From the NCBI GenBank assembly GCA_016722945.1, contig JAEQMT010000066.1:1-64000 (forward strand): a stretch of 64,000 nt of DNA, read 5' to 3'. The DNA is from Desulfofustis sp. PB-SRB1. Lineage in GTDB: Bacteria; Desulfobacterota; Desulfobulbia; Desulfobulbales; Desulfocapsaceae. The notes below the pieces were generated by a model, which made no database searches, was not told the origin of the DNA, and was given only the letters and a program-made list of their open reading frames with translations. Position 1 is the first letter of the stretch. Every line of letters starts with the position of its first letter. Shown piece after piece: positions 1-64,000 of the stretch. Both the position numbers and the translations under genes were made by a program.

Positions 1-1393
1 TGATGCGGAGAAGATGCTTTCTATCGCTCGCTATTGATTGGTTCAGGTGGTAACACCCTGCCGCGCCTTGAAAGTTGGCAAGTGATGCATCCTCTTCCGT
101 ACCGCGAAGCAATCACTGAAGACGTGTATGGTAAGCTGTTTAAGGACGTTGGCCGCAATGAGGAAGGTGTTCAGAGTTATTTTTCAGCTCGGGCTGCTCG
201 GTTGGGAGAGTCTGCTGTGGTGGCGTTCGACTCAACCACCATCTCGACCTATTCTGAAAATCAGTCGGAGGCCCGGCGGGGATTCAATAAGGATGGGAAC
301 GGGCTCAACACGATCAAGCTTTTGACCTTATATGCCGTGCAGGCTTGTGAGCCAATAGCGTTCTCCAAGCAACCCGGCAATATTCCTGATGTCATATCCA
401 TTGAAAATACGCTCACACAACTCAAGTGCCTCAGCCTGGAAAAGCCCCTGATTGTCACGGATAACGGCTATTATAGCCAGAAGAATATGATGGAATTCGC
501 CTTACGCAATATGAAATTCCTGACCTTGGCAGACCCGACTATTGTCTGGGTTCGTGAAACAATTGACGAGCTTCGTACAACAATTGCCGGCATGGCCAGC
601 ACGTGTCCGTTTGACCCAACCATCTGCGGAGCAACAGTACGTAGAATGCACCAATTTAGTCGTATGCGCAGGCGATCACGCAACGGCACAGTTGCCGGAG
701 AAAAAGAAACGATCTCACGACGCCTGTATGTGCATGTGTATTATTCCCCTGACAACGAAGCCAAGAAAGAACTTGCCTTTCGCAGGGATCTGCTTGAACT
801 GAAGGCGCACGTAGAAGCAGGGTACGCCGAGTTCACGGAGTCGGTGCAAAAGAAGATCGACAAGTACTTGACCTGCTCCAGAAAGAGGCGAGGAGGACGA
901 CTGAAGGTTGGATTTAATGACGAAGCCATTGCCGAGGCAATGAAGTACTTCGGCTATTTCGCTCTGGTCAGCAATCAGACTATGGACACATTTACCTTTG
1001 GAAAACTATCGGTTGCGAGAAAAAATCGAAGAGCTCTTTGCTGTGCAAAAAGGACGGCTCGACGGTGCTCGACCACGCACATGGTACCCGGATAATCTGC
1101 GCGAAGACAATTCGCGCAATTTATCTCACTGGGCTATCATTGTTTCCTCACTAAAAAGATCAAGGAAGTGCAAGCCAGGCTCAGGAAAAAAAGAACCCGA
1201 AAAATCCAAATCACTTAGTAAACTCGAAAAGAAACTCGACACCTGGCTTTCACAACGCTCTCTTGCCCAAATCCTGGATTGGTTCGACTGCATTGAAACC
1301 ACAAAAGTTAAGACGGTCATGGCCGAATATCGATGGTCCACCGAATCAGTGGCCAGAGACAAGCTGTTCTTGGAGTATCTGGGAATGGATTGA
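1..1393 (+). mobile_element. Decayed IS1634-like (IS4 superfamily, DDE) transposase, 5' end outside window
   Basis: The translated pieces match the IS1634 group of DDE transposases: a first catalytic Asp in VAFDSTTIS, a second in IVTDNGYYS, and the late YRLREKIEELF segment that carries the catalytic Glu. The frame changes at least four times: near 34 (a base appears missing after the ARYW-like segment), near 998, near 1103 (one G appears missing) and near 1200. The remaining reading ends in EYLGMD at 1393. No single product can be made, so the copy is probably inactive. The left part lies outside the window, so terminal inverted repeats and target duplication could not be checked. The family call is by recognition of motifs; the frame changes are read directly. 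Confidence 0.85.
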
Positions 1394-2237
1394 TAGTGTA
1401 CGCTTTATACGATTTTCAGGGTGGTAACAGCGGCCGATCAGATAGGATTGGGAAACTGTTTCTTGCCGGTCTCCGTCTCCTGGGGGTGAATCGTTTGCTC
1501 TATTTTCATGAAAATCGGCCACGAGTTTCTGGCTGCCTCAGCGTAACATGGGTGGACGGATCTCTTTACACGTAGAGTGGTTTTCACCTCTTTGCTCCTG
1601 GCTTGAAGATGGAAAATGAGGCTGCACGGCAGGATGCGGCTAGCCGCATTGAAGCAGCAAAACCGGTGCGGCCGGCGATGGGTGAATGATTACCGTTGGT
1701 CCAACGGTCGGGCGGGATAAAAGTCGAGATGCAGGGCGCCGCCGAAGAATTCAGCCTTGCTGAAGAGATCGCGAAGCACCTTGTCGAGGGTCGGCACCCG
1801 CGATTCATGGATACGTTGGATGCGGTCAAACGATTCTATCTCCAGCAGATTTGCCCCGATCAGCCGACCGGCCCGGCTCCGTGCCGTTACGTCGTTGGCG
1901 GCAAAGACAATCACCGTAGCCAGTGCCTTATGGGCCTTGGTTGTCCTGATCCGGCGTAGCCCGCCGTCTAACTGTAAACTGAAGAAAGAACGGCGAGTTA
2001 TTCATGAAAATAGGTGAAGGGTACCACGATGATCTGACAAAAATCTGACAATGACCGTATCTGAACCCTTACTGTAGATAAAAAAATGATTTCCTGCTAC
2101 CATGGCAGCACAATTTTTTACTGCTTACCCGCCAACTAATCGATGCAGTTAGCGTTTTGTCAGAATTAATCACCCTGTTTTGCAACGGTTCCCTGAATCC
2201 CAGCTCCTGATTTTCTCCATCTAGCAAGGACAATGTA
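1394..2237. other. Gene-poor stretch, possible gene fragment on the minus strand
   Basis: No convincing gene was found here. A minus-strand open frame at about 1690-1975 reads smoothly (VIVFAANDVTARS, then LIGANLLEIESFDRI, ending at 1690) and has no obvious start, so it may be the 3' remnant of a gene. I do not recognise its family. It lies between a dead insertion sequence and a frameshifted gene, which fits a decaying region. Confidence 0.4.
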
Positions 2238-4425
2238 ATGAAAGAAGAAGGGTTGTATATCGTATCAATCAGTGTCCATGGCCTTATTCGCGGCATGGCC
2301 CCGGAATTGGGAAAAGACGCGGATACCGGCGGCCAGATCAAATATGTACTGGAAATGGCCCGGGCTTTAAGCGAAATGGTGCCGGTGGCGCAGGTGGATC
2401 TGCTGACCCGGCGCATTGCTGATCCGGCTCTTGATCCAATCTATAATCAGAAACGGAAGATATCGCCGATCATGCCCGTATTGTCAGGCTGTTTTGCGGG
2501 GGTAAAAAGTATATCCGTAAAGAGTTGTTATGGCCGCATCTCGAACGCTTCATCGACCGGGCCATCTCATATATCAACCAACAGCAGCGCAGCCCGGATC
2601 TTTTTCACGGCCATTACGCGGATGGCGGCTATGTGGCCATGGAACTTGCCGCCGCCTTTGATGTGCCGTTTATCTTTACCGGCCATTCGCTGGGAAGAAA
2701 CAAACTGGCCAAGCTAAAAGAGGAAGGGCTCAGCACTAAAAGAATTGAGAACCAATACAAGATTTCCACCCGCATCGAGGCGGAAGAAAAGATTATCAAG
2801 GCGGCTGATCTGATCATCTGCTCCACATCTCAGGAGATAGATGAGCAATACGGGCTCTATGAAAACGGCCCGGCGGGCACCTACCAGGTTATCCCGCCCG
2901 GCCTGGATCCGACTACCTTTTACCCCTACTATGATCCCCAGTTTGATCCGGATCTGCTGAACGCCGAGGTTAAACAGATCAGAACAACCCTGCTGACCGA
3001 GCTGCACCGGTTCTGGGTAAGCCCAGAAAAGCCCTTTATTCTCGCCCTGTGTCGCCCGGATCACCGGAAAAATATTGGTGGGCTGCTGCGTGCCTACGGA
3101 ACTGATAAAGAACTCAAGGCCATTGCCAATCTTGCTGTTTTCGCCGGTATCAGAAGCGATATAGCGGAAATGGAAGACAATGAGCGGGCGGTGCTCACCG
3201 ATATGCTCTTGGATATGGATCGTTATGATCTGTACGGTAAACTTGCCATCCCTAAAAAACATGATTTCGGCACCGAAGTACCAGAATTGTACCGCCTCTG
3301 CGCCGAAAGCGGCGGGGTGTTCGTCAACCCCGCCCTGGTGGAGCCGTTTGGGCTTACCCTGATCGAGGCATCGGCCTGTGGGGTGCCCATCGTTGCCACT
3401 GATGACGGCGGCCCGCGCGAAATCGTCTCCCATTGTGAGAACGGTATTCTGGTGGACGTTACCAATCACGAATCGGTTGCCGCCGCGATAAAGTCGATTC
3501 TCTTTGATGATGAATTGTGGCGACGCTTTTCCAATAACGGCATCAACGGCGCCCGTTCACGGTACTCATGGCAGGCTTTTAGTGAATCGTATCTCGATTG
3601 CCTGAAAAATAGTGTGCCGCAACTGAAAATGGAGCTGCAAGGAGAGGCGGCCAGGCTGTCGCACAGTCAATCCGCCACACCCTCGTTTGGCAGACGCCTC
3701 AACAAGGTCCGTTACCTGATGATTACCGACATCGACAACACCCTGGTGGGCAACGATGATCAGATGCGGTTGTTATTCACGGTTCTCGGTGAGAAAAAAC
3801 AGAGCATGGCATGGGGCGTTGCCACCGGTCGAAGTCTGGAGATGACCATCGATGCAATGACCGAATATGAATTTCCCGTTCCCGATATCCTCGTCTGCTC
3901 GGTGGGTACGGAAATCTATTACGGGCCCGATTTCAGAATCGACAAGGGCTGGCAGCACTACATTTCCTATCAATGGAAACCCGAGCGTATCAGAACCACT
4001 CTGGAGCAGTTGGAATTTCTCAATTTCCAGGAGGCGGAGGGCAGCGCAGCCACAAAATCAGCTTTTACCTGGAAGAAAAAGATGGTCGGCTGATGCAGGT
4101 GAAAGAAACTCTGGCGGCGGCCAAATTACGCTGTCAGCTGATCTATTCGCATGGTCAGTATTTAGATATTCTGCCGCTGCGTGCGTCCAAGGGACGAGCC
4201 GTGGAGTTTCTGCTGGATAAGTATCATTTCTCGCCGAGAAACGTGATGGTGGCGGGCGATTCGGGCAACGACGAGGATATGATCACCAGCCATGCCCGTG
4301 GCCTGGTGGTGGGAAATCACAGTGAAGAACTCGATCACCTGAAAGGCAGACCAAACATCTATTTCAGCCCGGAGCATTACGCCGCGGGCATCCTCGATGG
4401 TCTGCGTCATTTTGCAATTATCTGA
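2238..4425 (+). pseudogene. Sucrose-phosphate synthase with C-terminal HAD phosphatase-like domain, two frameshifts
   Basis: The intact protein would be about 729 residues and would make sucrose-6-phosphate from UDP- or ADP-glucose and fructose-6-phosphate. The N-terminal GT-B half starts MKEEGLYIVSISVHGLIRG and has the glycine-rich DADTGGQ loop. The second half has the E-x7-E motif of GT4 enzymes in EPFGLTLIEASACG. A C-terminal HAD-like domain begins MITDIDNTLVGND and ends with VMVAGDSGNDEDM, as in bidomain SPS proteins. The reading frame shifts near 2446-2450 (IYNQ to TEDIADHARIV) and again near 4035-4050 (FQEAEG to SHKISFYLEE); both look like loss of one base. Otherwise it is undamaged, so sequencing error or very recent inactivation are both possible. 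Its 3' end overlaps the convergent sucrose synthase gene by 8 bases. Confidence 0.88.
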
Positions 4426-6802
4426 TCGGCTCAATCAGAGCAGCCCGATGCTTGAACTGCAGGTGGTAGAGCATCTGCAGATACCTGTTGGTCTCCTGGC
4501 GTTCAAGATCGTTTGAAAAACGCCAGAATCCGTAAATACAGGTCAGGGTAAGCAATCTTTGGGCGTAGCGGCGCCAGGTGTAACGTGCCTCGATACGTTT
4601 GATGCCGTTGGCGGAAATGTATTGCCAGTATTTTTTATCGGTTTCGCACCGTTCAAAAAAGTCGGCCATGCGTGCCGCCGCTTCATCACCACGGTTGGGG
4701 TCGATATGAAACCCCGAAACCTTGTCTTCAATGATTTCCAGCGGGCCGCCGTAGCGGGTGGCAAAGGTGGGTACCCCCGAGGCCATCGCCTCCACCACGG
4801 TCAAACCGAAAGCCTCGAAAAAGGCGGGCTGCACAAAGATGCCCTGCTGATCGGCGATACAGCGATAGAGCTCACCGCATAAGGATTTGTCCAGGCGGCG
4901 GCCGAGCCAGCGCACCTGGGTGTCGAGCTGGTACTGGTCAAATAATTCATGCATGTGCCGAATCTGTTCCTGTTCCTCGCCATCATGTGAATGGGTGGGG
5001 TCGATTACCCCGCCGACGATCACCAGGTTGGCCGTTTTCCGCAGTGTTTCGTGGCATCCGTACCAGTGGACGAGGCCGGTAAGGTTCTTGATTTTATCCA
5101 GTCGTGCCATGGAAAAAATCAGCGGTCTGTTGTTGTCCTGCAGAAAACCACGGCAATTACTTGATTGCTCCCCATAGAGGAGATTGTGCACTTCTCTCAC
5201 ATCTTGTTCCGATCGTCGTTTGCCGGCATGGTAGGGAAAATAGATTGAGTCATCGGCGCCGGGCGAGACGATATTGAATTTGGGGTCAAACACATCGATT
5301 CCGTGAATAATCCGCTGGAGCCCCGGCATGGTAAATGAACCGTAACTCTCATATTGACCAACCACATCATCTGAACCGGCAATCTCCTGGTAGGTAGAGG
5401 TGATGATGAAATCAGAGCTGTTCATGGCGATGAGATCAGCGGTGAATTGACAGGAGAAGTGGTATTGCTCCTCCATGTCCTGCCAGTAGAGGGCCGAATA
5501 GAGATACTTAGTTTTTTCCAGGGCGTGGGCGATGGTGCACTGGGTGACCCCGAATTTCTGGGCAATCAGGTAGGCGGCGAGGTTGCCGTCGGAATAGTTA
5601 CCGATAACCAGATCGGGCCGCCGTCCCAATTGTTCTACAATCGCCTGCTCGCTGTCGCGGCTGAACTGTTCCAGATAGGGCCATACCTCAAAACGAGAGA
5701 TCCATTCAGTAACGATGGAGCCATCGAGACGCCTGAACGGTACCCGGATGATAAGGCTATGATCGGTGCCCTCCACCGGTTCAATGGGCTGGTCGCAGGT
5801 GGTGTCGCCGGCCTCGGGAATGAGCCGGGTAATGATCAGGATGCGCGGGCTTATGGCAAGGCCCTGTTCGTACAGTCGCTTCTTGATTTCGCGCTCCAGG
5901 GCACGCACCTGATCCAGGATGTAGACAACCTGACCGCCGGTATCCGGCAGGCCGAGAACGTTTTTTTGCCCGAAATAGCCGTGCGGTGATAAAATCGCGA
6001 TGTTGAAAATCATCGGGATACGGTCGAGAAACCGTTCCAGGTTGGAATAATCAGGCGCTTCCAAAAGATCGGCCAGAAGCTCCATGGTCGTCCTGATATC
6101 TTTGATGGTGCGCCCCCAGCCCGGCTCAAACCCTAATAGTCGCAATGAGGATTCAACATCACCCCAGAGAAGATCGCTGTCCTGCGCCTTGATATATTCC
6201 AGGGCATCAGCCAGGGCAGCACGCAGTTCCGTACTGTTTTTTATCGCAGGGCTGATAAGGAAGGTCTGGTCCCCGTAGGCGTGTACCTGCAAAAAGGGCA
6301 ACAGCAGATCATCACCGTAGCGCAGGGCATTGGAGAGGCGGCTGGAAAAACGGCGATTGAGAAATTCGACACCGCTGCCGATGGAGCGGGTCTGATTCAT
6401 TTTCGGCACATCACGCTCAAACGGCGCCAGATCAATCTCGAGATTAGTGGAATGTTCCCGACCGGTAATCAGTTTCTCCTTGAAACTGAGAAACTCGGAT
6501 GCCTCACAACGGGTGAGGCGATGATCGTCATAGCTGTATCTGAGATAGATCTGCTCCGCCACCCGCGGTCTGATCAGCAGATAAAACTGGTTGCCGGAAA
6601 ACGCCGCTTCCTGGCTCTTGATAATGGATTCACGCAGCGGTGAGTCAATCAGTTCGGGATGGGCGTGCTGACAATAGTTGACAAATCCATCCAGGAGATC
6701 GCTGCCCAGCCATAACATTTTGGCACAATCCCGGTACCACTCAAACAGTCCGGTAACAACATCTGGTTGTTGTCGGGCATAGGTTTCAATAGCAAGCTGC
6801 AT
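4418..6802 (-). CDS. Sucrose synthase
   Basis: A full-length 794-residue sucrose synthase, which reversibly converts sucrose and a nucleoside diphosphate to NDP-glucose and fructose in the cytoplasm. The N-terminal regulatory region is followed by the GT-B domain opening with [19 protein letters not shown], the SIYFPY segment and the GT4 E-x7-E motif in [15 protein letters not shown]. Length and domain order match the plant/cyanobacterial-type enzyme. It starts 11 bases after the stop of the unknown gene at 6814-7773 and probably shares its transcript. It converges on a damaged sucrose-phosphate synthase, so here the enzyme may act mainly in breakdown or in NDP-glucose supply. That last point is inference. 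Confidence 0.93.
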
Positions 6803-6813
6803 GGGTGTGGAAC

Positions 6814-7773
6814 CTATGTATCGAGGGTGAATGTCACAAATACGGCATAGCGGGTGAGCTCGTCTGAGAGGCTGAATTTTGCAAGTATTGTGTCCTTGCC
6901 GGTTTCGTCCGAGTCATCCACCACAACGTTTTTCCAGTCCAGTCGGAAGGTTCTGTGATCCACGGTTAACAGATCGGCTGCCGTCTGCAATACCCTGATC
7001 AGGTATTTCAACGAATCATCAGGGTAGCTCAACAACTCATTGGTTTCGGCAAGCTCTTTTTCAGCCGATGCCAGAGTGGTGCGAATGGTGTCCAGTTTTT
7101 CTTCCAGAGCCGGATCGGGTACACCAAATCCGCCGTGGGCACGAATTTTTCCTGAAACTATTGTGGAAGCACCGCGAAGATACGCAATTTTTTCACGTAG
7201 TTCCGCTTTTTTCGTCTTGAGCTGGGTAATATGTTCCATGGCGTACGTTGCAAGCACATCGAGGCCGCGATCGGTAACCCAACCCTTGGCATCGGCGAGC
7301 GAGTCGGAGACGGCAACGAGACGGTGATCGGAAAAATTAACGCTTTTCTGCATGACGTCTTTTTCGATAAGATCACCGGTTTGCCGGGGAGCAAATATGG
7401 TTTTCTCCTCTTGTATCATGGTGAGAAGGGCGACTGCCTTCCCGTTTTCGCCGGTGGGTAAGTCCGCTTTTGTATTTTGATGGTGATGCAGCAGAAGTTG
7501 CATTTCATCATACGAGGCAAAGAGCGGCTTTACCGACGGGTCGTTGTAGTAGGTATTTCGATCAAGTACCAGGGGGCCGGGAATCTGCTCCGTCATGGAA
7601 TTGCAATATGAGGCGGCAGCTTCGACCGGATCAACCAGGGCGGAGTGAAAGCGACGAGCCTGGCGGATAGCGGGATCGGCAATGTCCACCAGCCGGTCGA
7701 TTCGCGCCGATGCCGCCCGTGCTTCAGGATTGTTATTATCTGAGCGAAACAGTGATAGCAGTGATTTAAACAT
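6814..7773 (-). CDS. Unrecognised cytoplasmic protein upstream of sucrose synthase
   Basis: I do not recognise this 319-residue protein. It has no signal peptide or membrane segment. The N-terminus ([14 protein letters not shown]) is short and basic. Residues of roughly 185-260 are rich in Glu, Lys and Leu and look helical, possibly coiled coil (the stretch around [13 protein letters not shown] and [13 protein letters not shown]). The C-terminus is beta-rich. It is likely the first gene of a two-gene unit with sucrose synthase, which starts 11 bases downstream, so a role connected with sucrose or glycosyltransferase function is possible but not shown by any motif. Confidence 0.75.
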
Positions 7774-7879
7774 AGTTCATGGTTTTTTCGCCCCAGGAGA
7801 ACACATCCAAACTTCTTGGGGCGTAAGAAGGATTGATAGAATTCTATAACTCCCTATTGCCTGACCTGAAATCCTAAAT

Positions 7880-7984
7880 TATTTAAAATTACTGGATTCC
7901 CGCTACAGCCTGCCCTTGAGTGTTGTTATCGAGGGCGGGGATGACGAAAGCAAGCAAAATCAGGGTTTTTACGAATTAATCAGG
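7880..7984. repeat. Dispersed intergenic element, copy A (left end degenerate)
   Basis: Shares the core TTACTGGATTCCCGC and GGGATGACGA with the copy at 59529-59668 and, inverted, with that at 55996-56155. The right end AGGGTTTTTACGA matches the right ends of the other copies. The left terminal repeat is not clear. Confidence 0.6.
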
Positions 7985-8002
7985 ATGTAATATACACGGA
8001 AA

Positions 8003-8091
8003 TGGTGCCTCGGGCGAGAGTCGAACTCGCACGGGCGCAATGGCCCAAGGGATTTTAAGTCCCTGGTGTCTACCTGTTCCACCACCGAGGC
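8003..8091 (-). tRNA. tRNA-Leu (anticodon TAA)
   Basis: On the minus strand the acceptor arm GCCTCGG pairs with CCGAGGC, followed by A and an encoded CCA. The anticodon arm GGGAC TTAAAA TCCCT-type loop gives TAA. The T arm carries GTTCGACTC. A long variable arm is present, as expected of a class II tRNA. Length is 89 bases including CCA. Confidence 0.95.
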
Positions 8092-8221
8092 ATAACGGCA
8101 CGGCACCACATCGTCTGTAGGGTTCTGTTTTTACACAGCCGTCTTACATTTTCAAACACTATTTTCCCGCGGAAAAACGGTACCCTCTGACCATATCAGC
8201 AGGTGGTTGAGGGTTGCGGTG

Positions 8222-8950
8222 TTACAACTCTATGCCGTAGCCAATCTGTTCACGCATCTCCCGCACCGCCTGATCGATCCCCACGTAAAGCGCCCGGCAG
8301 ATAATCGCATGGCCGATGGAGAGTTCCTCTATCTCTTCTATTGCCGCAATCGGGCCGACATTGACATAGTTGAGGCCATGGCCGGCATTAACGCGCAGAC
8401 CGAAGTCAAAAGCGGTGGCGGCAGCCTCGACAATGCGATCCAATTCCTCCTCCCGTTCATCATCACCTTGTGCATCGGCGTATGTCCCGGTGTGCAACTC
8501 GACGAAGGTGGCGCCTACGTCATCGGCAGCCTCAATCTGGCTTTCCAGAGGATCGATGAACAGCGACACCGGGATTTCAGAATCCTGTAATTCTCCAATG
8601 GCACGATCCAGTGAATCAGCAAAGGAAACCACATCGAGGCCGCCTTCGGTGGTCAGCTCTTCACGCTTTTCCGGCACCAGCGTAACCATGTCGGGTTTGA
8701 TGTCACGGGCAATGGCAATCATTTCTTCGGTGGCGGCCATTTCCAGATTGAGCTTGGTCTGGATCGTTTCTCGCAGGATGCGGACATCTCTATCCTGAAT
8801 GTGGCGGCGGTCTTCACGCAGATGAACGACAATGCCGACCGCCCCGGCCAACTCACACTGGGCGGCGGCGATGACCGGGTCGGGTTCACGTCCCAGCCGG
8901 GCCTGGCGAATGGTGGCAACGTGATCTACGTTAATGGCAAGCTTGATCAT
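8222..8950 (-). CDS. pdxJ: Pyridoxine 5'-phosphate synthase
   Basis: A 242-residue TIM-barrel enzyme that condenses 1-deoxyxylulose-5-phosphate with 3-amino-1-hydroxyacetone phosphate to pyridoxine 5'-phosphate in the DXP-dependent vitamin B6 route. It begins [20 protein letters not shown], the conserved start of the family, and contains [21 protein letters not shown] and the late AGHGLNY motif. A strong ribosome site (GGGAGGAG) lies 5 bases before the ATG at 8950, which argues for independent initiation even though the upstream ybeY frame runs into it with no stop. Third gene of phoH-ybeY-pdxJ. Confidence 0.95.
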
Positions 8951-9415
8951 GTGACTCCTCCCAAATGATGTGATGGTGGTGCTAAGAAGCTTTTTTTCCA
9001 TGGCCGTCATCTCTTGTGCCGCTGATGGTGATCGTTCATGATCGTAGCCGATCAGATGAACAAACCCGTGCACCATGAGCCGAACAAGATAAAGCAGAAA
9101 CGGCTGGTTCAGTTCGGTTGCCTCGCGACGGGCGGTTTCAACCGAAATGATGACTTCGCCCAGCTCATGGGAACCGGTGACGGCGAGCATGGGGTCACGC
9201 TGCGCGTCATTGCTGAAACTCAACACGTTTGTAGCTGAGTCCTTGTTACGATAGGTTCTGTTCAGTGTTTGTATCTCTTGATCAGATACCAGCACAAAGC
9301 TGACGTGGCGGCCTGGTTGGTGATGTGCGGCAAGCAGCCTGTCCGCCTCTTTTTTCAGCCGTGGAATGACGGCTTGCCGCAACTGGGGGCAGCGATTGAT
9401 GATAGTTGCCGGCAT
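8951..9415 (-). CDS. ybeY: Endoribonuclease YbeY (rRNA maturation), reading frame open into pdxJ
   Basis: The first 155 codons of a 397-codon open frame encode YbeY, a zinc-dependent endoribonuclease for 16S rRNA 3' end maturation and ribosome quality control. The zinc-binding signature [13 protein letters not shown] (H-x3-H-x5-H) is intact, as is the NVLSFSND segment. The family's usual end (MEKKLL here) is followed not by a stop but by about 11 codons and then the PdxJ start. A run of seven A lies in that last part, so a one-base sequence error could have removed a stop; a natural fusion is the alternative. It follows phoH by 17 bases. Confidence 0.88.
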
Positions 9416-9432
9416 AAGCTGGGAACCAGTTA

Positions 9433-10419
9433 CTAGGGGTAGGGATCGGTTTCATCCAGCTGTGTATCGCCTTCATACGCCTGGATAATCTTTTGTACGA
9501 GAGGATGGCGCACTACATCTCTTTTAGTGAACCGGCAAAAGCTGATGCCGTCGATGGCGCCAAGCAGGTCGGCCGCCTGGATGAGACCTGACTTTCTCCG
9601 GGAGGAGAGATCGATCTGAGTAATATCGCCGGTGATCACGGCTCGTGAATCAAAGCCGATGCGGGTGAGAAACATTTTCATCTGCTCGCGCGTGGTGTTT
9701 TGCGCTTCATCGAGGATGACAAAGGCATTACTCAATGTTCGCCCCCGCATGAACGCCAGCGGGGCAATCTCGATGATTCCCTGATCAAGCAGATCCTGCG
9801 CCTTTTCAATACCCAGCATATCGAGCAGGGCATCGTTGAGCGGCCGCAGATAAGGGTCTACCTTTTGGGTGAGATCCCCCGGTAGAAACCCAAGCCGTTC
9901 ACCAGCCTCTACCGCCGGGCGGGTTAAAATGATGGTGCGCACCATATTGTCGGCAAGCGCCGCCACTGCCATGGCAACTGCCAGGTAGGTCTTGCCGGTG
10001 CCGGCCGGTCCGATGCCGAAGACGATATCATGGCCGCGTATGGCGTCGATATAGAGCTTCTGATTAGGCGTTTTCGGCGAGATAACCCGGTTTCTTGCGG
10101 TTACAAAGACCTTGTCGAGAAATATGCGCTCTAAACGGGCGGAGGGGTTACCCTGCAGAATTTTCAGGCCGAAGGCGACATCACTTGTATAGATGGGATA
10201 GCCGGTGCTGATCAGCCCATAGAGTTGTTCGAGCAGGTTGACCGCGAGGCTGACGTCATGCTCCGCGCCGCTTACCTTCAGCGCGGCGCCACGAACGTTG
10301 ATGTGAACCCGGGCGCCATCCTCGATCAGCTGTATATTCTTGTTCAGATCTCCATACAGGGTGCCGGCATGTTCGTTGCTGCTGAACTGAACATCCCGGC
10401 TTGCCCTTTTCTGCTCCAT
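9433..10419 (-). CDS. phoH: PhoH-like ATPase
   Basis: A 328-residue PhoH family protein, a P-loop ATPase related to superfamily 1 helicases and thought to act in RNA metabolism. The Walker A motif GPAGTGKT lies near residue 143 and Walker [10 protein letters not shown] near 225; the [16 protein letters not shown] and TGDITQIDL motifs are also intact. The N-terminal 100 residues form the small KH-like region typical of the PhoH group linked to ybeY. The phoH-ybeY neighbourhood is widely conserved, and supports a shared role in ribosome and RNA maturation. Confidence 0.93.
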
Positions 10420-10428
10420 GGTGGGTGG

Positions 10429-11290
10429 CTATGAGGCAGACTGTGCCGCCATCTCATCGATGAGCTGCTGAAAACCCTGCATGGAACGCTGCTTGAGCTT
10501 ACGGCCGTTGATGAAGATGGTGGGTGTGCCGGTAACTCCGGCCTGCTGGGCGTCTCGCAGATCCTGGTTGATCTGCTGGATGACTTTTTCAGAGTTTCGA
10601 TCCTGTTCAAACTGGTCGATATCCAGTTCAAGTTGAAACGCGATGGCATCGATTACCTCGTCACTCAGTGTTGGCGAAGCAAACAATTTGTCATGAAATT
10701 CCCAAAACTTCCCCTGTTCACCGGCAGCAAGAGCGGCGCGTGCGGCCGGTTCGGCAAATTTATGAAAGCGAAGGGGCATATTTTTGAAAACTATTTTAAC
10801 AGTATCGTGATTTTGCTCGAACACCTGCTCGAGAAGCGGCGCCAGTTGGCCGCAGTAAGGTCATTCAAAATCCGTGAATACCGCGATGGTTAACCGGTGC
10901 CTCTGGGTTACCCAACACCGGTGAACCGGCGGTGTTAATAGTGCTGATAAAATCGATGGTAAGGGCGGTAAACGTCTGATCGTTACCGTTTACCAGCAAA
11001 ATAATCCTCGCCGCGTGCATCAACGTCAATGGCAGTGATACGCCTGGGATCGACCCTGAAGTGTGCCTTTAAGTCTGCCATTGGGCTCATAAATCAAAAT
11101 GTTATGTTTGCTCGGTGAGCACGAAGATGGCTGAGCCGTCCACCGCCTGAACGATATCGACCGGTTTTTCCGGTATCTGCCAGCCGGCTACCTGCTCGAC
11201 CAGAAGGTTTTCGCCGGCGGTGGCGGTGCTGAAGGCAAGGGCGGTGCAGACCAGCACCTCGAACAACAATGGGCCAATTCTGACATTCAT
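10429..11290 (-). pseudogene. Exported beta-propeller/DsbA-like protein with apparent selenocysteine (UPYC), four frameshifts
   Basis: When four single-base insertions are removed (near 11108, 11055, 11006 and 10891), one protein of about 285 residues appears: a signal peptide (MNVRIGPLLFEVLVCTALAF), a short NHL-like propeller segment (NILIYEPNGRLK), a linker GSPVLGNPEAPV, then a DsbA/DsbG-type thioredoxin domain. Its active site reads TDFE-TGA-PYC, where relatives have CPYC. The TGA is therefore either a selenocysteine codon or a nonsense mutation. The cis-proline loop GVTGTPTIFINGR is intact. The likely role is disulfide reduction or isomerisation in the periplasm. The damage-free flanks suggest either recent decay or local sequence errors. 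The GTG at 10824 would only yield a C-terminal piece lacking the active site. Confidence 0.75.
10836..10863 (-). other. Candidate selenocysteine TGA (10861-10863) with downstream stem-loop
   Basis: TGA stands at the first cysteine of a thioredoxin-type C-P-Y-C site. Seven bases downstream a GCGGC/GCCGC stem closes an 8-base loop. The loop starts 12 bases after TGA, a little closer than usual for bacterial SECIS elements, so this structural support is weak. Confidence 0.5.
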
Positions 11291-11509
11291 AGCTACCTCG
11301 AAATAAAGTGGTTACTTAGTGTTGCGGACTTGATTATCTGCTGATTGTAGCCATGTTTTCGTCAATTTACAATATGAGATAATCAGCTGCATCGATGCAA
11401 ATAGTATGGCCTTCTTGCCAAACAAATGGTATGCTGTGACGTTTGATCGGCCAAACTTGTGGTGTTCCATGGTTGGCCTGATTGTATTGTATTACCTGGC
11501 GTTTAGATT

Positions 11510-11594
<85 letters not shown>

Positions 11595-11667
11595 TGGCAG
11601 ATATCGGGGATAGTGTATAGTCCCTTAAATGACAATTTTTACCAGCACATACAAAGGATAGAGAACA

Positions 11668-13030
11668 ATGGATGTCAAAGTAGAGCAGACCGGGGCACTG
11701 ACACGAAAACTGCATATCACCCTTGAGCCTGAAATGGTTACACCGGTTCTGGACAAGGAATACCGGAAAATACAAAAAGATGCCAAATTCAAAGGGTTCA
11801 GGAAGGGTAAGGTACCCCGTTCGGTGATCGAAAAGAGCTATCGTGAACAGGTCCAGGCCGATGTTGCCGAGAAACTGGTGCAGGACACCTATTTTGACAT
11901 TGTTGAAAAAGAGGATCTCGATCCCGTTGTTCATCCTCAGCTCGAAGACCCTGTCTTTAATGAAGACGGGTCATTTTCCTATGTTGCCGTGATCGATGTG
12001 CGGCCGGTGTTTGAATTAGGCGAGTATACCGGGCTTGAGGTGGAAAGATCGGACACAACGGTGACTGAAAGGCGATATTGAGTTCGAGCTCAAGAGAATT
12101 CAGCGTGAACTCGCCCCGCTTCGCACCGTTGATGATCGTCCCGTGGCTAAAAGAGACCTCGTGGTCATCGATTATCAGGGGTACTACAAAGGCAACCCCA
12201 TGAAGCACGTGCGAAACAACGATGTCACCGTGGATGTGGGCGCCGGCATGCTGGACAAGGATTTTGAGGAAAAGCTGATCGGCATGACCAAATCGCAGCA
12301 GGCCGAACATGAAATCGAATATCCTGAAAAACACCCAAACCCGATACTGGCCGGCAAGCGTGTCCAGTTTCAGGTGGTGGTAAAAGATGTCAAAGAGCGG
12401 GCGCTTGCCGAGATAGACGATGAGTTTGCCAAGGATGTAAACGAAAATTTTACCTCGCTGGAAATGCTTAAAGAGGAGATCAGAGGCAAGGTCGAGGTTG
12501 ATAAAAAGTCGACTGCTGAAGGTGAGCTTAACGACCGGATCATGAACAAACTGCTTGAACGTCATGATTTTGAGGTGCCGGAGCGGCTGGTGCGTTATGA
12601 AATTCAGGAAATGATAAAAAATACCGAAGAGCAGCTTGAGAAAAACAACATGAGCCTGGAATCAGCCGGGCTGAATAAGGAAGAACTTGCCAAACAAAAC
12701 GAACCGGTTGCTCAGCGCCGGGTTCGCGGCGATTTTATTCTCAAGAAGATCGCCGAGGTGGAAGAAATTAAAGTAACTGATGAGGATCTTGACCAGACAT
12801 TTGCTAAGATCGGTACCCGATACAATATGGAAGCGCAACAGGTAAAATCCTATTTTCAGAACCGGGATGACCTGCTGCCGCTGATGAATGAGGTGCTCAA
12901 TGATAAGATTCTCACCTTTCTCAAGCAGTCGGCGGTACTGATAGAGCCGGCGGAGGCAGCCGCTGAAGGTGAGGAGCAAGAAACTGAAAGCCAACCTGCG
13001 AACGCTGATTCAGGAGATACCCCGGCATAG
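11668..13030 (+). CDS. tig: Trigger factor, one apparent frameshift
   Basis: Ribosome-bound chaperone and peptidyl-prolyl isomerase. The N-terminal ribosome-docking motif is seen as KFKGFRKGKVPRSVIEK. The FKBP-like domain follows (RDLVVIDYQGYYKG, then VDVGAGMLDKDFEE), then a long helical C-terminal arm. The frame breaks near 12068-12070: in TVTE(R) the run AAA has one A too many, and removing it joins the two parts as TVTEGDIEFELKRIQREL with no loss. The start ATG has AAGGATAGAG upstream. With 453 codons the repaired protein has normal length. It heads the common tig-clpP-clpX-lon cluster. Since the gene is near-universal and otherwise perfect, sequence error is the likelier cause. Confidence 0.9.
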
Positions 13031-13399
13031 ACCAGTGGTCATGTGCCACCATCGGTGAAAAGAGAAAGGTTCCGCATCCCCAACTGATACCCGGTTTCGC
13101 CTTAGGGGATCCGCGTAGTTTGCAAGCCTGATAAAAAACTTGAACCTGCCTCTCTAGACAACAGGTTTCTATCTGATTCTTCAGGTTTGTATATTTTTAC
13201 GTTCTCTGCATCGTAGAATTAGCCACTCTTACCCACAAATAGCTGTGCCAGGCTGGTGTGTAATGAGGTGAGTCGAATTCACCATTCCGTGCCTTCTAGC
13301 CCCATATCGGGTCGGTTGATTAATTGCTGAATGGCCATACTGTTTGGCCATTGATGAATTAAACCTTTTCACTTTCTTATTCGAATTAATGGAGCTCAT
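13031..13399. promoter_or_regulatory. tig-clpP intergenic region with perfect inverted repeat at 13330-13352
   Basis: This 369-base gap holds no gene that I can support. An inverted repeat AATGGCCA/TGGCCATT (8 bp, 7-base spacer) lies 48 bases before clpP, itself flanked by TTAAT and ATTAA. It could be a regulator site or an mRNA stem in the clpP leader. The gap is long for a cluster otherwise joined by overlaps, so clpP probably has its own promoter here. Confidence 0.5.
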
Positions 13400-14008
13400 A
13401 TGAACCTCGTTCCCATGGTGGTTGAACAGAGCCCGCGCGGTGAGCGGGCCTATGATATCTATTCCCGTCTGCTTAAAGACCGTATCATTTTTTTAGGCTC
13501 AGGTATCAATGAGGATATTGCCAACCTCATCATCGCCCAACTGCTTTTTCTGGAGGCGGAAGACCCTGACAAGGATATTACTTTTTACATCAATTCACCG
13601 GGCGGGGTGGTAACGGCCGGCATGGCGGTATATGACACCATGGAATTTATCAAGTGTGATATCGCCACCTTGTGCATGGGGCAGGCTGCTTCCATGGGGG
13701 CCCTGCTGCTAGCCGCCGGAGCCAAGGGAAAGCGATATTGCCTGCCCAACTCAAGAATAATGATTCATCAACCCATGGGTGGATTCCAGGGCCAGGCAAC
13801 CGATATAGAAATTCATGCTAAGGAAATTCTTCGGATGCGCGAAGATTTGAACAAGATTCTTGCCGCTCATACCGGAAAATCGGTGAAACAGATTGGCCTT
13901 GATACGGATAGAGACCACTTCATGAATGCCACCGAGGCCAAGAAATATGGTATTATTGATGAGGTGCTGTTCAAACGAAAAGATGTGAGCGAGGAGTCCG
14001 GATCATGA
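13400..14008 (+). CDS. clpP: ATP-dependent Clp protease proteolytic subunit
   Basis: A 202-residue serine peptidase that forms the double heptamer chamber working with ClpX. The oxyanion strand is [14 protein letters not shown]; the catalytic serine lies in [15 protein letters not shown], the histidine in [15 protein letters not shown], and the aspartate in the DTDRDHFM segment. Start ATG at 13400 follows GGAGCTCAT. It overlaps clpX by 4 bases (ATGA), so the two are translationally coupled. Confidence 0.97.
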
Positions 14009-15279
14009 GTGATACAGATCGCAAGGAACCAGATTGCAAATGCTCGTTCTGCGGCAAGAGTCAGGATGAAGTTGAAAAACTGATTGCCGGACCTGATGTC
14101 TATATCTGCGATGAATGTATCGAGCTGTGTAACGAAATCGTCCTGGAAGAAGACAACCGTTCGCCATCTAGCAAGGGGAGTGCCGGAATAACGCCTGCCT
14201 CACTAACCCCCCGTGAGATAAACGAGCATCTCGACCAGTATGTCATTGGCCAGGAGCGAGCCAAGAAAGTACTTTCGGTAGCCGTTCATAACCACTACAA
14301 GCGTATCGACGCCCCGCCCGATGAAGAGGTTGAACTGCAGAAATCAAATATCATCCTGGTTGGCCCCACCGGTTCGGGGAAAACCCTGATGGCGCAGACC
14401 CTGGCCAAAATATTGCAAGTACCGTTCTGCATTGCCGATGCCACCACCCTTACCGAGGCTGGATATGTCGGTGAGGACGTGGAGAACATTCTGGTAAATC
14501 TTGTCCAGGCGGCTGATCATGACATTGCCAAGGCGGAGCGCGGGATCGTCTACATCGATGAAATCGATAAGATTGCCCGTAAGTCAGACAGCCCATCGCT
14601 GACCCGTGACGTATCCGGTGAAGGGGTGCAGCAGGCTCTGCTCAAGATTATCGAGGGGACGGTTGCCTCCATCCCGCCCAAAGGGGGTAGAAAGCACCCT
14701 CAGCAGGAGTTGATCAAAATTGACACCACCAACATCTTGTTCATTGTCGGCGGTGCCTTTGTGGGGTTGGAAAATGTTATCAAGCGACGGAGTGGAGCTA
14801 AATCCATCGGTTTAACCGCAACCATCGTCAGCGATAAAAAAAGACAGCTTGGCGAATTGTTGCGTACGGTTCAGCCGGAAGACATGCTGAAATTCGGACT
14901 GATCCCGGAACTGGTGGGCCGCCTGCCGGTCATTGCCACCATGGAAGAGCTTGATGAGGACGATCTGGTGCGTATCCTTAAGGAACCGCGCAATGCCCTG
15001 ACCAAGCAGTATATAAAGCTCTTCTCATTTGAAAATATTCAACTCAGATTTACCGATACTGCGCTGCAGGCCATCGCCAAAAAAGCACTGGCGCGTAAAT
15101 CCGGGGCGCGTGGCTTGCGATCCGTGCTCGAAGAAGCCATGCTGGATGTGATGTATGATCTCCCCTCGCAAGAAAATGTCCAGGAGTGTGTGGTGGGGGA
15201 GCAGGTCATTACCAATGGAGATTATCCGGTTCTGCTGTATCAGAACATAACCCCCAACGACGAACGCAAAAGCGCCTGA
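14005..15279 (+). CDS. clpX: ATP-dependent Clp protease ATP-binding subunit ClpX
   Basis: A 424-residue AAA+ unfoldase that feeds substrates to ClpP. The N-terminal zinc-binding domain has the C4 pattern CSFCGKS and CDECIELC. The Walker A motif GPTGSGKT is near residue 117, Walker [11 protein letters not shown] near 183, and the pore loop GYVGEDVE is present. The ClpP-docking IGF-type loop appears as [14 protein letters not shown]. Lon starts 18 bases after its stop. Confidence 0.97.
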
Positions 15280-15297
15280 GGACGCATCTAAGATATC

Positions 15298-17706
15298 ATG
15301 AGTACAAAATCCAAGAGCAACGTCTACCCGCTGATGCCATTGCGGGATATTGTCATTTTCCCGCATATGGTGGCGCCGCTGGTGGTTGGCCGTAAACAAT
15401 CGATCGAGGCCCTGGAAGATGCCATGGAGCGGCGCACCGAGATATTTCTCGTAACCCAGAAAGATGCCTCGATTGACGAGCCGACCCGGGAGCACATCTA
15501 TCGGGTCGGCACCTTGTCCAGCGTGATGCAGTTGCTGCGTCTGCCGGATGGAACGATTAAGGCCCTGGTGGAAGGGAAAAGACGGGTTGAAATCGATTCA
15601 TTTGTACCGCACGACGAATATATCCAGGTGGAAGTCAGGGAACTGTTCGATGATGTGGTGATCTCAAGCGATATCCTGGCCTATGAGCGGGAACTGCGAA
15701 AATCGTTTGAGGAGTATGCCGGGATCAACAAAAAAATTGCCAAAGAAGTGGTGAAATCGCTTCATAACATTGACGATCCCCGCAAACTCGTTGATGTGAT
15801 CTGTGCCCACCTGCCCCTGAAAGCCGGTGAAAAGCAGCAGCTTCTGGAAACTCCGACACTGATGGCGCGGATCGAGGCTATTCTCGCTATCATCAGCCGT
15901 GAGATCGAGCTTGCCGAGCTTGAAAAAGAGATCAACGAGCGGGTCAAGACCCGCATGGGCAAAACCCAGCGTAACTATTTCCTGGGTGAAAAGGTAAAGG
16001 AAATTCAATCCGAAATGGGGCAGGGCGAGGATGGGCTTGACGACATCGCCGAACTGGAAGAGGCCGCCGCCAAGAAAAAACTGCCGAGTCTGGCTCGCGA
16101 AAAAATCACCAAAGAGCTCAAAAAACTCAAGAATATGCCGCCCATGTCGGCTGAGACCACCGTCGTCCGTAACTATATCGACTGTATTCTCAGTCTGCCG
16201 TGGCATAAAAAAACCAAGAGTACCCTGGACATCAATAAGGCCGAAAAAATTCTTGACGAAGATCATTACGGCCTGAAAAAACCAAAAGAGCGAATCCTGG
16301 AATATCTGGCCGTACAGGCCCAGGCCAAGAAAATAAAAGGGCCGATTATCTGCCTGGTGGGGCCTCCCGGGGTGGGCAAAACATCCATCTGCCGATCGGT
16401 GGCCCGTGCCTTGAACCGTACCTTTATCCGCCTCTCTCTGGGCGGTGTCCGGGATGAAGCGGAGATTCGGGGACACCGGCGCACGTATATCGGGGCGATG
16501 CCCGGCAAAGTCATTCAATCCATGCAGCGTGCCGGCGTCACTAACCCTGTTTTTTGCCTGGATGAAGTGGATAAGATGTCCATGGATTTTCGCGGCGATC
16601 CATCCGCGGCCCTGCTGGAGGTGCTCGATCCGGAACAGAACAGTGCCTTTAACGATCACTACCTTGATCTCGATTATGATCTTTCCCAGGTCTTTTTCAT
16701 CACTACCGCCAACCACCTGCACGGCATTCCCATACCGCTGCAGGACCGCATGGAGATCATTCATTTAAGCGGCTATACGGAAGAAGACAAACTTAAAATC
16801 GCTCAGAAATATCTGCTTCCCAAGCAGCTTGAAGAAAACGGTTTTCAGGCGGGTGATATCGGTATGACCGATGGCGCTATCCTCGAGATCGTCAGGAGGT
16901 ATACCAAGGAGGCCGGGGTGCGCGAACTGGAACGCACCATTGCCTCATTATGCCGGAAGATCGCCCGTGATCGGCTCAAACGGGAACAGCCCGATAAACG
17001 GTATCGGCTCAGCGTTAACTCGGTTTTTAAGTTTATCGGTACCCCTCGGTATCGCTACGGGTTGGCGGAGGAACAGGATAAAATCGGTCTCACCACCGGT
17101 TTGGCATGGACGGAGGTGGGAGGAGACCTCTTGCTGATTGAGGCCACCTTGATGAGCGGTTCCGGCAAATTGATCATTACCGGCAAGCTTGGTGATGTGA
17201 TGCAGGAAAGCGCCCGTGCCGCCCTGAGTTATGTGCGTTCGCGCGCCATGCGGCTCGGTCTTGATCCCGATTTTTACCAGAAACTCGATATTCACGTCCA
17301 CGTACCGGAAGGCGCTATTCCAAAAGACGGGCCTTCGGCGGGAATCACCATTGCCACTTCGATCGTATCCGCTCTTGTCCAGAAGCCGGTACGAAGGCAA
17401 CTTGCCATGACCGGAGAAATCACCTTGCGCGGACGGGTTCTGCCCATCGGGGGGCTGACCGAAAAACTGCTGGCCGCAAAGCGAGGCAACATTACCAGCG
17501 TGTTGATCCCTAAAGACAACGAGCGTGACCTGAACGATGTACCGGCCCGGATTAGAAAAAGCCTCAATATCGTCTTGGTAGAACACATGGATGATGTGCT
17601 CGGCCATTCTGTTATCACCGAAGAAGGGGAAAGTCTTTTCAAGGATGTGCCGATCAGCAGTGTCTTTACCGAAATAAGCATTGGCCAGCACAACACAACA
17701 CAGTGA
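15298..17706 (+). CDS. lon: ATP-dependent Lon protease
   Basis: An 802-residue LonA protease that degrades damaged and regulatory proteins. The N-terminal LAN domain starts YPLMPLRDIVIFPHMV. The AAA+ module has Walker A GPPGVGKT near residue 355 and Walker B FCLDEVDKM. The protease domain has the catalytic serine in PKDGPSAG (about residue 680) and the lysine in EKLLAAKRGN. Length and order are typical. Last of the tig-clpP-clpX-lon cluster, followed by two tRNA genes. Confidence 0.97.
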   Translation: MSTKSKSNVYPLMPLRDIVIFPHMVAPLVVGRKQSIEALEDAMERRTEIFLVTQKDASIDEPTREHIYRVGTLSSVMQLLRLPDGTIKALVEGKRRVEIDSFVPHDEYIQVEVRELFDDVVISSDILAYERELRKSFEEYAGINKKIAKEVVKSLHNIDDPRKLVDVICAHLPLKAGEKQQLLETPTLMARIEAILAIISREIELAELEKEINERVKTRMGKTQRNYFLGEKVKEIQSEMGQGEDGLDDIAELEEAAAKKKLPSLAREKITKELKKLKNMPPMSAETTVVRNYIDCILSLPWHKKTKSTLDINKAEKILDEDHYGLKKPKERILEYLAVQAQAKKIKGPIICLVGPPGVGKTSICRSVARALNRTFIRLSLGGVRDEAEIRGHRRTYIGAMPGKVIQSMQRAGVTNPVFCLDEVDKMSMDFRGDPSAALLEVLDPEQNSAFNDHYLDLDYDLSQVFFITTANHLHGIPIPLQDRMEIIHLSGYTEEDKLKIAQKYLLPKQLEENGFQAGDIGMTDGAILEIVRRYTKEAGVRELERTIASLCRKIARDRLKREQPDKRYRLSVNSVFKFIGTPRYRYGLAEEQDKIGLTTGLAWTEVGGDLLLIEATLMSGSGKLIITGKLGDVMQESARAALSYVRSRAMRLGLDPDFYQKLDIHVHVPEGAIPKDGPSAGITIATSIVSALVQKPVRRQLAMTGEITLRGRVLPIGGLTEKLLAAKRGNITSVLIPKDNERDLNDVPARIRKSLNIVLVEHMDDVLGHSVITEEGESLFKDVPISSVFTEISIGQHNTTQ

Positions 17707-17765
17707 TATTTCGCTTGACTGGCAGAACGCCGGTTGGTAAAAGGCGCACTTCAGTTATCTGACAT

Positions 17766-17841
17766 GGGCGGGTAGCTCAGTTGGGAGAGCATCGGCCTTA
17801 CAAGCCGAGGGTCACAGGTTCAAGCCCTGTTCCGCCCACCA
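17766..17841 (+). tRNA. tRNA-Val (anticodon TAC)
   Basis: Acceptor GGGCGGG pairs with TCCGCCC, then A and an encoded CCA. The anticodon stem TCGGC/GCCGA holds CTTACAA. D arm AGCTCAGTTGGGAGAGC and T arm GGTTCAAGCCC are standard. Confidence 0.96.
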
Positions 17842-17856
17842 CGCAACAGTTACACT

Positions 17857-17933
17857 GGAGCGGTAGTTCAGTTGGTTAGAATGCCGGCCTGTCACGCCGG
17901 AGGTCGCGGGTTCGAGTCCCGTCCGCTCCGCCA
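17857..17933 (+). tRNA. tRNA-Asp (anticodon GTC)
   Basis: Acceptor GGAGCGG pairs with CCGCTCC, then G and an encoded CCA. The anticodon stem CCGGC/GCCGG holds CTGTCAC. It lies 15 bases after tRNA-Val and is probably co-transcribed with it. Confidence 0.96.
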
Positions 17934-18175
17934 CTGTTTTTCACTTCTCCTCACACTGCCCAATGGTGGCAGTGTTTGCCGTCCACAGACGTTTTCATCA
18001 ATTATATTTTCTCTTTTTTCGTTGGGCAGCAATAGTGTCCTCTCTTTGAACGCGAAGCAATCCCTTGATTAAAATAGTCAGGTATCTAAAAATTTCTTGT
18101 TATTGCGACTCATAGGCAGTTAACTTGAAAGGTACGCTGCTACTCAATAACTAAAAATGCTGATTCCTCTCTACC

Positions 18176-19753
18176 ATGCATGATATGAGAACATTCACCC
18201 GCTGCCTTGTCGGTGCTGCAGCTATATCAGGAACTCTATTCTTTTCTGCATCAGTACGCTGCGAGAATAATGCGGAGATACAGACTGCCATCGATACGCT
18301 TATCAGTACCAATGCCTGTGTCGGCTGTGATCTGGCCGGTGCTGATCTGAATCGTCTTGATCTCACTGGTGCTGATCTAAGCAATGCCGATTTGCGCGAC
18401 GCACGGTTTTTTCTGGCTGATTTAACGGATGTGAATTTTTCCGGGGCAATTTTGCACGGGGCCCAATTCGGCGGTGCCGATTTGTCCAATGCTGATTTCA
18501 GCGGGGCCGATCTGCGTGGCGCCCTATTTGCCGGGGCGTACATGGTGGGCAGTAAAATGGATGGGGCCATCGTGCAGGCGCCGCTTGATGAAGATAGTTC
18601 CGCCACGGAAACGGTATATGTTCCGGATGAGTCGACAAGTAAATCAGTCGTTACCCAGGATGATGTTGCCATTGAACCGGATACCGGCAGCGTCGACACG
18701 GTGGATAGCCAGGCTGTTCAGAAAGTGGCGGGGAGCGGCCCGGCCACCTTGCTTGCTACCCGCCATGAACCCGCCAAAAAAGAGCCGGCACCGCTCACCA
18801 CTGCAATGATCAGCGAAACACCTGCGAAAACACCGATGCCCCCACCTGCTGAAAAAGAAAATACCCCTTCCGCAGATCTGGCTGAGGCTCCAAGTGATTC
18901 GGCTCCCCCTGATCTTGACAAACAGGATGAATCCCAGGAGAGCCCCGGCCTTTTTGCCCGGTTTGCCGGTTTATTCAGCAGTGATGAGAATGAAAAACAG
19001 CAGGAGACGGCACAAACAGAACCTGCCGCGGATGGCCAGAGCGGCGATCCTCAACCATTATCAACGGTGACTGAAGAAACCGTGGCGGCAACAGAGGCGC
19101 AAGTACCCGGCAGAAAAGCTGAAACGCCGTCGCCCACGACTCCCGCACCCGCCGCTGTTCGCGGTGACCAAAAGGATACAGGATCCGGATCGTCTATGGT
19201 TGCTGGAGCTGACAATCAAACCGCCAGTTCCGAACCACCAGTTGAGCCGTCACCACCAGCTGCTCCTGAAGTTGAAGTGCAACGATCGACTCCTGCCGGC
19301 CAATTCACCGAAAACGAGCTTACAACTGAGCCATCTCAGGAAATTGTGATTTCCGAGGAAGTTGTAACAACGGTATCGGAAGCTGAAGCTCTGGTATTTC
19401 TGGAACCGGACATGGAAGCCATCCGGCTGGGTAACCGCGAAACTTTACTGGATACCGATCGTTGTTACGGGTGCGACCTGCGGGGTGTGGATCTTTCCGG
19501 CAAGAGGTTGGGAAAGGCGGACCTCGAGGGTGCCGATCTCAGCGGCGCCACGTTGCGCGGTACCAATTTCAGCAGGGCAAATTTAAAAGGAGTATTGTTT
19601 CGCGGGGCCGATGCCCGGGGTGCAAAATTTCAGAAGGCCGATCTGTATAAGGCGGATTTCACCGGCGCCAATCTGTCTGATGCCGATTTCGAAGATGCTG
19701 AAGTAGATGGGGCCGTGTTCACCGGCGCCGCCGGTTATGGAGGTTCCAGGTAG
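18176..19753 (+). CDS. Exported protein with two pentapeptide-repeat modules joined by a Pro/Glu-rich linker
   Basis: A 525-residue protein with an N-terminal signal peptide (hydrophobic CLVGAAAISGTLFFSASV). Each end carries a pentapeptide-repeat module, A(D/N)Lxx-type, which folds as a right-handed square helix: residues about 50-145 (GADLNRLDLTGADLSNADL) and about 425-520 (GADLSGATLRGTNFSRANL). Both modules open with a matching cap, C-x-GCDL (ACVGCDLAG and RCYGCDLRG). Between them lie about 280 residues rich in Pro, Ala, Glu and Thr, without clear fold. Function is not known; the cysteine pairs suggest disulfides or metal binding outside the cytoplasm. A second ATG nine bases on (MRTFTRC) is an alternative start. 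Confidence 0.85.
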   Translation: MHDMRTFTRCLVGAAAISGTLFFSASVRCENNAEIQTAIDTLISTNACVGCDLAGADLNRLDLTGADLSNADLRDARFFLADLTDVNFSGAILHGAQFGGADLSNADFSGADLRGALFAGAYMVGSKMDGAIVQAPLDEDSSATETVYVPDESTSKSVVTQDDVAIEPDTGSVDTVDSQAVQKVAGSGPATLLATRHEPAKKEPAPLTTAMISETPAKTPMPPPAEKENTPSADLAEAPSDSAPPDLDKQDESQESPGLFARFAGLFSSDENEKQQETAQTEPAADGQSGDPQPLSTVTEETVAATEAQVPGRKAETPSPTTPAPAAVRGDQKDTGSGSSMVAGADNQTASSEPPVEPSPPAAPEVEVQRSTPAGQFTENELTTEPSQEIVISEEVVTTVSEAEALVFLEPDMEAIRLGNRETLLDTDRCYGCDLRGVDLSGKRLGKADLEGADLSGATLRGTNFSRANLKGVLFRGADARGAKFQKADLYKADFTGANLSDADFEDAEVDGAVFTGAAGYGGSR

Positions 19754-19759
19754 GGATCA

Positions 19760-20430
19760 TTACATCTTTTTCCGGGCTGATTTGTCTGAAATGTACTTCC
19801 CCACCAGCCCTGATATCAGCACTACCAGGTAATTCTGTCCTACGATTGCCTCAAGAATAGCCCAGACTTCGGCAATGGGCGCAGTCGGTGATATATCTCC
19901 ATACCCCAGTGTAGTCAAAGTAACAAAGCTGAAATAAATAAAGCGCAGGCGGGCATCCGTCTACGCGAGTATCATCCCCTCAAAAGACTCCGGGATGTAA
20001 CTATAGATAATCGCGTAAATAAAGCTCCACCCGTATCCGATCAATAGATACGATGACAAGGCGGCGGCAATTGTCTCGTGATTTACCTCGTGCTCTGTTT
20101 TCTTAAGAGGAAGTAGACCATGGAAAATGCCAAAAAGAGAAAATAGATCGCGCTTGCCACCAGGGAGACGATCTGAACTAATGGATGTGCGGTGAGAAGA
20201 TACAGCCAGCTCGATAAAAAAGAGATGACAACAAGCAGTAGCCCTGTAAAGAGATTTCTACGATCCCGGTTCAGGGTGAAAATGGAAGAGAGCAGAATAT
20301 AGCTGAAAAAGATATTTATGAGGAACGAAACAATCGACCCGTCTTGAAATATCGGCAATACCACCAGAAGCAGTAACAAACTGGACAATAAGACAACGAA
20401 GGGGTTGGCGAGGGCCGGCGGCGTCATCAT
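19760..20430 (-). pseudogene. Two-pore-type potassium channel, broken by a frameshift and a TAG stop
   Basis: The 5' part (20430 to about 20100) encodes four hydrophobic segments (such as VVLLSSLLLLLVVLPIF and YFLFLAFSMVYFLL). After a one-base loss near 20100 the frame continues as KKTEHEVNHETIAAAL, a further membrane segment, then the selectivity filter TLTTLGYGDISP and a final helix ending GKYISDKSARKKM at 19760. An in-frame TAG at 19961-19963 interrupts it just before the pore helix. The repaired product would be an ion-channel-2 family protein of about 222 residues. Its start overlaps the stop of the FKBP gene by four bases. Confidence 0.78.
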
Positions 20431-20900
20431 TGCTGGCCGTAATTGATGGTTTGACCCCGCGGCGCTTCGATTGCCATGATGTTCACGGTGTATGACAAAT
20501 GATGTCCGGCAAGCGGATGATTGTAATCCACCAGCACTGTTGACTCATCAACCTCGAGAACCGTTGCCGGCACGGTGTGCTCGATTCCGTCTTTGGTCAC
20601 CTTCTGGGAAATCAGCATGCCGGGTTTTGGGATGGTTCGTTCCTGAAAATGGGAACGGGGAATCTTGTGCAGTAAATCTTTCAGCCTGGGGCCAAACCCC
20701 TCGTCCGGCGAGACCCGTGCTTTAACGATATCCCCGATGCTCTTGCCGATGAGCCGTGCTTCCACTGAAGGCGGCAAGGTACCGCTGCCAACGGTGATGA
20801 CCAAAGGGTCGTCGACGCCATTTTCCATGAAAACGGCGCCGTTATCCAGGGTTCCGGTTACCGCTATTTGTATCTGATCCTGCTCTTGTATCGTGTGCAT
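20427..20900 (-). CDS. FKBP-type peptidyl-prolyl isomerase, SlyD-like
   Basis: A 157-residue SlyD-type isomerase. The pattern is typical: QIAVTGTLDNGAVF, the TVGSGTLPPSVEARLIG segment, an inserted IF domain (residues about 70-120, PGMLISQKV) and the return strand VLVDYNHPLAGHHLSY. It has no His-rich metal-binding tail, unlike E. coli SlyD, and no signal peptide, so it should be a cytoplasmic folding factor. It overlaps the broken channel gene by four bases. Confidence 0.9.
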   Translation of the reverse strand: MHTIQEQDQIQIAVTGTLDNGAVFMENGVDDPLVITVGSGTLPPSVEARLIGKSIGDIVKARVSPDEGFGPRLKDLLHKIPRSHFQERTIPKPGMLISQKVTKDGIEHTVPATVLEVDESTVLVDYNHPLAGHHLSYTVNIMAIEAPRGQTINYGQQ

Positions 20901-21077
20901 GGGTTTGAAACTGTAATAATCTATGGAATGAAGTGGTTTGCGGGTTGTTTGCTGCCTTCAGTCTAGTGAATGGCCATTGCCTTGTCAACGAGTGCGCTTG
21001 ACAAACATCGGTCTTGTTCATTATGTTCGCCGCCTTTATTGCCTCCGCTCAGCCCGCTTTACTTGGAGTTGAAACCA

Positions 21078-21452
21078 ATGATTGATCTCGCTTTTGATAA
21101 ACACAATGATGGACTGGTGCCAGTAGTTACCCAGGATTACCAGAGCCGTTCTGTTTTGATGCTTGCCTACATCAACCGGCAGGCGTGGGAGATGACCTTG
21201 AAGACAGGAAAAGCCCATTATTGGAGCAGATCGAGGCGGAAAATCTGGCTCAAGGGTGAATCCTCGGGCCATATTCAGCGGATCATGGACATTTATGTGG
21301 ACTGTGATGAAGACACGGTAATCTATCTTGTTGAACAACGTGGGCCGGGGGCCTGCCACATGGGCTATCATTCATGTTTTTATCGAAAAGTTGCGGGTGA
21401 CAGCCTGGAAATTCATGAAGAGCGCCAGTTTAACCCCGATGATGTCTATTGA
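21078..21452 (+). CDS. hisI: Phosphoribosyl-AMP cyclohydrolase
   Basis: A 124-residue monofunctional HisI, third step of histidine synthesis. The zinc and magnesium site residues are seen in [20 protein letters not shown]; the [16 protein letters not shown] motif is intact. The ATG at 21078 has GGAG upstream and matches the family start; a longer upstream frame has no family match. It stands 39 bases before hisG. No HisE domain is fused. Confidence 0.95.
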
Positions 21453-21491
21453 TGCACACCGCCGGGCCGGCGTAACAAAGCGGAGAGATCT

Positions 21492-22364
21492 ATGTCTACG
21501 GTAAAATTAGGACTACCCAAAGGCAGTCTTGAATCTGCCACCATTGAGTTATTTGAAAAAGCCGGCTGGAAAATTAAACCGGCGGCCCGGAACTACTTTC
21601 CGAAAATTGACGATCCCGAGCTTGATTGCTTTATTTGCCGGCCACAGGAGATGTCCAGATACATTGAAAGCGGCATGCTCGATGTTGGTATAACCGGCAA
21701 GGACTGGACTCTTGAAAATCAGTCAACGGCGATCATTGTTGCCGATCTGATCTATTCCAAAGTGAGCAAGCGGCCAACCAGATGGGTGGTGGCGGTGGCC
21801 GGCGATTCACCCATACATACCATTGAAGATCTGCGCGGCAAAAAGATCGCCACCGAATTGGTGGGAGTCACCCGGCGATTTTTCTCGGAGCGAAATATTG
21901 ATGTGGAGGTTGAGTTTTCCTGGGGAGCTACCGAGGCCAAGGTGGTGACCGGGCTGGCCGATGCCATTGTTGAGGTCACTGAAACAGAGACCACCATCAG
22001 GGCGCACGGGTTACGAATCATTCACGAGTTGATGGAATCGAACGTACAATTGATTGCCAACACCGAAGCGTGGGAGGATCCATTCAAGAAACAGAAGATC
22101 AGCAATATTTCGCTGCTTTTGCAGGGAGCATTAAATGCCGATCGGATTGTCGGGCTGAAAATGAACGTAAGAGACAGTGATCTCGATAAGCTTGTCTCCA
22201 TCCTGCCGAGCCTGAACGCACCGACCATCGCCTCGCTCTATCAGACCGACTGGTTTTCGGTGGAAACGGTAATTTCAAAAGATATTGTTCGTGACCTGAT
22301 TCCCGAACTGATGGGGCGGGGTGCCGAGGGAATTATCGAGTATCCGCTCAATAAGATAATCTGA
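21492..22364 (+). CDS. hisG: ATP phosphoribosyltransferase, long form
   Basis: First, committed enzyme of histidine synthesis, 290 residues. It is the long HisG form with the C-terminal ACT-like regulatory domain (about residues 215-290, MNVRDSDLDKLVSILPSL), so it should be feedback-inhibited by histidine without HisZ. The PRPP-binding loop is ADAIVEVTETETTI, and the start KLGLPKGSLESAT is typical. GGAGAGATCT precedes the ATG. Confidence 0.96.
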   Translation: MSTVKLGLPKGSLESATIELFEKAGWKIKPAARNYFPKIDDPELDCFICRPQEMSRYIESGMLDVGITGKDWTLENQSTAIIVADLIYSKVSKRPTRWVVAVAGDSPIHTIEDLRGKKIATELVGVTRRFFSERNIDVEVEFSWGATEAKVVTGLADAIVEVTETETTIRAHGLRIIHELMESNVQLIANTEAWEDPFKKQKISNISLLLQGALNADRIVGLKMNVRDSDLDKLVSILPSLNAPTIASLYQTDWFSVETVISKDIVRDLIPELMGRGAEGIIEYPLNKII

Positions 22365-22391
22365 GGCCAATCAAAGGTTTAATGCGGGCTG

Positions 22392-22991
22392 ATGTCATCG
22401 GGAAAAAATAAACCGTTTTCAACGGCATCATTTGTTCTGAGTGCGTATCGCACCAGCCAGATGCCGTCTGGAAATCTGCCTGAAATATGTTTTACCGGTC
22501 GTTCCAATGTGGGCAAATCAAGCCTGCTCAATACCGTGCTGAGCAGGAAAAATCTGGTAAAAACCAGTTCCAGACCTGGAAAAACCCAGTCTATTAATTT
22601 TTTTTTGGTAGATGATATCTGCCACTTTGTCGATTTGCCGGGATATGGCTATGCCAAGGTGTCAAAGTCTCTGCGGGCACAGTGGGGGAGCTTGATTGAA
22701 ACATATCTGAGAACCAGAAAGCAGCTGCGCTGTGTTGTGGTAATCATCGATTTGCGTCATGAACCAAAACGGTTCGATATGGAATTACTCAACTGGCTGC
22801 GGTTGGAAAAAAGAACATTTCTCGCTGTCTATACCAAGGCGGACAAGCTCTCATATAACAAACAGCAACAAAATGCGGCGGTTCTTGATAGAGGCCATGG
22901 ACTTGCAAAAGATCAGCGGTTCATATTTTCGGCGGCAAACGGGCAGGGGAGAGATGCATTATCGGCCACGCTGGCTTCACTGATAACGTGA
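22392..22991 (+). CDS. engB: Ribosome biogenesis GTPase EngB/YsxC
   Basis: A 199-residue small GTPase for 50S subunit assembly. G1 is GRSNVGKSSLLN, G3 is DLPGYGYAK, G4 is TKAD and G5 is FSAANGQG. It lies 27 bases after hisG and probably shares its transcript. Its last codons and stop lie inside a strong hairpin. Confidence 0.95.
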   Translation: MSSGKNKPFSTASFVLSAYRTSQMPSGNLPEICFTGRSNVGKSSLLNTVLSRKNLVKTSSRPGKTQSINFFLVDDICHFVDLPGYGYAKVSKSLRAQWGSLIETYLRTRKQLRCVVVIIDLRHEPKRFDMELLNWLRLEKRTFLAVYTKADKLSYNKQQQNAAVLDRGHGLAKDQRFIFSAANGQGRDALSATLASLIT

Positions 22992-22997
22992 AGCCAG
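22971..22997 (+). terminator. Hairpin across the engB stop codon
   Basis: A perfect 10-bp stem, CTGGCTTCAC and GTGAAGCCAG, with a 7-base loop. The TGA stop of engB forms part of the right arm. There is no clear U-run after it, so factor-independent termination is uncertain; it may instead protect the mRNA 3' end. Confidence 0.45.
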
Positions 22998-23253
22998 CCG
23001 ACTGTCGTTTGAGTGTTTGCCTATCTTGCCCAAAATTCGACATCTTCAATGTCAAAAAATCCTTGCCGTACTTTTCTAGGCAGGCTAGTATCGACTACTA
23101 CACAGTGGGCATAAAGCAGGGCGTTTGATGCCGATGCTCAAGGTTTGTATACTAACAGAAGGTTACATGGTTATCACAAACCGTTTTTGCAGGCACAAAA
23201 ACCGGCACTAGTTGCCCATTGAGGATCACAAAACGTGTTTACGAGGAGGATAT

Positions 23254-23529
23254 ATGTCCCCATACAGTCACCTGCCGTGCTGGGAAATCATGCGGTGTGC
23301 CGAGGATAAGCGGTGCCCGGCTAAAGAACATCCGGAAAAAAATTGTTGGGATATTTTTTGCGAGGCCGATCCCCGCTCAACCCATATCTGCCGAGACTGT
23401 CTCGTCTATATTGCCCGCCGGGGAGACTCCTCTCTTCCCATGGAAGAAATTGAGAGAATCATGGCTCACAGAAATTTCCTGGCATGTAAGAATCCGCTGA
23501 TTGATGATGACCGTGCGGCCACCGGCTGA
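23254..23529 (+). CDS. Small Cys-rich protein with CWEIM-type motif
   Basis: A 91-residue protein with a strong ribosome site (GGAGGATAT before ATG). It has seven Cys, in the pattern PCWEIMRC, KRCPA, KNCWDIFC, HICRDCLVY, then a lone Cys in FLACKN. This CW pattern recurs in small or fused proteins of Desulfobacterota that probably bind a metal or act in redox. I can give no reaction. It runs convergent to lepA, 8 bases apart. A longer reading from 23212 is less likely because the ribosome site points to 23254. Confidence 0.8.
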   Translation: MSPYSHLPCWEIMRCAEDKRCPAKEHPEKNCWDIFCEADPRSTHICRDCLVYIARRGDSSLPMEEIERIMAHRNFLACKNPLIDDDRAATG

Positions 23530-23537
23530 GATCGTTA

Positions 23538-25334
23538 TCAGCTGCGCTCCGTTTTTAACACGGCGAGAAATGCCGACTGCGGGATCTCTACATTACCGAC
23601 GGTTTTGAGGCGTTTCTTGCCCGCCTTCTGTTTTTCCAGCAATTTACGTTTTCTGGTGATATCGCCGCCATAGCACTTAGATGTTACATCCTTGCGCAGG
23701 GCCGAGATGTTCGTGCGGGCAATTATGGTGGTACCGATAGCAGCCTGCAGGGCGATTTTGAACATCTGCCGGGGAATTTCCTCTTTGAGCCGTTCGATAG
23801 CGCCGAGACCACGGGCCCGGGCGTTGGAACGATGTGCCAGTTGAGAAAGGGCGTCCACTGGATCGCCGTTGATTAAAATATCGAGTTTGACCAGATCACT
23901 TGGCCGATAGTCAATGAGTTCGTAATCAAAAGAGCCGTATCCCTGGGTGATGGATTTAAGCCGGTCATAATAGTCGTAAATCACCTCGGCCAGTGGCAGT
24001 TCACAGATAAGTTCGATGCGTCCGGGAGTAGGATAGAGGTAGGTGGTATTCGCCGCCCGTCGTTCCATGCACAGCGTCATTACCGCCCCCATGTATCGTT
24101 CCGGCATGAGAATGGTGGCCTTTATATACGGCTCTTCAATGGTTCTTATGGCGGAAGGATCAGGAAAATGGGATGGGTTGTCAACAAATTGCTCATCCCC
24201 ATTGCTGAGAATAAATCGGTACCGTACTGAAGGCACGGTCAGAATAAGCGACATGTCAAACTCACGCTCAAGCCGTTCCTGGACGACTTCGAGGTGCAGC
24301 AAGCCGAGAAACCCGCATCTGAATCCGAAACCCAATGCGGCGGAAGAGTCTTTCTGAAAAAATAGGGCGGCATCATTGAGCTTTAATTTTTCCAGGGCGA
24401 CGGCAAGATCTTCGTATTCATCTGAGGCAATGGGATATATCGATGAAAAAACCACCGGCTGCACCTCGCGAAAGCCGGGCAGCGGCTCCTTAGCGGGGGT
24501 TGCCCTGAGGGTGATGGTATCGCCTGGTTTGGCGTCTTCAATGGTTTTGATGCCGGCCAGGATGTAGCCGACCTCACCAGCTTGAAGAATTTTGGTACTC
24601 TGTTTTTTCAGCCGGTATACACCGACTTCTTCCACCTTGTGGACGGCGCCGGTGGACATGAATGTGATGGTATCTCCGGGGCGGACCGAACCATTGAAGA
24701 TTCGGCACGATGTGACGGTGCCGCGAAACGAATCGTAATGCGCATCGAACACAAGCGCCTGCAGGGGCGCATCGGGACTGCCGGTGGGGGGGGGAAGCAG
24801 GGCGATAATCGCTTCGAGCAGGTCATCGATGCCGGCACCCGTTTTTGCCGAGCAAAACTGAATTGTTGCACGATCCAAACCGAGATCGTTGGTTATCTGA
24901 GCTGAGACTTTATCAGGCTCCGCCGAGGGCAGGTCGATTTTGTTGATAACCGGAATAATTTCCAGATCATTTTCCATGGCAACATAGAGGTTGGCAAGCG
25001 TCTGCGCCTCGACCCCCTGGGCCGCGTCAACGAGCAGCAAGGTTCCCTCGCAGGCGGCAAGTGCACGTGAGACCTCGTAGCTGAAATCGGCATGACCGGG
25101 GGTATCGACCAGGTTTAAGATATAGGATTCACCGTTGCGTGCGGTATATGATAGACAAATGGTCTGACTCTTGATGGTAATGCCCCGTTCTCTCTCAATA
25201 TCCATGTTATCGAGAACCTGGTCGCGATATTCACGTGTGGAGAGCAGACCGCAGCGCTGGATTATTCGGTCGGCCAGGGTTGATTTGCCATGGTCGATAT
25301 GCGCGATTATACTGAAATTTCTGATGTTTTTCAT
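23538..25334 (-). CDS. lepA: Elongation factor 4
   Basis: A 598-residue translational GTPase that back-translocates stalled ribosomes. G1 AHIDHGKSTLADRI starts at residue 10; G2 RERGITI, G3 DTPGHADF and G4 NKIDLPSA follow. The LepA-specific C-terminal domain is present (RNILISALRKDVTSKCYGGD-type segment near 550 and KKRLKTVGNVEIPQSAF at the end). Full length, stand-alone. Confidence 0.97.
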   Translation of the reverse strand: MKNIRNFSIIAHIDHGKSTLADRIIQRCGLLSTREYRDQVLDNMDIERERGITIKSQTICLSYTARNGESYILNLVDTPGHADFSYEVSRALAACEGTLLLVDAAQGVEAQTLANLYVAMENDLEIIPVINKIDLPSAEPDKVSAQITNDLGLDRATIQFCSAKTGAGIDDLLEAIIALLPPPTGSPDAPLQALVFDAHYDSFRGTVTSCRIFNGSVRPGDTITFMSTGAVHKVEEVGVYRLKKQSTKILQAGEVGYILAGIKTIEDAKPGDTITLRATPAKEPLPGFREVQPVVFSSIYPIASDEYEDLAVALEKLKLNDAALFFQKDSSAALGFGFRCGFLGLLHLEVVQERLEREFDMSLILTVPSVRYRFILSNGDEQFVDNPSHFPDPSAIRTIEEPYIKATILMPERYMGAVMTLCMERRAANTTYLYPTPGRIELICELPLAEVIYDYYDRLKSITQGYGSFDYELIDYRPSDLVKLDILINGDPVDALSQLAHRSNARARGLGAIERLKEEIPRQMFKIALQAAIGTTIIARTNISALRKDVTSKCYGGDITRKRKLLEKQKAGKKRLKTVGNVEIPQSAFLAVLKTERS

Positions 25335-25560
25335 GTATATCAGGGAATCAATTCAGCACGACATTCAGCAGAGCGGCAAGCAGCGGCCACCGCTTCACAT
25401 TCACGTGATGAAATAATCTTAGATAGTGCGGACGAAATATGGTATGGTATGAGTTTATGAGAAGCACCTAGCCCATCCGCGTCGGATGGTTTACGCCTGC
25501 TCAATAGTTTGCTATGCGAAGCTGCGTATCTCGTGAATTACCTCAATGAGAGCACTATAG

Positions 25561-26529
25561 ATGGACACTAAAAATAATTCAATCGTTTCCACTGAGGAGA
25601 AGATGCAAAATCCTCTGGTGGCCCTCTCCGATGACGAAAACCTTCCGGTTCTCAGTAACCCTGCCTTGCATCGGTATCTACAGGAAATCAGTCAGTATGA
25701 ATTGCTCTCTCGTGAGGAAACCGAGGAATTAGCTATTAAATTCAGAAAGACTGGTGATCCAAACGCGGCGTATCGACTGGTGTCCGCCAACCTTCGGCTG
25801 GTGGTGAAGGTGGCAATGGATTTCCAGAAGTACTGGATGCAAAATTTTATGGATCTCATCCAGGAGGGCAACGTTGGGCTGGTTCAGGCGACCAAAAAGT
25901 TCGACCCTTATCGGGGGGTGAAATTTTCTTACTATGCGGCTTACTGGATCCGTGCCTATGTCTTGAAATTTATCATGGACAATTGGAGGCTGGTGAAAAT
26001 CGGCACCACCCAGGCCCAGCGAAAACTCTTTTTCAGTCTGAACAAGGAGAAGAAACTGCTCGAGGCCCAAGGCTTTAAACCGGAGCCCAAGCTGCTGGCC
26101 GAGCGCCTCAACGTCAAGAAAAAAGAAGTAGTGGAGATGAGCCAGCGGATGGATAGCTGGGACGTATCTCTGGAAAGCCCGGTCAAGAACGACTCCGACG
26201 ATGAGCAGAAGAATTTTATTCCCAGCGATGGACCTGATATCGAGTCTAAGATCGCCGGGAAGGAGATGAAACGGCGACTTGGTCAACTTCTGGAAGAGTT
26301 GAAAACGAGTCTTAACGATAAAGAGCGGATGATTTTAGAAGATCGACTCCTTACCGATGAACCACTCACCCTGCAGAACATTGCCGATAAGTTTAACATC
26401 TCGCGCGAGCGGGTACGCCAGATAGAGGTTAATCTGCTTGCCAAAATGAAAAAATATCTGGAAGCGGAGATGCCTGATATCGTGGATTTCTTTGATGGTG
26501 AAAAAATCATTGTCAACGCCCACGACTGA
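25561..26529 (+). CDS. rpoH: RNA polymerase sigma-32-type factor
   Basis: A 322-residue alternative sigma factor of the heat-shock group. Region 2 has DLIQEGNVGLVQATKKFD and the -10 recognition helix SYYAAYWIRAYVLKFI; region 4 ends with the helix-turn-helix FNISRERVRQIEVN. The spacing and the linker QRKLFFSLNKEKK, near the RpoH box, support sigma-32 rather than sigma-70. It starts well apart from lepA, which is read in the other direction, so the 226-base gap should hold both promoters. The next gene begins 43 bases on. Confidence 0.92.
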   Translation: MDTKNNSIVSTEEKMQNPLVALSDDENLPVLSNPALHRYLQEISQYELLSREETEELAIKFRKTGDPNAAYRLVSANLRLVVKVAMDFQKYWMQNFMDLIQEGNVGLVQATKKFDPYRGVKFSYYAAYWIRAYVLKFIMDNWRLVKIGTTQAQRKLFFSLNKEKKLLEAQGFKPEPKLLAERLNVKKKEVVEMSQRMDSWDVSLESPVKNDSDDEQKNFIPSDGPDIESKIAGKEMKRRLGQLLEELKTSLNDKERMILEDRLLTDEPLTLQNIADKFNISRERVRQIEVNLLAKMKKYLEAEMPDIVDFFDGEKIIVNAHD

Positions 26530-26572
26530 TTTTTATTTCCAGGGTTCCTTCACATACCAATTCTCAGCACTA

Positions 26573-27745
26573 ATGAACATACCCCTGCTTGATCTAAAAC
26601 CTCAGCTCAATGAACTGAGAGATGAATTAGCTACGGCACTTCTTGAGGCGATGGATTCCACCCGGTACATCATGGGACCGGAAGTTGAATCCCTGGAAAA
26701 CGAGGTCGCTCAATACTGCACGGTTGCCCATGGTATCGGCGTATCGAGCGGCACGGATGCCCTGCTGGCGACCCTGATGGCCCTGGATATCGGCCACGGC
26801 GATTACGTTGTAACGACCCCATTTTCGTTTTTTGCTACCATGGGGGTCATTCTTCGGGTCGGCGCCACTCCGCTGTTTGCCGATATTGATCCGGTTACCT
26901 TCAATTGTGACGCTACCCAGGTAGAGGCTGTTCTGGCAGAGAACCGCGACAAGCCGATTAAGGCCATCATTGTCGTGCACCTGTTCGGACAATGTGCCGA
27001 TATGCACCATTTCAGACAATTGGGTGCACGACATAATATTGACGTTATTGAAGATGCTGCTCAGGCAATCGGCGCTGAATTTCCCGATACCGCTAACGGC
27101 ACCACTACCTGGTATAAGGCTGGATCGTTGGGCGATGCCGGCTGTTTTTCTTTTTTTCCGTCAAAGAACCTTGGCGCCATGGGGGATGGCGGCATGGTGG
27201 TGTGCCGTGAAGAGTCGTTGGCCCATCGGTTGCGGCTGATGCGCAATCATGGAGCACATCCCAAGTATTTTCACTCTCTGATCGGCGGTAATTTCCGTCT
27301 TGATGCAATGCAGGCCGCTCTGCTTCGCGTCAAGTTCAAGCATCTGGAAAAATGGCACGCCATGAGGCGGCAAAATGCCCAGGTCTATAACGATCTATTT
27401 ACAGAAGCTGGTACGGAACTTCCCGTCATAACCCCGCAAGCCATCTATCAACGGTGCGACAATAGCGCCACCCACAATTATCACATATACAACCAGTACG
27501 TTATTCGTGTTGAAAGACGCGACGCTTTGCGACAACACCTGCGGAACAACAGCGTTGCCTCGGAAATTTACTATCCCCTTGGATTGCATCAGCAACAATG
27601 CATTTCCCATTTAAACACCGCGACCATGCCACTGCCGCATACCGAAAAGGCAGCGGATGGCAGCCTGGCTTTGCCTATCTATCCGGGGCTCAGCCGCACT
27701 ATGCAGGAATATGTGGTTGAGAAAATCAGAGAGTTTTATCGTTGA
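26573..27745 (+). CDS. DegT/DnrJ/EryC1-family PLP aminotransferase
   Basis: A 390-residue type I fold PLP enzyme of the sugar aminotransferase family. It has GVSSGTDALLATLMALD, VIEDAAQAIGAEF and the lysine segment FSFFPSKNLGAMGDGG, where Lys binds PLP. Such enzymes aminate nucleotide-linked keto sugars for surface polysaccharides; the substrate cannot be told here. The ATG at 26573 fits the family start (NIPLLDLKPQL). Its stop overlaps the start of the TPR gene. Confidence 0.9.
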   Translation: MNIPLLDLKPQLNELRDELATALLEAMDSTRYIMGPEVESLENEVAQYCTVAHGIGVSSGTDALLATLMALDIGHGDYVVTTPFSFFATMGVILRVGATPLFADIDPVTFNCDATQVEAVLAENRDKPIKAIIVVHLFGQCADMHHFRQLGARHNIDVIEDAAQAIGAEFPDTANGTTTWYKAGSLGDAGCFSFFPSKNLGAMGDGGMVVCREESLAHRLRLMRNHGAHPKYFHSLIGGNFRLDAMQAALLRVKFKHLEKWHAMRRQNAQVYNDLFTEAGTELPVITPQAIYQRCDNSATHNYHIYNQYVIRVERRDALRQHLRNNSVASEIYYPLGLHQQQCISHLNTATMPLPHTEKAADGSLALPIYPGLSRTMQEYVVEKIREFYR

Positions 27746-30252
27746 TGAGTAAACCGGTTGCTATCCGCACACTTCTTAGTATGGCGCTGTTGTCCTGTCT
27801 CTGGTGCGCTCCGATTCAAATATATGGCGCGGTACCTGAAAGTTCGCGGATCGATGTGGTAGATGAAACCGCGGAAAAGCCCGACTGGAAAACGAAATGG
27901 GATGAGGCGAGGGGATACGTTGAGTCAGGGGAATATGAAAAGGCCGCCCTGCTTTATGAAGAAATAACCGAGCAAAAGCCACACAGTGAAGAGCTTCAGT
28001 GGGAATACTTCAATGTGCTGCTGGTAAGTGAGCGTTTTACCGAAGCTGAGCTGCTCATCGATACACTGCTTGCTGCTCATCCCATGCATCCACCATATCT
28101 GATCCATGGTGGCACGGTTGCGCTGAATAATCGCAACTATTCTAAAGCGCTGGACTATTTCAGCACCCTCTATGAGTATGACCCCCTTGGAGAAGATAGC
28201 GTTGCCGCCCTGCACGGCATGATCAATGCCCTCAGCGGACTGGGTCTGGAGGAGATTACCACACCGCTCTGGCAGCAGGTCTACCTGCGTGATGATCTGG
28301 ACAAAGAAACCCTGCTGGCGCTGGCACGCCTCTATTATCGGTCCGGTTCAATTCAGGGCTCTGCCCGCTATTTCGATGAACTGATCACAAAATACAGAGT
28401 AAGCATTGAGGTGTGTCATGAGGCGGCCTTGGCATTTGATGATGCGGGTCAACATGACCTGGCGGCCAAACAGTGGCAACGCTACCTTGATGAACATCCA
28501 ACCTATCACGTTTTTAGAGAAAAATTGGTGCAGTATCTGCTTGCCACCAAACAGTATACGGAAGCTCTGCCGCACCTGCTGCTTCTTATCGAAAGCGAAG
28601 TAAGCCAGCCTCGTTATCTGCTGGAGGCCGCCGATATCTATCTGTACCGAATGGGAAGAATCGATAAAGCTCTCAATTTTTATGAGCGGTACCATATCGA
28701 ACATCCAGATGAGAGAGAGATTTTGTCACTCATTGGACAATTGCGGCTCATCCTTGCCGACGATCTGCTGGCCATCATAGAAAACGATGGCGCCTGGAAA
28801 TTATGGATCGATTTGTCCAACGTCACTCCCGGAAGGTTAGGGATATATCAGGCCATGGCGCAATTGTTGGAGCAACTGGAAAAAACCGAAGATCTAAAAG
28901 AAGTGCTCACCATTATCACCATGCATAAACCCGATGATTTTGCCAATCGGGAAAAACTTGCTCGCATGCACCTGGACGAGCAGTCCTATTCGGAGTGCCA
29001 GCTCTTATTGGGTGATGCGCATGAATATGAGAACGTTCCTGAATCCGTTTTTTTGCTCAAAGCGCAATGCGATCGCATGGCTGGTGATGAACAGAGTCTC
29101 ATACGCTCTTATTCAGAATATATCGGGCGATCCTCCCGTGCAGCACTAGAGTATCCGGTTGTTTATGACACTATCAGGCTGGCTGGTGATATCGGAGATG
29201 CTCATCTCCTGCAAGAGATTACACCCCTGGTGAATGACTATATTCAACAGCACGGAGAAGAATCCGATATAATCACGGAAACCTATTTCCAGGCTCTGTT
29301 GGATAACAAATTATTCAAGACCGCCGAAGTCTTCCTCGATACTTTGCCTGAATCTATTGATGATTATTTCGGTGCAGAGGGTGCCGAATTGCGTATTGAA
29401 ATCTACCGGCAGCGCGGCGAAGACGAAAAGGTACGGTCACTGCTGCGCCGATTACATAGAGAAGATAGTGCTTCACCGGTAATTCTCTTGGCCCTGATCG
29501 AGCAGTCACTTCAAGATGGAGACTATTTTCTCGCTGCTCTGAGCATCGACAATCTGGCAGCCATGCTGGATGACCTAGCGGATGGTGAAGCAAAAGAAAA
29601 AACATTGGCACGCCTTACCAAGAGCAAGGGTTTGCTCTTGTCGGGACTTGGCCGATTTGACAAAGGTATTGACCTGATGCTTGGCTATCTAGAGCAAAAC
29701 CTTTCCTGGCAGCCGGTTTATGCGGAGCAGATGGATCTGGCTCTTTTGGTGTTACGGGAACTTCTCAGTACAGAAGATTTTGCCAGATGTGGAACAGTGG
29801 CCGCCAAATTTCGAGGTAACCTGACAAGGAGGCCCGAACTGCACGCCATTGCTGTCATTGCCCGGGTATTGAGTGAAAACAACCAGATTGAAAGGGCGCG
29901 GGCGATACTGCAAGATCTGCTTGGCAGATCGCCTGTTTCCTCTGCAATTGCAATATGCAATGAACTGGTGGCGTTACACTACTACGATGCGGCCTATTCT
30001 CTGCTTCAAGAAATTGTTCTTGAATACCCTGAATCTTCGCGTATTCTCTACCTCCTTGCCGACTCTGCTCAGGCAACTGCTCGTTACCTGGAGGCATTGC
30101 ACTATTACCGGGAACTAAGCACACTGTTTCCAGGCGAGCCATACTTTGCCGAGCGGGTTAATGAGGTCGAAAGCCTTTTGGGTGAGGGGGTTGCCGTAAC
30201 ATTTTATTCTCAGCCGGGTGACACTCTCCGCGAAGCCATCCGGATCCATTGA
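27745..30252 (+). CDS. Large exported tetratricopeptide-repeat protein
   Basis: 835 residues with an N-terminal signal peptide (SKPVAIRTLLSMALLSCLW, cleavage likely after IYGA). The rest is helical with many degenerate TPR units, for example GEYEKAALLYEEITEQKP and RNYSKALDYFSTLYEYDP. No catalytic motif is seen. The start ATG overlaps the stop of the aminotransferase (TGATG), so the two are probably co-translated; a scaffold role in polysaccharide synthesis or export, as for PelB/BcsC-like TPR proteins, is possible but inferred. Confidence 0.85.
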   Translation: MSKPVAIRTLLSMALLSCLWCAPIQIYGAVPESSRIDVVDETAEKPDWKTKWDEARGYVESGEYEKAALLYEEITEQKPHSEELQWEYFNVLLVSERFTEAELLIDTLLAAHPMHPPYLIHGGTVALNNRNYSKALDYFSTLYEYDPLGEDSVAALHGMINALSGLGLEEITTPLWQQVYLRDDLDKETLLALARLYYRSGSIQGSARYFDELITKYRVSIEVCHEAALAFDDAGQHDLAAKQWQRYLDEHPTYHVFREKLVQYLLATKQYTEALPHLLLLIESEVSQPRYLLEAADIYLYRMGRIDKALNFYERYHIEHPDEREILSLIGQLRLILADDLLAIIENDGAWKLWIDLSNVTPGRLGIYQAMAQLLEQLEKTEDLKEVLTIITMHKPDDFANREKLARMHLDEQSYSECQLLLGDAHEYENVPESVFLLKAQCDRMAGDEQSLIRSYSEYIGRSSRAALEYPVVYDTIRLAGDIGDAHLLQEITPLVNDYIQQHGEESDIITETYFQALLDNKLFKTAEVFLDTLPESIDDYFGAEGAELRIEIYRQRGEDEKVRSLLRRLHREDSASPVILLALIEQSLQDGDYFLAALSIDNLAAMLDDLADGEAKEKTLARLTKSKGLLLSGLGRFDKGIDLMLGYLEQNLSWQPVYAEQMDLALLVLRELLSTEDFARCGTVAAKFRGNLTRRPELHAIAVIARVLSENNQIERARAILQDLLGRSPVSSAIAICNELVALHYYDAAYSLLQEIVLEYPESSRILYLLADSAQATARYLEALHYYRELSTLFPGEPYFAERVNEVESLLGEGVAVTFYSQPGDTLREAIRIH

Positions 30253-30337
30253 TTTTTATCCAGTCTGGTCACACTTTTCAATTTTTATAACACCGCGCGG
30301 CTGATGCTTCATTGCCGACACTTTCAGGAGATTTTTG

Positions 30338-30826
30338 ATGGTTGAAAGAATTCCCATTTCTAAAGATGGTTATCAAAAATTAAAAGCAGAACTCGAGCAG
30401 CTTGAACGGGTGGATCGCAGAGCCGTGGTTAAGGCGATAGAGGTGGCGCGTGGCCATGGTGATCTCAAGGAAAATGCCGAATATCATGCCGCCAAAGAGC
30501 GCCAGGGCATGATTGAGGCACGAGTTCTTGAGCTGAAGGACAAACTTGGCCGTGCTGAGATCATTGACTGTACGAAGGTCTCCACCGAACGGGCGGTTTT
30601 CGGCACGGTGGTAAGTGTGTTGGACCTGGAAACCGAAGAAGAGTTGACCTATCAATTGCTCGGCCCAGAAGAGGCCGATGTGAAAAAGGGATCAATATCG
30701 GTGTTATCACCACTTGGCCGCAGTTTCCTCGGCAAGGAGGTCGGCGATGAGGTTTTTGCAAAAACCCCCGGCGGCACCAGGGAGTTTGAGATTCTCCGGA
30801 TCAGCTCCGCGGGAAACGAGTCGTGA
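30338..30826 (+). CDS. greA: Transcription elongation factor GreA
   Basis: 162 residues. The N-terminal coiled coil carries the acidic tip DLKENAEYHAAKERQ, which stimulates RNA polymerase transcript cleavage. The C-terminal FKBP-like domain follows (TYQLLGPEEAD, ISVLSPLGRSFLGK). CAGGAGATTTTTG precedes the ATG at 30338. Confidence 0.96.
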   Translation: MVERIPISKDGYQKLKAELEQLERVDRRAVVKAIEVARGHGDLKENAEYHAAKERQGMIEARVLELKDKLGRAEIIDCTKVSTERAVFGTVVSVLDLETEEELTYQLLGPEEADVKKGSISVLSPLGRSFLGKEVGDEVFAKTPGGTREFEILRISSAGNES

Positions 30827-30972
30827 TGTTCCCGTTGATACCTTTGCATCCGTGATGCAGGTGCTGATCCGGTATCATGAGTTAATGGAAATTACCGGAT
30901 TCCCTCTTACGGGGGGTGACGGTTAAAAGCGGTTTTGGGTTTTGCGAGTGTATCAACCTTTAAAATTTCTCC

Positions 30973-31563
30973 CTATTGGTCTGGCGAAACAAACCCGCTC
31001 ATGAAGATCTCCAATACCTGCTCGGTAGTCTGTTCAAGGGTGTAGGAAGGCGAGTCCTGATCCGTCCACACCCGCGAAACTTCATCGAGTGCGCCGAAGA
31101 ATACCCGTTTGGCGATATCCGGCAAAATGTCCTGTCGGTAGATATTTTCTTTCTGCCCCTGTTCGATAATCCATGAGATCAGGTCGAGGTATTCGCGAAA
31201 GGTCTGATTTCGGTACTCCTTGACCAGACGATCGCTCTGACGAAGTTCGATATGGATGATTTCGGCTAGATTCCGATTGCGTTTCATTGCTGCCAGATGC
31301 TTTTGAGCAAAGATCCGAAGCATCTGCCGGGGGTCTGTTTCCTGTTCTATGGTGTATTTAATATGTTCGATGATCTTGCCGATTTCTTCTTCCAGTAAAG
31401 AGATCAGAATATCGAACTTGTTGTTGAAATAGAGATAAATGGTACCGTCCGCCACCTTTGCTTCTTTGGCTACATCGGCGATACGGGCGTTGAAAAATCC
31501 TTTCTTGGCAAAAACCTTGGTTGCCGCGGATATTATCTTTTTGTGCTTGTCAGGAGATTTCAT
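30973..31563 (-). CDS. TetR-family transcriptional regulator
   Basis: 196 residues. The DNA-binding domain shows KKGFFNARIADVAKEA and the recognition helix DGTIYLYFNNKFD. The ligand-binding part resembles the FadR/YsiA-type regulators of fatty acid degradation (IIEHIKYTIEQE, IHIELRQSDR), which bind acyl-CoA; this is a family-level guess. A palindrome lies 29 bases before its start, which suggests self-regulation. Confidence 0.9.
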   Translation of the reverse strand: MKSPDKHKKIISAATKVFAKKGFFNARIADVAKEAKVADGTIYLYFNNKFDILISLLEEEIGKIIEHIKYTIEQETDPRQMLRIFAQKHLAAMKRNRNLAEIIHIELRQSDRLVKEYRNQTFREYLDLISWIIEQGQKENIYRQDILPDIAKRVFFGALDEVSRVWTDQDSPSYTLEQTTEQVLEIFMSGFVSPDQ

Positions 31564-31591
31564 CCATCGAGGCCGGGATAAGTCACAATTA

Positions 31592-31609
31592 TGAATGAAT
31601 AATCACTCA
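31592..31609. promoter_or_regulatory. Probable TetR operator upstream of the regulator gene
   Basis: TGAATGA-ATAA-TCACTCA, a palindrome with one mismatch, of the form common for TetR-type regulators of this group. A related site, TGAATGA-ACGC-TCACTCT, occurs at 40361-40378. Confidence 0.6.
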
Positions 31610-31794
31610 TTTACTACCGGATACCGCACCATTTGTCAATATCTTACGAGTCGTAAAAAGATGATACGGAATGGTGTTCAGCAATGTTCAACCGAGCATC
31701 TAATCATTGCAAAATCAGCTGGGTATTATTAAGAGCTTTAGGGGTAAGGAGGTACCAAACACCACAGTGACCAACACTATAGAGGAGGAAGCAG

Positions 31795-33573
31795 ATGAAC
31801 GTTTTGGTAATCGGCTCGGGTGGGAGAGAGCATTCACTGGTCTGGAAAATCAGGCAATCAAAACGTGTGGATAAGATATTTTGCGCCCCCGGCAATGCCG
31901 GCATCAAAGAGCTGGCACACTGTGTCGACATAGGCGCAACGGATGTGGAAGCGCTGGTTCGTTTTGCCACTGAAAACGATATTGATCTGAGCATCGTCGG
32001 CCCGGAGGCATCCCTTGTGGAGGGCGTTGTCGACGCCTTTGAAGATGCCGGACTACGCATCTTTGGCCCGCGCCAGAACGCCGCCATTCTCGAGGGAAGC
32101 AAGGTTTTCACCAAAAATTTTCTGAAAAAATATGAGATACCAACCGCCCCTTTCAAGGTTTTTGATGATGCCAAGAAGGCCAAAAAATACATCGAGAAAT
32201 GCGGTGCGCCGATCGTTGTCAAAGCCGATGGGCTTGCCGCCGGCAAAGGGGTGATCGTCGCGGCCAATGTCGCCGATGCTTTCGAGGCGGTTGACCGCAT
32301 TATGAAGAAGAAGGAGTTTGGTGATGCCGGTGATTGTGTGGTCGTCGAGCAATGTTTGATCGGCCAGGAGGCCTCTTTTATTGCCTTCACCGATGGCAAA
32401 ACGGTGTTGCCCCTGCCAAGTTCCCAGGATCATAAGCCGGTATATGAAAATGATCAGGGGCCTAATACCGGCGGTATGGGGGCATATTCACCGGCACCCA
32501 TCGTTACCGATGAAATTAACCGGTTTGTCATGGATAGGGTCATGCTGCCAACCATACGTGGCATGGCAGCCGAAGGCAGGCCGTTTAAAGGAATGTTGTA
32601 CGCCGGCCTGATGATCACCGATCATGAGGTCAATGTCCTGGAATTCAACTGCCGCTTCGGAGATCCCGAGGCGCAGCCGCTTGTTATGCGATTGAAAAGT
32701 GATATCATCGATATTTTCGAGGCGGCAATCGATGGTCGGTTGGACGAAATTGACATGAAGATCGACCCGCGACCGACGGTATGTGTGGTCATGTCTTCCG
32801 GCGGTTACCCGGGCTCGTATCAGACCGGCAAGAGAATCAAGGGATTAAGTAAGGCAGCGGCTCTTAATTCAGTGGAGGTATTTCATGCCGGAACCGCGGT
32901 CAAAAACGGCAGAACCGTTACCGCCGGAGGCAGGGTGCTCGGTATTACCGCCATCGGCAAAGATTTACAGACGGCCATTGACACAGCTTACGCGGCCGTT
33001 GAACAAATCAGCTGGACCGGCTGTTACTACCGCGGCGACATCGGTCACAAAGCGCTTTTCCATACCCAAAAGAGTATCAAACTTGCCGCCGTTGGCATCC
33101 TGATGGGAAGCGATTCTGATTTTGAGGTTATGAAGGAAGCCGCCGCACTGCTCACCAAATTCAAGATTCCCTATAAAATGACGGTGGCCTCGGCCCACCG
33201 CACCCCGGAACGGGTACTGGACTATTGTCGGCAGATTGAACGTAACAATATCAAGGTTATTATTGCCGGCGCCGGCATGGCCGCCCATCTGGCCGGGGTG
33301 GTGGCCGCTCATACCATCGTTCCGGTCATCGGTGTGCCGCTGAGCTCGTCGACACTTGGCGGGCTGGATGCGCTTTTGTCAACATCCCAGATGCCGCCGG
33401 GTATTCCGGTGGCCACTATGGGTATCGGCAGCGCCGGGGCAAAAAATGCGGCAATTCTCGCCGCTGAAATACTTGCGGTGCATGACGAAGAGCTTGCCGC
33501 GAAGTTACATGAATACCGCGCCGAGATGAACCGCTCCGTGATGGCAAAAGCGGCACGGGTGGAGGCACAATAA
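31795..33573 (+). CDS. purD: PurD-PurE fusion: phosphoribosylamine-glycine ligase plus N5-CAIR mutase
   Basis: 592 residues carrying two purine enzymes. Residues 1-424 are PurD, an ATP-grasp enzyme making glycinamide ribonucleotide: start NVLVIGSGGREHSLVWK, PSSQDHKPVYENDQGPN, GPNTGGMGAYSPAP, end YYRGDIGHKALFHT. After a short linker (QKSIKL) residues about 430-592 are PurE, which converts N5-CAIR to CAIR: GILMGSDSDFEVM, ASAHRTPERV, GAGMAAHLAGVVAAHT, GIGSAGAKNAAI. PurE has no own start codon at the usual place, so the fusion looks genuine. GAGGAGGAAGCAG lies before the ATG. It is followed 7 bases on by tsaC. Confidence 0.93.
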   Translation: MNVLVIGSGGREHSLVWKIRQSKRVDKIFCAPGNAGIKELAHCVDIGATDVEALVRFATENDIDLSIVGPEASLVEGVVDAFEDAGLRIFGPRQNAAILEGSKVFTKNFLKKYEIPTAPFKVFDDAKKAKKYIEKCGAPIVVKADGLAAGKGVIVAANVADAFEAVDRIMKKKEFGDAGDCVVVEQCLIGQEASFIAFTDGKTVLPLPSSQDHKPVYENDQGPNTGGMGAYSPAPIVTDEINRFVMDRVMLPTIRGMAAEGRPFKGMLYAGLMITDHEVNVLEFNCRFGDPEAQPLVMRLKSDIIDIFEAAIDGRLDEIDMKIDPRPTVCVVMSSGGYPGSYQTGKRIKGLSKAAALNSVEVFHAGTAVKNGRTVTAGGRVLGITAIGKDLQTAIDTAYAAVEQISWTGCYYRGDIGHKALFHTQKSIKLAAVGILMGSDSDFEVMKEAAALLTKFKIPYKMTVASAHRTPERVLDYCRQIERNNIKVIIAGAGMAAHLAGVVAAHTIVPVIGVPLSSSTLGGLDALLSTSQMPPGIPVATMGIGSAGAKNAAILAAEILAVHDEELAAKLHEYRAEMNRSVMAKAARVEAQ

Positions 33574-33579
33574 TTTCGG

Positions 33580-34197
33580 ATGCCTGCAATTGGAGATTCG
33601 CTTGCCGCCGCCGCCGCGGTTCTGGCGGCAGGCGGCGTGGTTGCGCTGCCCACCGAAACCAGCTATGGGCTGGCGGTTGATCCGGGCAAGGAGGCACCGC
33701 TCAGGCGGCTGTATGCCCTAAAGAAGAGACCCCCAAATAAACCGCTATCACTTGTGGCGGCGGATACCAACCAGCTCTACCAGGTGATAACAACTATTCC
33801 GCCTTGCTATGAACCACTGATGGAAAGGTTCTGGCCGGGGCCCCTGACCCTTATTTTTCCGGCCAGGGCTGATATCCACCCCTTAGTGAGGGCAGCAGAC
33901 GGTACCGTTGCCGTGCGCATATCCTCACATCCGGCGCCGACCACGCTGAGTAGCCTGTATGGATCCCCCTTGACCGCAACCAGTGCAAACCTCGCCGGAG
34001 AACCGCCGAGGTTTTCGGCCCACAAGGTTGCTGAATTATTTGGTGATGAAGTGGACTATATCTTCGATGCCGCCACCTATACTCCCATTGCCCAGAGTTC
34101 AACTATTGTAGGTGTGAAGAACGGCGAACTTGTTTTACATCGCGGCGGGGCAATCGATTTCACCGATATTTGCCTACCCAACGCTGGTTTCATGTAG
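33580..34197 (+). CDS. tsaC: L-threonylcarbamoyladenylate synthase (Sua5/YrdC/YciO family)
   Basis: 205 residues. The enzyme makes threonylcarbamoyl-AMP for the t6A modification of tRNAs reading ANN codons. The family motifs KKRPPNKPLSLV, RFWPGPLTLIFPA and TATSANLAGEPP are all seen. No Sua5 C-terminal domain. It sits 7 bases after the purD-purE stop. tsaE (43455) and tsaD (61167) are elsewhere in the window. Confidence 0.9.
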   Translation: MPAIGDSLAAAAAVLAAGGVVALPTETSYGLAVDPGKEAPLRRLYALKKRPPNKPLSLVAADTNQLYQVITTIPPCYEPLMERFWPGPLTLIFPARADIHPLVRAADGTVAVRISSHPAPTTLSSLYGSPLTATSANLAGEPPRFSAHKVAELFGDEVDYIFDAATYTPIAQSSTIVGVKNGELVLHRGGAIDFTDICLPNAGFM

Positions 34198-34367
34198 TAC
34201 CCAATCAAGCCTCACCTGTCCACTTGGCCTTTCCTGCCATTTTTTCCGGTTTTCTGGTGGTAAAGCTCTAAACGTCTTGTCGCATTGCTGAATGAACTGA
34301 TTCCGCTGTATGGGAACCAACATCTAAAATCATATAATAGGTGACCCGGCATCAAATGGGTAATGTG

Positions 34368-36050
34368 TTACCTGCTCAGATGCCGATACTTCATGCGATG
34401 CGGCTGATCGGCGGCCGAGCCCAGCCGTTTTTTCCGGTCTTTTTCATACTCACTGTAATTGCCGTCGAAGAAGTCGATGGCGCCATCTTCGGCAAAGGCG
34501 AGGATGTGGGTGGCAATCCGGTCGAGAAACCACCGGTCATGGCTGATCACCAGAGCGCAGCCGCCGAATTGTTCCAGCGCCTGTTCCAGTCCGTGCAGGG
34601 TATTGACGTCAAGGTCATTGGTCGGCTCATCGAGCAGCAATACATTGGCGCCCTGTTTAAGCATCATGGCGAGATGAACCCGGTTTCGCTGTCCGCCCGA
34701 CAGGGTATTAATCTTCTTTTGCTGGTCGGCGCCGCTGAAATTAAAACGGGCAACATAGGCACGACTGTTCATTTCATGATTGCCCAGGATAATGGTATCC
34801 GCTCCCCCCGATATGGCCTGCCAGACGGTATCTTCATCGCGTAATTGTTCGCGACTTTGATCGACATGGGCAAGAGAGACGGACTGGCCGATCTCAATGG
34901 TGCCGCTGTCCGGCTGTAGAGCACCGGTGATAAGTTTGAAGAGGCTGGTTTTACCGGCGCCGTTTGGTCCGATAATGCCGATGATCGCTCCGGCCGGTAT
35001 GGAAAGATTGAGATTTTCGAAGATAACCCGGTCGTCAAACGATTTGCCGGCCCCGGAGATTTCAATCACCTTGTCGCCCAGACGGAGACCCGGTGGGATA
35101 AACAGCGCCATGTCCCGGATTGCGGTGTCGGTATCCACCTGGAGGAGCTGCTCATAGCCGTTGATCCGTGATTTTGCTTTGGTGCGCCGGCCCTTTGGGG
35201 TCATGCGGATCCATTCCAGTTCGCGCTGCAGGGTCTTTCTACGCTCGCTCTGCTGTTTTTCCTCCACCGCCAGACGTTTTTCTTTCTGCTCCAACCAGGA
35301 AGAATAATTTCCCTTCCAGGGAATACCCGCTCCCCGATCCAGCTCAAGAATCCACCCGGCCACGTTGTCAAGAAAATAACGGTCATGGGTAACGGCGATA
35401 ACGGTACCTTCGTAGTCGCGCAGATGGCGTTCGAGCCAGGCCACCGATTCCGCATCGAGGTGGTTGGTGGGTTCATCGAGCAAGAGGATATCTGGTTTGG
35501 CCAGCAGTATACGGCACAGGGCAACCCGGCGTTTTTCTCCTCCTGACAGTACCCGGCAGAGGGTATCGGGGGGAGGGCAGCGCAGGGCATCCATGGCCAT
35601 CTCCAGCCTGCTTTCAACGTCCCATGCTGAAACCATATCGAGTTGTTCCTGGACCCCGGCCTGGCGCTCGATGAGAGCCTGCATCTCATCGTCGTCCATG
35701 GGTTCGCCAAATGCTTCGTTAATCGCGTTAAATTCATCGAGCAGGGAAAAAACCTCACCCAGGCCCTGTTTGACCTCCTCATACACCGTCTTGTCTGGAT
35801 CGAGAACCGGCTCCTGTTCCAGTAGATCGACACGATAACCGGGTGCAAGGACAATTTTCCCGTTAAAATCGTGGTCGCGGCCTGCCAAAATCCGCAACAA
35901 CGAACTTTTACCGGAGCCGTTGAGCCCAAGCACGCCGATCTTGGCGCCATAGAAATACGACAGGGATATGTCCTTGAGAACCGGTTTGTTGTTGTACAGC
36001 TTGCTTACCTTGATCATCGAATAGATGATCTTTTCATCTTCATGGCTCAT
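34368..36050 (-). CDS. ettA: Energy-dependent translational throttle protein EttA (ABC-F)
   Basis: 560 residues, two ABC ATPase domains and no membrane part. Walker A motifs GLNGSGKSSLL and GPNGAGKTSLF, signatures LSGGEKRRVAL and LSGGQRNRVHL, and Walker B LLLDEPTNHLD and LLLDEPTNDLD. The arm and linker (GRRTKAKSRINGYE) match EttA, which binds the ribosomal E site and links translation to the ATP level. Start and length agree with the family. Confidence 0.95.
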   Translation of the reverse strand: MSHEDEKIIYSMIKVSKLYNNKPVLKDISLSYFYGAKIGVLGLNGSGKSSLLRILAGRDHDFNGKIVLAPGYRVDLLEQEPVLDPDKTVYEEVKQGLGEVFSLLDEFNAINEAFGEPMDDDEMQALIERQAGVQEQLDMVSAWDVESRLEMAMDALRCPPPDTLCRVLSGGEKRRVALCRILLAKPDILLLDEPTNHLDAESVAWLERHLRDYEGTVIAVTHDRYFLDNVAGWILELDRGAGIPWKGNYSSWLEQKEKRLAVEEKQQSERRKTLQRELEWIRMTPKGRRTKAKSRINGYEQLLQVDTDTAIRDMALFIPPGLRLGDKVIEISGAGKSFDDRVIFENLNLSIPAGAIIGIIGPNGAGKTSLFKLITGALQPDSGTIEIGQSVSLAHVDQSREQLRDEDTVWQAISGGADTIILGNHEMNSRAYVARFNFSGADQQKKINTLSGGQRNRVHLAMMLKQGANVLLLDEPTNDLDVNTLHGLEQALEQFGGCALVISHDRWFLDRIATHILAFAEDGAIDFFDGNYSEYEKDRKKRLGSAADQPHRMKYRHLSR

Positions 36051-36205
36051 AGCAGTAGTGTCTCATTGTCGATGGTTATTGAAATTAATGAATTTTTTCT
36101 CAGGGCCGGGAGTCGTCCGCCCAACTGACTCGGCTGCCCTCATGGTCAAAGCGATAGATTAACCCAGGATTTTTTTGTTGTACGAGTTCTTCGAGCCTTT
36201 TGGCA

Positions 36206-36240
36206 ATAAAAAAGGGACAACCGGAGATTCCGGCTGTCCC
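36206..36240 (-). terminator. Rho-independent terminator of the rhodanese gene
   Basis: On the minus strand, GGGACAGCCGGA and TCCGGTTGTCCC form a 12-bp stem around a 3-base loop, with one mismatched pair and a run of six T directly after. It lies 26 bases past the rhodanese stop. Confidence 0.9.
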
Positions 36241-36265
36241 TGTTAACTCAGCGTTGAAGGATAAC

Positions 36266-37591
36266 TTATTCGGGCATCAGGATCGGACAGTCACACTCGG
36301 GATCGCTGATATCCAGCAGCAGGAATTTGGTCTCAAATCCATGGTTGATCAATTCCCGATAAGCAAGATCAGCGCGGGCGCCGGTGGAGCAGTGGACAAA
36401 GATCCGCTTGTCCTTGGGTAGCTCATCGAGTCTTTTGGGAATTTCATCCAGGGGGATGTTTACCGTATTGGGGAAGATGCCGAGCTCGGCAATCTCATCC
36501 GCAGTACGGGCGTCGATCACGTAGGTGTCGGGCAACTCACCCATAACTGCCTGACGGAACTCGGCGACCGAAACCTCTCCCTTACCGAGCTGTCTCACCC
36601 AACTGATCTCGGTGGTGAAGATGGGGCCGGTCTCCACCGCACCGCCGCGGGCAACCCATCCATCAAAACCGTCGATGACAATGGCAACATGCTTGAACCC
36701 TTCATCGCGAAGCTCGTTCAAGGCCTCCATTTCCTCTTCCTCGTCGTTGGCATAGATAACAACCGGAGCATTACGCGGAATATCATCAATTCTGTCGTAG
36801 AGGTCATCAAAAGTGATCTGAATGGAGCGGGGAATACGGCCTTCAACGGCGACACCGTCCTCGCGCATATCAAGCAGCACGATATTGCCCTTGGTCACGT
36901 ATTCATCGGTGGCATAGAGGGGAAGTCCCGCTTTGGACCAGGCGGGCTCGCCTGCTAGAAAACCGCGCACGTTAGTGTATCCAAATTTCTTCGCCATACT
37001 GGCGTTTTGTGAGGTCATGCCTCAGGTGTAGCCGCCGCAGTAGAAAATCAGCAGCTTGTCCTTGTCCTCGGGCAACACCGCTGCTCCTTTTTCTTTGAGC
37101 ATCGGTACCGGGATGTTGATTGAACCCGGCAGGTGGGCCTGGTTGAATCTCATCTCGGGACGGGCATCCACCAGGGTAAGCGGCGTACCATTCTGGATAA
37201 GTTCGTTGAGTTCTTCAACCTGGATTTCAGTAACTCCCTCGGGAAGTTTTGCCAGCTTGGGTTCAATGACGGTGGCGAAACGATCATCACCGCGCTGTTC
37301 CCACTTGATGATGGCTGCTTCGCCTTTTTGGGCAAACTCAAGACCTTGGGTGTCGTCATCGAACCGTACCATCATAGTCTTGGCGTCATCGCCTCTGCCC
37401 ACCGTGATGGAAATTGTTTTTGCCTTGTTGGAGCGGCCCACAACCGGTCCCTGGTAGACATTTTTGTTAGCTTCTTCAGCCGCCGATACCGTCTGGCCGA
37501 ATGGGCTGAAGTCATTTCCGACGCCCGTAAAAATAAAAGCTGCCGCCAATGCGGCACAGAACAGACGGGACGCACTTCTTGCGTGTCGCAT
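36266..37591 (-). CDS. Exported three-domain rhodanese with apparent selenocysteine
   Basis: A 441-residue protein if TGA at 37022-37024 is read as selenocysteine (residue 190). Signal peptide MRHARSASRLFCAALAAAF, then a region of unknown fold (about 40-120) and three rhodanese domains. Domain 1 (about 125-205) has the active loop FYCGGYT-U-GMTS; relatives have Cys at the U place. Domain 2 (about 215-315) has IYANDEEEE and no Cys, so is probably inactive. Domain 3 (about 340-435) has the loop VHCSTGARAD with its Cys. The frame is otherwise unbroken and ends at a good terminator. The start was chosen because GGAGG stands before ATG at 37591. Likely role: sulfane-sulfur transfer in the periplasm. 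Read without Sec, the product stops inside domain 1. Confidence 0.85.
36992..37024 (-). other. Candidate selenocysteine TGA (37022-37024) with SECIS-like stem-loop
   Basis: Seventeen bases after TGA a CGCC/GGCG stem closes the loop AGTAT, so the loop starts 21 bases after TGA and has a G among its first two bases. Both agree with the general rules for bacterial SECIS elements. The stem is short. Confidence 0.6.
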
Positions 37592-37823
37592 AAACTCCTC
37601 CATAATGTTTGATTGTTGAGGTTTAGGTGATAGGTTTTTCATATAGCATAATTTAAAAATAAATGAAATACCTAAATTCAATTCAAAACAGCAAGGCCAT
37701 ACCGCGCCTACAAATCAAGTATAGGGATTTTAAATATCGTGAACAAGGTTGCCGCCAGGTGATTTTTGTTGCGCGAACCTGTAACACACTTGAATAATAT
37801 TAAATTCGTATTAAATATAATTA

Positions 37824-38135
37824 ATGATTGCTGACGATCGCAACAAAGAAATTGAGTGGTTAAAAGTGCTTTCCGAAGAGGATGTCCACTTCGTGAAGCG
37901 GTTTGTCTTGTCCTCCGGTTCACTCAAACAAATGGCTCAGAAATACGGGGTTTCATATCCAACGTTGCGAATTCGTCTTAATCGCCTGATCGAGAAAATT
38001 CGTTTGGCGGAGGATCCCATCGGCAAAGATCCTTTCATACTGTTAATCAGAACATTGGTGGTTGATGGAAGGCTCTCTGCCACCGATGCAAAAGAGATAA
38101 TCGCGGTACATAAAGCGGGAGGCAACAAAACATGA
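37824..38135 (+). CDS. DUF2089-like putative DNA-binding protein
   Basis: 103 residues. Residues about 15-65 form a helix-turn-helix-like region (FVLSSGSLKQMAQKYGVS, then YPTLRIRLNRLIEKI), similar to the part of DUF2089 proteins after their zinc ribbon, which is missing here. The tail (VVDGRLSATDAKEII) resembles SHOCT-type helices. It overlaps the next gene by four bases (ATGA), so the two act as a pair. No clear ribosome site is seen before the ATG. Confidence 0.78.
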   Translation: MIADDRNKEIEWLKVLSEEDVHFVKRFVLSSGSLKQMAQKYGVSYPTLRIRLNRLIEKIRLAEDPIGKDPFILLIRTLVVDGRLSATDAKEIIAVHKAGGNKT

Positions 38136-38482
38136 CGGAACCGTGGTTTGATGCAAACATATATGGATGGATACCGGGTACCCTGCTTGGCGTTATCGGT
38201 GGTGGGATCGGCGGACCACTTATCGGTATCTGTGCCGGTAGAGGAAAACTCAAGGGGCTGGTGCTGGGATTTGTGTTTACCATTCTAGCGACATGCGCCA
38301 TCTTGCTGGGTGCGGGCCTTTATGCTCTGGTATCAGGTCAGCCGTATGGGGTCTGGTATGGTCTCGGCTTTGCCGGCCTGCTTGGGCTCATTATATTTGG
38401 GGGTCTCACTCCTATTATTTTGAGTCGATACCGGGAGGCTGAACTTCGAAAATCATTGGCTGAAGATTTGATGGCGCCGTAA
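38132..38482 (+). CDS. Small integral membrane protein
   Basis: 116 residues with three hydrophobic segments: GTLLGVIGGGIGGPLIGIC, GLVLGFVFTILATCAILLG and LGFAGLLGLIIFGGLTPII. No family recognised. Partner of the upstream DUF2089-like gene, with which it overlaps by four bases. Its last codons and TAA stop (LMAP) lie in the end repeat of the dispersed element at 38467, so the C-terminus may have been altered by insertion. Confidence 0.75.
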   Translation: MTEPWFDANIYGWIPGTLLGVIGGGIGGPLIGICAGRGKLKGLVLGFVFTILATCAILLGAGLYALVSGQPYGVWYGLGFAGLLGLIIFGGLTPIILSRYREAELRKSLAEDLMAP

Positions 38483-38637
38483 AAACTTCGCTCTCCGTCG
38501 TCGTGGGATCGTTTTGACTTCTCGACGTATCAGTTGTACGCCTGCGAGGTCAAAACGACCATCACTTCTAATTTAGCTATGTTTTTGCTTCTAGCCATCT
38601 TAGGCTGCTAGACCGAATTTTTACGGATTCTTCAGAT
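38467..38637. repeat. Dispersed intergenic element, copy B
   Basis: Left end TTTGATGGCGCCGTAAAAAC and right end TTTTTACGGATTCTTCAGA form imperfect inverted ends like those of the copy at 59529. Its core (TTGTACGCCTGCGAGG) resembles that of the copy at 42011 (CTGTACGCATGCGAGG) and differs from the other copies. Confidence 0.55.
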
Positions 38638-38651
38638 TTATGAAGGCCCAG

Positions 38652-38699
38652 AACAATCAGCCCCGCTTGGGCACAAGGCTCGGGCGGGGCCGGATTGTT
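38652..38699. terminator. Long GC-rich hairpin between convergent genes
   Basis: AACAATC and GATTGTT, with CCCCGC and GCGGGG inside, form a long imperfect stem. It lies 26 bases past the cytochrome stop (minus strand) and could end transcripts from either side. Confidence 0.5.
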
Positions 38700-38725
38700 A
38701 CGGAGAATAGGGTGGAATTACGGTG

Positions 38726-40066
38726 CTACCGCCAAATCCACTCGGTTTTGAGATCGAGGGTTTTTTCCTCTTCATAAAAGACCACTTCACTTCCGTCGAA
38801 CTCACCAAAAGGCACGTACCACAGGACAACTGATACGTTCAACTCGTCGTTGAGCAATTCCCGTCTGGTGTCACCGTCTTTTTCCATATCCTCATAGGGG
38901 TAGGCAATCTCAAAGGTCTCATGGACGCGGGCCAACGGACCAATGCTTGTTTCACGCAGAATGCCGCTTTTTTCGTAGGGTCCGCGACCCATTTCCTTGC
39001 CGCGTCCCATGCGGGCCGGAAACGGCATATAGATTTTTTCTTCGCGGTACACTTCTTCATCATCAGGGGTTGTGGCGGTCACTTCCAGGACCAGCCTGTT
39101 GGGGGTCGGTCAGCCGTCTGGAATGGCATGCCCCGTTTTATTGTAAATCTCCACATCTATGATACCGATGGGAATAACCCCTTCTTCCCTGTTTTTCCGC
39201 CAGAATATCGAACGACCTTCAACTTTGACATCCAGAGCCATTTCAATCATGGTCGGGTCACGATAGGCCTGCATGTTATGACCCAGTTCCGACTGATACA
39301 TATGGCAGTCCTGGCACGATTCACTACCGCCGTGCGCTACGTAGGCAAAGAGATAACTGCCGTAAGCGGTGGCGCACTGGGAAGGATGATCGAGCTCGAA
39401 ACTCGGGCCCTGTCCATGGCATTGGCCGCAGAAGATCGATTCGCCAATGGCCGGCGCCACGGCCATATTGACGTATTCCTCGTCATCATGGTCTCCTTCC
39501 AGCCCCCCATACACCGTATCCGGCTGTGGATAACCATCGTGATACTTGTGGATCAGGGCAACTTTCTGGTGGCAGACCATGCAGCCGATATTGAGGCTGA
39601 CCAAGGTATCTTCAAGCTCATCAACGGTGTCCCAGTCGTTTTCGCGATAGGCCTGCTGCCAGCCACGGATGGTGGCGACGATTTCCTGAGCAACCTCGTC
39701 GGTTGCCTCGTCGAGCTGGGGAAGGTGACACTTCATGCACATCATGAGGTGTTCAACGGTGATGTCGGAATCCTCCTTGACGCCGGAATATTCAAAAAGT
39801 TTGAGCCCTTTTTCAATGGTTGTGATTATGGTCGGAGCGGTACGCGGCGATCCCAGGACAGATCTGGCGTGCAGTGATTCCTCCCATTCATAGTAGATCT
39901 CCTCGTGACAATCGATGCAGCGGCTCGAATCGTACCGTTCGGCAAGCTCAGCAATCGAAGTTGCCTTAGGAGGTGGTTCGGGTTTTGGTCCACCCGCACT
40001 CTGCGCCGTTATTGCTACCGCGGCAATGGCGAGGCAGGCTAGACCTCCTATCACAATGTGTTTCAT
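38726..40066 (-). CDS. Exported pentaheme cytochrome c with apparent selenocysteine
   Basis: 446 residues if TGA at 39110-39112 is read through as selenocysteine (residue 319). Signal peptide MKHIVIGGLACLAIAAVAI. Five heme c sites: CIDCH (50), CMKCH (110), CMVCH (162), CGQCH (213) and CQDCH (251). After them comes a beta-rich C-terminal part; the passage NKTGHAIPDG-U-PTPNRLVLEV crosses the TGA with no change of frame, and the G-H-x-I-P-D-G context fits the conserved GH(x)P(x)G region of multiheme cytochromes. Without Sec the last 128 residues are lost. It probably transfers electrons in the periplasm, perhaps in sulfur or metal respiration. The ATG is preceded by AGGAGTTATG. Confidence 0.85.
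39074..39112 (-). other. Candidate selenocysteine TGA (39110-39112) with SECIS-like stem-loop
   Basis: Thirteen bases after TGA, GGC-T-GGTC and GACC-GCC pair in a 7-bp stem with one bulged T and an 8-base loop (CTGGAAGT) that starts 21 bases after TGA. A bulged U in the upper stem and G in the loop are features of the known E. coli fdhF element. Confidence 0.6.
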
Positions 40067-40824
40067 AACTCCTCCTGTAAAATGAGATTATGCGGCAAAC
40101 ACCTGCCTGATACTTTGGCAGGCGCCGGTATATCCGAAAATAATTGGTTTGTGCGCATACCGGTTAGCAGCTTAACTGCCAAGCTCGCTTCCTCTGAGTC
40201 TTTGCTTTTATCTGATAGTGAGACGAAAATCTGTAGATGCTTAGAGAACAGCAGACGAACCGAGAGGAATCTGCTGAAAACAAAAGCGCTGGCGTGTTTG
40301 GTGAAACAGCTGAAGATGGGGGATATTGATACCATGGCAACCCGGTTACAACGCGGCAAATGAATGAACGCTCACTCTTTAGCTACCCTACAGAAGCCCG
40401 AAAGTCAACCTTCAATCACCTGTTGAACCAGCACTTCAGTTGCCGGCAAAACACCATGGGTATCCTGCCGGAACTGATCCTTCATCTCGAGCCTGCTGAA
40501 ATTGCCGGCGACCTTACCAAATGGCCTGTTCGCATAAACTCTGTTTTTGCTCAAAAAATCTTATGCCGGCAATATCGGTCATAGCTCCGCGGTAAAATGG
40601 TGCTCGTGCCTTGATCTTGAACGAAAATTTTCATTGTTCAAGGTTTCCAGTGCTGGTCTTCTGGCAGTCTCCGGCGACTGGCGTCTCACAGGGCGAAGAT
40701 GGGGGAAGAAAGTGCTTCAAGAGGTTTCATGAACCTTTTTTCCAGAGCAAGGCAAGCAGGCATGATGTTCCGTCCCTCCCGGCCATCACGGCGTAAAGTA
40801 ATCGGCAGGGTCTTTACAGTGACC
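40067..40824. other. 758-base stretch without a sure gene; contains a TetR-type palindrome at 40361-40378
   Basis: Plus-strand frames at about 40100-40363 (NLLKTKALACLVKQLKMGD) and 40360-40584 look weakly coding but have no family match. The palindrome TGAATGA-ACGC-TCACTCT at 40361-40378 repeats the motif found before the TetR gene at 31592. It lies about 295 bases upstream of the cytochrome gene on the minus strand, so it could serve that gene's leader. Confidence 0.4.
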
Positions 40825-41910
40825 CTATTGGTATCGCTCCTTCAGATCATAGAGATCATCGAGGTACTGTTCTCGGTAGCTGAGTTCGATATTGCTGGAT
40901 TCAATTTCATCGATCAGGTCGTCAATCGGCCCGCCAAGATCGATGCCATATTTGTTGCGCCCCTCCCGGTTGGCCCGGTCGATGATGAGAACGGCATAGT
41001 AGTTCACCACCATGCGTGACATGGAGTCACGCCGGAAGAGGTAGAGGCGGCCTCCCATCGTATCGAGAAAAAAACCGGCATAGTGATACAGGGAATCTTT
41101 GCTGATGGAGAGATTGAATTGATCTTCAAGGCAGTCAGGATCATCAAGAAGCACATAAAAATTTGCAATAATCTGTTCAAAGGTAGGCTTTTCCCGATCC
41201 AGTATTCCCTTGATAATGAGGATATTATCTTTGCCGATAATCCGGAAAAAATGGGCCGTATTTTTCAGGATAGTATAGAGGTCGTCAGTCTCGCCGGTGA
41301 CCAGAGGAGGGTTGTCCGCCAGCCGCTGCATGAGTTTTGGAAAATAGATGTCGCTGGGTTCCGGCAGGTCGAATTCAACCATATATGGTCGTTCATCCAG
41401 CGTAGTGAAAAATTCTTCGATGGGAGCAGCCATTTTCCGGCACGATGAGATTTCACCGGGTACATCGTCGGAGGCGGTGAAAGTCACTGGTTGCCGATTA
41501 TTATCAGCGTCGGCCTGGGAATTTCCTTGAGAAACAGTGGTCGCCTGGGCTGTGTTTATCTCTCCAGTTGGTGGTGAAGGGGCTGTTTCCGGTTCGATCT
41601 GAATAGCAGGATCCGAACTCTGATTATCCGCGGCAAGGCGCGATTGTATCGGTTCATCCGGCAGGGTAGGTGAAGGCTCCGAAATAATGAGCTGACTGTT
41701 GGAATCAGAAGTTGACGCAAGTGGTTCGGCCCGGCTTGTTTCATTTGCGCTTTGCGCGGGAGGACGATACTGCTCGAGCCATTCTGGAAAGATGTAATAC
41801 ACCCCTCCAGCCCCAAGAAAGGCGATGATGAAAATCGAAATGAAAATGGATTTCCATGGTGTTTTTCCGCTTCCGCGGGTTGTTCGAGGAGATGAGTTTT
41901 GTTCGCTCAT
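40825..41910 (-). CDS. DUF3014-domain membrane-anchored protein
   Basis: 361 residues. One N-terminal membrane segment (SIFISIFIIAFLGAGGVYYIF), a low-complexity Ser/Pro/Gln-rich stalk (about 50-165), and a C-terminal DUF3014 domain (about 170-355; PIEEFFTTLDERPYM, YTILKNTAHFFRIIG, YYAVLIIDRANREG). The family has no known function; members are envelope proteins. The start at 41910 gives the normal membrane-anchor layout; an ATG 54 bases upstream is possible. Confidence 0.8.
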   Translation of the reverse strand: MSEQNSSPRTTRGSGKTPWKSIFISIFIIAFLGAGGVYYIFPEWLEQYRPPAQSANETSRAEPLASTSDSNSQLIISEPSPTLPDEPIQSRLAADNQSSDPAIQIEPETAPSPPTGEINTAQATTVSQGNSQADADNNRQPVTFTASDDVPGEISSCRKMAAPIEEFFTTLDERPYMVEFDLPEPSDIYFPKLMQRLADNPPLVTGETDDLYTILKNTAHFFRIIGKDNILIIKGILDREKPTFEQIIANFYVLLDDPDCLEDQFNLSISKDSLYHYAGFFLDTMGGRLYLFRRDSMSRMVVNYYAVLIIDRANREGRNKYGIDLGGPIDDLIDEIESSNIELSYREQYLDDLYDLKERYQ

Positions 41911-42428
41911 ACGTTTTATATTGTTAGGGTTTTTCCGCACCACGATAACTGACCAGTATTTCACGAAAAACTATACTTTGGTTAACACGGCAAGTCACGT
42001 ACGATTTTTTACTGATGGCGCTGAAACATCTTGCCCTGCGGTATCAAAGAATCGATTCGACCTCTCAACGCTGTACGCATGCGAGGACCATCTTGAGTAG
42101 TCCTGTTACTTAGCCATCGTCAATCGCAAGTTCAGGTTTTTACGAGAGCACCTTTGTATGCGAACTCGGAATTCCAGAAAATGAATTGCATCTGTGGCTG
42201 GCCGGGTTGCTCCCACTCTTTAGCCTCTCTTTGCCCTTGACGCAACAACAGCAAACTACTATGATGGCCGACTCGTCAAAATTTAATGAGACCTTGCGTA
42301 TGATGAGGTGATCAGCTTGGCATGGGCGGTGCTTATCCGTCTCCGAAATCAAGCTGTAGAAAACCAGCGAAGGTAGCTCGCATCTGAGTGAAGTTAATAG
42401 AAAATCAATTATCGATTGGAGGAATGTA
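41911..42428. other. 518-base intergenic region, contains a dispersed element
   Basis: No gene supported. It holds the repeat copy at 42011-42152. The rest, up to the ribosome site GGAGGAATGT of the pyrophosphatase gene, has no recognisable feature. Confidence 0.5.
42011..42152. repeat. Dispersed intergenic element, copy C
   Basis: Left end ACTGATGGCGCTG is degenerate; right end GGTTTTTACGAGAGCACC matches the copies at 55869 and 59529. Core shares TGTACGCATGCGAGGA with the copy at 38467. Confidence 0.5.
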
Positions 42429-43358
42429 ATGACCGTACATGTCGTTGGACACTCAAACCCGGACACCGATTCAGTCACTTCGGCGATCTCTTTTGCCGCC
42501 TTGCTGCAGGCCCAAGGCCAGGATGCCCAGCCCTGTATGCAGTGTGGTGCCGATGGCCTGAATCCCGAGACAAAAGTGGTACTGGAGCGCTTCGGCCTGC
42601 CGACCCCCGCGGAGATCAGTGATGCTGCCGGTAAGCAGCTCGCCCTGGTTGACTTCAGTGACCTGGCTCAGGGCCCTGCTAATTTGGGCGAGGCCGAGGT
42701 GGTGGCGGTAGTTGATCACCATAAGATCGGTGATGTTACCACCAACAGCCCGATACTGTTTCGGGCCGAGCCCGTCGGTTGTACCGGAACGGTACTCAAC
42801 AAGATGTACAAGGAAGCCGGCGTCGCAATTCCACAAAACGTGGCCGGCGGTATGTTGGCGGCTATCTTGAGCGATACCGTCAACTTTAAGTCGCCCACCT
42901 GCACCGCTGAAGATAAGGCTGCCGTTGCCGACCTCAAAGGAGTTGCCGGCGTCACCGATACCGATGAATTGTTCATGGATATGCTCAAGGCCAAATCCGC
43001 CGTCGCCGGCGTACCGGCCAAGGATCTGCTCTTCCGTGACTACAAGGATTTTGATATGAAAGGCAACAAGGTCGGAATCGGCCAGCTCGAATTGGCAACA
43101 ATCGATCAGGTAGCTGATGTACGGGCCGATTTGATTGCGGCAATGGAAGCGGTCAAGGCCGAGGGACGTCATTCGGTTCTGCTCATGCTCACCGATGTGG
43201 TCAAGGAAGGTACCGACCTGGTGGTATTGTCCGATGATCCCGCTCTGATCGAGGGGGCTTTCAGTGGTAAACTGGAGAATAGCTCGATGTGGATCGACGG
43301 CATGATGAGCCGCAAAAAGCAGACCGTACCCAACCTGCAAAACGCATTCGGCTGCTAG
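42429..43358 (+). CDS. ppaC: Manganese-dependent inorganic pyrophosphatase (family II)
   Basis: 309 residues of the DHH superfamily. Metal-binding motifs GHSNPDTDSV, AILSDTVNFKSPT and VVDHHKIGD are all present; the DHHA2 domain closes with SSMWIDGMMSRKKQ. No CBS insert, so the simple form. It hydrolyses pyrophosphate in the cytoplasm. Strong ribosome site GGAGGAATGTA; ended by a clear terminator. Confidence 0.96.
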   Translation: MTVHVVGHSNPDTDSVTSAISFAALLQAQGQDAQPCMQCGADGLNPETKVVLERFGLPTPAEISDAAGKQLALVDFSDLAQGPANLGEAEVVAVVDHHKIGDVTTNSPILFRAEPVGCTGTVLNKMYKEAGVAIPQNVAGGMLAAILSDTVNFKSPTCTAEDKAAVADLKGVAGVTDTDELFMDMLKAKSAVAGVPAKDLLFRDYKDFDMKGNKVGIGQLELATIDQVADVRADLIAAMEAVKAEGRHSVLLMLTDVVKEGTDLVVLSDDPALIEGAFSGKLENSSMWIDGMMSRKKQTVPNLQNAFGC

Positions 43359-43380
43359 ATAGACAATAAACAGGTGAAAC

Positions 43381-43416
43381 AAAAGCCCGGCTCCCGAAAA
43401 GGAGCCGGGCTTTTTT
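43381..43416 (+). terminator. Rho-independent terminator of ppaC
   Basis: AAAAGCCCGGCTCC and GGAGCCGGGCTTTT form a perfect stem with loop CGAAAA, followed by a T-run. It lies 22 bases past the stop. Confidence 0.95.
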
Positions 43417-43454
43417 GTACCGATTGCTTACCTGTTACTCTGTGAGTTTTCCTT

Positions 43455-43937
43455 GTGAAGCGTCCCTCGCTTTTATCAATTAAAACACTCAAGAAAGTAC
43501 CTGAAACAATTGCCTTTGGTCAATTAATCGGCGGTTTGCTTAAACCTGATGACGTCCTTGGTCTTGGTGGAGTCCTCGGCAGCGGCAAAACCGTCTTGGC
43601 TGCTGCCATTGCAGGAGGGATCGGACTTGCCGAGGGTGAATACGTAAGCAGTCCGAGTTTTGCAATAATTCATGAGTATGACTCTGCCATCGCCCTGTTT
43701 CATATGGATTTTTATCGTTGTTCATCCGAGATCGATATTGAGACGTTGGGGGTGAGAGAATATTTTTTCAGGCAGGGAATTTGCCTTATTGAATGGTATG
43801 AAAGAGGGGCTTCTTTGATGCCATCGACCTCGCTTTTGCTTGATCTGGAGATAACCGGCGACACAACCAGAACGATACGGTGTTATGGTGATGATACGTG
43901 GGAGCGTCGCCTGTCAGCGGTGAACATTATTGGTTAG
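43455..43937 (+). CDS. tsaE: tRNA threonylcarbamoyladenosine ATPase TsaE
   Basis: 160 residues. Walker A GGVLGSGKTVLAAAI, then SSPSFAIIHEY, FHMDFYR, and GICLIEWYERGASLMP, the signature series of TsaE. It activates the TsaD-based complex in t6A synthesis. It starts 38 bases after the ppaC terminator. Confidence 0.92.
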   Translation: MKRPSLLSIKTLKKVPETIAFGQLIGGLLKPDDVLGLGGVLGSGKTVLAAAIAGGIGLAEGEYVSSPSFAIIHEYDSAIALFHMDFYRCSSEIDIETLGVREYFFRQGICLIEWYERGASLMPSTSLLLDLEITGDTTRTIRCYGDDTWERRLSAVNIIG

Positions 43938-44018
43938 CATATACCAGACGATTCTTGTGCGATTGAGCTGAAACAACGCTAAAGCCCCCTTCGAAAAACC
44001 TAACTTAGAAACTTACTT

Positions 44019-45773
44019 ATGAAAAAACCTGATCAAATACGCTTCAAAGACTGTTTTAAAGGCTTTACCCGAGATCTTGATAAAACGATCAGCCCGGAAC
44101 AGACCATTGAATATTTTTACCACCGCCTCTGGGAGGCCGGTATCAATATCATCTCCGAGGTCAAACGCATCGATAGCGGGCGCCTCGGTATCCCGGTCTA
44201 TTTCAGCGTCTGTACCCAGGAGGCAGAAGAGGTTATCGGCACTAAAAAACAGATGGGAAAGGGGGCGTCTGAAGCCCAGGCCCAGGCTTCAGCCTGCATG
44301 GAGTTGGCCGAACGATACTCTTTTTTCTCTTTCATGAACAATGATCAACATTTTACCAGCGGTGATTACCAACAGCTTATCTCCTCTTCTGAGCAGATTC
44401 TTCCCCTTGACTACCTTCCCCTTTCCGTAAACGATCAGCAAACCAGCCCGGAACTATTAGCCCGGTTACTCGCCAACATTCCGCAGCAGTGGTGCTGGGC
44501 CACTCATCAGACAGAAAAAAGCCAATACCTGGTACCCTTTTCGTGGTTTTATGCGATCAACGAATTTAACGGCCCGGCGGCCGGCAATACTCTTGAAGAG
44601 GCGGCCCTGCAGTCACTATGTGAGGTTGTCGAGCGCCATGTGTGTGCCCTGGTGGCATCCAAGAGAATCACCGTTCCGATAATCGAAAAAGATTCAATAG
44701 CTGATCCGGCGGCACGGGAACTGCTGCAGAGATTTGAAGAACTTGACATCGAACTGTATCTCGGTGATTTCAGCCTGGATACCGGAATCAGCACAGTCGG
44801 TGGGCTTGCCATTGATCGCTCCACCTTTCCCGCCGCAAGCGAGATCGTCTTTACGGCGGGAACGGCAACGGATCCAGAAAAAGCAGTTATCAGAACCCTT
44901 ACCGAGATCGCCCAGTTGGCCGGTGATTTCAACACAACCTCACGCTACGTTGCCTCCGGTCTGCCAAAACCGACCAGCCTTGCCGAGGTAGGCTATTTTG
45001 TAGAGAGTGCTGCACGGACAACGATTGCAGAGATGAGCAACCACGCCGATGTAAATATGAAAAACGAGCTCATCAACTGCATCGGCACCCTTGCCCAGCG
45101 AGGGATGGATGTCATCATGCTTGACATTACCCACCCAAAGCTGCAAATACCCGCCGTCTACTCCATTGTCCCCGGCGCCCGGTTTCGTGAACGATCATCA
45201 CGCAACGAATGCGGACTTTTTGTGGCGAAACTGGCTGATGAACTCATTGTCGATTCCCACGAGAAACTGGCTAAATTTCAGGAGATGGAAGAGCTGATCG
45301 GGGCTACATATTATTTGAGCTTTTACCGGGGCAGACACTATTTTGACTGGAATTTACACGAGCAGGCAATCTCTCACTTTACAAAGTGCCGCGATCTGGA
45401 ACCGGAAAAAGAAGACCTGGCTTCTTTATGCAGCTACCATGGCTACACACTGAGAGAGCTTGAGCGCTACGATGAGGCAATTGCCGTGCTTAATGAGGGC
45501 ATTAACAGTGATGACCAGCGGGCCGACCTATTCAACACCCTGGGTGTCTGTTATTTCAAGAAGAATCAATTTGAGCAGGCAATTCATCAATTTGAACAGG
45601 CGGTTTCACTGAACCCCGCATCGGCCATGGATTATGCCAATCTCGGGGTCAACCACCAGAAGCTGGGCAACACCGAGCAGGCCATCCACTATTACAGCCT
45701 GGCAGTCGATCTTGACGGCACCCTTGATTTTGCCCGCGAGCGTTTGTACCAATTGCAGGGCAAAACCCAATAG
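44019..45773 (+). CDS. YcaO-domain protein with C-terminal TPR repeats
   Basis: 584 residues. The YcaO domain (about 1-390) has the ATP-binding glutamates in GKGASEAQAQASACMELAERYS and EEAALQSLCEVVERH, and a late SIVPGARFRERS segment. The C-terminal 170 residues are TPRs (GVCYFKKNQFEQAIHQFEQ, YANLGVNHQKLGNTEQAIH). YcaO proteins activate amide backbones with ATP, giving azolines or thioamides, or help modify S12 and McrA; which one applies here is unknown. No precursor peptide was found beside it. It lies 43 bases before cobC and may be co-transcribed with the cobalamin genes. Confidence 0.88.
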   Translation: MKKPDQIRFKDCFKGFTRDLDKTISPEQTIEYFYHRLWEAGINIISEVKRIDSGRLGIPVYFSVCTQEAEEVIGTKKQMGKGASEAQAQASACMELAERYSFFSFMNNDQHFTSGDYQQLISSSEQILPLDYLPLSVNDQQTSPELLARLLANIPQQWCWATHQTEKSQYLVPFSWFYAINEFNGPAAGNTLEEAALQSLCEVVERHVCALVASKRITVPIIEKDSIADPAARELLQRFEELDIELYLGDFSLDTGISTVGGLAIDRSTFPAASEIVFTAGTATDPEKAVIRTLTEIAQLAGDFNTTSRYVASGLPKPTSLAEVGYFVESAARTTIAEMSNHADVNMKNELINCIGTLAQRGMDVIMLDITHPKLQIPAVYSIVPGARFRERSSRNECGLFVAKLADELIVDSHEKLAKFQEMEELIGATYYLSFYRGRHYFDWNLHEQAISHFTKCRDLEPEKEDLASLCSYHGYTLRELERYDEAIAVLNEGINSDDQRADLFNTLGVCYFKKNQFEQAIHQFEQAVSLNPASAMDYANLGVNHQKLGNTEQAIHYYSLAVDLDGTLDFARERLYQLQGKTQ

Positions 45774-45816
45774 GAACCATGCAAAATGGGCACGCCGCCA
45801 CATACCGACTTGGAAA

Positions 45817-46395
45817 GTGAACATATATTTGCTTAGACACGGCGCCACCGGCCTTTCAGGCAATTTTGTCGGGACAACTGATATTCCCCTTTCCGAGGAG
45901 GGAATCAGCCAGGCAAAAAAACGGTGCTTTGTCATCTCACCGCTTTTTTTTGATCGGGTTTACTGCAGTCCGTTGCTACGCTGCCGGCAGACGGTGGACT
46001 GTCTGGCTCTTGATCAGGAAATTATCGAGGCGGAGGATCTGCGAGAGGTTGATTTCGGCCACTGGGAGGGCTTGAGTGCATCTGCAATAGAGCGGGTTGA
46101 CCCGGCCGGCCTCAGCCGCTGGCATAAAGAAGCAGAGCAGTTTCATTTTCCCGGAGGTGAATCGATCCCCTCATTTAATAACCGGGTGAGCGGCTGGTTT
46201 GACGATCTGGCCCGGCAGCAGTGGCGTTCCGTTCTCATTGTCTCCCATGGCGGGGTAATCCGCCATGGCTTGTGCCATCTGCTCGGTATCCAGACCAGCA
46301 GTGCCCAAGCTTTTAAGGTGGCCGAGGCAGGCCTTGCCGTTGTTGAATATGAACAGGGTTACGGGCGCTTGATCAAGCTCGATAATATGGTATGA
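45817..46395 (+). CDS. cobC: Alpha-ribazole-5'-phosphate phosphatase (histidine phosphatase family)
   Basis: 192 residues with the phosphohistidine motif LLRHGATG near residue 6, EVDFGHWEG and the late catalytic His in VSHGGVIRHG. Such a phosphatase at the head of cobU-cobT-cobS is the CobC of nucleotide loop assembly. A GTG at 45817 was chosen since the family starts just before LLRHG; the frame upstream only shadows the previous gene's end. Overlaps cobU by four bases. Confidence 0.88.
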   Translation: MNIYLLRHGATGLSGNFVGTTDIPLSEEGISQAKKRCFVISPLFFDRVYCSPLLRCRQTVDCLALDQEIIEAEDLREVDFGHWEGLSASAIERVDPAGLSRWHKEAEQFHFPGGESIPSFNNRVSGWFDDLARQQWRSVLIVSHGGVIRHGLCHLLGIQTSSAQAFKVAEAGLAVVEYEQGYGRLIKLDNMV

Positions 46396-46931
46396 AACAA
46401 CTCATTCTCGTCACCGGCGGCTCAAGAAGCGGCAAAAGCAGGTACGCCCAGGATATGGCCGAGTCAATGAACGGAGATCTCTGTTTTATCGCCACCGCCG
46501 AGGGCGGCGATGGGGAAATGATCGCTCGCATCGAAGCCCACCAACAAATGCGGGATGCCACGAGATGGCTGACGGCGGAGGAACCGCTGGATGTCTGCTC
46601 GGTCGTTCGGGCGCACCAACTATGTAGCTGCTTTCTTATGGACTGCGCAACATTGTGGGTCAGCAATATCATGTTCGCTGCCGAGCAAAAGGGTGAATTG
46701 TTCGCCGAAGAGCAGATGCGTACCAAGGTGGATCAACTTGTCCAGGCATACCATGAACACAGGGGCTCGCTTATCGTGGTGACCAATGAGGTTGGCATGG
46801 GCATTGTTCCGGATAATGCGCTGGCCAGGCGCTATCGGGATCTTGTGGGTACCTGCAACCAGCTTCTGGCTTTTCATGCCGACCGGGTAATTCTGGTTTC
46901 CTGCGGTATTCCCGTTACTCTCAAACAATAA
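46392..46931 (+). CDS. cobU: Adenosylcobinamide kinase / cobinamide-phosphate guanylyltransferase
   Basis: 179 residues. P-loop GGSRSGKSRYAQ; the nucleotide-accepting His lies in RIEAHQQMRDATRW; NEVGMGIVPDNALAR and RYRDLVGTCNQLLA are family signatures. It phosphorylates cobinamide and adds GMP. It starts in an ATGA overlap with cobC and ends 6 bases before cobT. Confidence 0.95.
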   Translation: MKQLILVTGGSRSGKSRYAQDMAESMNGDLCFIATAEGGDGEMIARIEAHQQMRDATRWLTAEEPLDVCSVVRAHQLCSCFLMDCATLWVSNIMFAAEQKGELFAEEQMRTKVDQLVQAYHEHRGSLIVVTNEVGMGIVPDNALARRYRDLVGTCNQLLAFHADRVILVSCGIPVTLKQ

Positions 46932-46937
46932 TCTGCG

Positions 46938-47999
46938 ATGAACCTATTGGAAAAGACCGGTGCGACTATATATCCGCAAGACAGCGAGTTTCGGGATATG
47001 GCCGTAGAGCGGCTCGAGCAGTTGACCATGCCCCACTGGGCCCTGGGTGATCTGATGGATCTGGCCGTTGATCTGGCCGGCATCACCAGATCCATGAAGC
47101 CTTCGTTCACCAAAAAAGCGGTGGTCGTCATGGCGGCCGACCACGGGGTGACGGCGGAAGGGGTGAGTAAATTTCCAGCCCAGGTAACTACCCAGATGGT
47201 CTATAACTTCATTGATGGCGGGGCCGCCATCAATGCCATCGGTACCAGTGTCGGCGCCGCTGTCCGTGTGGTGGATATGGGGGTGAACCACCGCTTTGCA
47301 GAGACCGGCGGAGCCAATTCCATCATCAATAAAAAAATCGGTTTCGGCACCGGCAATTTTGCCAGGGGGCCGGCAATGAGTATCGGCAATGCCAGAAAAG
47401 CGGTGGAGGCTGGAATAGAGGTTGCCGAAGAATTAGCAGCTTCATACGACATTCTTGCCACCGGCGAGATGGGTATCGGTAACACCACGGCAGGCACTGC
47501 CATCGCCGCCGTCGTTACCGGCAAACCGATAGCGGAAATAATCGGTCGTGGTACCGGTATCGATGATGAACAACTGGCCCACAAGACAGCGGTTATCGAA
47601 GAAGCACTTGCCCGTAACCGACCCGATGCCAAGAACGGGCTCGATGTTTTGGCCAAGGTTGGGGGGTATGAGATCGGCGGTATTGCCGGATTGATCATCG
47701 GCGCCGCCGCCAGGCGGGTACCGGTGGTAATCGATGGTCTGATATCCACCGCCGGCGCCTTGGTTGCCTATTTGCTTGAACCATTCGTCCGCGATTACCT
47801 CATCGCCTCCCATCGCTCGGTGGAACCGGGCCATCAGCCGATGCTCGATATCCTTGGCTGTGAGAGGCCATTGCTTGACCTGCGGCTACGGCTGGGGGAA
47901 GGAACCGGGGCGGTTTTGGCGTTACCGCTGATCGATGCGGCTGCCGCCGTTCTTGCCAACGTCGCCACTTTTGAAGAAGCATCCGTCAGCAGGCGCTAG
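46938..47999 (+). CDS. cobT: Nicotinate-nucleotide-dimethylbenzimidazole phosphoribosyltransferase
   Basis: 353 residues. It makes alpha-ribazole phosphate for the lower ligand. The substrate-binding parts MAADHGVTAEGVSKFP, GEMGIGNTTAGTA and the late LDLRLRLGEGTGA, with the catalytic Glu, are all present. Third in the cob operon. Confidence 0.95.
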   Translation: MNLLEKTGATIYPQDSEFRDMAVERLEQLTMPHWALGDLMDLAVDLAGITRSMKPSFTKKAVVVMAADHGVTAEGVSKFPAQVTTQMVYNFIDGGAAINAIGTSVGAAVRVVDMGVNHRFAETGGANSIINKKIGFGTGNFARGPAMSIGNARKAVEAGIEVAEELAASYDILATGEMGIGNTTAGTAIAAVVTGKPIAEIIGRGTGIDDEQLAHKTAVIEEALARNRPDAKNGLDVLAKVGGYEIGGIAGLIIGAAARRVPVVIDGLISTAGALVAYLLEPFVRDYLIASHRSVEPGHQPMLDILGCERPLLDLRLRLGEGTGAVLALPLIDAAAAVLANVATFEEASVSRR

Positions 48000-48008
48000 G
48001 GAAATATT

Positions 48009-48929
48009 GTGGCGGCGGGAACAGCGAAACAGGAACCAGGTGCCGGGGGACGGGAGACAGGTGCCGGGGGACGGGAAACAGGTGCCGGGGGACAAGGGAC
48101 AGGTGCCGGGGGACAGGGGACAGGTGCCGGGAAACAGGAAACAGGTGCCGGGAAACAGGAAACAGGTGCCGGGACTTTGGCCACTCAGGCTGGCCGTTTT
48201 TGTGCTGCCATCAGGTTTTTAACCATTCTTCCGGTTCGCTTCGGAATCGACAAGGAACAACAGTATCTCTCCGGATCACTGCTCTATTTTGGTCCGGTGG
48301 GGCTGCTGATCGGGCTGATCAGCTCCTTTTTTATCTGGATGCTGCTTCTCATCTTTCCGCCGGTACTGGTGGTGGTATTGGGTGTTGTAACACTTGCCGC
48401 GTTTTCCGGATTCATCCACCTGGATGGGCTTGCCGATACGATGGACGGCCTTCTTGGTACCGGTGACAGGAAGCGAAGACTGGCAATAATGCGAGACAGC
48501 AGAATCGGGGTCATGGGCGCGGCCGCGCTGATCTTTGTCGTATTGCTGAAATCAGCGGCGCTGCTCGGCATGGGAACGGAACATATCCTCACGGGCCTGA
48601 TCCTTGCTCCCATCGGCGGTCGGTTGGCGATAGTTATTTCAATGGCAGTGTTAAACTACGCACGTCCCGACGGCGGGCTGGCAACACTTTTTTACCGGGA
48701 AAACCCCAGACCAGCTACCGGTGTCGCGGGACTGCTCTTGATCGTGGCTCTGATAATGCTCAGACCGGGGGCGACGCTCTATGTTCTGATAGCCTTTGGT
48801 GTGGTGCTCACTTTGTTTCTGGTGGCGTGCAAAAAAGTATTTGGTGGTGCTACTGGTGATACTTTAGGCTCATCCTGTGAGCTTGGTGAGTTAGCGGTTC
48901 TCGTCGGTTTGTGCGGGTGGGTGCAGTGA
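48009..48929 (+). CDS. cobS: Adenosylcobinamide-GDP ribazoletransferase with repeat-encoded N-terminal extension
   Basis: The family part starts near residue 58 (AIRFLTILPV) and continues with the membrane segments and the metal-binding FIHLDGLADTMDGLLGTGD and MRDSRIGVMG. It joins GDP-cobinamide with alpha-ribazole phosphate. The first 57 residues come from a 21-bp tandem repeat coding GAGGRET-type heptads, unlike other CobS proteins. The frame is open from a GTG at 48009; the true start could lie after the repeat, but no good ATG is seen there. It ends 19 bases before the cobD/cbiP gene. Confidence 0.9.
   Translation: MAAGTAKQEPGAGGRETGAGGRETGAGGQGTGAGGQGTGAGKQETGAGKQETGAGTLATQAGRFCAAIRFLTILPVRFGIDKEQQYLSGSLLYFGPVGLLIGLISSFFIWMLLLIFPPVLVVVLGVVTLAAFSGFIHLDGLADTMDGLLGTGDRKRRLAIMRDSRIGVMGAAALIFVVLLKSAALLGMGTEHILTGLILAPIGGRLAIVISMAVLNYARPDGGLATLFYRENPRPATGVAGLLLIVALIMLRPGATLYVLIAFGVVLTLFLVACKKVFGGATGDTLGSSCELGELAVLVGLCGWVQ
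48037..48174 (+). repeat. 21-bp minisatellite inside the start of cobS
   Basis: Six full units and a partial seventh, each starting CAGGTGCCGGG. Units 1-4 continue with GGAC, units 5-6 with AAAC. All are exactly 21 bp, so the reading frame is kept. Confidence 0.95.
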
Positions 48930-48948
48930 CAATGACGATCATGGCATC

Positions 48949-51582
48949 ATGAACAGCAGGCAACGAAAACCGCCGGCAGATCGCACCGTCGATGCCGGTG
49001 GGGAAGTACATGGGGGTAACATCTATCAACTTTTTGACGCACATAACGAATCGGCTGGTGATTTTCTTGATTTCAGCGCCAACCTCAATCCGCTGGGGCC
49101 ACCGCCATGGTTGCGCTCACACATCAATCGCCGGTTGAGCTATGTCCAACATTACCCCGATCCACATTGCAGCCAGTTGATCGCTGCCGTTGCAACCCGG
49201 TATCGGCTAGCGCAAGACTGGATCGTAGCCGGCAACGGAAGCAGCGAGCTGCTCTTTTTTCTGCCGGATATCGTATCCGTCAAGCGGGTGATTATTCCTG
49301 AGCCCAGCTACCTTGAGTATCGGAAAGTCTTTGCACGGGCCGCCATTCCCATTGTATCAATTGCCTTAACCGAGAGCGATGGATTTAGACTTAATCCGCT
49401 TGTTATCGAAAAAGAGGTGACAAGCGAAGATCTAGTAATTTTCGGTAACCCAGCCAACCCGGCCGGTACCTATATCGACGATGAGGTAATCCGCGGATTG
49501 GCCGCACGAAACCCAGATGTGTGGTTTGTGGTGGATGAGGCCTTTCATGAATTCGTCGTTCCATTCTCCACCGTCGGGGGTACTCACGAAAATATCATCA
49601 CCCTCAATTCACTGACGAAATTTTTCTCTATTGCCGGCTTACGTATCGGTTTTGCCACGTTACCGCCGCCGTACACCAAACTATTAAAGGAGTTTCTGCC
49701 GCCCTGGTCGGTGAACACTCTTGCCCAGAGCGTCGCTACCGAAGCGCTTGGCGATGACGATTACTGCGCGAAAAGCAGAAAACAGTGCCGCCGTTTGCGC
49801 CAAGAGTTGGGACAAGCTCTCAAGGATATCGGCGCCTTCACGGTATACGACTCACATGCCAACTATCTGCTGCTCAGAAAACGTGACGGCGGCTCCGTGA
49901 ATCAGATCTACACAGGGTTGTTGGAGCAAAACATCGCCATTCGTCGGTGTGCCAACTATCCGGGTCTCGATGATTCCTTCTTCCGGGTGGCGGTGCGGGA
50001 TTCATCCGCCAATGAAATTCTGGTGGATTCCCTGCAATCGATGACCCACGGCCATAAAGTGGCATCGCGAGCCCGGAGAACAAAGGATCCATCCGTTCGC
50101 ACCATTATGTTCCAGGGAACATCGTCTCATGCCGGAAAATCAGTGCTCGGCGCCGCCTTATGCCGGATTCTCAAGCAGGATGGAGTAGCGGTTGCACCGT
50201 TCAAGGCGCAAAATATGTCGCTCAATTCATACGTTACTCCCGATGGCGGGGAGATCGGTTGGGCCCAGGCCCTGCAGGCCTTTGGTGCCGGGGTCGAGCC
50301 CCATACCATGATGAATCCGGTACTGCTCAAGCCGAACAGCGAAACCGGCAGTCAGGTAATCGTCAATGGCAAACCGGTGCGAAATATGGATATCCATCAG
50401 TACCACCAGTTTAAAGAAACGGCATGGAAAAAGGTTGCCGAGGCCTTTGACGCACTTGCTGAAAGGTATGAGGTGATTGTTCTGGAAGGTGCCGGTTCAC
50501 CGGGCGAAATCAATCTGAAATCCCACGACATCGTCAATATGGCCATGGCTCGCTACGCCAGGGCGCCGGTGCTGCTTATCGGCGACATTGACCGTGGCGG
50601 GGTTTATGCCTCTTTTGCCGGCATCATGGATGTTCTGGAGGAGTGGGAGCGCAATCTGATTGCCGGATTCATCGTCAACAAATTTCGTGGCGACCAGTCA
50701 TTGCTGGCCGCTGCCCATGAATTCGTTCTCGATCATACCGGCCGCCCCGTATATGGGGTCATTCCCTATTTCAGAGATCTCAATATTCCCGAAGAAGATT
50801 CGGTGTTCCTGGGTGATCGGGGCGGTCATCGAGCAACTGACATAAAAGAGATCGACATTGCCGTCATGCAGCTGCCTCATATTGCAAATTTTACCGATTT
50901 TCAGCCGTTTGAAGGTGAGCCGGAAGTGAGCCTGCGCTTTGTGGCGTCCACCCGGGATCTGCTTCGTCCCGATGTCATCATCATTCCCGGCTCGAAAAAC
51001 GTTGCCGGCGATCTCTCTTTTTTACATGCCACCGGACTGGCCGCTGATATCCTTAGATTTGCGCGCAGCGGGGCAATGATAATCGGTATCTGCGCCGGTT
51101 TTCAGATGCTTGGCGTAACCATGCGTGATCCTTTGGGACTGGAAGGCGATTCCGGTACCGTACCGGGGCTTGGACTGCTCACCGTGGAGACCGAGTTACG
51201 GGCCCACAAGACCCTGCTGCCTCGGGTCGGCACCCACATCGAATCTGGCTTGACGGTACAAGGCTATGAAATTCATCATGGCCACACCATCAGTGTCAAA
51301 AAAACACGTCCTGTTCTGCGCTTTACCGATGGCGAGACCTGCGGAGCGATGAATGATACGGCAACAATCTGGGGAGTGTACCTGCACGGGCTGTTTGATG
51401 ATGATCAATTTCGAAGATGGTTCATTGATTCACAGCGACGGCGAAAAAACCTAGTCCCGCTCAACTCCAGCGGACAGCCGTATGATCTCGAGTCCCAGCT
51501 TGATACATTGGCAGGCCGGGTGAGGGACTGCCTTGATATGAACCGGATCTACGACCTCATGGATCGTACCATCCATGTATGA
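48949..51582 (+). CDS. cbiP: Fusion of threonine-phosphate decarboxylase and cobyric acid synthase
   Basis: 877 residues. Residues about 20-365 are a CobD-type PLP enzyme making aminopropanol phosphate: start GGNIYQLFDA, DFSANLNPLGPP, VDEAFHEF, and PLP-binding Lys near 224 in NSLTKFFSIAGLR. Residues about 383-877 are CbiP/CobQ, which amidates cobyrinate a,c-diamide to cobyric acid: FQGTSSHAGKSVLGAAL, PFKAQNMSLNSYV, and the glutaminase Cys near 715 in GICAGFQMLG and His near 813 in GVYLHGLFD. The two act on the two branches that CbiB joins, and cbiB is the next gene (8-base overlap). Confidence 0.94.
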   Translation: MNSRQRKPPADRTVDAGGEVHGGNIYQLFDAHNESAGDFLDFSANLNPLGPPPWLRSHINRRLSYVQHYPDPHCSQLIAAVATRYRLAQDWIVAGNGSSELLFFLPDIVSVKRVIIPEPSYLEYRKVFARAAIPIVSIALTESDGFRLNPLVIEKEVTSEDLVIFGNPANPAGTYIDDEVIRGLAARNPDVWFVVDEAFHEFVVPFSTVGGTHENIITLNSLTKFFSIAGLRIGFATLPPPYTKLLKEFLPPWSVNTLAQSVATEALGDDDYCAKSRKQCRRLRQELGQALKDIGAFTVYDSHANYLLLRKRDGGSVNQIYTGLLEQNIAIRRCANYPGLDDSFFRVAVRDSSANEILVDSLQSMTHGHKVASRARRTKDPSVRTIMFQGTSSHAGKSVLGAALCRILKQDGVAVAPFKAQNMSLNSYVTPDGGEIGWAQALQAFGAGVEPHTMMNPVLLKPNSETGSQVIVNGKPVRNMDIHQYHQFKETAWKKVAEAFDALAERYEVIVLEGAGSPGEINLKSHDIVNMAMARYARAPVLLIGDIDRGGVYASFAGIMDVLEEWERNLIAGFIVNKFRGDQSLLAAAHEFVLDHTGRPVYGVIPYFRDLNIPEEDSVFLGDRGGHRATDIKEIDIAVMQLPHIANFTDFQPFEGEPEVSLRFVASTRDLLRPDVIIIPGSKNVAGDLSFLHATGLAADILRFARSGAMIIGICAGFQMLGVTMRDPLGLEGDSGTVPGLGLLTVETELRAHKTLLPRVGTHIESGLTVQGYEIHHGHTISVKKTRPVLRFTDGETCGAMNDTATIWGVYLHGLFDDDQFRRWFIDSQRRRKNLVPLNSSGQPYDLESQLDTLAGRVRDCLDMNRIYDLMDRTIHV

Positions 51583-52585
51583 ACTATTCTATAGCGTCAT
51601 GATTGGTGCCGTGGTGCTGGATCGATGGGCTGGTGATCCGCGCTGGCTCCCCCATCCAGTACGGTTAATCGGCTACTTGTGCGACATTATTGAGAGCAGA
51701 TCAAGGAAACTCTCAGGCTCAATTCCGCTGCGGTGGGCAGGCCTTTTATCGGTTTTTCTGGTAGTGAGTGCAACCGCTATGACCTGCACTGGTCTGCTGC
51801 TGCTTGCCGATCTAATCAATTCGTTTTTACTGGCCGCGGTTGGATTTTTCCTGCTCTACTGCAGTGTCGCCACCGGAGATCTTGTCAGCCACAGCAAGGC
51901 GGTATTTAGCCCACTCAGCTCGGCAGATATGGCTCAAGCACGACAGGCGGCGGCAATGATGGTTGGCCGGGATACCGCTCATCTAAACGAGTCTGATATC
52001 AGCCGGGCAACCATCGAATCAGTTGCCGAGAACCTGGTTGACGGAATTACCGCACCGCTGTTCTGGGCCTTTGCCGGCTCACTCGTTTCCCTATTTATAG
52101 CGCTTGATCCTATTTACGGCGCGGTAATCGGAGCAATCTCGTACAAGGCAATCAATACGATGGATTCCATGTGGGGGTATACCAGCCAGCGCTATATTGA
52201 GTTTGGCAGGTATGCGGCAAAACTAGATGATGCCGTCAATTTCCTTCCCGCCCGGATAAGCGGGTGGTGCGTGGTCGCCGCTGCTCTTTTACCAGGGTTT
52301 TCGTGTCGGCTCAGTGTACGGACGTATCTCGCCGACCGCCACAAGTCGCCTAGTCCCAACAGCGCCCATACCGAAGCAGCATTTGCCGGGGCGTTGAGTC
52401 GGCAATTGGGTGGGCCGTCCACCTACCAGTCGGTTGTCCACGAAAAAGCAATAATTGGAGCGGGATTTCCCCCACCCCAGGCTGAAGATATTCCACGGGC
52501 CAACCGACTGCTGATAGCAGCTGCAGTGGTATTTTTCCTTGTTTTACTCGGCGCCCATCTGGGTATCACCAGGCTATGGGCATGA
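51575..52585 (+). CDS. cbiB: Adenosylcobinamide-phosphate synthase
   Basis: 336 residues, several membrane helices. The start is typical (DRWAGDPRWLPHPVRLIG), followed by GRDTAHLNESDISRATIES and ENLVDGITAPLFW, and NFLPARIS. It joins aminopropanol (phosphate) to cobyric acid. Overlaps the genes on both sides (8 and 10 bases). Confidence 0.95.
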   Translation: MYELFYSVMIGAVVLDRWAGDPRWLPHPVRLIGYLCDIIESRSRKLSGSIPLRWAGLLSVFLVVSATAMTCTGLLLLADLINSFLLAAVGFFLLYCSVATGDLVSHSKAVFSPLSSADMAQARQAAAMMVGRDTAHLNESDISRATIESVAENLVDGITAPLFWAFAGSLVSLFIALDPIYGAVIGAISYKAINTMDSMWGYTSQRYIEFGRYAAKLDDAVNFLPARISGWCVVAAALLPGFSCRLSVRTYLADRHKSPSPNSAHTEAAFAGALSRQLGGPSTYQSVVHEKAIIGAGFPPPQAEDIPRANRLLIAAAVVFFLVLLGAHLGITRLWA

Positions 52586-53952
52586 AATCAGTACCTGCCA
52601 TTCTTATCGGCGGAACAAAAAGCGGTAGCGGGAAAACCATTATCACGCTTGGTATCATGAAGGCATTCATGATGCGCGGCCTCGTTGTCCAACCATATAA
52701 GTGCGGCCCTGATTTTATCGATCCAAGTTTACATGGGTGGATAACTGGTCGCACCTCATATAACCTTGACATCATCATGATGGGGAAACCGGCATGCCGT
52801 GACCTTGTCGCCCGCACCAGCTATGATGCCGATATCATCGTGGTGGAAGGTGTTATGGGGCTCTTTGACGGTGGTGAGGCAAGCGGCGCAGAATTGGCTA
52901 AAGAGCTGGGATTGTCGGTGGTTTTGATTGTCGATGGCGGCGCCAAGGCGCAGAGCGCAGCCGCCGAGTTGCTCGGCTTTGAAGCATTTGACCAGGAAAT
53001 AGATATAGCCGGGGTGATCTTTAACAAGGTCAGCAGCGCTGGTCATCGAGTACTGATAGAAACGGCGGTAACTACCCATTGTACATCGCCTATTCTTGGC
53101 TTTTTTGGCAAAGATGACCGGTTCACCATCGAATCCCGACATCTCGGTCTGCGCATGGGGCACGAACGGCCGCTGACGGAAGAAAACCTCACTATCCTGG
53201 CTGAGCGTATCGAGGAAAGTTTCAAGCTTGACGCACTTATATCATTGTCACAGCGAATTGACACCGACTCACCGCGGCCCAGCGCGATACACAAACGAAC
53301 CGTCCGGCTCGGAGTGGCGCTGGATGAGGCGTTTTGTTTTTATTACCGGCAGAATCTTGAACTTCTCCAGGCAGCAGGCATCGAACTGGTCTATTTCAGT
53401 CCGTTGCACGACACCCGTCTACCGCCGAACCTCAACGGTATCTATTGCGGTGGCGGCTACCCGGAGATCTATGCGGTCCAGCTTGCTGAAAACGGGACAA
53501 TGCGCAGCGATATCAGATCGTTTCACCGGCGAGGCGGATGGCTGTATGCAGAATGTGGCGGATTCATGTATCTTTGTGCATATCTGCTGGATGCAACCGG
53601 GATCAGCCATGAGATGTGTAATATCTTTCCCTTTACCACGGCCATGCGACCACGACTGCAGGCGCTGGGGTATCGCCGTATCACCCTTATGGATGATTGT
53701 CTGCTGGGGAAAAAAGCAACGACCTGCGCCGGCCATGAATTTCATTACTCAGAGCTCCTTAAGCTCGACCAAAAACCGGCCGACGGCGCCCTCGAGGATA
53801 TCTATCAGACTGAAAATCGTGGCGGCGGCTACCGTATAGATGGCGCCTTGGCCAGCTATGTCCATATCCATTTTTGTTCTCATCCCGCTATTGCCGAAAC
53901 CATGGCTATCAAACTCGCCGAAACCCCCACTGCAAACAATGCGAGCACCTAA
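52576..53952 (+). CDS. cbiA: Cobyrinate a,c-diamide synthase
   Basis: 458 residues. The ATP-binding N-terminal part has IGGTKSGSGKTIITLG and CGPDFIDPSLHGW; the glutaminase part has CGGGYPEIYAVQLAEN and Cys near 327 in YAECGGFMYL, closing with HIHFCSHP. It uses glutamine to amidate the a and c side chains of cobyrinate. Last of the cob operon. Early corrin-ring genes are not in the window. Confidence 0.95.
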   Translation: MGMKSVPAILIGGTKSGSGKTIITLGIMKAFMMRGLVVQPYKCGPDFIDPSLHGWITGRTSYNLDIIMMGKPACRDLVARTSYDADIIVVEGVMGLFDGGEASGAELAKELGLSVVLIVDGGAKAQSAAAELLGFEAFDQEIDIAGVIFNKVSSAGHRVLIETAVTTHCTSPILGFFGKDDRFTIESRHLGLRMGHERPLTEENLTILAERIEESFKLDALISLSQRIDTDSPRPSAIHKRTVRLGVALDEAFCFYYRQNLELLQAAGIELVYFSPLHDTRLPPNLNGIYCGGGYPEIYAVQLAENGTMRSDIRSFHRRGGWLYAECGGFMYLCAYLLDATGISHEMCNIFPFTTAMRPRLQALGYRRITLMDDCLLGKKATTCAGHEFHYSELLKLDQKPADGALEDIYQTENRGGGYRIDGALASYVHIHFCSHPAIAETMAIKLAETPTANNAST

Positions 53953-54071
53953 GGCACTTGCGTTTGGCTGAGTAATTATTACAAGGTTATGCCGTTCTAC
54001 AGAGAATGAGCACACCAGTACTATGCGGTTGTACTGTTTACCCATACCAGAAAAGAAAAAGGAGAAATCAT

Positions 54072-54488
54072 ATGACGCGCACCCTTGCCATCATTAAGCC
54101 CGATGCGGTAGCGGCCGGACATGCAGGCGCCATTATTTCACGGATCTGCTCCGAGGGCTTTACCGTTGTCGGTCTGAAAAAAATCCTGCTGGGAAAACGC
54201 CAGGCCGAGGGGTTCTATTATGTCCATAAGGAGCGGCCGTTTTTTGCCGATCTGGTGGATTTTATGAGTAGCGGCGCCTGTATTGTCATGGTGCTGGAAG
54301 CCGATAATGCCATTAAAAAATGGCGCGATCTCATGGGGCCCACCAACCCGGAACAGGCCGATGAATCTACCCTGCGCAGACAGTTCGGCACCAACATCGA
54401 ACAAAACGCAACACACGGCTCCGATGGTGTCGATACGGCTGCTTTTGAGATTGGTTATTTTTTCTCCGCAATGGAGCTGCTGGGCTGA
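54072..54488 (+). CDS. ndk: Nucleoside diphosphate kinase
   Basis: 138 residues. Starts TRTLAIIKPDAVAAG; the phosphorylated His lies in QNATHGSDG; KERPFFADLVDFMSSG is intact. It balances NTP pools. AAGGAGAAATC precedes the ATG. The 3' end overlaps the convergent xseA gene by 34 bases. Confidence 0.96.
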   Translation: MTRTLAIIKPDAVAAGHAGAIISRICSEGFTVVGLKKILLGKRQAEGFYYVHKERPFFADLVDFMSSGACIVMVLEADNAIKKWRDLMGPTNPEQADESTLRRQFGTNIEQNATHGSDGVDTAAFEIGYFFSAMELLG

Positions 54489-55849
54489 CCGGTCTCGTCT
54501 TCGGCCTCACGTTTGCCCAGCACCTCGCACTCCAAGCTCCCCCGGTGCAGGGTAACATTGAGCCGCTCACTCAGGCTGACATCACGACTGTCACTGACAA
54601 TGTGCGGCTGTCGGGAGTCCGGCCGGTTCATGGAAACGATGGCATAGCCGCGAGCCAGAACCGCCAGCGGACTTAACGACGAAAGAACCGCGTTATGACG
54701 GCTGAGTAAAGCCTCGGCCCGGAGAATTTTTGTGGTTATGGCTCGAATCAGGTCTTCATGCAGTTGCGCACAATGATTGTGTTGCATCCGCAGAACATGG
54801 ATCGGCGAATGTCTGGTAAGTGATGCGATAGCCCGTGACGTCCGTTTTTCCAGTTGCTCAATGGTGCGCAGAAACGATTGTGCCATGTTGCGATGGGAAG
54901 TTTCAAGGCTGAGCATGGCGCGGTAAAAAGGCGCATCAAAGCTCGCCAGCAGACGTTTTGGTGCCACAATACGATGGTGTGCGGTGTCGAGATGAGAGAG
55001 CATCATCCTGATGATCTGACGGTTGAGCTGCCCGATCCGTGCTCGCAGAACGCGGGCATCGGGGATCAGCAGTTCGGCTGCCGCGGTGGGCGTGGCAGTG
55101 CGTTGATCGGCGCAGAAATCGGCAATGGTGAAGTCTGTTTCATGGCCGATCCCGGTAACCACCGGAACCGTGCAGCCGGCAATGGCCCGTGCCACCCGCT
55201 CGTCGTTGAAACACCACAAATCCTCCAGCGAGCCACCGCCCCGGCACAAGACGATAACCTGGGGTTCTAGGCGCTGGGCGATGGCCAGTGCCGCGCAGAT
55301 CTCGGCGGGTGCCTCGGCTCCCTGCACGGTGGCTGGAATCAGGCGAACGCGAACATCGGCCTGGCGGTGTCGGCATATAGTGAGAAAATCATGCAGGGCG
55401 GCCCCGGTAGCTGAGGTGATCACGGCAATGTCGCAGATATGGGGGGGAATCGGTTTTTTTCTGTGCTGGTCGAAGAGTCCTTCAGCCAGCAGTTGCTGCT
55501 TGAGTTTTTCAAATGCGGCCTGTAAATATCCCGAGCCACGCATATCAACGGTATCGACGATAAGCTGGTATTCGCCGCGGGGCTCGTAAATGGAAATGCG
55601 CCCAAAGCAGATAACCGAGGTGCCGTCGGCCAGTTCATCACGGGTTGAAAAAAGGCGCGACTTAAAGAGAACGCACCGCAGTGAGGAAGAATCGTCTTTA
55701 AGGTTGAAATAGACATGGCCGGAAAGGGGCCGGCGCAAACTTGAAATTTCCCCGATTATTCGGATAAATGGAAAGCTTTTTTCAACAATGTATTTAAGTG
55801 AAGTGGTGAACTCGGTCACCGTGTAGACCTGAGGGTCGGTTTGACTCAT
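54455..55849 (-). CDS. xseA: Exodeoxyribonuclease VII large subunit
   Basis: 464 residues. An OB-fold N-terminal domain (FIRIIGEISSLRRPLSGHVYF, then FGRISIYEPRGEYQLIVD), the catalytic region (VITSATGAALHDFL, VIVLCRGGGSLEDLWCFND, GIGHETDFTIADFCADQRT), and a long helical tail. It needs XseB, which is not next to it here. Removes single-stranded DNA ends. Confidence 0.95.
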   Translation of the reverse strand: MSQTDPQVYTVTEFTTSLKYIVEKSFPFIRIIGEISSLRRPLSGHVYFNLKDDSSSLRCVLFKSRLFSTRDELADGTSVICFGRISIYEPRGEYQLIVDTVDMRGSGYLQAAFEKLKQQLLAEGLFDQHRKKPIPPHICDIAVITSATGAALHDFLTICRHRQADVRVRLIPATVQGAEAPAEICAALAIAQRLEPQVIVLCRGGGSLEDLWCFNDERVARAIAGCTVPVVTGIGHETDFTIADFCADQRTATPTAAAELLIPDARVLRARIGQLNRQIIRMMLSHLDTAHHRIVAPKRLLASFDAPFYRAMLSLETSHRNMAQSFLRTIEQLEKRTSRAIASLTRHSPIHVLRMQHNHCAQLHEDLIRAITTKILRAEALLSRHNAVLSSLSPLAVLARGYAIVSMNRPDSRQPHIVSDSRDVSLSERLNVTLHRGSLECEVLGKREAEDETGQPSSSIAEKK

Positions 55850-55868
55850 TTCTTTACCTTACAAAAGT

Positions 55869-55989
55869 GATGCACTCGTAAAAACCCTAAATCCTAACTT
55901 TGATGTTCAACATATAGAGTGTTTGATTCTCAAGTATATACAACAAGTAGTGTAAATGTGGTTTGTCGAGGACTTTTTACGAGAGCATC
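55869..55989. repeat. Dispersed intergenic element, copy D
   Basis: Ends GATGCACTCGTAAAAA and TTTTTACGAGAGCATC are inverted repeats of 16 bp with one mismatch. Inner part is AT-rich and differs from the other copies. No coding capacity. Confidence 0.75.
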
Positions 55990-55995
55990 AAAAGT

Positions 55996-56155
55996 GATGG
56001 ACTCGTAAAAACCTCAAAATTGCTTGAGATCGTCATTCCCGCCCTCGATAACAACACTCAAGGGCAGGCTGCAGCGGGAACCCAGTGATTCCAATTAATT
56101 ATGAATGTCGGATCAACTCCGCTATGACTGGTATATGGATTTTTACGATACCATC
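55996..56155. repeat. Dispersed intergenic element, copy E
   Basis: Ends GATGGACTCGTAAAAACC and GGATTTTTACGATACCATC are inverted repeats with a few mismatches. The core GTCATTCCCGCCCTCGATAA is the reverse of that at 7880-7984. Confidence 0.75.
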
Positions 56156-56263
56156 AAAACTAAAGGGTCTTAACGATTGATTATAAACCCTCTTTTGTAC
56201 TATAACGACCAAATATCTAATCATTGTGAAATCTTAACCTAAACAACAAGCAGGTGCTTGCCA

Positions 56264-56956
56264 ATGTCGGATCAGAGTGTTTTTGAAAAAGAATTTGTCG
56301 ACGAGCGTGAAAAAAACAACGTGGAAGGGGTGTTGGAGCAGCTCAACCTGCCTCCCGCCGTCATAGCATTTTATAAAAAACATAAACGTACCATCTACGT
56401 GGTGCTGGTGACGGCTATCGCGATCATTGTCTTCTGGGCATTGTACAGTTCGTATCGGGACAAACGTATCGAACAGGGCGGCAATCAATTGTACGCGGCA
56501 ATGAAGCTTCCCGTTGAACAACAGCCGGAGGCGCTGGCCGCGGTTGCCGAGTCGTATGCATCCACCGCGGCCCAGAGTTGGGCACGCATTGAACTGGCCC
56601 ACGCCTTGACTTCGGAGAATAAGCACTCTGAGGCACTTGAGGTGTATGAGGATGTGCGCACCGGATTGAAGCAGTCATCGCCGCTCTATCCACTGCTCAC
56701 CCTGGCAATCGGGCAAACCCACGAGGCGCTGCAAAACAACCAGCAGGCCATGGCCGAATATCAGATCCTGCAAAGCATCGACGGCTACAGCGGTTTTGGC
56801 TATGAGGGAGTCGCCCGCATTCACGAAAAAGAGATGGAAATTGGCCTGGCGCTGACCGCTTACGAGCAGTATCTGGGCGCCATGAGCAGCGAAGAAGAGC
56901 GCTTCATGGGAAGTATCATCAGGGAAAAGATCGCCCAGTTAAAGGCGCTGCCTTGA
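56264..56956 (+). CDS. YfgM-like membrane-anchored TPR protein
   Basis: 230 residues. Cytoplasmic N-terminus (SDQSVFEKEFVDEREKNN), one membrane segment (TIYVVLVTAIAIIVFWAL), then helical TPR-like repeats (AQSWARIELAHALTSENKH, MAEYQILQSIDGYSGFGYE). Similar to YfgM proteins, which work with SecYEG and periplasmic chaperones. Overlaps panC by four bases (TTGA). Confidence 0.8.
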   Translation: MSDQSVFEKEFVDEREKNNVEGVLEQLNLPPAVIAFYKKHKRTIYVVLVTAIAIIVFWALYSSYRDKRIEQGGNQLYAAMKLPVEQQPEALAAVAESYASTAAQSWARIELAHALTSENKHSEALEVYEDVRTGLKQSSPLYPLLTLAIGQTHEALQNNQQAMAEYQILQSIDGYSGFGYEGVARIHEKEMEIGLALTAYEQYLGAMSSEEERFMGSIIREKIAQLKALP

Positions 56957-57816
56957 TCGTTATCTCCGACATTTCAACGCTGCGAAAGCAGCTCAGGCAG
57001 TGGCGACGGCGGGGAGAGACCATTTGTCTGGTGCCCACCATGGGCTTTTTCCACGAGGGGCACTGCGCCCTCATGCGCCATGGCAAAACCGTGGCCCAAC
57101 GGGTTATCGTCAGTCTGTTCATCAATCCCACCCAATTCGGCCCGAACGAAGATCTGAGCAACTATCCGCGCGACCTTGCCGGAGATGTGGAAAAGGCTGA
57201 AAAAAACGGGGTTGATGCAATATTTGCACCGCACTCGGATGAGCTGTACCGCCCGACTCACCGCACCAGGGTAATCGTCGATGATTTAAGTGAGCGCTAT
57301 TGTGGTCGTAACCGGCCCACTCATTTTTCCGGTGTTACCACTATCGTTGCAAAACTCTTCAATCTGGTGCTGCCTGAATTCGCCGTGTTCGGGGAAAAAG
57401 ATTATCAGCAGCTGGTTATTATCAAGCAACTGGTGGAAGACCTCAATTATCAGATCACGGTAATCGGCCACCCGATCGTCAGAGAGATCGACGGGTTGGC
57501 CATGAGCTCGCGCAACGCCTATCTTGATGAAACGCAGCGGCAAGCTGCGCCGGTGCTTTTCCGCGCCCTAACCAAGGTGGCTGCCGCTGCCCATGCTTCT
57601 GAAAACAAACCAGTCGACAGCGGTCCGCTTCTGGCGGAAGCTCTGGCCACACTGGAGGCTATCGAACAGGTGAGTGTCGAGTATGTCGCCATCGTCGATC
57701 CGCATACCCTCGCCCCCTCACAAGTGGCTCATCCCAACTTCCGGGTGCTGGGGGCCATTCGTGTCGGCGGCGCCGTCAGACTGATTGATAATGTATCGCT
57801 CAGTGAGCATATTTAG
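56953..57816 (+). CDS. panC: Pantothenate synthetase
   Basis: 287 residues. ATP-binding motif TMGFFHEGHCALM, FINPTQFGPNEDLSNYPR, VFGEKDYQQL and MSSRNAYLDE are all seen. It condenses pantoate with beta-alanine. The start is TTG at 56953, overlapping the previous stop; no better ATG fits the family start. Confidence 0.95.
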   Translation: MIVISDISTLRKQLRQWRRRGETICLVPTMGFFHEGHCALMRHGKTVAQRVIVSLFINPTQFGPNEDLSNYPRDLAGDVEKAEKNGVDAIFAPHSDELYRPTHRTRVIVDDLSERYCGRNRPTHFSGVTTIVAKLFNLVLPEFAVFGEKDYQQLVIIKQLVEDLNYQITVIGHPIVREIDGLAMSSRNAYLDETQRQAAPVLFRALTKVAAAAHASENKPVDSGPLLAEALATLEAIEQVSVEYVAIVDPHTLAPSQVAHPNFRVLGAIRVGGAVRLIDNVSLSEHI

Positions 57817-57898
57817 GAAGTAGTGAAACATGAGGTCTTTCCTACACGACCAATTTTTTTCAAGCTTTCCATAAGAAACACCAGTGAGGAATGAGACA

Positions 57899-59101
57899 AT
57901 GCCTGGATTTGAACGATTGGGTGAGGAAGAAAAAAGACAAATATTGGATGTGCTGGATACCGGCGTGCTGTTTCGGTATGAATTCGGCGATCAGCGCAAC
58001 GGGATCTATAAGGTAAAGGAGTTCGAGGAAAAATTTGCCGCCTATACCGGTACCGCCTACGGCCAGGCGGTAACCTCAGGCACTGCCGCGGTCAAAGTGG
58101 CACTTAAGGCGCTTGGGGTCGGCATTGGTGATGAGGTAATCACCCAGGGATTTACCTTTGTCGCCACCTGGGAGGCAATTTTAGAGGTCGGCGCCATTCC
58201 GGTATTCACCGAAATAGATGAATCGCTCAATATGGATCCTGAAGATCTCGCCAACAAAATTTCCCCCAAAACAAAATGCATCATGCCGGTCCATATGCTT
58301 GGTTCCGCCGCCCGTATTGATGAAATCGTCGCTATCGGCGATGCTGCCGGAATTGCCGTTCTTGAAGATTGCGCCCAGGCTGCCGGCTGCCGGGTGAAGG
58401 GGCGGCATGTGGGCAGTATCGGCAGATGCGGCACGTTTTCCTTTGATTCGGTAAAAACGATGACCACCGGTGAAGGCGGGATGATCGTCACCGACGACTA
58501 TGAGCTCTGGCAGTCCATGTCGGAATATCAGGATCATGGCCATGATCATCGGCCCAATCCCGGCGGCAGGGGAGGGGAAGGACGGCGGTTTATCGGTTTT
58601 AACTATCGGATGATGGAATTGCAGGGGGCGATCGGGCTGGCGCAACTGGCAAAGCTTGATGATTTTGTCGCTACCCAGAGACGTAACAAGGACCGTTTAC
58701 GCGAAATCGTCAGCCTGCTCCCCAATGTCAGTTTTCGCCATCTTCCCGACGAGGCTGGTGATTCCGCTTCACACCTGGCTTTTATGCTGGCTGACAGTGA
58801 GCAGCGACGCCGGGTTAATGCAGTGCTGCAGGAAGAAGGTGTCGGTGCGGTCTGCTTTGGAGAAAACAGCTGGCACTTTTTTCCTCAATGGGAGCATCTG
58901 TTAGCTGGTGCGACGCAGGCGGCAAACGGCTGGCCTTTTAATCGTGAGGATTCCGCCGGCAGGATTACCTACAGCCAAGACCAGCTTCCTGATTCCATGC
59001 AGCTGCTTGAACGCACTCTGGTTTATCCGGTCATGCTGAACATGGACGATAATCGCTTTGCCTTCATCGAGGCGGCGATACGAAAAGCTGCGTCAGTATA
59101 G
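57899..59101 (+). CDS. DegT/DnrJ/EryC1-family PLP aminotransferase
   Basis: 400 residues. AVTSGTAAVKVALKALG, ITQGFTFVATWEAI, VLEDCAQAAGC and FSFDSVKTMTTGEGG, with the PLP-binding Lys, place it in the sugar aminotransferase family. It is closer to the glutamine-scyllo-inositol/PseC-like group than to the paralogue at 26573, but its substrate cannot be told. ATG at 57899 has GAGGAATGAG before it; a GTG 15 bases upstream is possible. Stands alone between panC and a convergent hydrolase gene. Confidence 0.88.
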   Translation: MPGFERLGEEEKRQILDVLDTGVLFRYEFGDQRNGIYKVKEFEEKFAAYTGTAYGQAVTSGTAAVKVALKALGVGIGDEVITQGFTFVATWEAILEVGAIPVFTEIDESLNMDPEDLANKISPKTKCIMPVHMLGSAARIDEIVAIGDAAGIAVLEDCAQAAGCRVKGRHVGSIGRCGTFSFDSVKTMTTGEGGMIVTDDYELWQSMSEYQDHGHDHRPNPGGRGGEGRRFIGFNYRMMELQGAIGLAQLAKLDDFVATQRRNKDRLREIVSLLPNVSFRHLPDEAGDSASHLAFMLADSEQRRRVNAVLQEEGVGAVCFGENSWHFFPQWEHLLAGATQAANGWPFNREDSAGRITYSQDQLPDSMQLLERTLVYPVMLNMDDNRFAFIEAAIRKAASV

Positions 59102-59133
59102 TGGAGCGAACTTAACGGAGAAAACAAAGAGAA

Positions 59134-59499
59134 CTAAGGACGATAAAACTTATGGGAGCCGAACTGGGCGACGTAGGTGAGGCCATCGGCCCATTCCGGT
59201 TCCACTGATTCAAGGTGATAGTGTGTTGCACCATCGGTAAAATCAGGGGTTTTAAGGGCTATCGCCGCTGTTTCCATGCACTTGAAAAAGGTTTCCGGAT
59301 CATCGGGGATGTAGTTCTGCTTCTGAAATGTCCAGCTGAACTGATACGGCTGGGTAACCACGTCCTTTACCGACATTTCTTGCTCGGAAGCGCGATTCAG
59401 GGTTACGTGGGCCACCGCAAGCTGGCCTATTTGCGGCTCTGAACGAGCCTCATGGTATATATTTAGGGTGAGCCACAAGATCCCTTCCATCAACGTCAT
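59134..59499 (-). CDS. SleB-type cell wall hydrolase
   Basis: 121 residues of the SleB/Hydrolase_2 family: WLTLNIYHEARSEPQIGQLA with the catalytic Glu, HVTLNRA, PYQFSWTF and THYHLESV. It has no signal peptide or other domain, shorter than spore-cortex SleB. Start at 59499 has GGAGTAGTGG before it; the longer frame to 59553 begins within the end of a dispersed repeat and is unlikely. Confidence 0.85.
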   Translation of the reverse strand: MTLMEGILWLTLNIYHEARSEPQIGQLAVAHVTLNRASEQEMSVKDVVTQPYQFSWTFQKQNYIPDDPETFFKCMETAAIALKTPDFTDGATHYHLESVEPEWADGLTYVAQFGSHKFYRP

Positions 59500-59528
59500 A
59501 TCCACTACTCCTTTGTCTTGTTCCGAAA

Positions 59529-59668
59529 TTTGATGGCGTCGTAAAAACCCCAATTACGGTCATTGTGGAGTTGAATCGAAATCAATAATCATTTGAAATT
59601 ACTGGATTCCCGCTTTCGCGGGAATGACGTTATCAAGCAAATTCAAGGTTTTTACGGGCTCATCAAAT
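59529..59668. repeat. Dispersed intergenic element, copy F
   Basis: Ends TTTGATGGCGTCGTAAAAACC and GGTTTTTACGGGCTCATCAAA are inverted. The core holds the hairpin GGATTCCCGC-TTTC-GCGGGAATGAC. The best-kept copy of the family in the window. Confidence 0.8.
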
Positions 59669-59784
59669 TTTCTACCATAGCAAAAACCATCCGTGTTGGC
59701 TACCTGGCAATTACTTCCATGTAAAAAGCGATAAAATAATAATAATAACCCGCTGAGAGTCAAGTAAATAGGTTATTTCATCGA

Positions 59785-60642
59785 TCAGAGGGGGTAACCT
59801 GCTTGGCTCAGCTGCACTTTCAAAGCGATAAATTGATCAATGGTGAGTTGTTCGGCACGCACGTCGACAACGATACCGATGGAACTGAGACATTGTTTGA
59901 TAACCTCCTTAGTTGACCCGTGGCCGATCGTACTGGTTCCCGCCAGGGCCGCGAGATTGTTGACCAATGTCTTTCTTCTGGTTGCAAAGGCGCCACGGAC
60001 GATTCGGCACAGTTGGGCATGTTCGTCCTTGCCCAGCAGCTGAGGGCGAATGGTAAGCCTGACGAGGGTTGAATCCACCTTTGGGCGGGGGTGAAACGCC
60101 TCCGGTCTTATGGTGAACAACTTTTCCACCACGGCAACCTGGTTAAGCAGAACAGTACTGATGCCGTATAATTTCGTACCGACAGATGCCTTGAGCCTCT
60201 CGGCCACCTCTTTTTGCAAGAGCACCGTTACCTGCTCTATGCAATGGGCATGATCGACAATCGTAAATAAAAACGGGTGAGAGATAGAGTAGGGCAGATT
60301 CGAGACAATTTTCAGCCGGCCAAACCTCGATGACAACAATTGGTAATCCACGGTGAGGATGTCACCATGAATAAGCTCGACATTTTCCGGTAAAATCCGG
60401 GCAAGCCGATGGTACTCGATGAGTCCGCCATCGATTTCAACCCCAATAACATTTTTTACTCGCGGCGCCAGAGCACAGGTAAGAATGCCAAGCCCGACCC
60501 CGGCCTCGATAACGGTGTCTTCGGCACCGCAGGTGGAGGCCGCGACGATACCATCGGCGTAGCGGCGATTGACCAGAAAATTTTGTCCGCGCTGCTTCGA
60601 CGGTGATAAGCCATGCGTCGCCAGGATCTTTTTTACATTCAC
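59785..60642 (-). CDS. rsmA: 16S rRNA dimethyladenosine transferase
   Basis: 285 residues (KsgA). It dimethylates two adjacent adenines in helix 45 of 16S rRNA. Seen are KQRGQNFLVNRRY, EAGVGLGILTCAL for SAM binding, GVEIDGG, the catalytic NLPYSISHPFLF and FHPRPKVDSTLVRL. Lies downstream of tsaD and DUF2062 on the same strand. Confidence 0.95.
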   Translation of the reverse strand: MNVKKILATHGLSPSKQRGQNFLVNRRYADGIVAASTCGAEDTVIEAGVGLGILTCALAPRVKNVIGVEIDGGLIEYHRLARILPENVELIHGDILTVDYQLLSSRFGRLKIVSNLPYSISHPFLFTIVDHAHCIEQVTVLLQKEVAERLKASVGTKLYGISTVLLNQVAVVEKLFTIRPEAFHPRPKVDSTLVRLTIRPQLLGKDEHAQLCRIVRGAFATRRKTLVNNLAALAGTSTIGHGSTKEVIKQCLSSIGIVVDVRAEQLTIDQFIALKVQLSQAGYPL

Positions 60643-60659
60643 ACGTCGCTCTCTGGATG

Positions 60660-61160
60660 CTAGCTTAACACCTGTTTTTCTCTTCGCTTCCGACGAAAGG
60701 CAACGATAACATGATAGAAACCGAAGTAGCTGAGCAGACCGCCCGGTAACGCCAGGATAAGGCCGCCAACGAGAAATACGACCACCGCCTCATAGCCAAG
60801 GCCTGCTATTGCCTGCATCATCTCATAAAACCCGCGATCAGATTCCAGTAAATTGGTTACTTTATTGAGATAGCGAGTATCGAGATGATACGGCGTGGCA
60901 ATGTTTCCCAGGATCAGGCAGACAGAATAAAGGGGAATGAAGGTAAAGGGATTGCTGATGATGTAGCTGGTGGTTATCCCGGCGATAATGGAAGATCTGG
61001 TGAGAAAGGTGATCAGCAGTACCGCCGTGGTGTGCAGGGGGATTGTTGGCGTCAGCCCGATGAATACGCCAATTGCCGCACCCAGCGCCAGGGAGTGGGG
61101 GCTGCCCTTCAGACGCAGCAACTTGTAGTAATGAAACTTAGTGGTGCGGGCAAAATTCAC
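60660..61160 (-). CDS. DUF2062 membrane protein
   Basis: 166 residues, three to four hydrophobic segments. SPHSLALGAAIGVFIGLTP is the DUF2062 hallmark, followed by SNPFTFIPLY and LPGGLLSYFGFY. Function unknown; often near glycosyltransferases. 6 bases separate it from tsaD and 17 from rsmA, so the three form one unit. Confidence 0.88.
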   Translation of the reverse strand: MNFARTTKFHYYKLLRLKGSPHSLALGAAIGVFIGLTPTIPLHTTAVLLITFLTRSSIIAGITTSYIISNPFTFIPLYSVCLILGNIATPYHLDTRYLNKVTNLLESDRGFYEMMQAIAGLGYEAVVVFLVGGLILALPGGLLSYFGFYHVIVAFRRKRREKQVLS

Positions 61161-61166
61161 GACGGA

Positions 61167-62174
61167 TTATCGACCGAGCGAGGAACGCGAATAGACGTCA
61201 TCTTCATGGTGGATCTTAAATAAGGTCTCCATCTTTTTTGCCCCGGCAAAGGCAATCATTGCCGCATTATCGGTGCAAAACTCACGGGCCGGGAGGTAAA
61301 CGCGCTTCCCGTGCGCCGCTCCAGTCTGAGCTAATTGTGAACGCAGTCTATCGTTTGCCGCCACGCCGCCGCCCAGTACGATTGAATCGATCCTTGTATC
61401 TTGTGCCGCTCGTATGATTTTTTCCACCAGTACATCAATCACCGCCTGTTGAAATGATGCGCAGATATCGTCGACGGGGAGATCGCGACCATCTTTTTCA
61501 TATGTTCTGACAATCTGGGAAACGGCGGTTTTCAAACCGCTAAAGCTGAAATCATATGAATGCTCAGAGAGTTTCGCGCGCGGTAGCGAAAAGGCGGTTT
61601 TATCACCTTCGGTACTGCGCCGGGAGATAACCGGGCCGCCGGGATAGCCGAGATCAAGCAAACGGGCAACCTTGTCAAATACCTCGCCGGCGGCGTCATC
61701 ACGGGTGCAGCCAAGCAGGGTGCAGCGGATAAAATCGTCTACCCGGTAGATAGCGCTGGTACCGCCGGAAACAATAAGGGCGAGGTAGGGAAAGGGAGGT
61801 GTTTCGCGTTCAAGAAAAATGGAAAGAGCATGGGCAGCCAGGTGATCAACCCCGACAAAGGCAATATCTTTTGCGTAGGCAAATGATTTAGCAAAAGAAT
61901 AGCCAACCAGCAGCGAGCCGATCAAACCGGGCCCCTGGGTTGCCGCAACGAGATCCACTTCTTCATGGGAGAGATTCGCCCGGGAAAAAACGGCATCGAT
62001 GATGGGAATAAGATTTTCAAGATGAGCCCGCGAGGCAAGCTCGGGAACGATACCGCCAAAGGGCAGGTGCACCGCGTCCTGACTCTGGCTCACATGAGCA
62101 AGCACACCCTTGTCGTCACTGATGAGTGCCGCCGCGGTATCATCGCAGGAGGTTTCTATGCCCAGCGTAATCAT
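61167..62174 (-). CDS. tsaD: tRNA N6-adenosine threonylcarbamoyltransferase
   Basis: 335 residues. The ASKHA-fold enzyme transfers the threonylcarbamoyl group to A37. Metal-binding His pair in VGVDHLAAHALS; TLGIETSCDDTAAAL, ATQGPGLIGSLLVG and VLGGGVAANDRLR are intact. It works with TsaE and TsaB; no tsaB gene is seen in the window. Confidence 0.96.
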   Translation of the reverse strand: MITLGIETSCDDTAAALISDDKGVLAHVSQSQDAVHLPFGGIVPELASRAHLENLIPIIDAVFSRANLSHEEVDLVAATQGPGLIGSLLVGYSFAKSFAYAKDIAFVGVDHLAAHALSIFLERETPPFPYLALIVSGGTSAIYRVDDFIRCTLLGCTRDDAAGEVFDKVARLLDLGYPGGPVISRRSTEGDKTAFSLPRAKLSEHSYDFSFSGLKTAVSQIVRTYEKDGRDLPVDDICASFQQAVIDVLVEKIIRAAQDTRIDSIVLGGGVAANDRLRSQLAQTGAAHGKRVYLPAREFCTDNAAMIAFAGAKKMETLFKIHHEDDVYSRSSLGR

Positions 62175-62213
62175 CAGCTAAATTATAGGTATTGTAACCT
62201 TGCTGTGGCGGTA

Positions 62214-63311
62214 TCAGAGATACGATGGAACTTCATTGCTGCTCGGGTACGAGCCGAGCCACTCATAATAAGAACAGATATCGCGAATTTCTTCACACCC
62301 TGACCTGATATGATCCTCACTCATATGCCCCATCATATCGATGAAAAATACATATTGCCAATTTTTACCCTTAATCGGCCGCGATTCGATTTTCGCCAGA
62401 TTGATGTGGCGCCGCGACAACACGGTCAAAATTTCATTGAGTGCACCCGGCCGATCGCGGGTGCCGATCAGCAAAGAGGTGCGGTCATTGCCGCTGTATG
62501 GGGGAGACTTGCTTCCGATAATGAGAAAACGGGTGGTATTGCCGCGATAATCCTCTATGCCTTTCACTACTACCTGTAGTCCGTACGCCTTGATCGCCAA
62601 CGATGATGCAATGGCGCCGATGTTGGGATTATTGGCCGCCATCTGGGCGGCGGCGCCGGTGGAAAAGACCGGCAGGGTGGGGGTTGCAGGAAGATTCTTG
62701 CGCAGCCATTCACGGCATTGGGCAAGGGGCTGGTCGTGAGAGGCGACGGTTTGGATATCGTTGATATTGCCCGACTTGCAGACCAGATTGTGGCTAATCT
62801 CCAGGCGTACTTCCCCACAGATTTTCACCTTGTACTTCATGAACGAGTCCAGGGTGGAGAAGACGGCGCCCTCGATAGAATTTTCCACTGGTACCACTCC
62901 GTAAGTGGTGCGCTCCTTTTCCACCTCGGCAAAAACCTCGGCAATGGATTCAAGAGGCCGATACTCGGCCGATTGACCAAAATAGCTTACCCCCGCCAGA
63001 TGGGTGAAGGTGGCCTCCGGGCCGAGATATGATATCTCGATTTTTTTTTGAGAAAGCCGGCAGGTGGTTATTATTTCGTGAAAAATCGAGCGCAAAGCGT
63101 TTTCGGGGAAACCCCCGTCATTGATCTCGGCCAACCGCTCGTAGATCTGACGTTCACGATAGGGATCCCAGGCCGCGCGCTTGCCGGCATCCTTTAGTTT
63201 ACCGATGGCAACGGCACATTCAAGCCGCTCCTTGAGCAGGCCAACCACCTCGCTGTCGATAGTATCGATACGGTCTCTGAGATCCGTTATGGAAGATTTG
63301 TTATCACTCAT
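62214..63311 (-). CDS. pheA: Chorismate mutase / prephenate dehydratase
   Basis: 365 residues. AroQ-type mutase (about 5-90: DLRDRIDTIDSEVVGLLKER, DPYRERQIYERL), dehydratase (about 95-275: YLGPEATFTHLAGVSYFG, VPVENSIEGAV, and TRFLIIG) and a C-terminal ACT domain (about 285-360; RPGALNEILTVLSRRHINL, KIESRP), which senses phenylalanine. The start MSDNKSSITDL was chosen as the family start; an upstream frame to 63428 adds 39 residues of no clear family. Confidence 0.94.
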   Translation of the reverse strand: MSDNKSSITDLRDRIDTIDSEVVGLLKERLECAVAIGKLKDAGKRAAWDPYRERQIYERLAEINDGGFPENALRSIFHEIITTCRLSQKKIEISYLGPEATFTHLAGVSYFGQSAEYRPLESIAEVFAEVEKERTTYGVVPVENSIEGAVFSTLDSFMKYKVKICGEVRLEISHNLVCKSGNINDIQTVASHDQPLAQCREWLRKNLPATPTLPVFSTGAAAQMAANNPNIGAIASSLAIKAYGLQVVVKGIEDYRGNTTRFLIIGSKSPPYSGNDRTSLLIGTRDRPGALNEILTVLSRRHINLAKIESRPIKGKNWQYVFFIDMMGHMSEDHIRSGCEEIRDICSYYEWLGSYPSSNEVPSYL

Positions 63312-63523
63312 TATGCTGGGCTCATGGTGTGTACCCATCAACACGATCTGATCCATGGACATTTCGGCTGATGAGAGGAGAATTATTTCAGATACCAACT
63401 TTGTAGGAAGAAGAAAAAAGTATGTCAAGCGGGAAAAGGCTGGTATAGACTGGCAGCATCGCTAAATATCTACCAAAGGCGCCGATTCAGGTTCAATAGC
63501 ACCGCTGCAAAGGGCGAAACAGG

Positions 63524-64000
63524 ATGAATCAGGAAAAACATACGAACAGATAAATAACCGGATAAAACGAGGTGAAGCGGTGGTGGTAACCGCCGAAGAG
63601 ATGGTTGGCATCGTCAAGACAAAAGGGGCGAAAGATGCAGCGGCAACGGTGGATGTGGTGACCACCGGCACCTTTGCCCCCATGTGCTCCTCCGGAGCGT
63701 TCATCAATTTTGGTCAGAGCGTTCCCACCATCAAGGCAGCAAAGGTGTGGTTCAACAAGGTGCCGGGATATGGTGGCCTTGCCGCGGTGGATTGCTATCT
63801 CGGTGCCACCGAACCAGCCGAGGATGATCCGTTAAACAAGGTATATCCCGGCCAGTTCACCTATGGCGGCGGCCACGTCATTGAGGATCTGGTCAGGGGA
63901 GAATCCGTGTTTTTCGAATCCAAGGCATACGGAACTGACTGTTATGCATCACGAAAGTGTAAAAAGGAGGTACGTCTCGATGAACTTCCTTTTGCCCTGC
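63524..64000 (+). CDS. DUF39 homocysteine-biosynthesis protein, 3' end outside window
   Basis: The first 159 residues of a COG1900/DUF39 protein: NNRIKRGEAVVVTAEEMVG, VTTGTFAPMCSSGAF, FNKVPGYGGLAAVDCYLGA and YGGGHVIEDLVRG. In methanogens and in sulfur-metabolising bacteria such proteins form homocysteine from aspartate semialdehyde and a persulfide or sulfide, with conserved Cys; Cys are seen here in MCSSG, DCYLG and DCYAS. An in-frame stop at 63497 sets the ATG at 63524 as the first possible start. Confidence 0.9.

Follow-up and report, generated by a model that had tools for sequence, protein, structure and literature searches.

ExtKL was described earlier as a putative selenocysteine (Sec)-containing pentaheme cytochrome (PMC5877670, PMC6148476), and the Geobacter protein is reported as periplasmic (PMC6148476). 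The family has its own NCBIfam model, NF040886 ("multiheme c-type cytochrome (seleno)protein ExtKL"), which the table of a 2026 review places among selenoprotein families (PMC13188914). Two further papers treat ExtKL relatives in main text that does not use the words selenocysteine or selenoprotein (PMC11976967, PMC10553843); one of them reports that the small pentaheme cytochromes (sPHC) found in cable bacteria are structurally related to ExtKL and have an immunoglobulin-like domain (PMC11976967). In addition, the PDB holds entries named MccSep (Multiheme cytochrome c selenoprotein) under two sequences, the first common to 9wt8, 9wta, and 9wtb and the second common to 9wt9 and 9wtc; a literature search for MccSep found no paper describing it. 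The ExtKL selenocytochrome is an already described selenoprotein family with a solved relative. The novelty that the initial annotation of the present locus had implied for a cytochrome with Sec is not borne out, as ExtKL is already in NCBIfam, in the review table, and in the PDB.

We analyzed one such gene in the window, by which we mean the whole stretch of DNA under study (64,000 nucleotides). The gene (38726..40066, minus strand) runs from an ATG start at 40066 to a TAG end at 38726 and encodes 446 residues with a single in-frame TGA (39110..39112, minus), translated here as Sec at residue 319 (U319) in the context IPDG-U-PTPNR. The translation scores 568.7 bits against NF040886 (curated cut-off of 250 bits), covering profile positions 7-423 of 423, and matches the two MccSep sequences at E values of 3e-148 and 5.5e-148. 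Its nearest named relative, from a Desulfobulbaceae MAG, is 77% identical. By these sequence matches, it is virtually certain that the window cytochrome belongs to the ExtKL family.

All five CXXCH heme-binding motifs (39302..39919, minus; residues 50-54, 110-114, 162-166, 213-217, and 251-255, with cysteines C50, C110, C162, C213, and C251) are N-terminal of U319, so the heme domains do lie to one side of the TGA as initially annotated, and 127 residues make up the C-terminal part beyond it. The two nearest named relatives have five CXXCH motifs each, and among ORFs of more than 80 codons in the 64-kb window, no second ORF with two or more CXXCH motifs was found. A signal-peptide-like stretch, read by eye, opens the cytochrome, which by analogy is most likely secreted and periplasmic. 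AlphaFold2, given an alignment of the window protein with its two nearest named relatives, returned a low-confidence model (pLDDT 47.5, pTM 0.38) that is mostly beta from about residue 278. Foldseek with this model yielded nothing sensible among the best 50 of 711 matches (E ≤ 10), and MccSep was absent from these; the library, dated to 2026-04-08, perhaps does not hold it. Two further TGA read-through frames were seen on the plus strand of the window, at 21450 and 48464, where at least 150 and 90 open codons flank the TGA; these are possibly chance or antisense frames.

The frame had been claimed to run unbroken across the TGA at 39110-39112, and the homology bears this out, spanning the TGA along the whole family profile. 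For the comparison of the Sec site across relatives, 94 matches were taken, one weak relative was set aside by E value, and the rest gave 72 distinct ORFs; one of these is a contig-end fragment that stops short of the Sec site, leaving 71 distinct ORFs including that of the window. The codon at the site is TGA in 65 of these, TGT (Cys) in four, ATC (Ile) in one, and GTT (Val) in one. Cys, which the initial annotation had suggested looking for opposite residue 319, is thus found in 4 of the 71. The weak relative set aside is a divergent one that does not reach the cut-off; its similar stretch reads VPDS-U-PWTS.

If the TGA were a true stop, the cytochrome would end after 318 residues, and what follows would be a remnant or a separate small gene. 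Some Geobacter annotation does split ExtK plus ExtL, and a table-11 ORF listing gives the window's frame as a 318-aa ORF plus a 118-aa GTG ORF. We nevertheless consider a true stop very improbable. Homologues truly ending at the TGA would have spoken for it, and none was found among the 71 distinct ORFs covering the site. In all 71 the frame runs past the site; it adds some 100 or more residues in 70 of them and some 75 in a cut fragment (L105), and in six there is a sense codon at the site. The deposited MccSep chain sequence also continues through it: position 325, which aligns with residue 319, is X in the first sequence and A in the second, whose names include U325A mutant. Finally, synonymous sites beyond the TGA are constrained, as described below. 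An assembly or sequencing error, in which a sense codon was misread as TGA, might be suspected in a draft genome of 71 contigs; it is extremely improbable, however, given 64 other distinct ORFs with the same TGA and the synonymous constraint just after it.

In searches with NF040886, matches over the cut-off were present in 23 of 58 near genomes (own included), and all 25 of these matches have one TGA. In a phylum sample, 40 of 395 genomes, some of them also among the 58 near genomes, had a match over the cut-off; the 50 matches consisted of 43 with one TGA, 6 with no stop, and 1 with a TAA, and as up to four candidates were scored per genome, further copies may be missed from these counts.

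A 7-bp stem with a bulged T had been claimed to start soon after the TGA. Such a SECIS-like hairpin is present at 39074..39096 (minus), 13 bases from the TGA to the stem; GGC, a bulged U, and GGUC pair with GACC and GCC around an 8-nt loop, CUGGAAGU. A single-sequence fold of the window's TGA region was not significant (z +0.52), with a different structure as the minimum-energy fold, and the hairpin claim is therefore based on comparison. We performed two comparative analyses, a codon test and a count of hairpin pairs. The tested structure was taken from the earlier description and from these same sequences, so the pair counts fit partly by construction; the codon test is free of this.

The codon test takes pairs of Sec rows that share an amino acid and sets their codon identity against that in the rest of the gene; like the tree below, it covers 64 Sec and 5 non-Sec rows, with L105 and L093 omitted as incomplete. 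At codons +6 to +11 after the TGA, the share of pairs using the same codon among the 64 Sec rows was 1.00, 0.84, 0.94, 0.73, 0.90, and 0.86, against expected shares of 0.29, 0.30, 0.26, 0.52, 0.30, and 0.40. When the gene was divided into ten-codon windows (n = 307), the 12 best all started between codons -2 and +10, and the best had an excess of 0.41 (median 0.001, sd 0.073). At the glycine codon just before the TGA (39113-39115, minus), 53 of 64 Sec copies have GGC, and same-codon pairs there reach 0.70 versus 0.31 for glycine codons elsewhere in the gene.

Pair counts were made on 65 Sec and 6 non-Sec rows, and a control in which the hairpin was slid along the gene used 64 Sec rows. In this control, the placement after the TGA formed a mean of 6.09 of 7 pairs, the best of 840 placements along the gene (mean 2.94 pairs, sd 0.48; next best 4.89). 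Because homology spans the whole profile across the TGA and the hairpin placement is the best of 840, the in-frame TGA goes beyond chance. All four upper stem pairs are formed in 59 of 65 Sec rows, and in two rows A-U replaces G-C there. The better stem register is the unbulged one (with a U-G wobble) in 43 of the 65 Sec copies and the bulged one in 18, with 4 ties; 9 of the 65 form only 2 to 5 of the 7 pairs. Among the six non-Sec rows, a Cys copy (L093) forms 6 of 7 pairs, the Ile and Val copies form 5 each, and the others form 3 each. Stem loss in non-Sec copies is only partial, and the fit of the L093, Ile, and Val rows means that Sec and non-Sec copies cannot be told apart by the stem alone.

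We then considered the selenocysteine machinery, for which the initial annotation had proposed looking in the genome. All four components are present over their curated cut-offs: selA (611.5 bits), selB (371.6 bits), selD (361.8 bits), and tRNA-Sec (selC; 71.4 bits). The selD match (G000:C1:254885-255808) itself has one in-frame TGA, so SelD here is probably a selenoprotein too. Across genomes, selB was found in 39 of 40 with the ExtKL family (the window's own not among them) versus 17 of 20 without it, these 20 being the first listed without a match and not a random draw; because SelB is common in the phylum sample, its co-occurrence with ExtKL adds nothing. The Sec reading of the TGA is supported by the lack of ORFs ending there, the four Cys relatives, the machinery, and the conserved SECIS-like hairpin, and from this comparative evidence Sec is almost certainly inserted at residue 319. 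Sec insertion and membership of the ExtKL family, taken jointly, are highly likely.

The residue at the site is variable within the family. With Ile or Val in two relatives and, as read from unaligned motifs, Leu (three) or Val (one) after GHxxPTG in four distant pentaheme relatives, Sec at this position is not chemically essential everywhere. A tree of 69 rows was built with the Sec-site residue excluded. Four changes of the Sec label are required on it, and well-supported branches force three or more of these. This suggests that Sec at this site may have been repeatedly replaced, with the changes counted irrespective of direction. Of the five non-Sec rows, three belong to a single family (f41), and L089 and L090 Cys are on long branches where placement is unsure. 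Tandem ExtKL copies with Ile or Val at the Sec site (PDSI/PDSV) occur in two genomes, G083 (L090) and G256 (L079), where the partner is a Cys copy and a fragment cut by the contig end, respectively. G083 also has a Sec copy elsewhere, giving one genome with all of Sec, Cys, and Ile. With Sec, Cys, and Ile/Val forms all present in the ExtKL family, what selenium contributes at this site can be tested.

About 1 kb downstream of the cytochrome, on the same strand, is a three-domain rhodanese gene with one in-frame TGA of its own (36266..37681, minus; three rhodanese matches, one of which spans the TGA). Between the two genes are two plus-strand ORFs, one with a DUF2089 match (37824-38135) and one without a Pfam match (38132-38482). 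The rhodanese frame opens at a TTG (37681), and the start is likely an ATG at 37603 or 37591, as judged from a signal-peptide-like start. The TGA (37022..37024, minus), read as Sec, is in the CGGYT-U loop of the first domain, in the context FYCGGYT-U-GMT, and the U is kept in relatives. It is followed by a SECIS-like hairpin (CGCCA GUA UGGCG; 36992..37004, minus) with a z score of -1.70, where 17 of 200 shuffles were as good.

A search of the collected loci with the rhodanese protein matched 10 genomes, nine of which (own included) have U in the loop; the tenth (L088, E value of 7.4e-9) has no U there. In eight of the nine U-bearing genomes, the minimum-energy fold of the sequence after the TGA contains a hairpin whose centre keeps the same distance; L039 is the exception, with a sequence that can form the hairpin but a different minimum-energy fold. 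The rhodanese is directly downstream of an ExtKL relative on the same strand in eight of the nine (own, L112, L113, L039, L037, L044, L040, and L093), and in L103 the two genes are several kb apart on opposite strands. In L093 (G341), the adjoining cytochrome has Cys at the Sec site and a TAA in its upstream part. The pairing count should be read as at least 8 genomes, with just 1.5 kb of flank at many loci, and other relatives may be without the pair. By these sequence comparisons, the rhodanese is a probable second selenoprotein near ExtKL. The NCBIfam seleno-rhodanese models are below their cut-offs for the window rhodanese (NF041203, 49.9 of 115 bits; NF045694, 55.9 of 805 bits). A further rhodanese domain in the same genome (G000:C1:374868-375152) also has one in-frame TGA.

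What might such a cytochrome do? By the comparative evidence above, Sec is almost certainly inserted at residue 319, by SelB and tRNA-Sec under the guidance of the hairpin that follows the UGA, at the start of the mostly beta C-terminal domain and right after the GHxxPDG motif. For the protein we infer, at just short of an even chance, a chalcogen-redox role: it would act as a redox enzyme on compounds of selenium or sulfur, and its Sec, at the junction between the heme domain and the beta domain, would lie at a heme or close to one. The five hemes would carry electrons to or from the Sec site, where Sec would bind and reduce such a compound (selenite, sulfane sulfur, or a disulfide), and the nearby rhodanese may supply or take up the chalcogen. 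In Geobacter, loss of the neighbouring porin ExtI led to a defect in selenite and tellurite reduction and left Fe(III) citrate reduction unharmed, and a preliminary study suggests involvement of ExtKL in selenite reduction (PMC5877670). The rhodanese neighbour and this selenite link of the cluster point to a selenium or sulfur substrate, though neither is a test of the window protein.

The protein could instead serve as a carrier for electron transfer in general, its Sec tuning or ligating a heme with no substrate chemistry, a reading that we regard as a serious possibility somewhat below an even chance. ExtKL is within a putative electron-conduit cluster in Geobacter (PMC5877670, PMC6148476), and is more abundant when growth is on Fe(III) rather than fumarate; Fur is said to control it (PMC5877670). 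It is discussed among cable bacteria cytochromes (PMC11976967), and syntrophic sulfate reducers express a relative at a high level (PMC10553843). However, the 64-kb window has no other multi-CXXCH ORF, the nearby rhodanese is a pointer towards sulfur or selenium, and loss of ExtI affects selenite and tellurite and not Fe(III) citrate, a result that concerns ExtI and not ExtKL itself (PMC5877670). The Fe(III), Fur, and syntrophy links speak for plain electron transfer about as well as the rhodanese and selenite links speak for the chalcogen role (PMC5877670, PMC10553843). As an extension of the chalcogen-redox role, ExtKL and the three-domain rhodanese could work together in the cell envelope as a unit of two selenoproteins, in which the rhodanese Sec (CxxxxU) would pass a (seleno)persulfide to Sec319 for reduction by heme electrons; we think such a Sec-to-Sec relay conceivable but rather unlikely.

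As a claim of a new phenomenon, the window gene carries little weight. It is a well-supported addition to a known, little-understood selenoprotein family, and it brings comparative evidence on the SECIS of that family. The part most worth following is the pairing of the cytochrome with a TGA-bearing rhodanese, which is a concrete lead on the substrate (sulfur or selenium compounds).

Finally, we compared the locus with its closest known systems. Cytochrome c552 (5ze8) matches the window cytochrome weakly, best over residues 31-72 (E value of 1.4e-5), and has Ala at the Sec site in a weak second stretch of alignment. MccSep aligns with the window cytochrome in a single alignment over residues 11-434, in which many sequence positions differ. 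For the rhodanese, the review tabulates rhodanese-like selenoprotein forms 1-5, with form 1 given as UxxS (PMC13188914); the window loop reads CGGYT-U-GMT and its relatives UGMS or UTMS, a likeness to form 1 that is by listed motif only. Geobacter sulfurreducens ExtKL (GSU2937-2936) resembles the window protein in being a pentaheme cytochrome whose gene has a single in-frame TGA, read as Sec, and a rhodanese gene is near the cytochrome both in the window and in the Geobacter ext cluster (PMC5877670). The ext cluster has further multiheme cytochrome genes, whereas the 64-kb window has no second multi-CXXCH ORF. Unlike at the Geobacter ExtKL locus, the rhodanese gene of the window is downstream of the cytochrome, has its own in-frame TGA, and is separated from it by two plus-strand ORFs.
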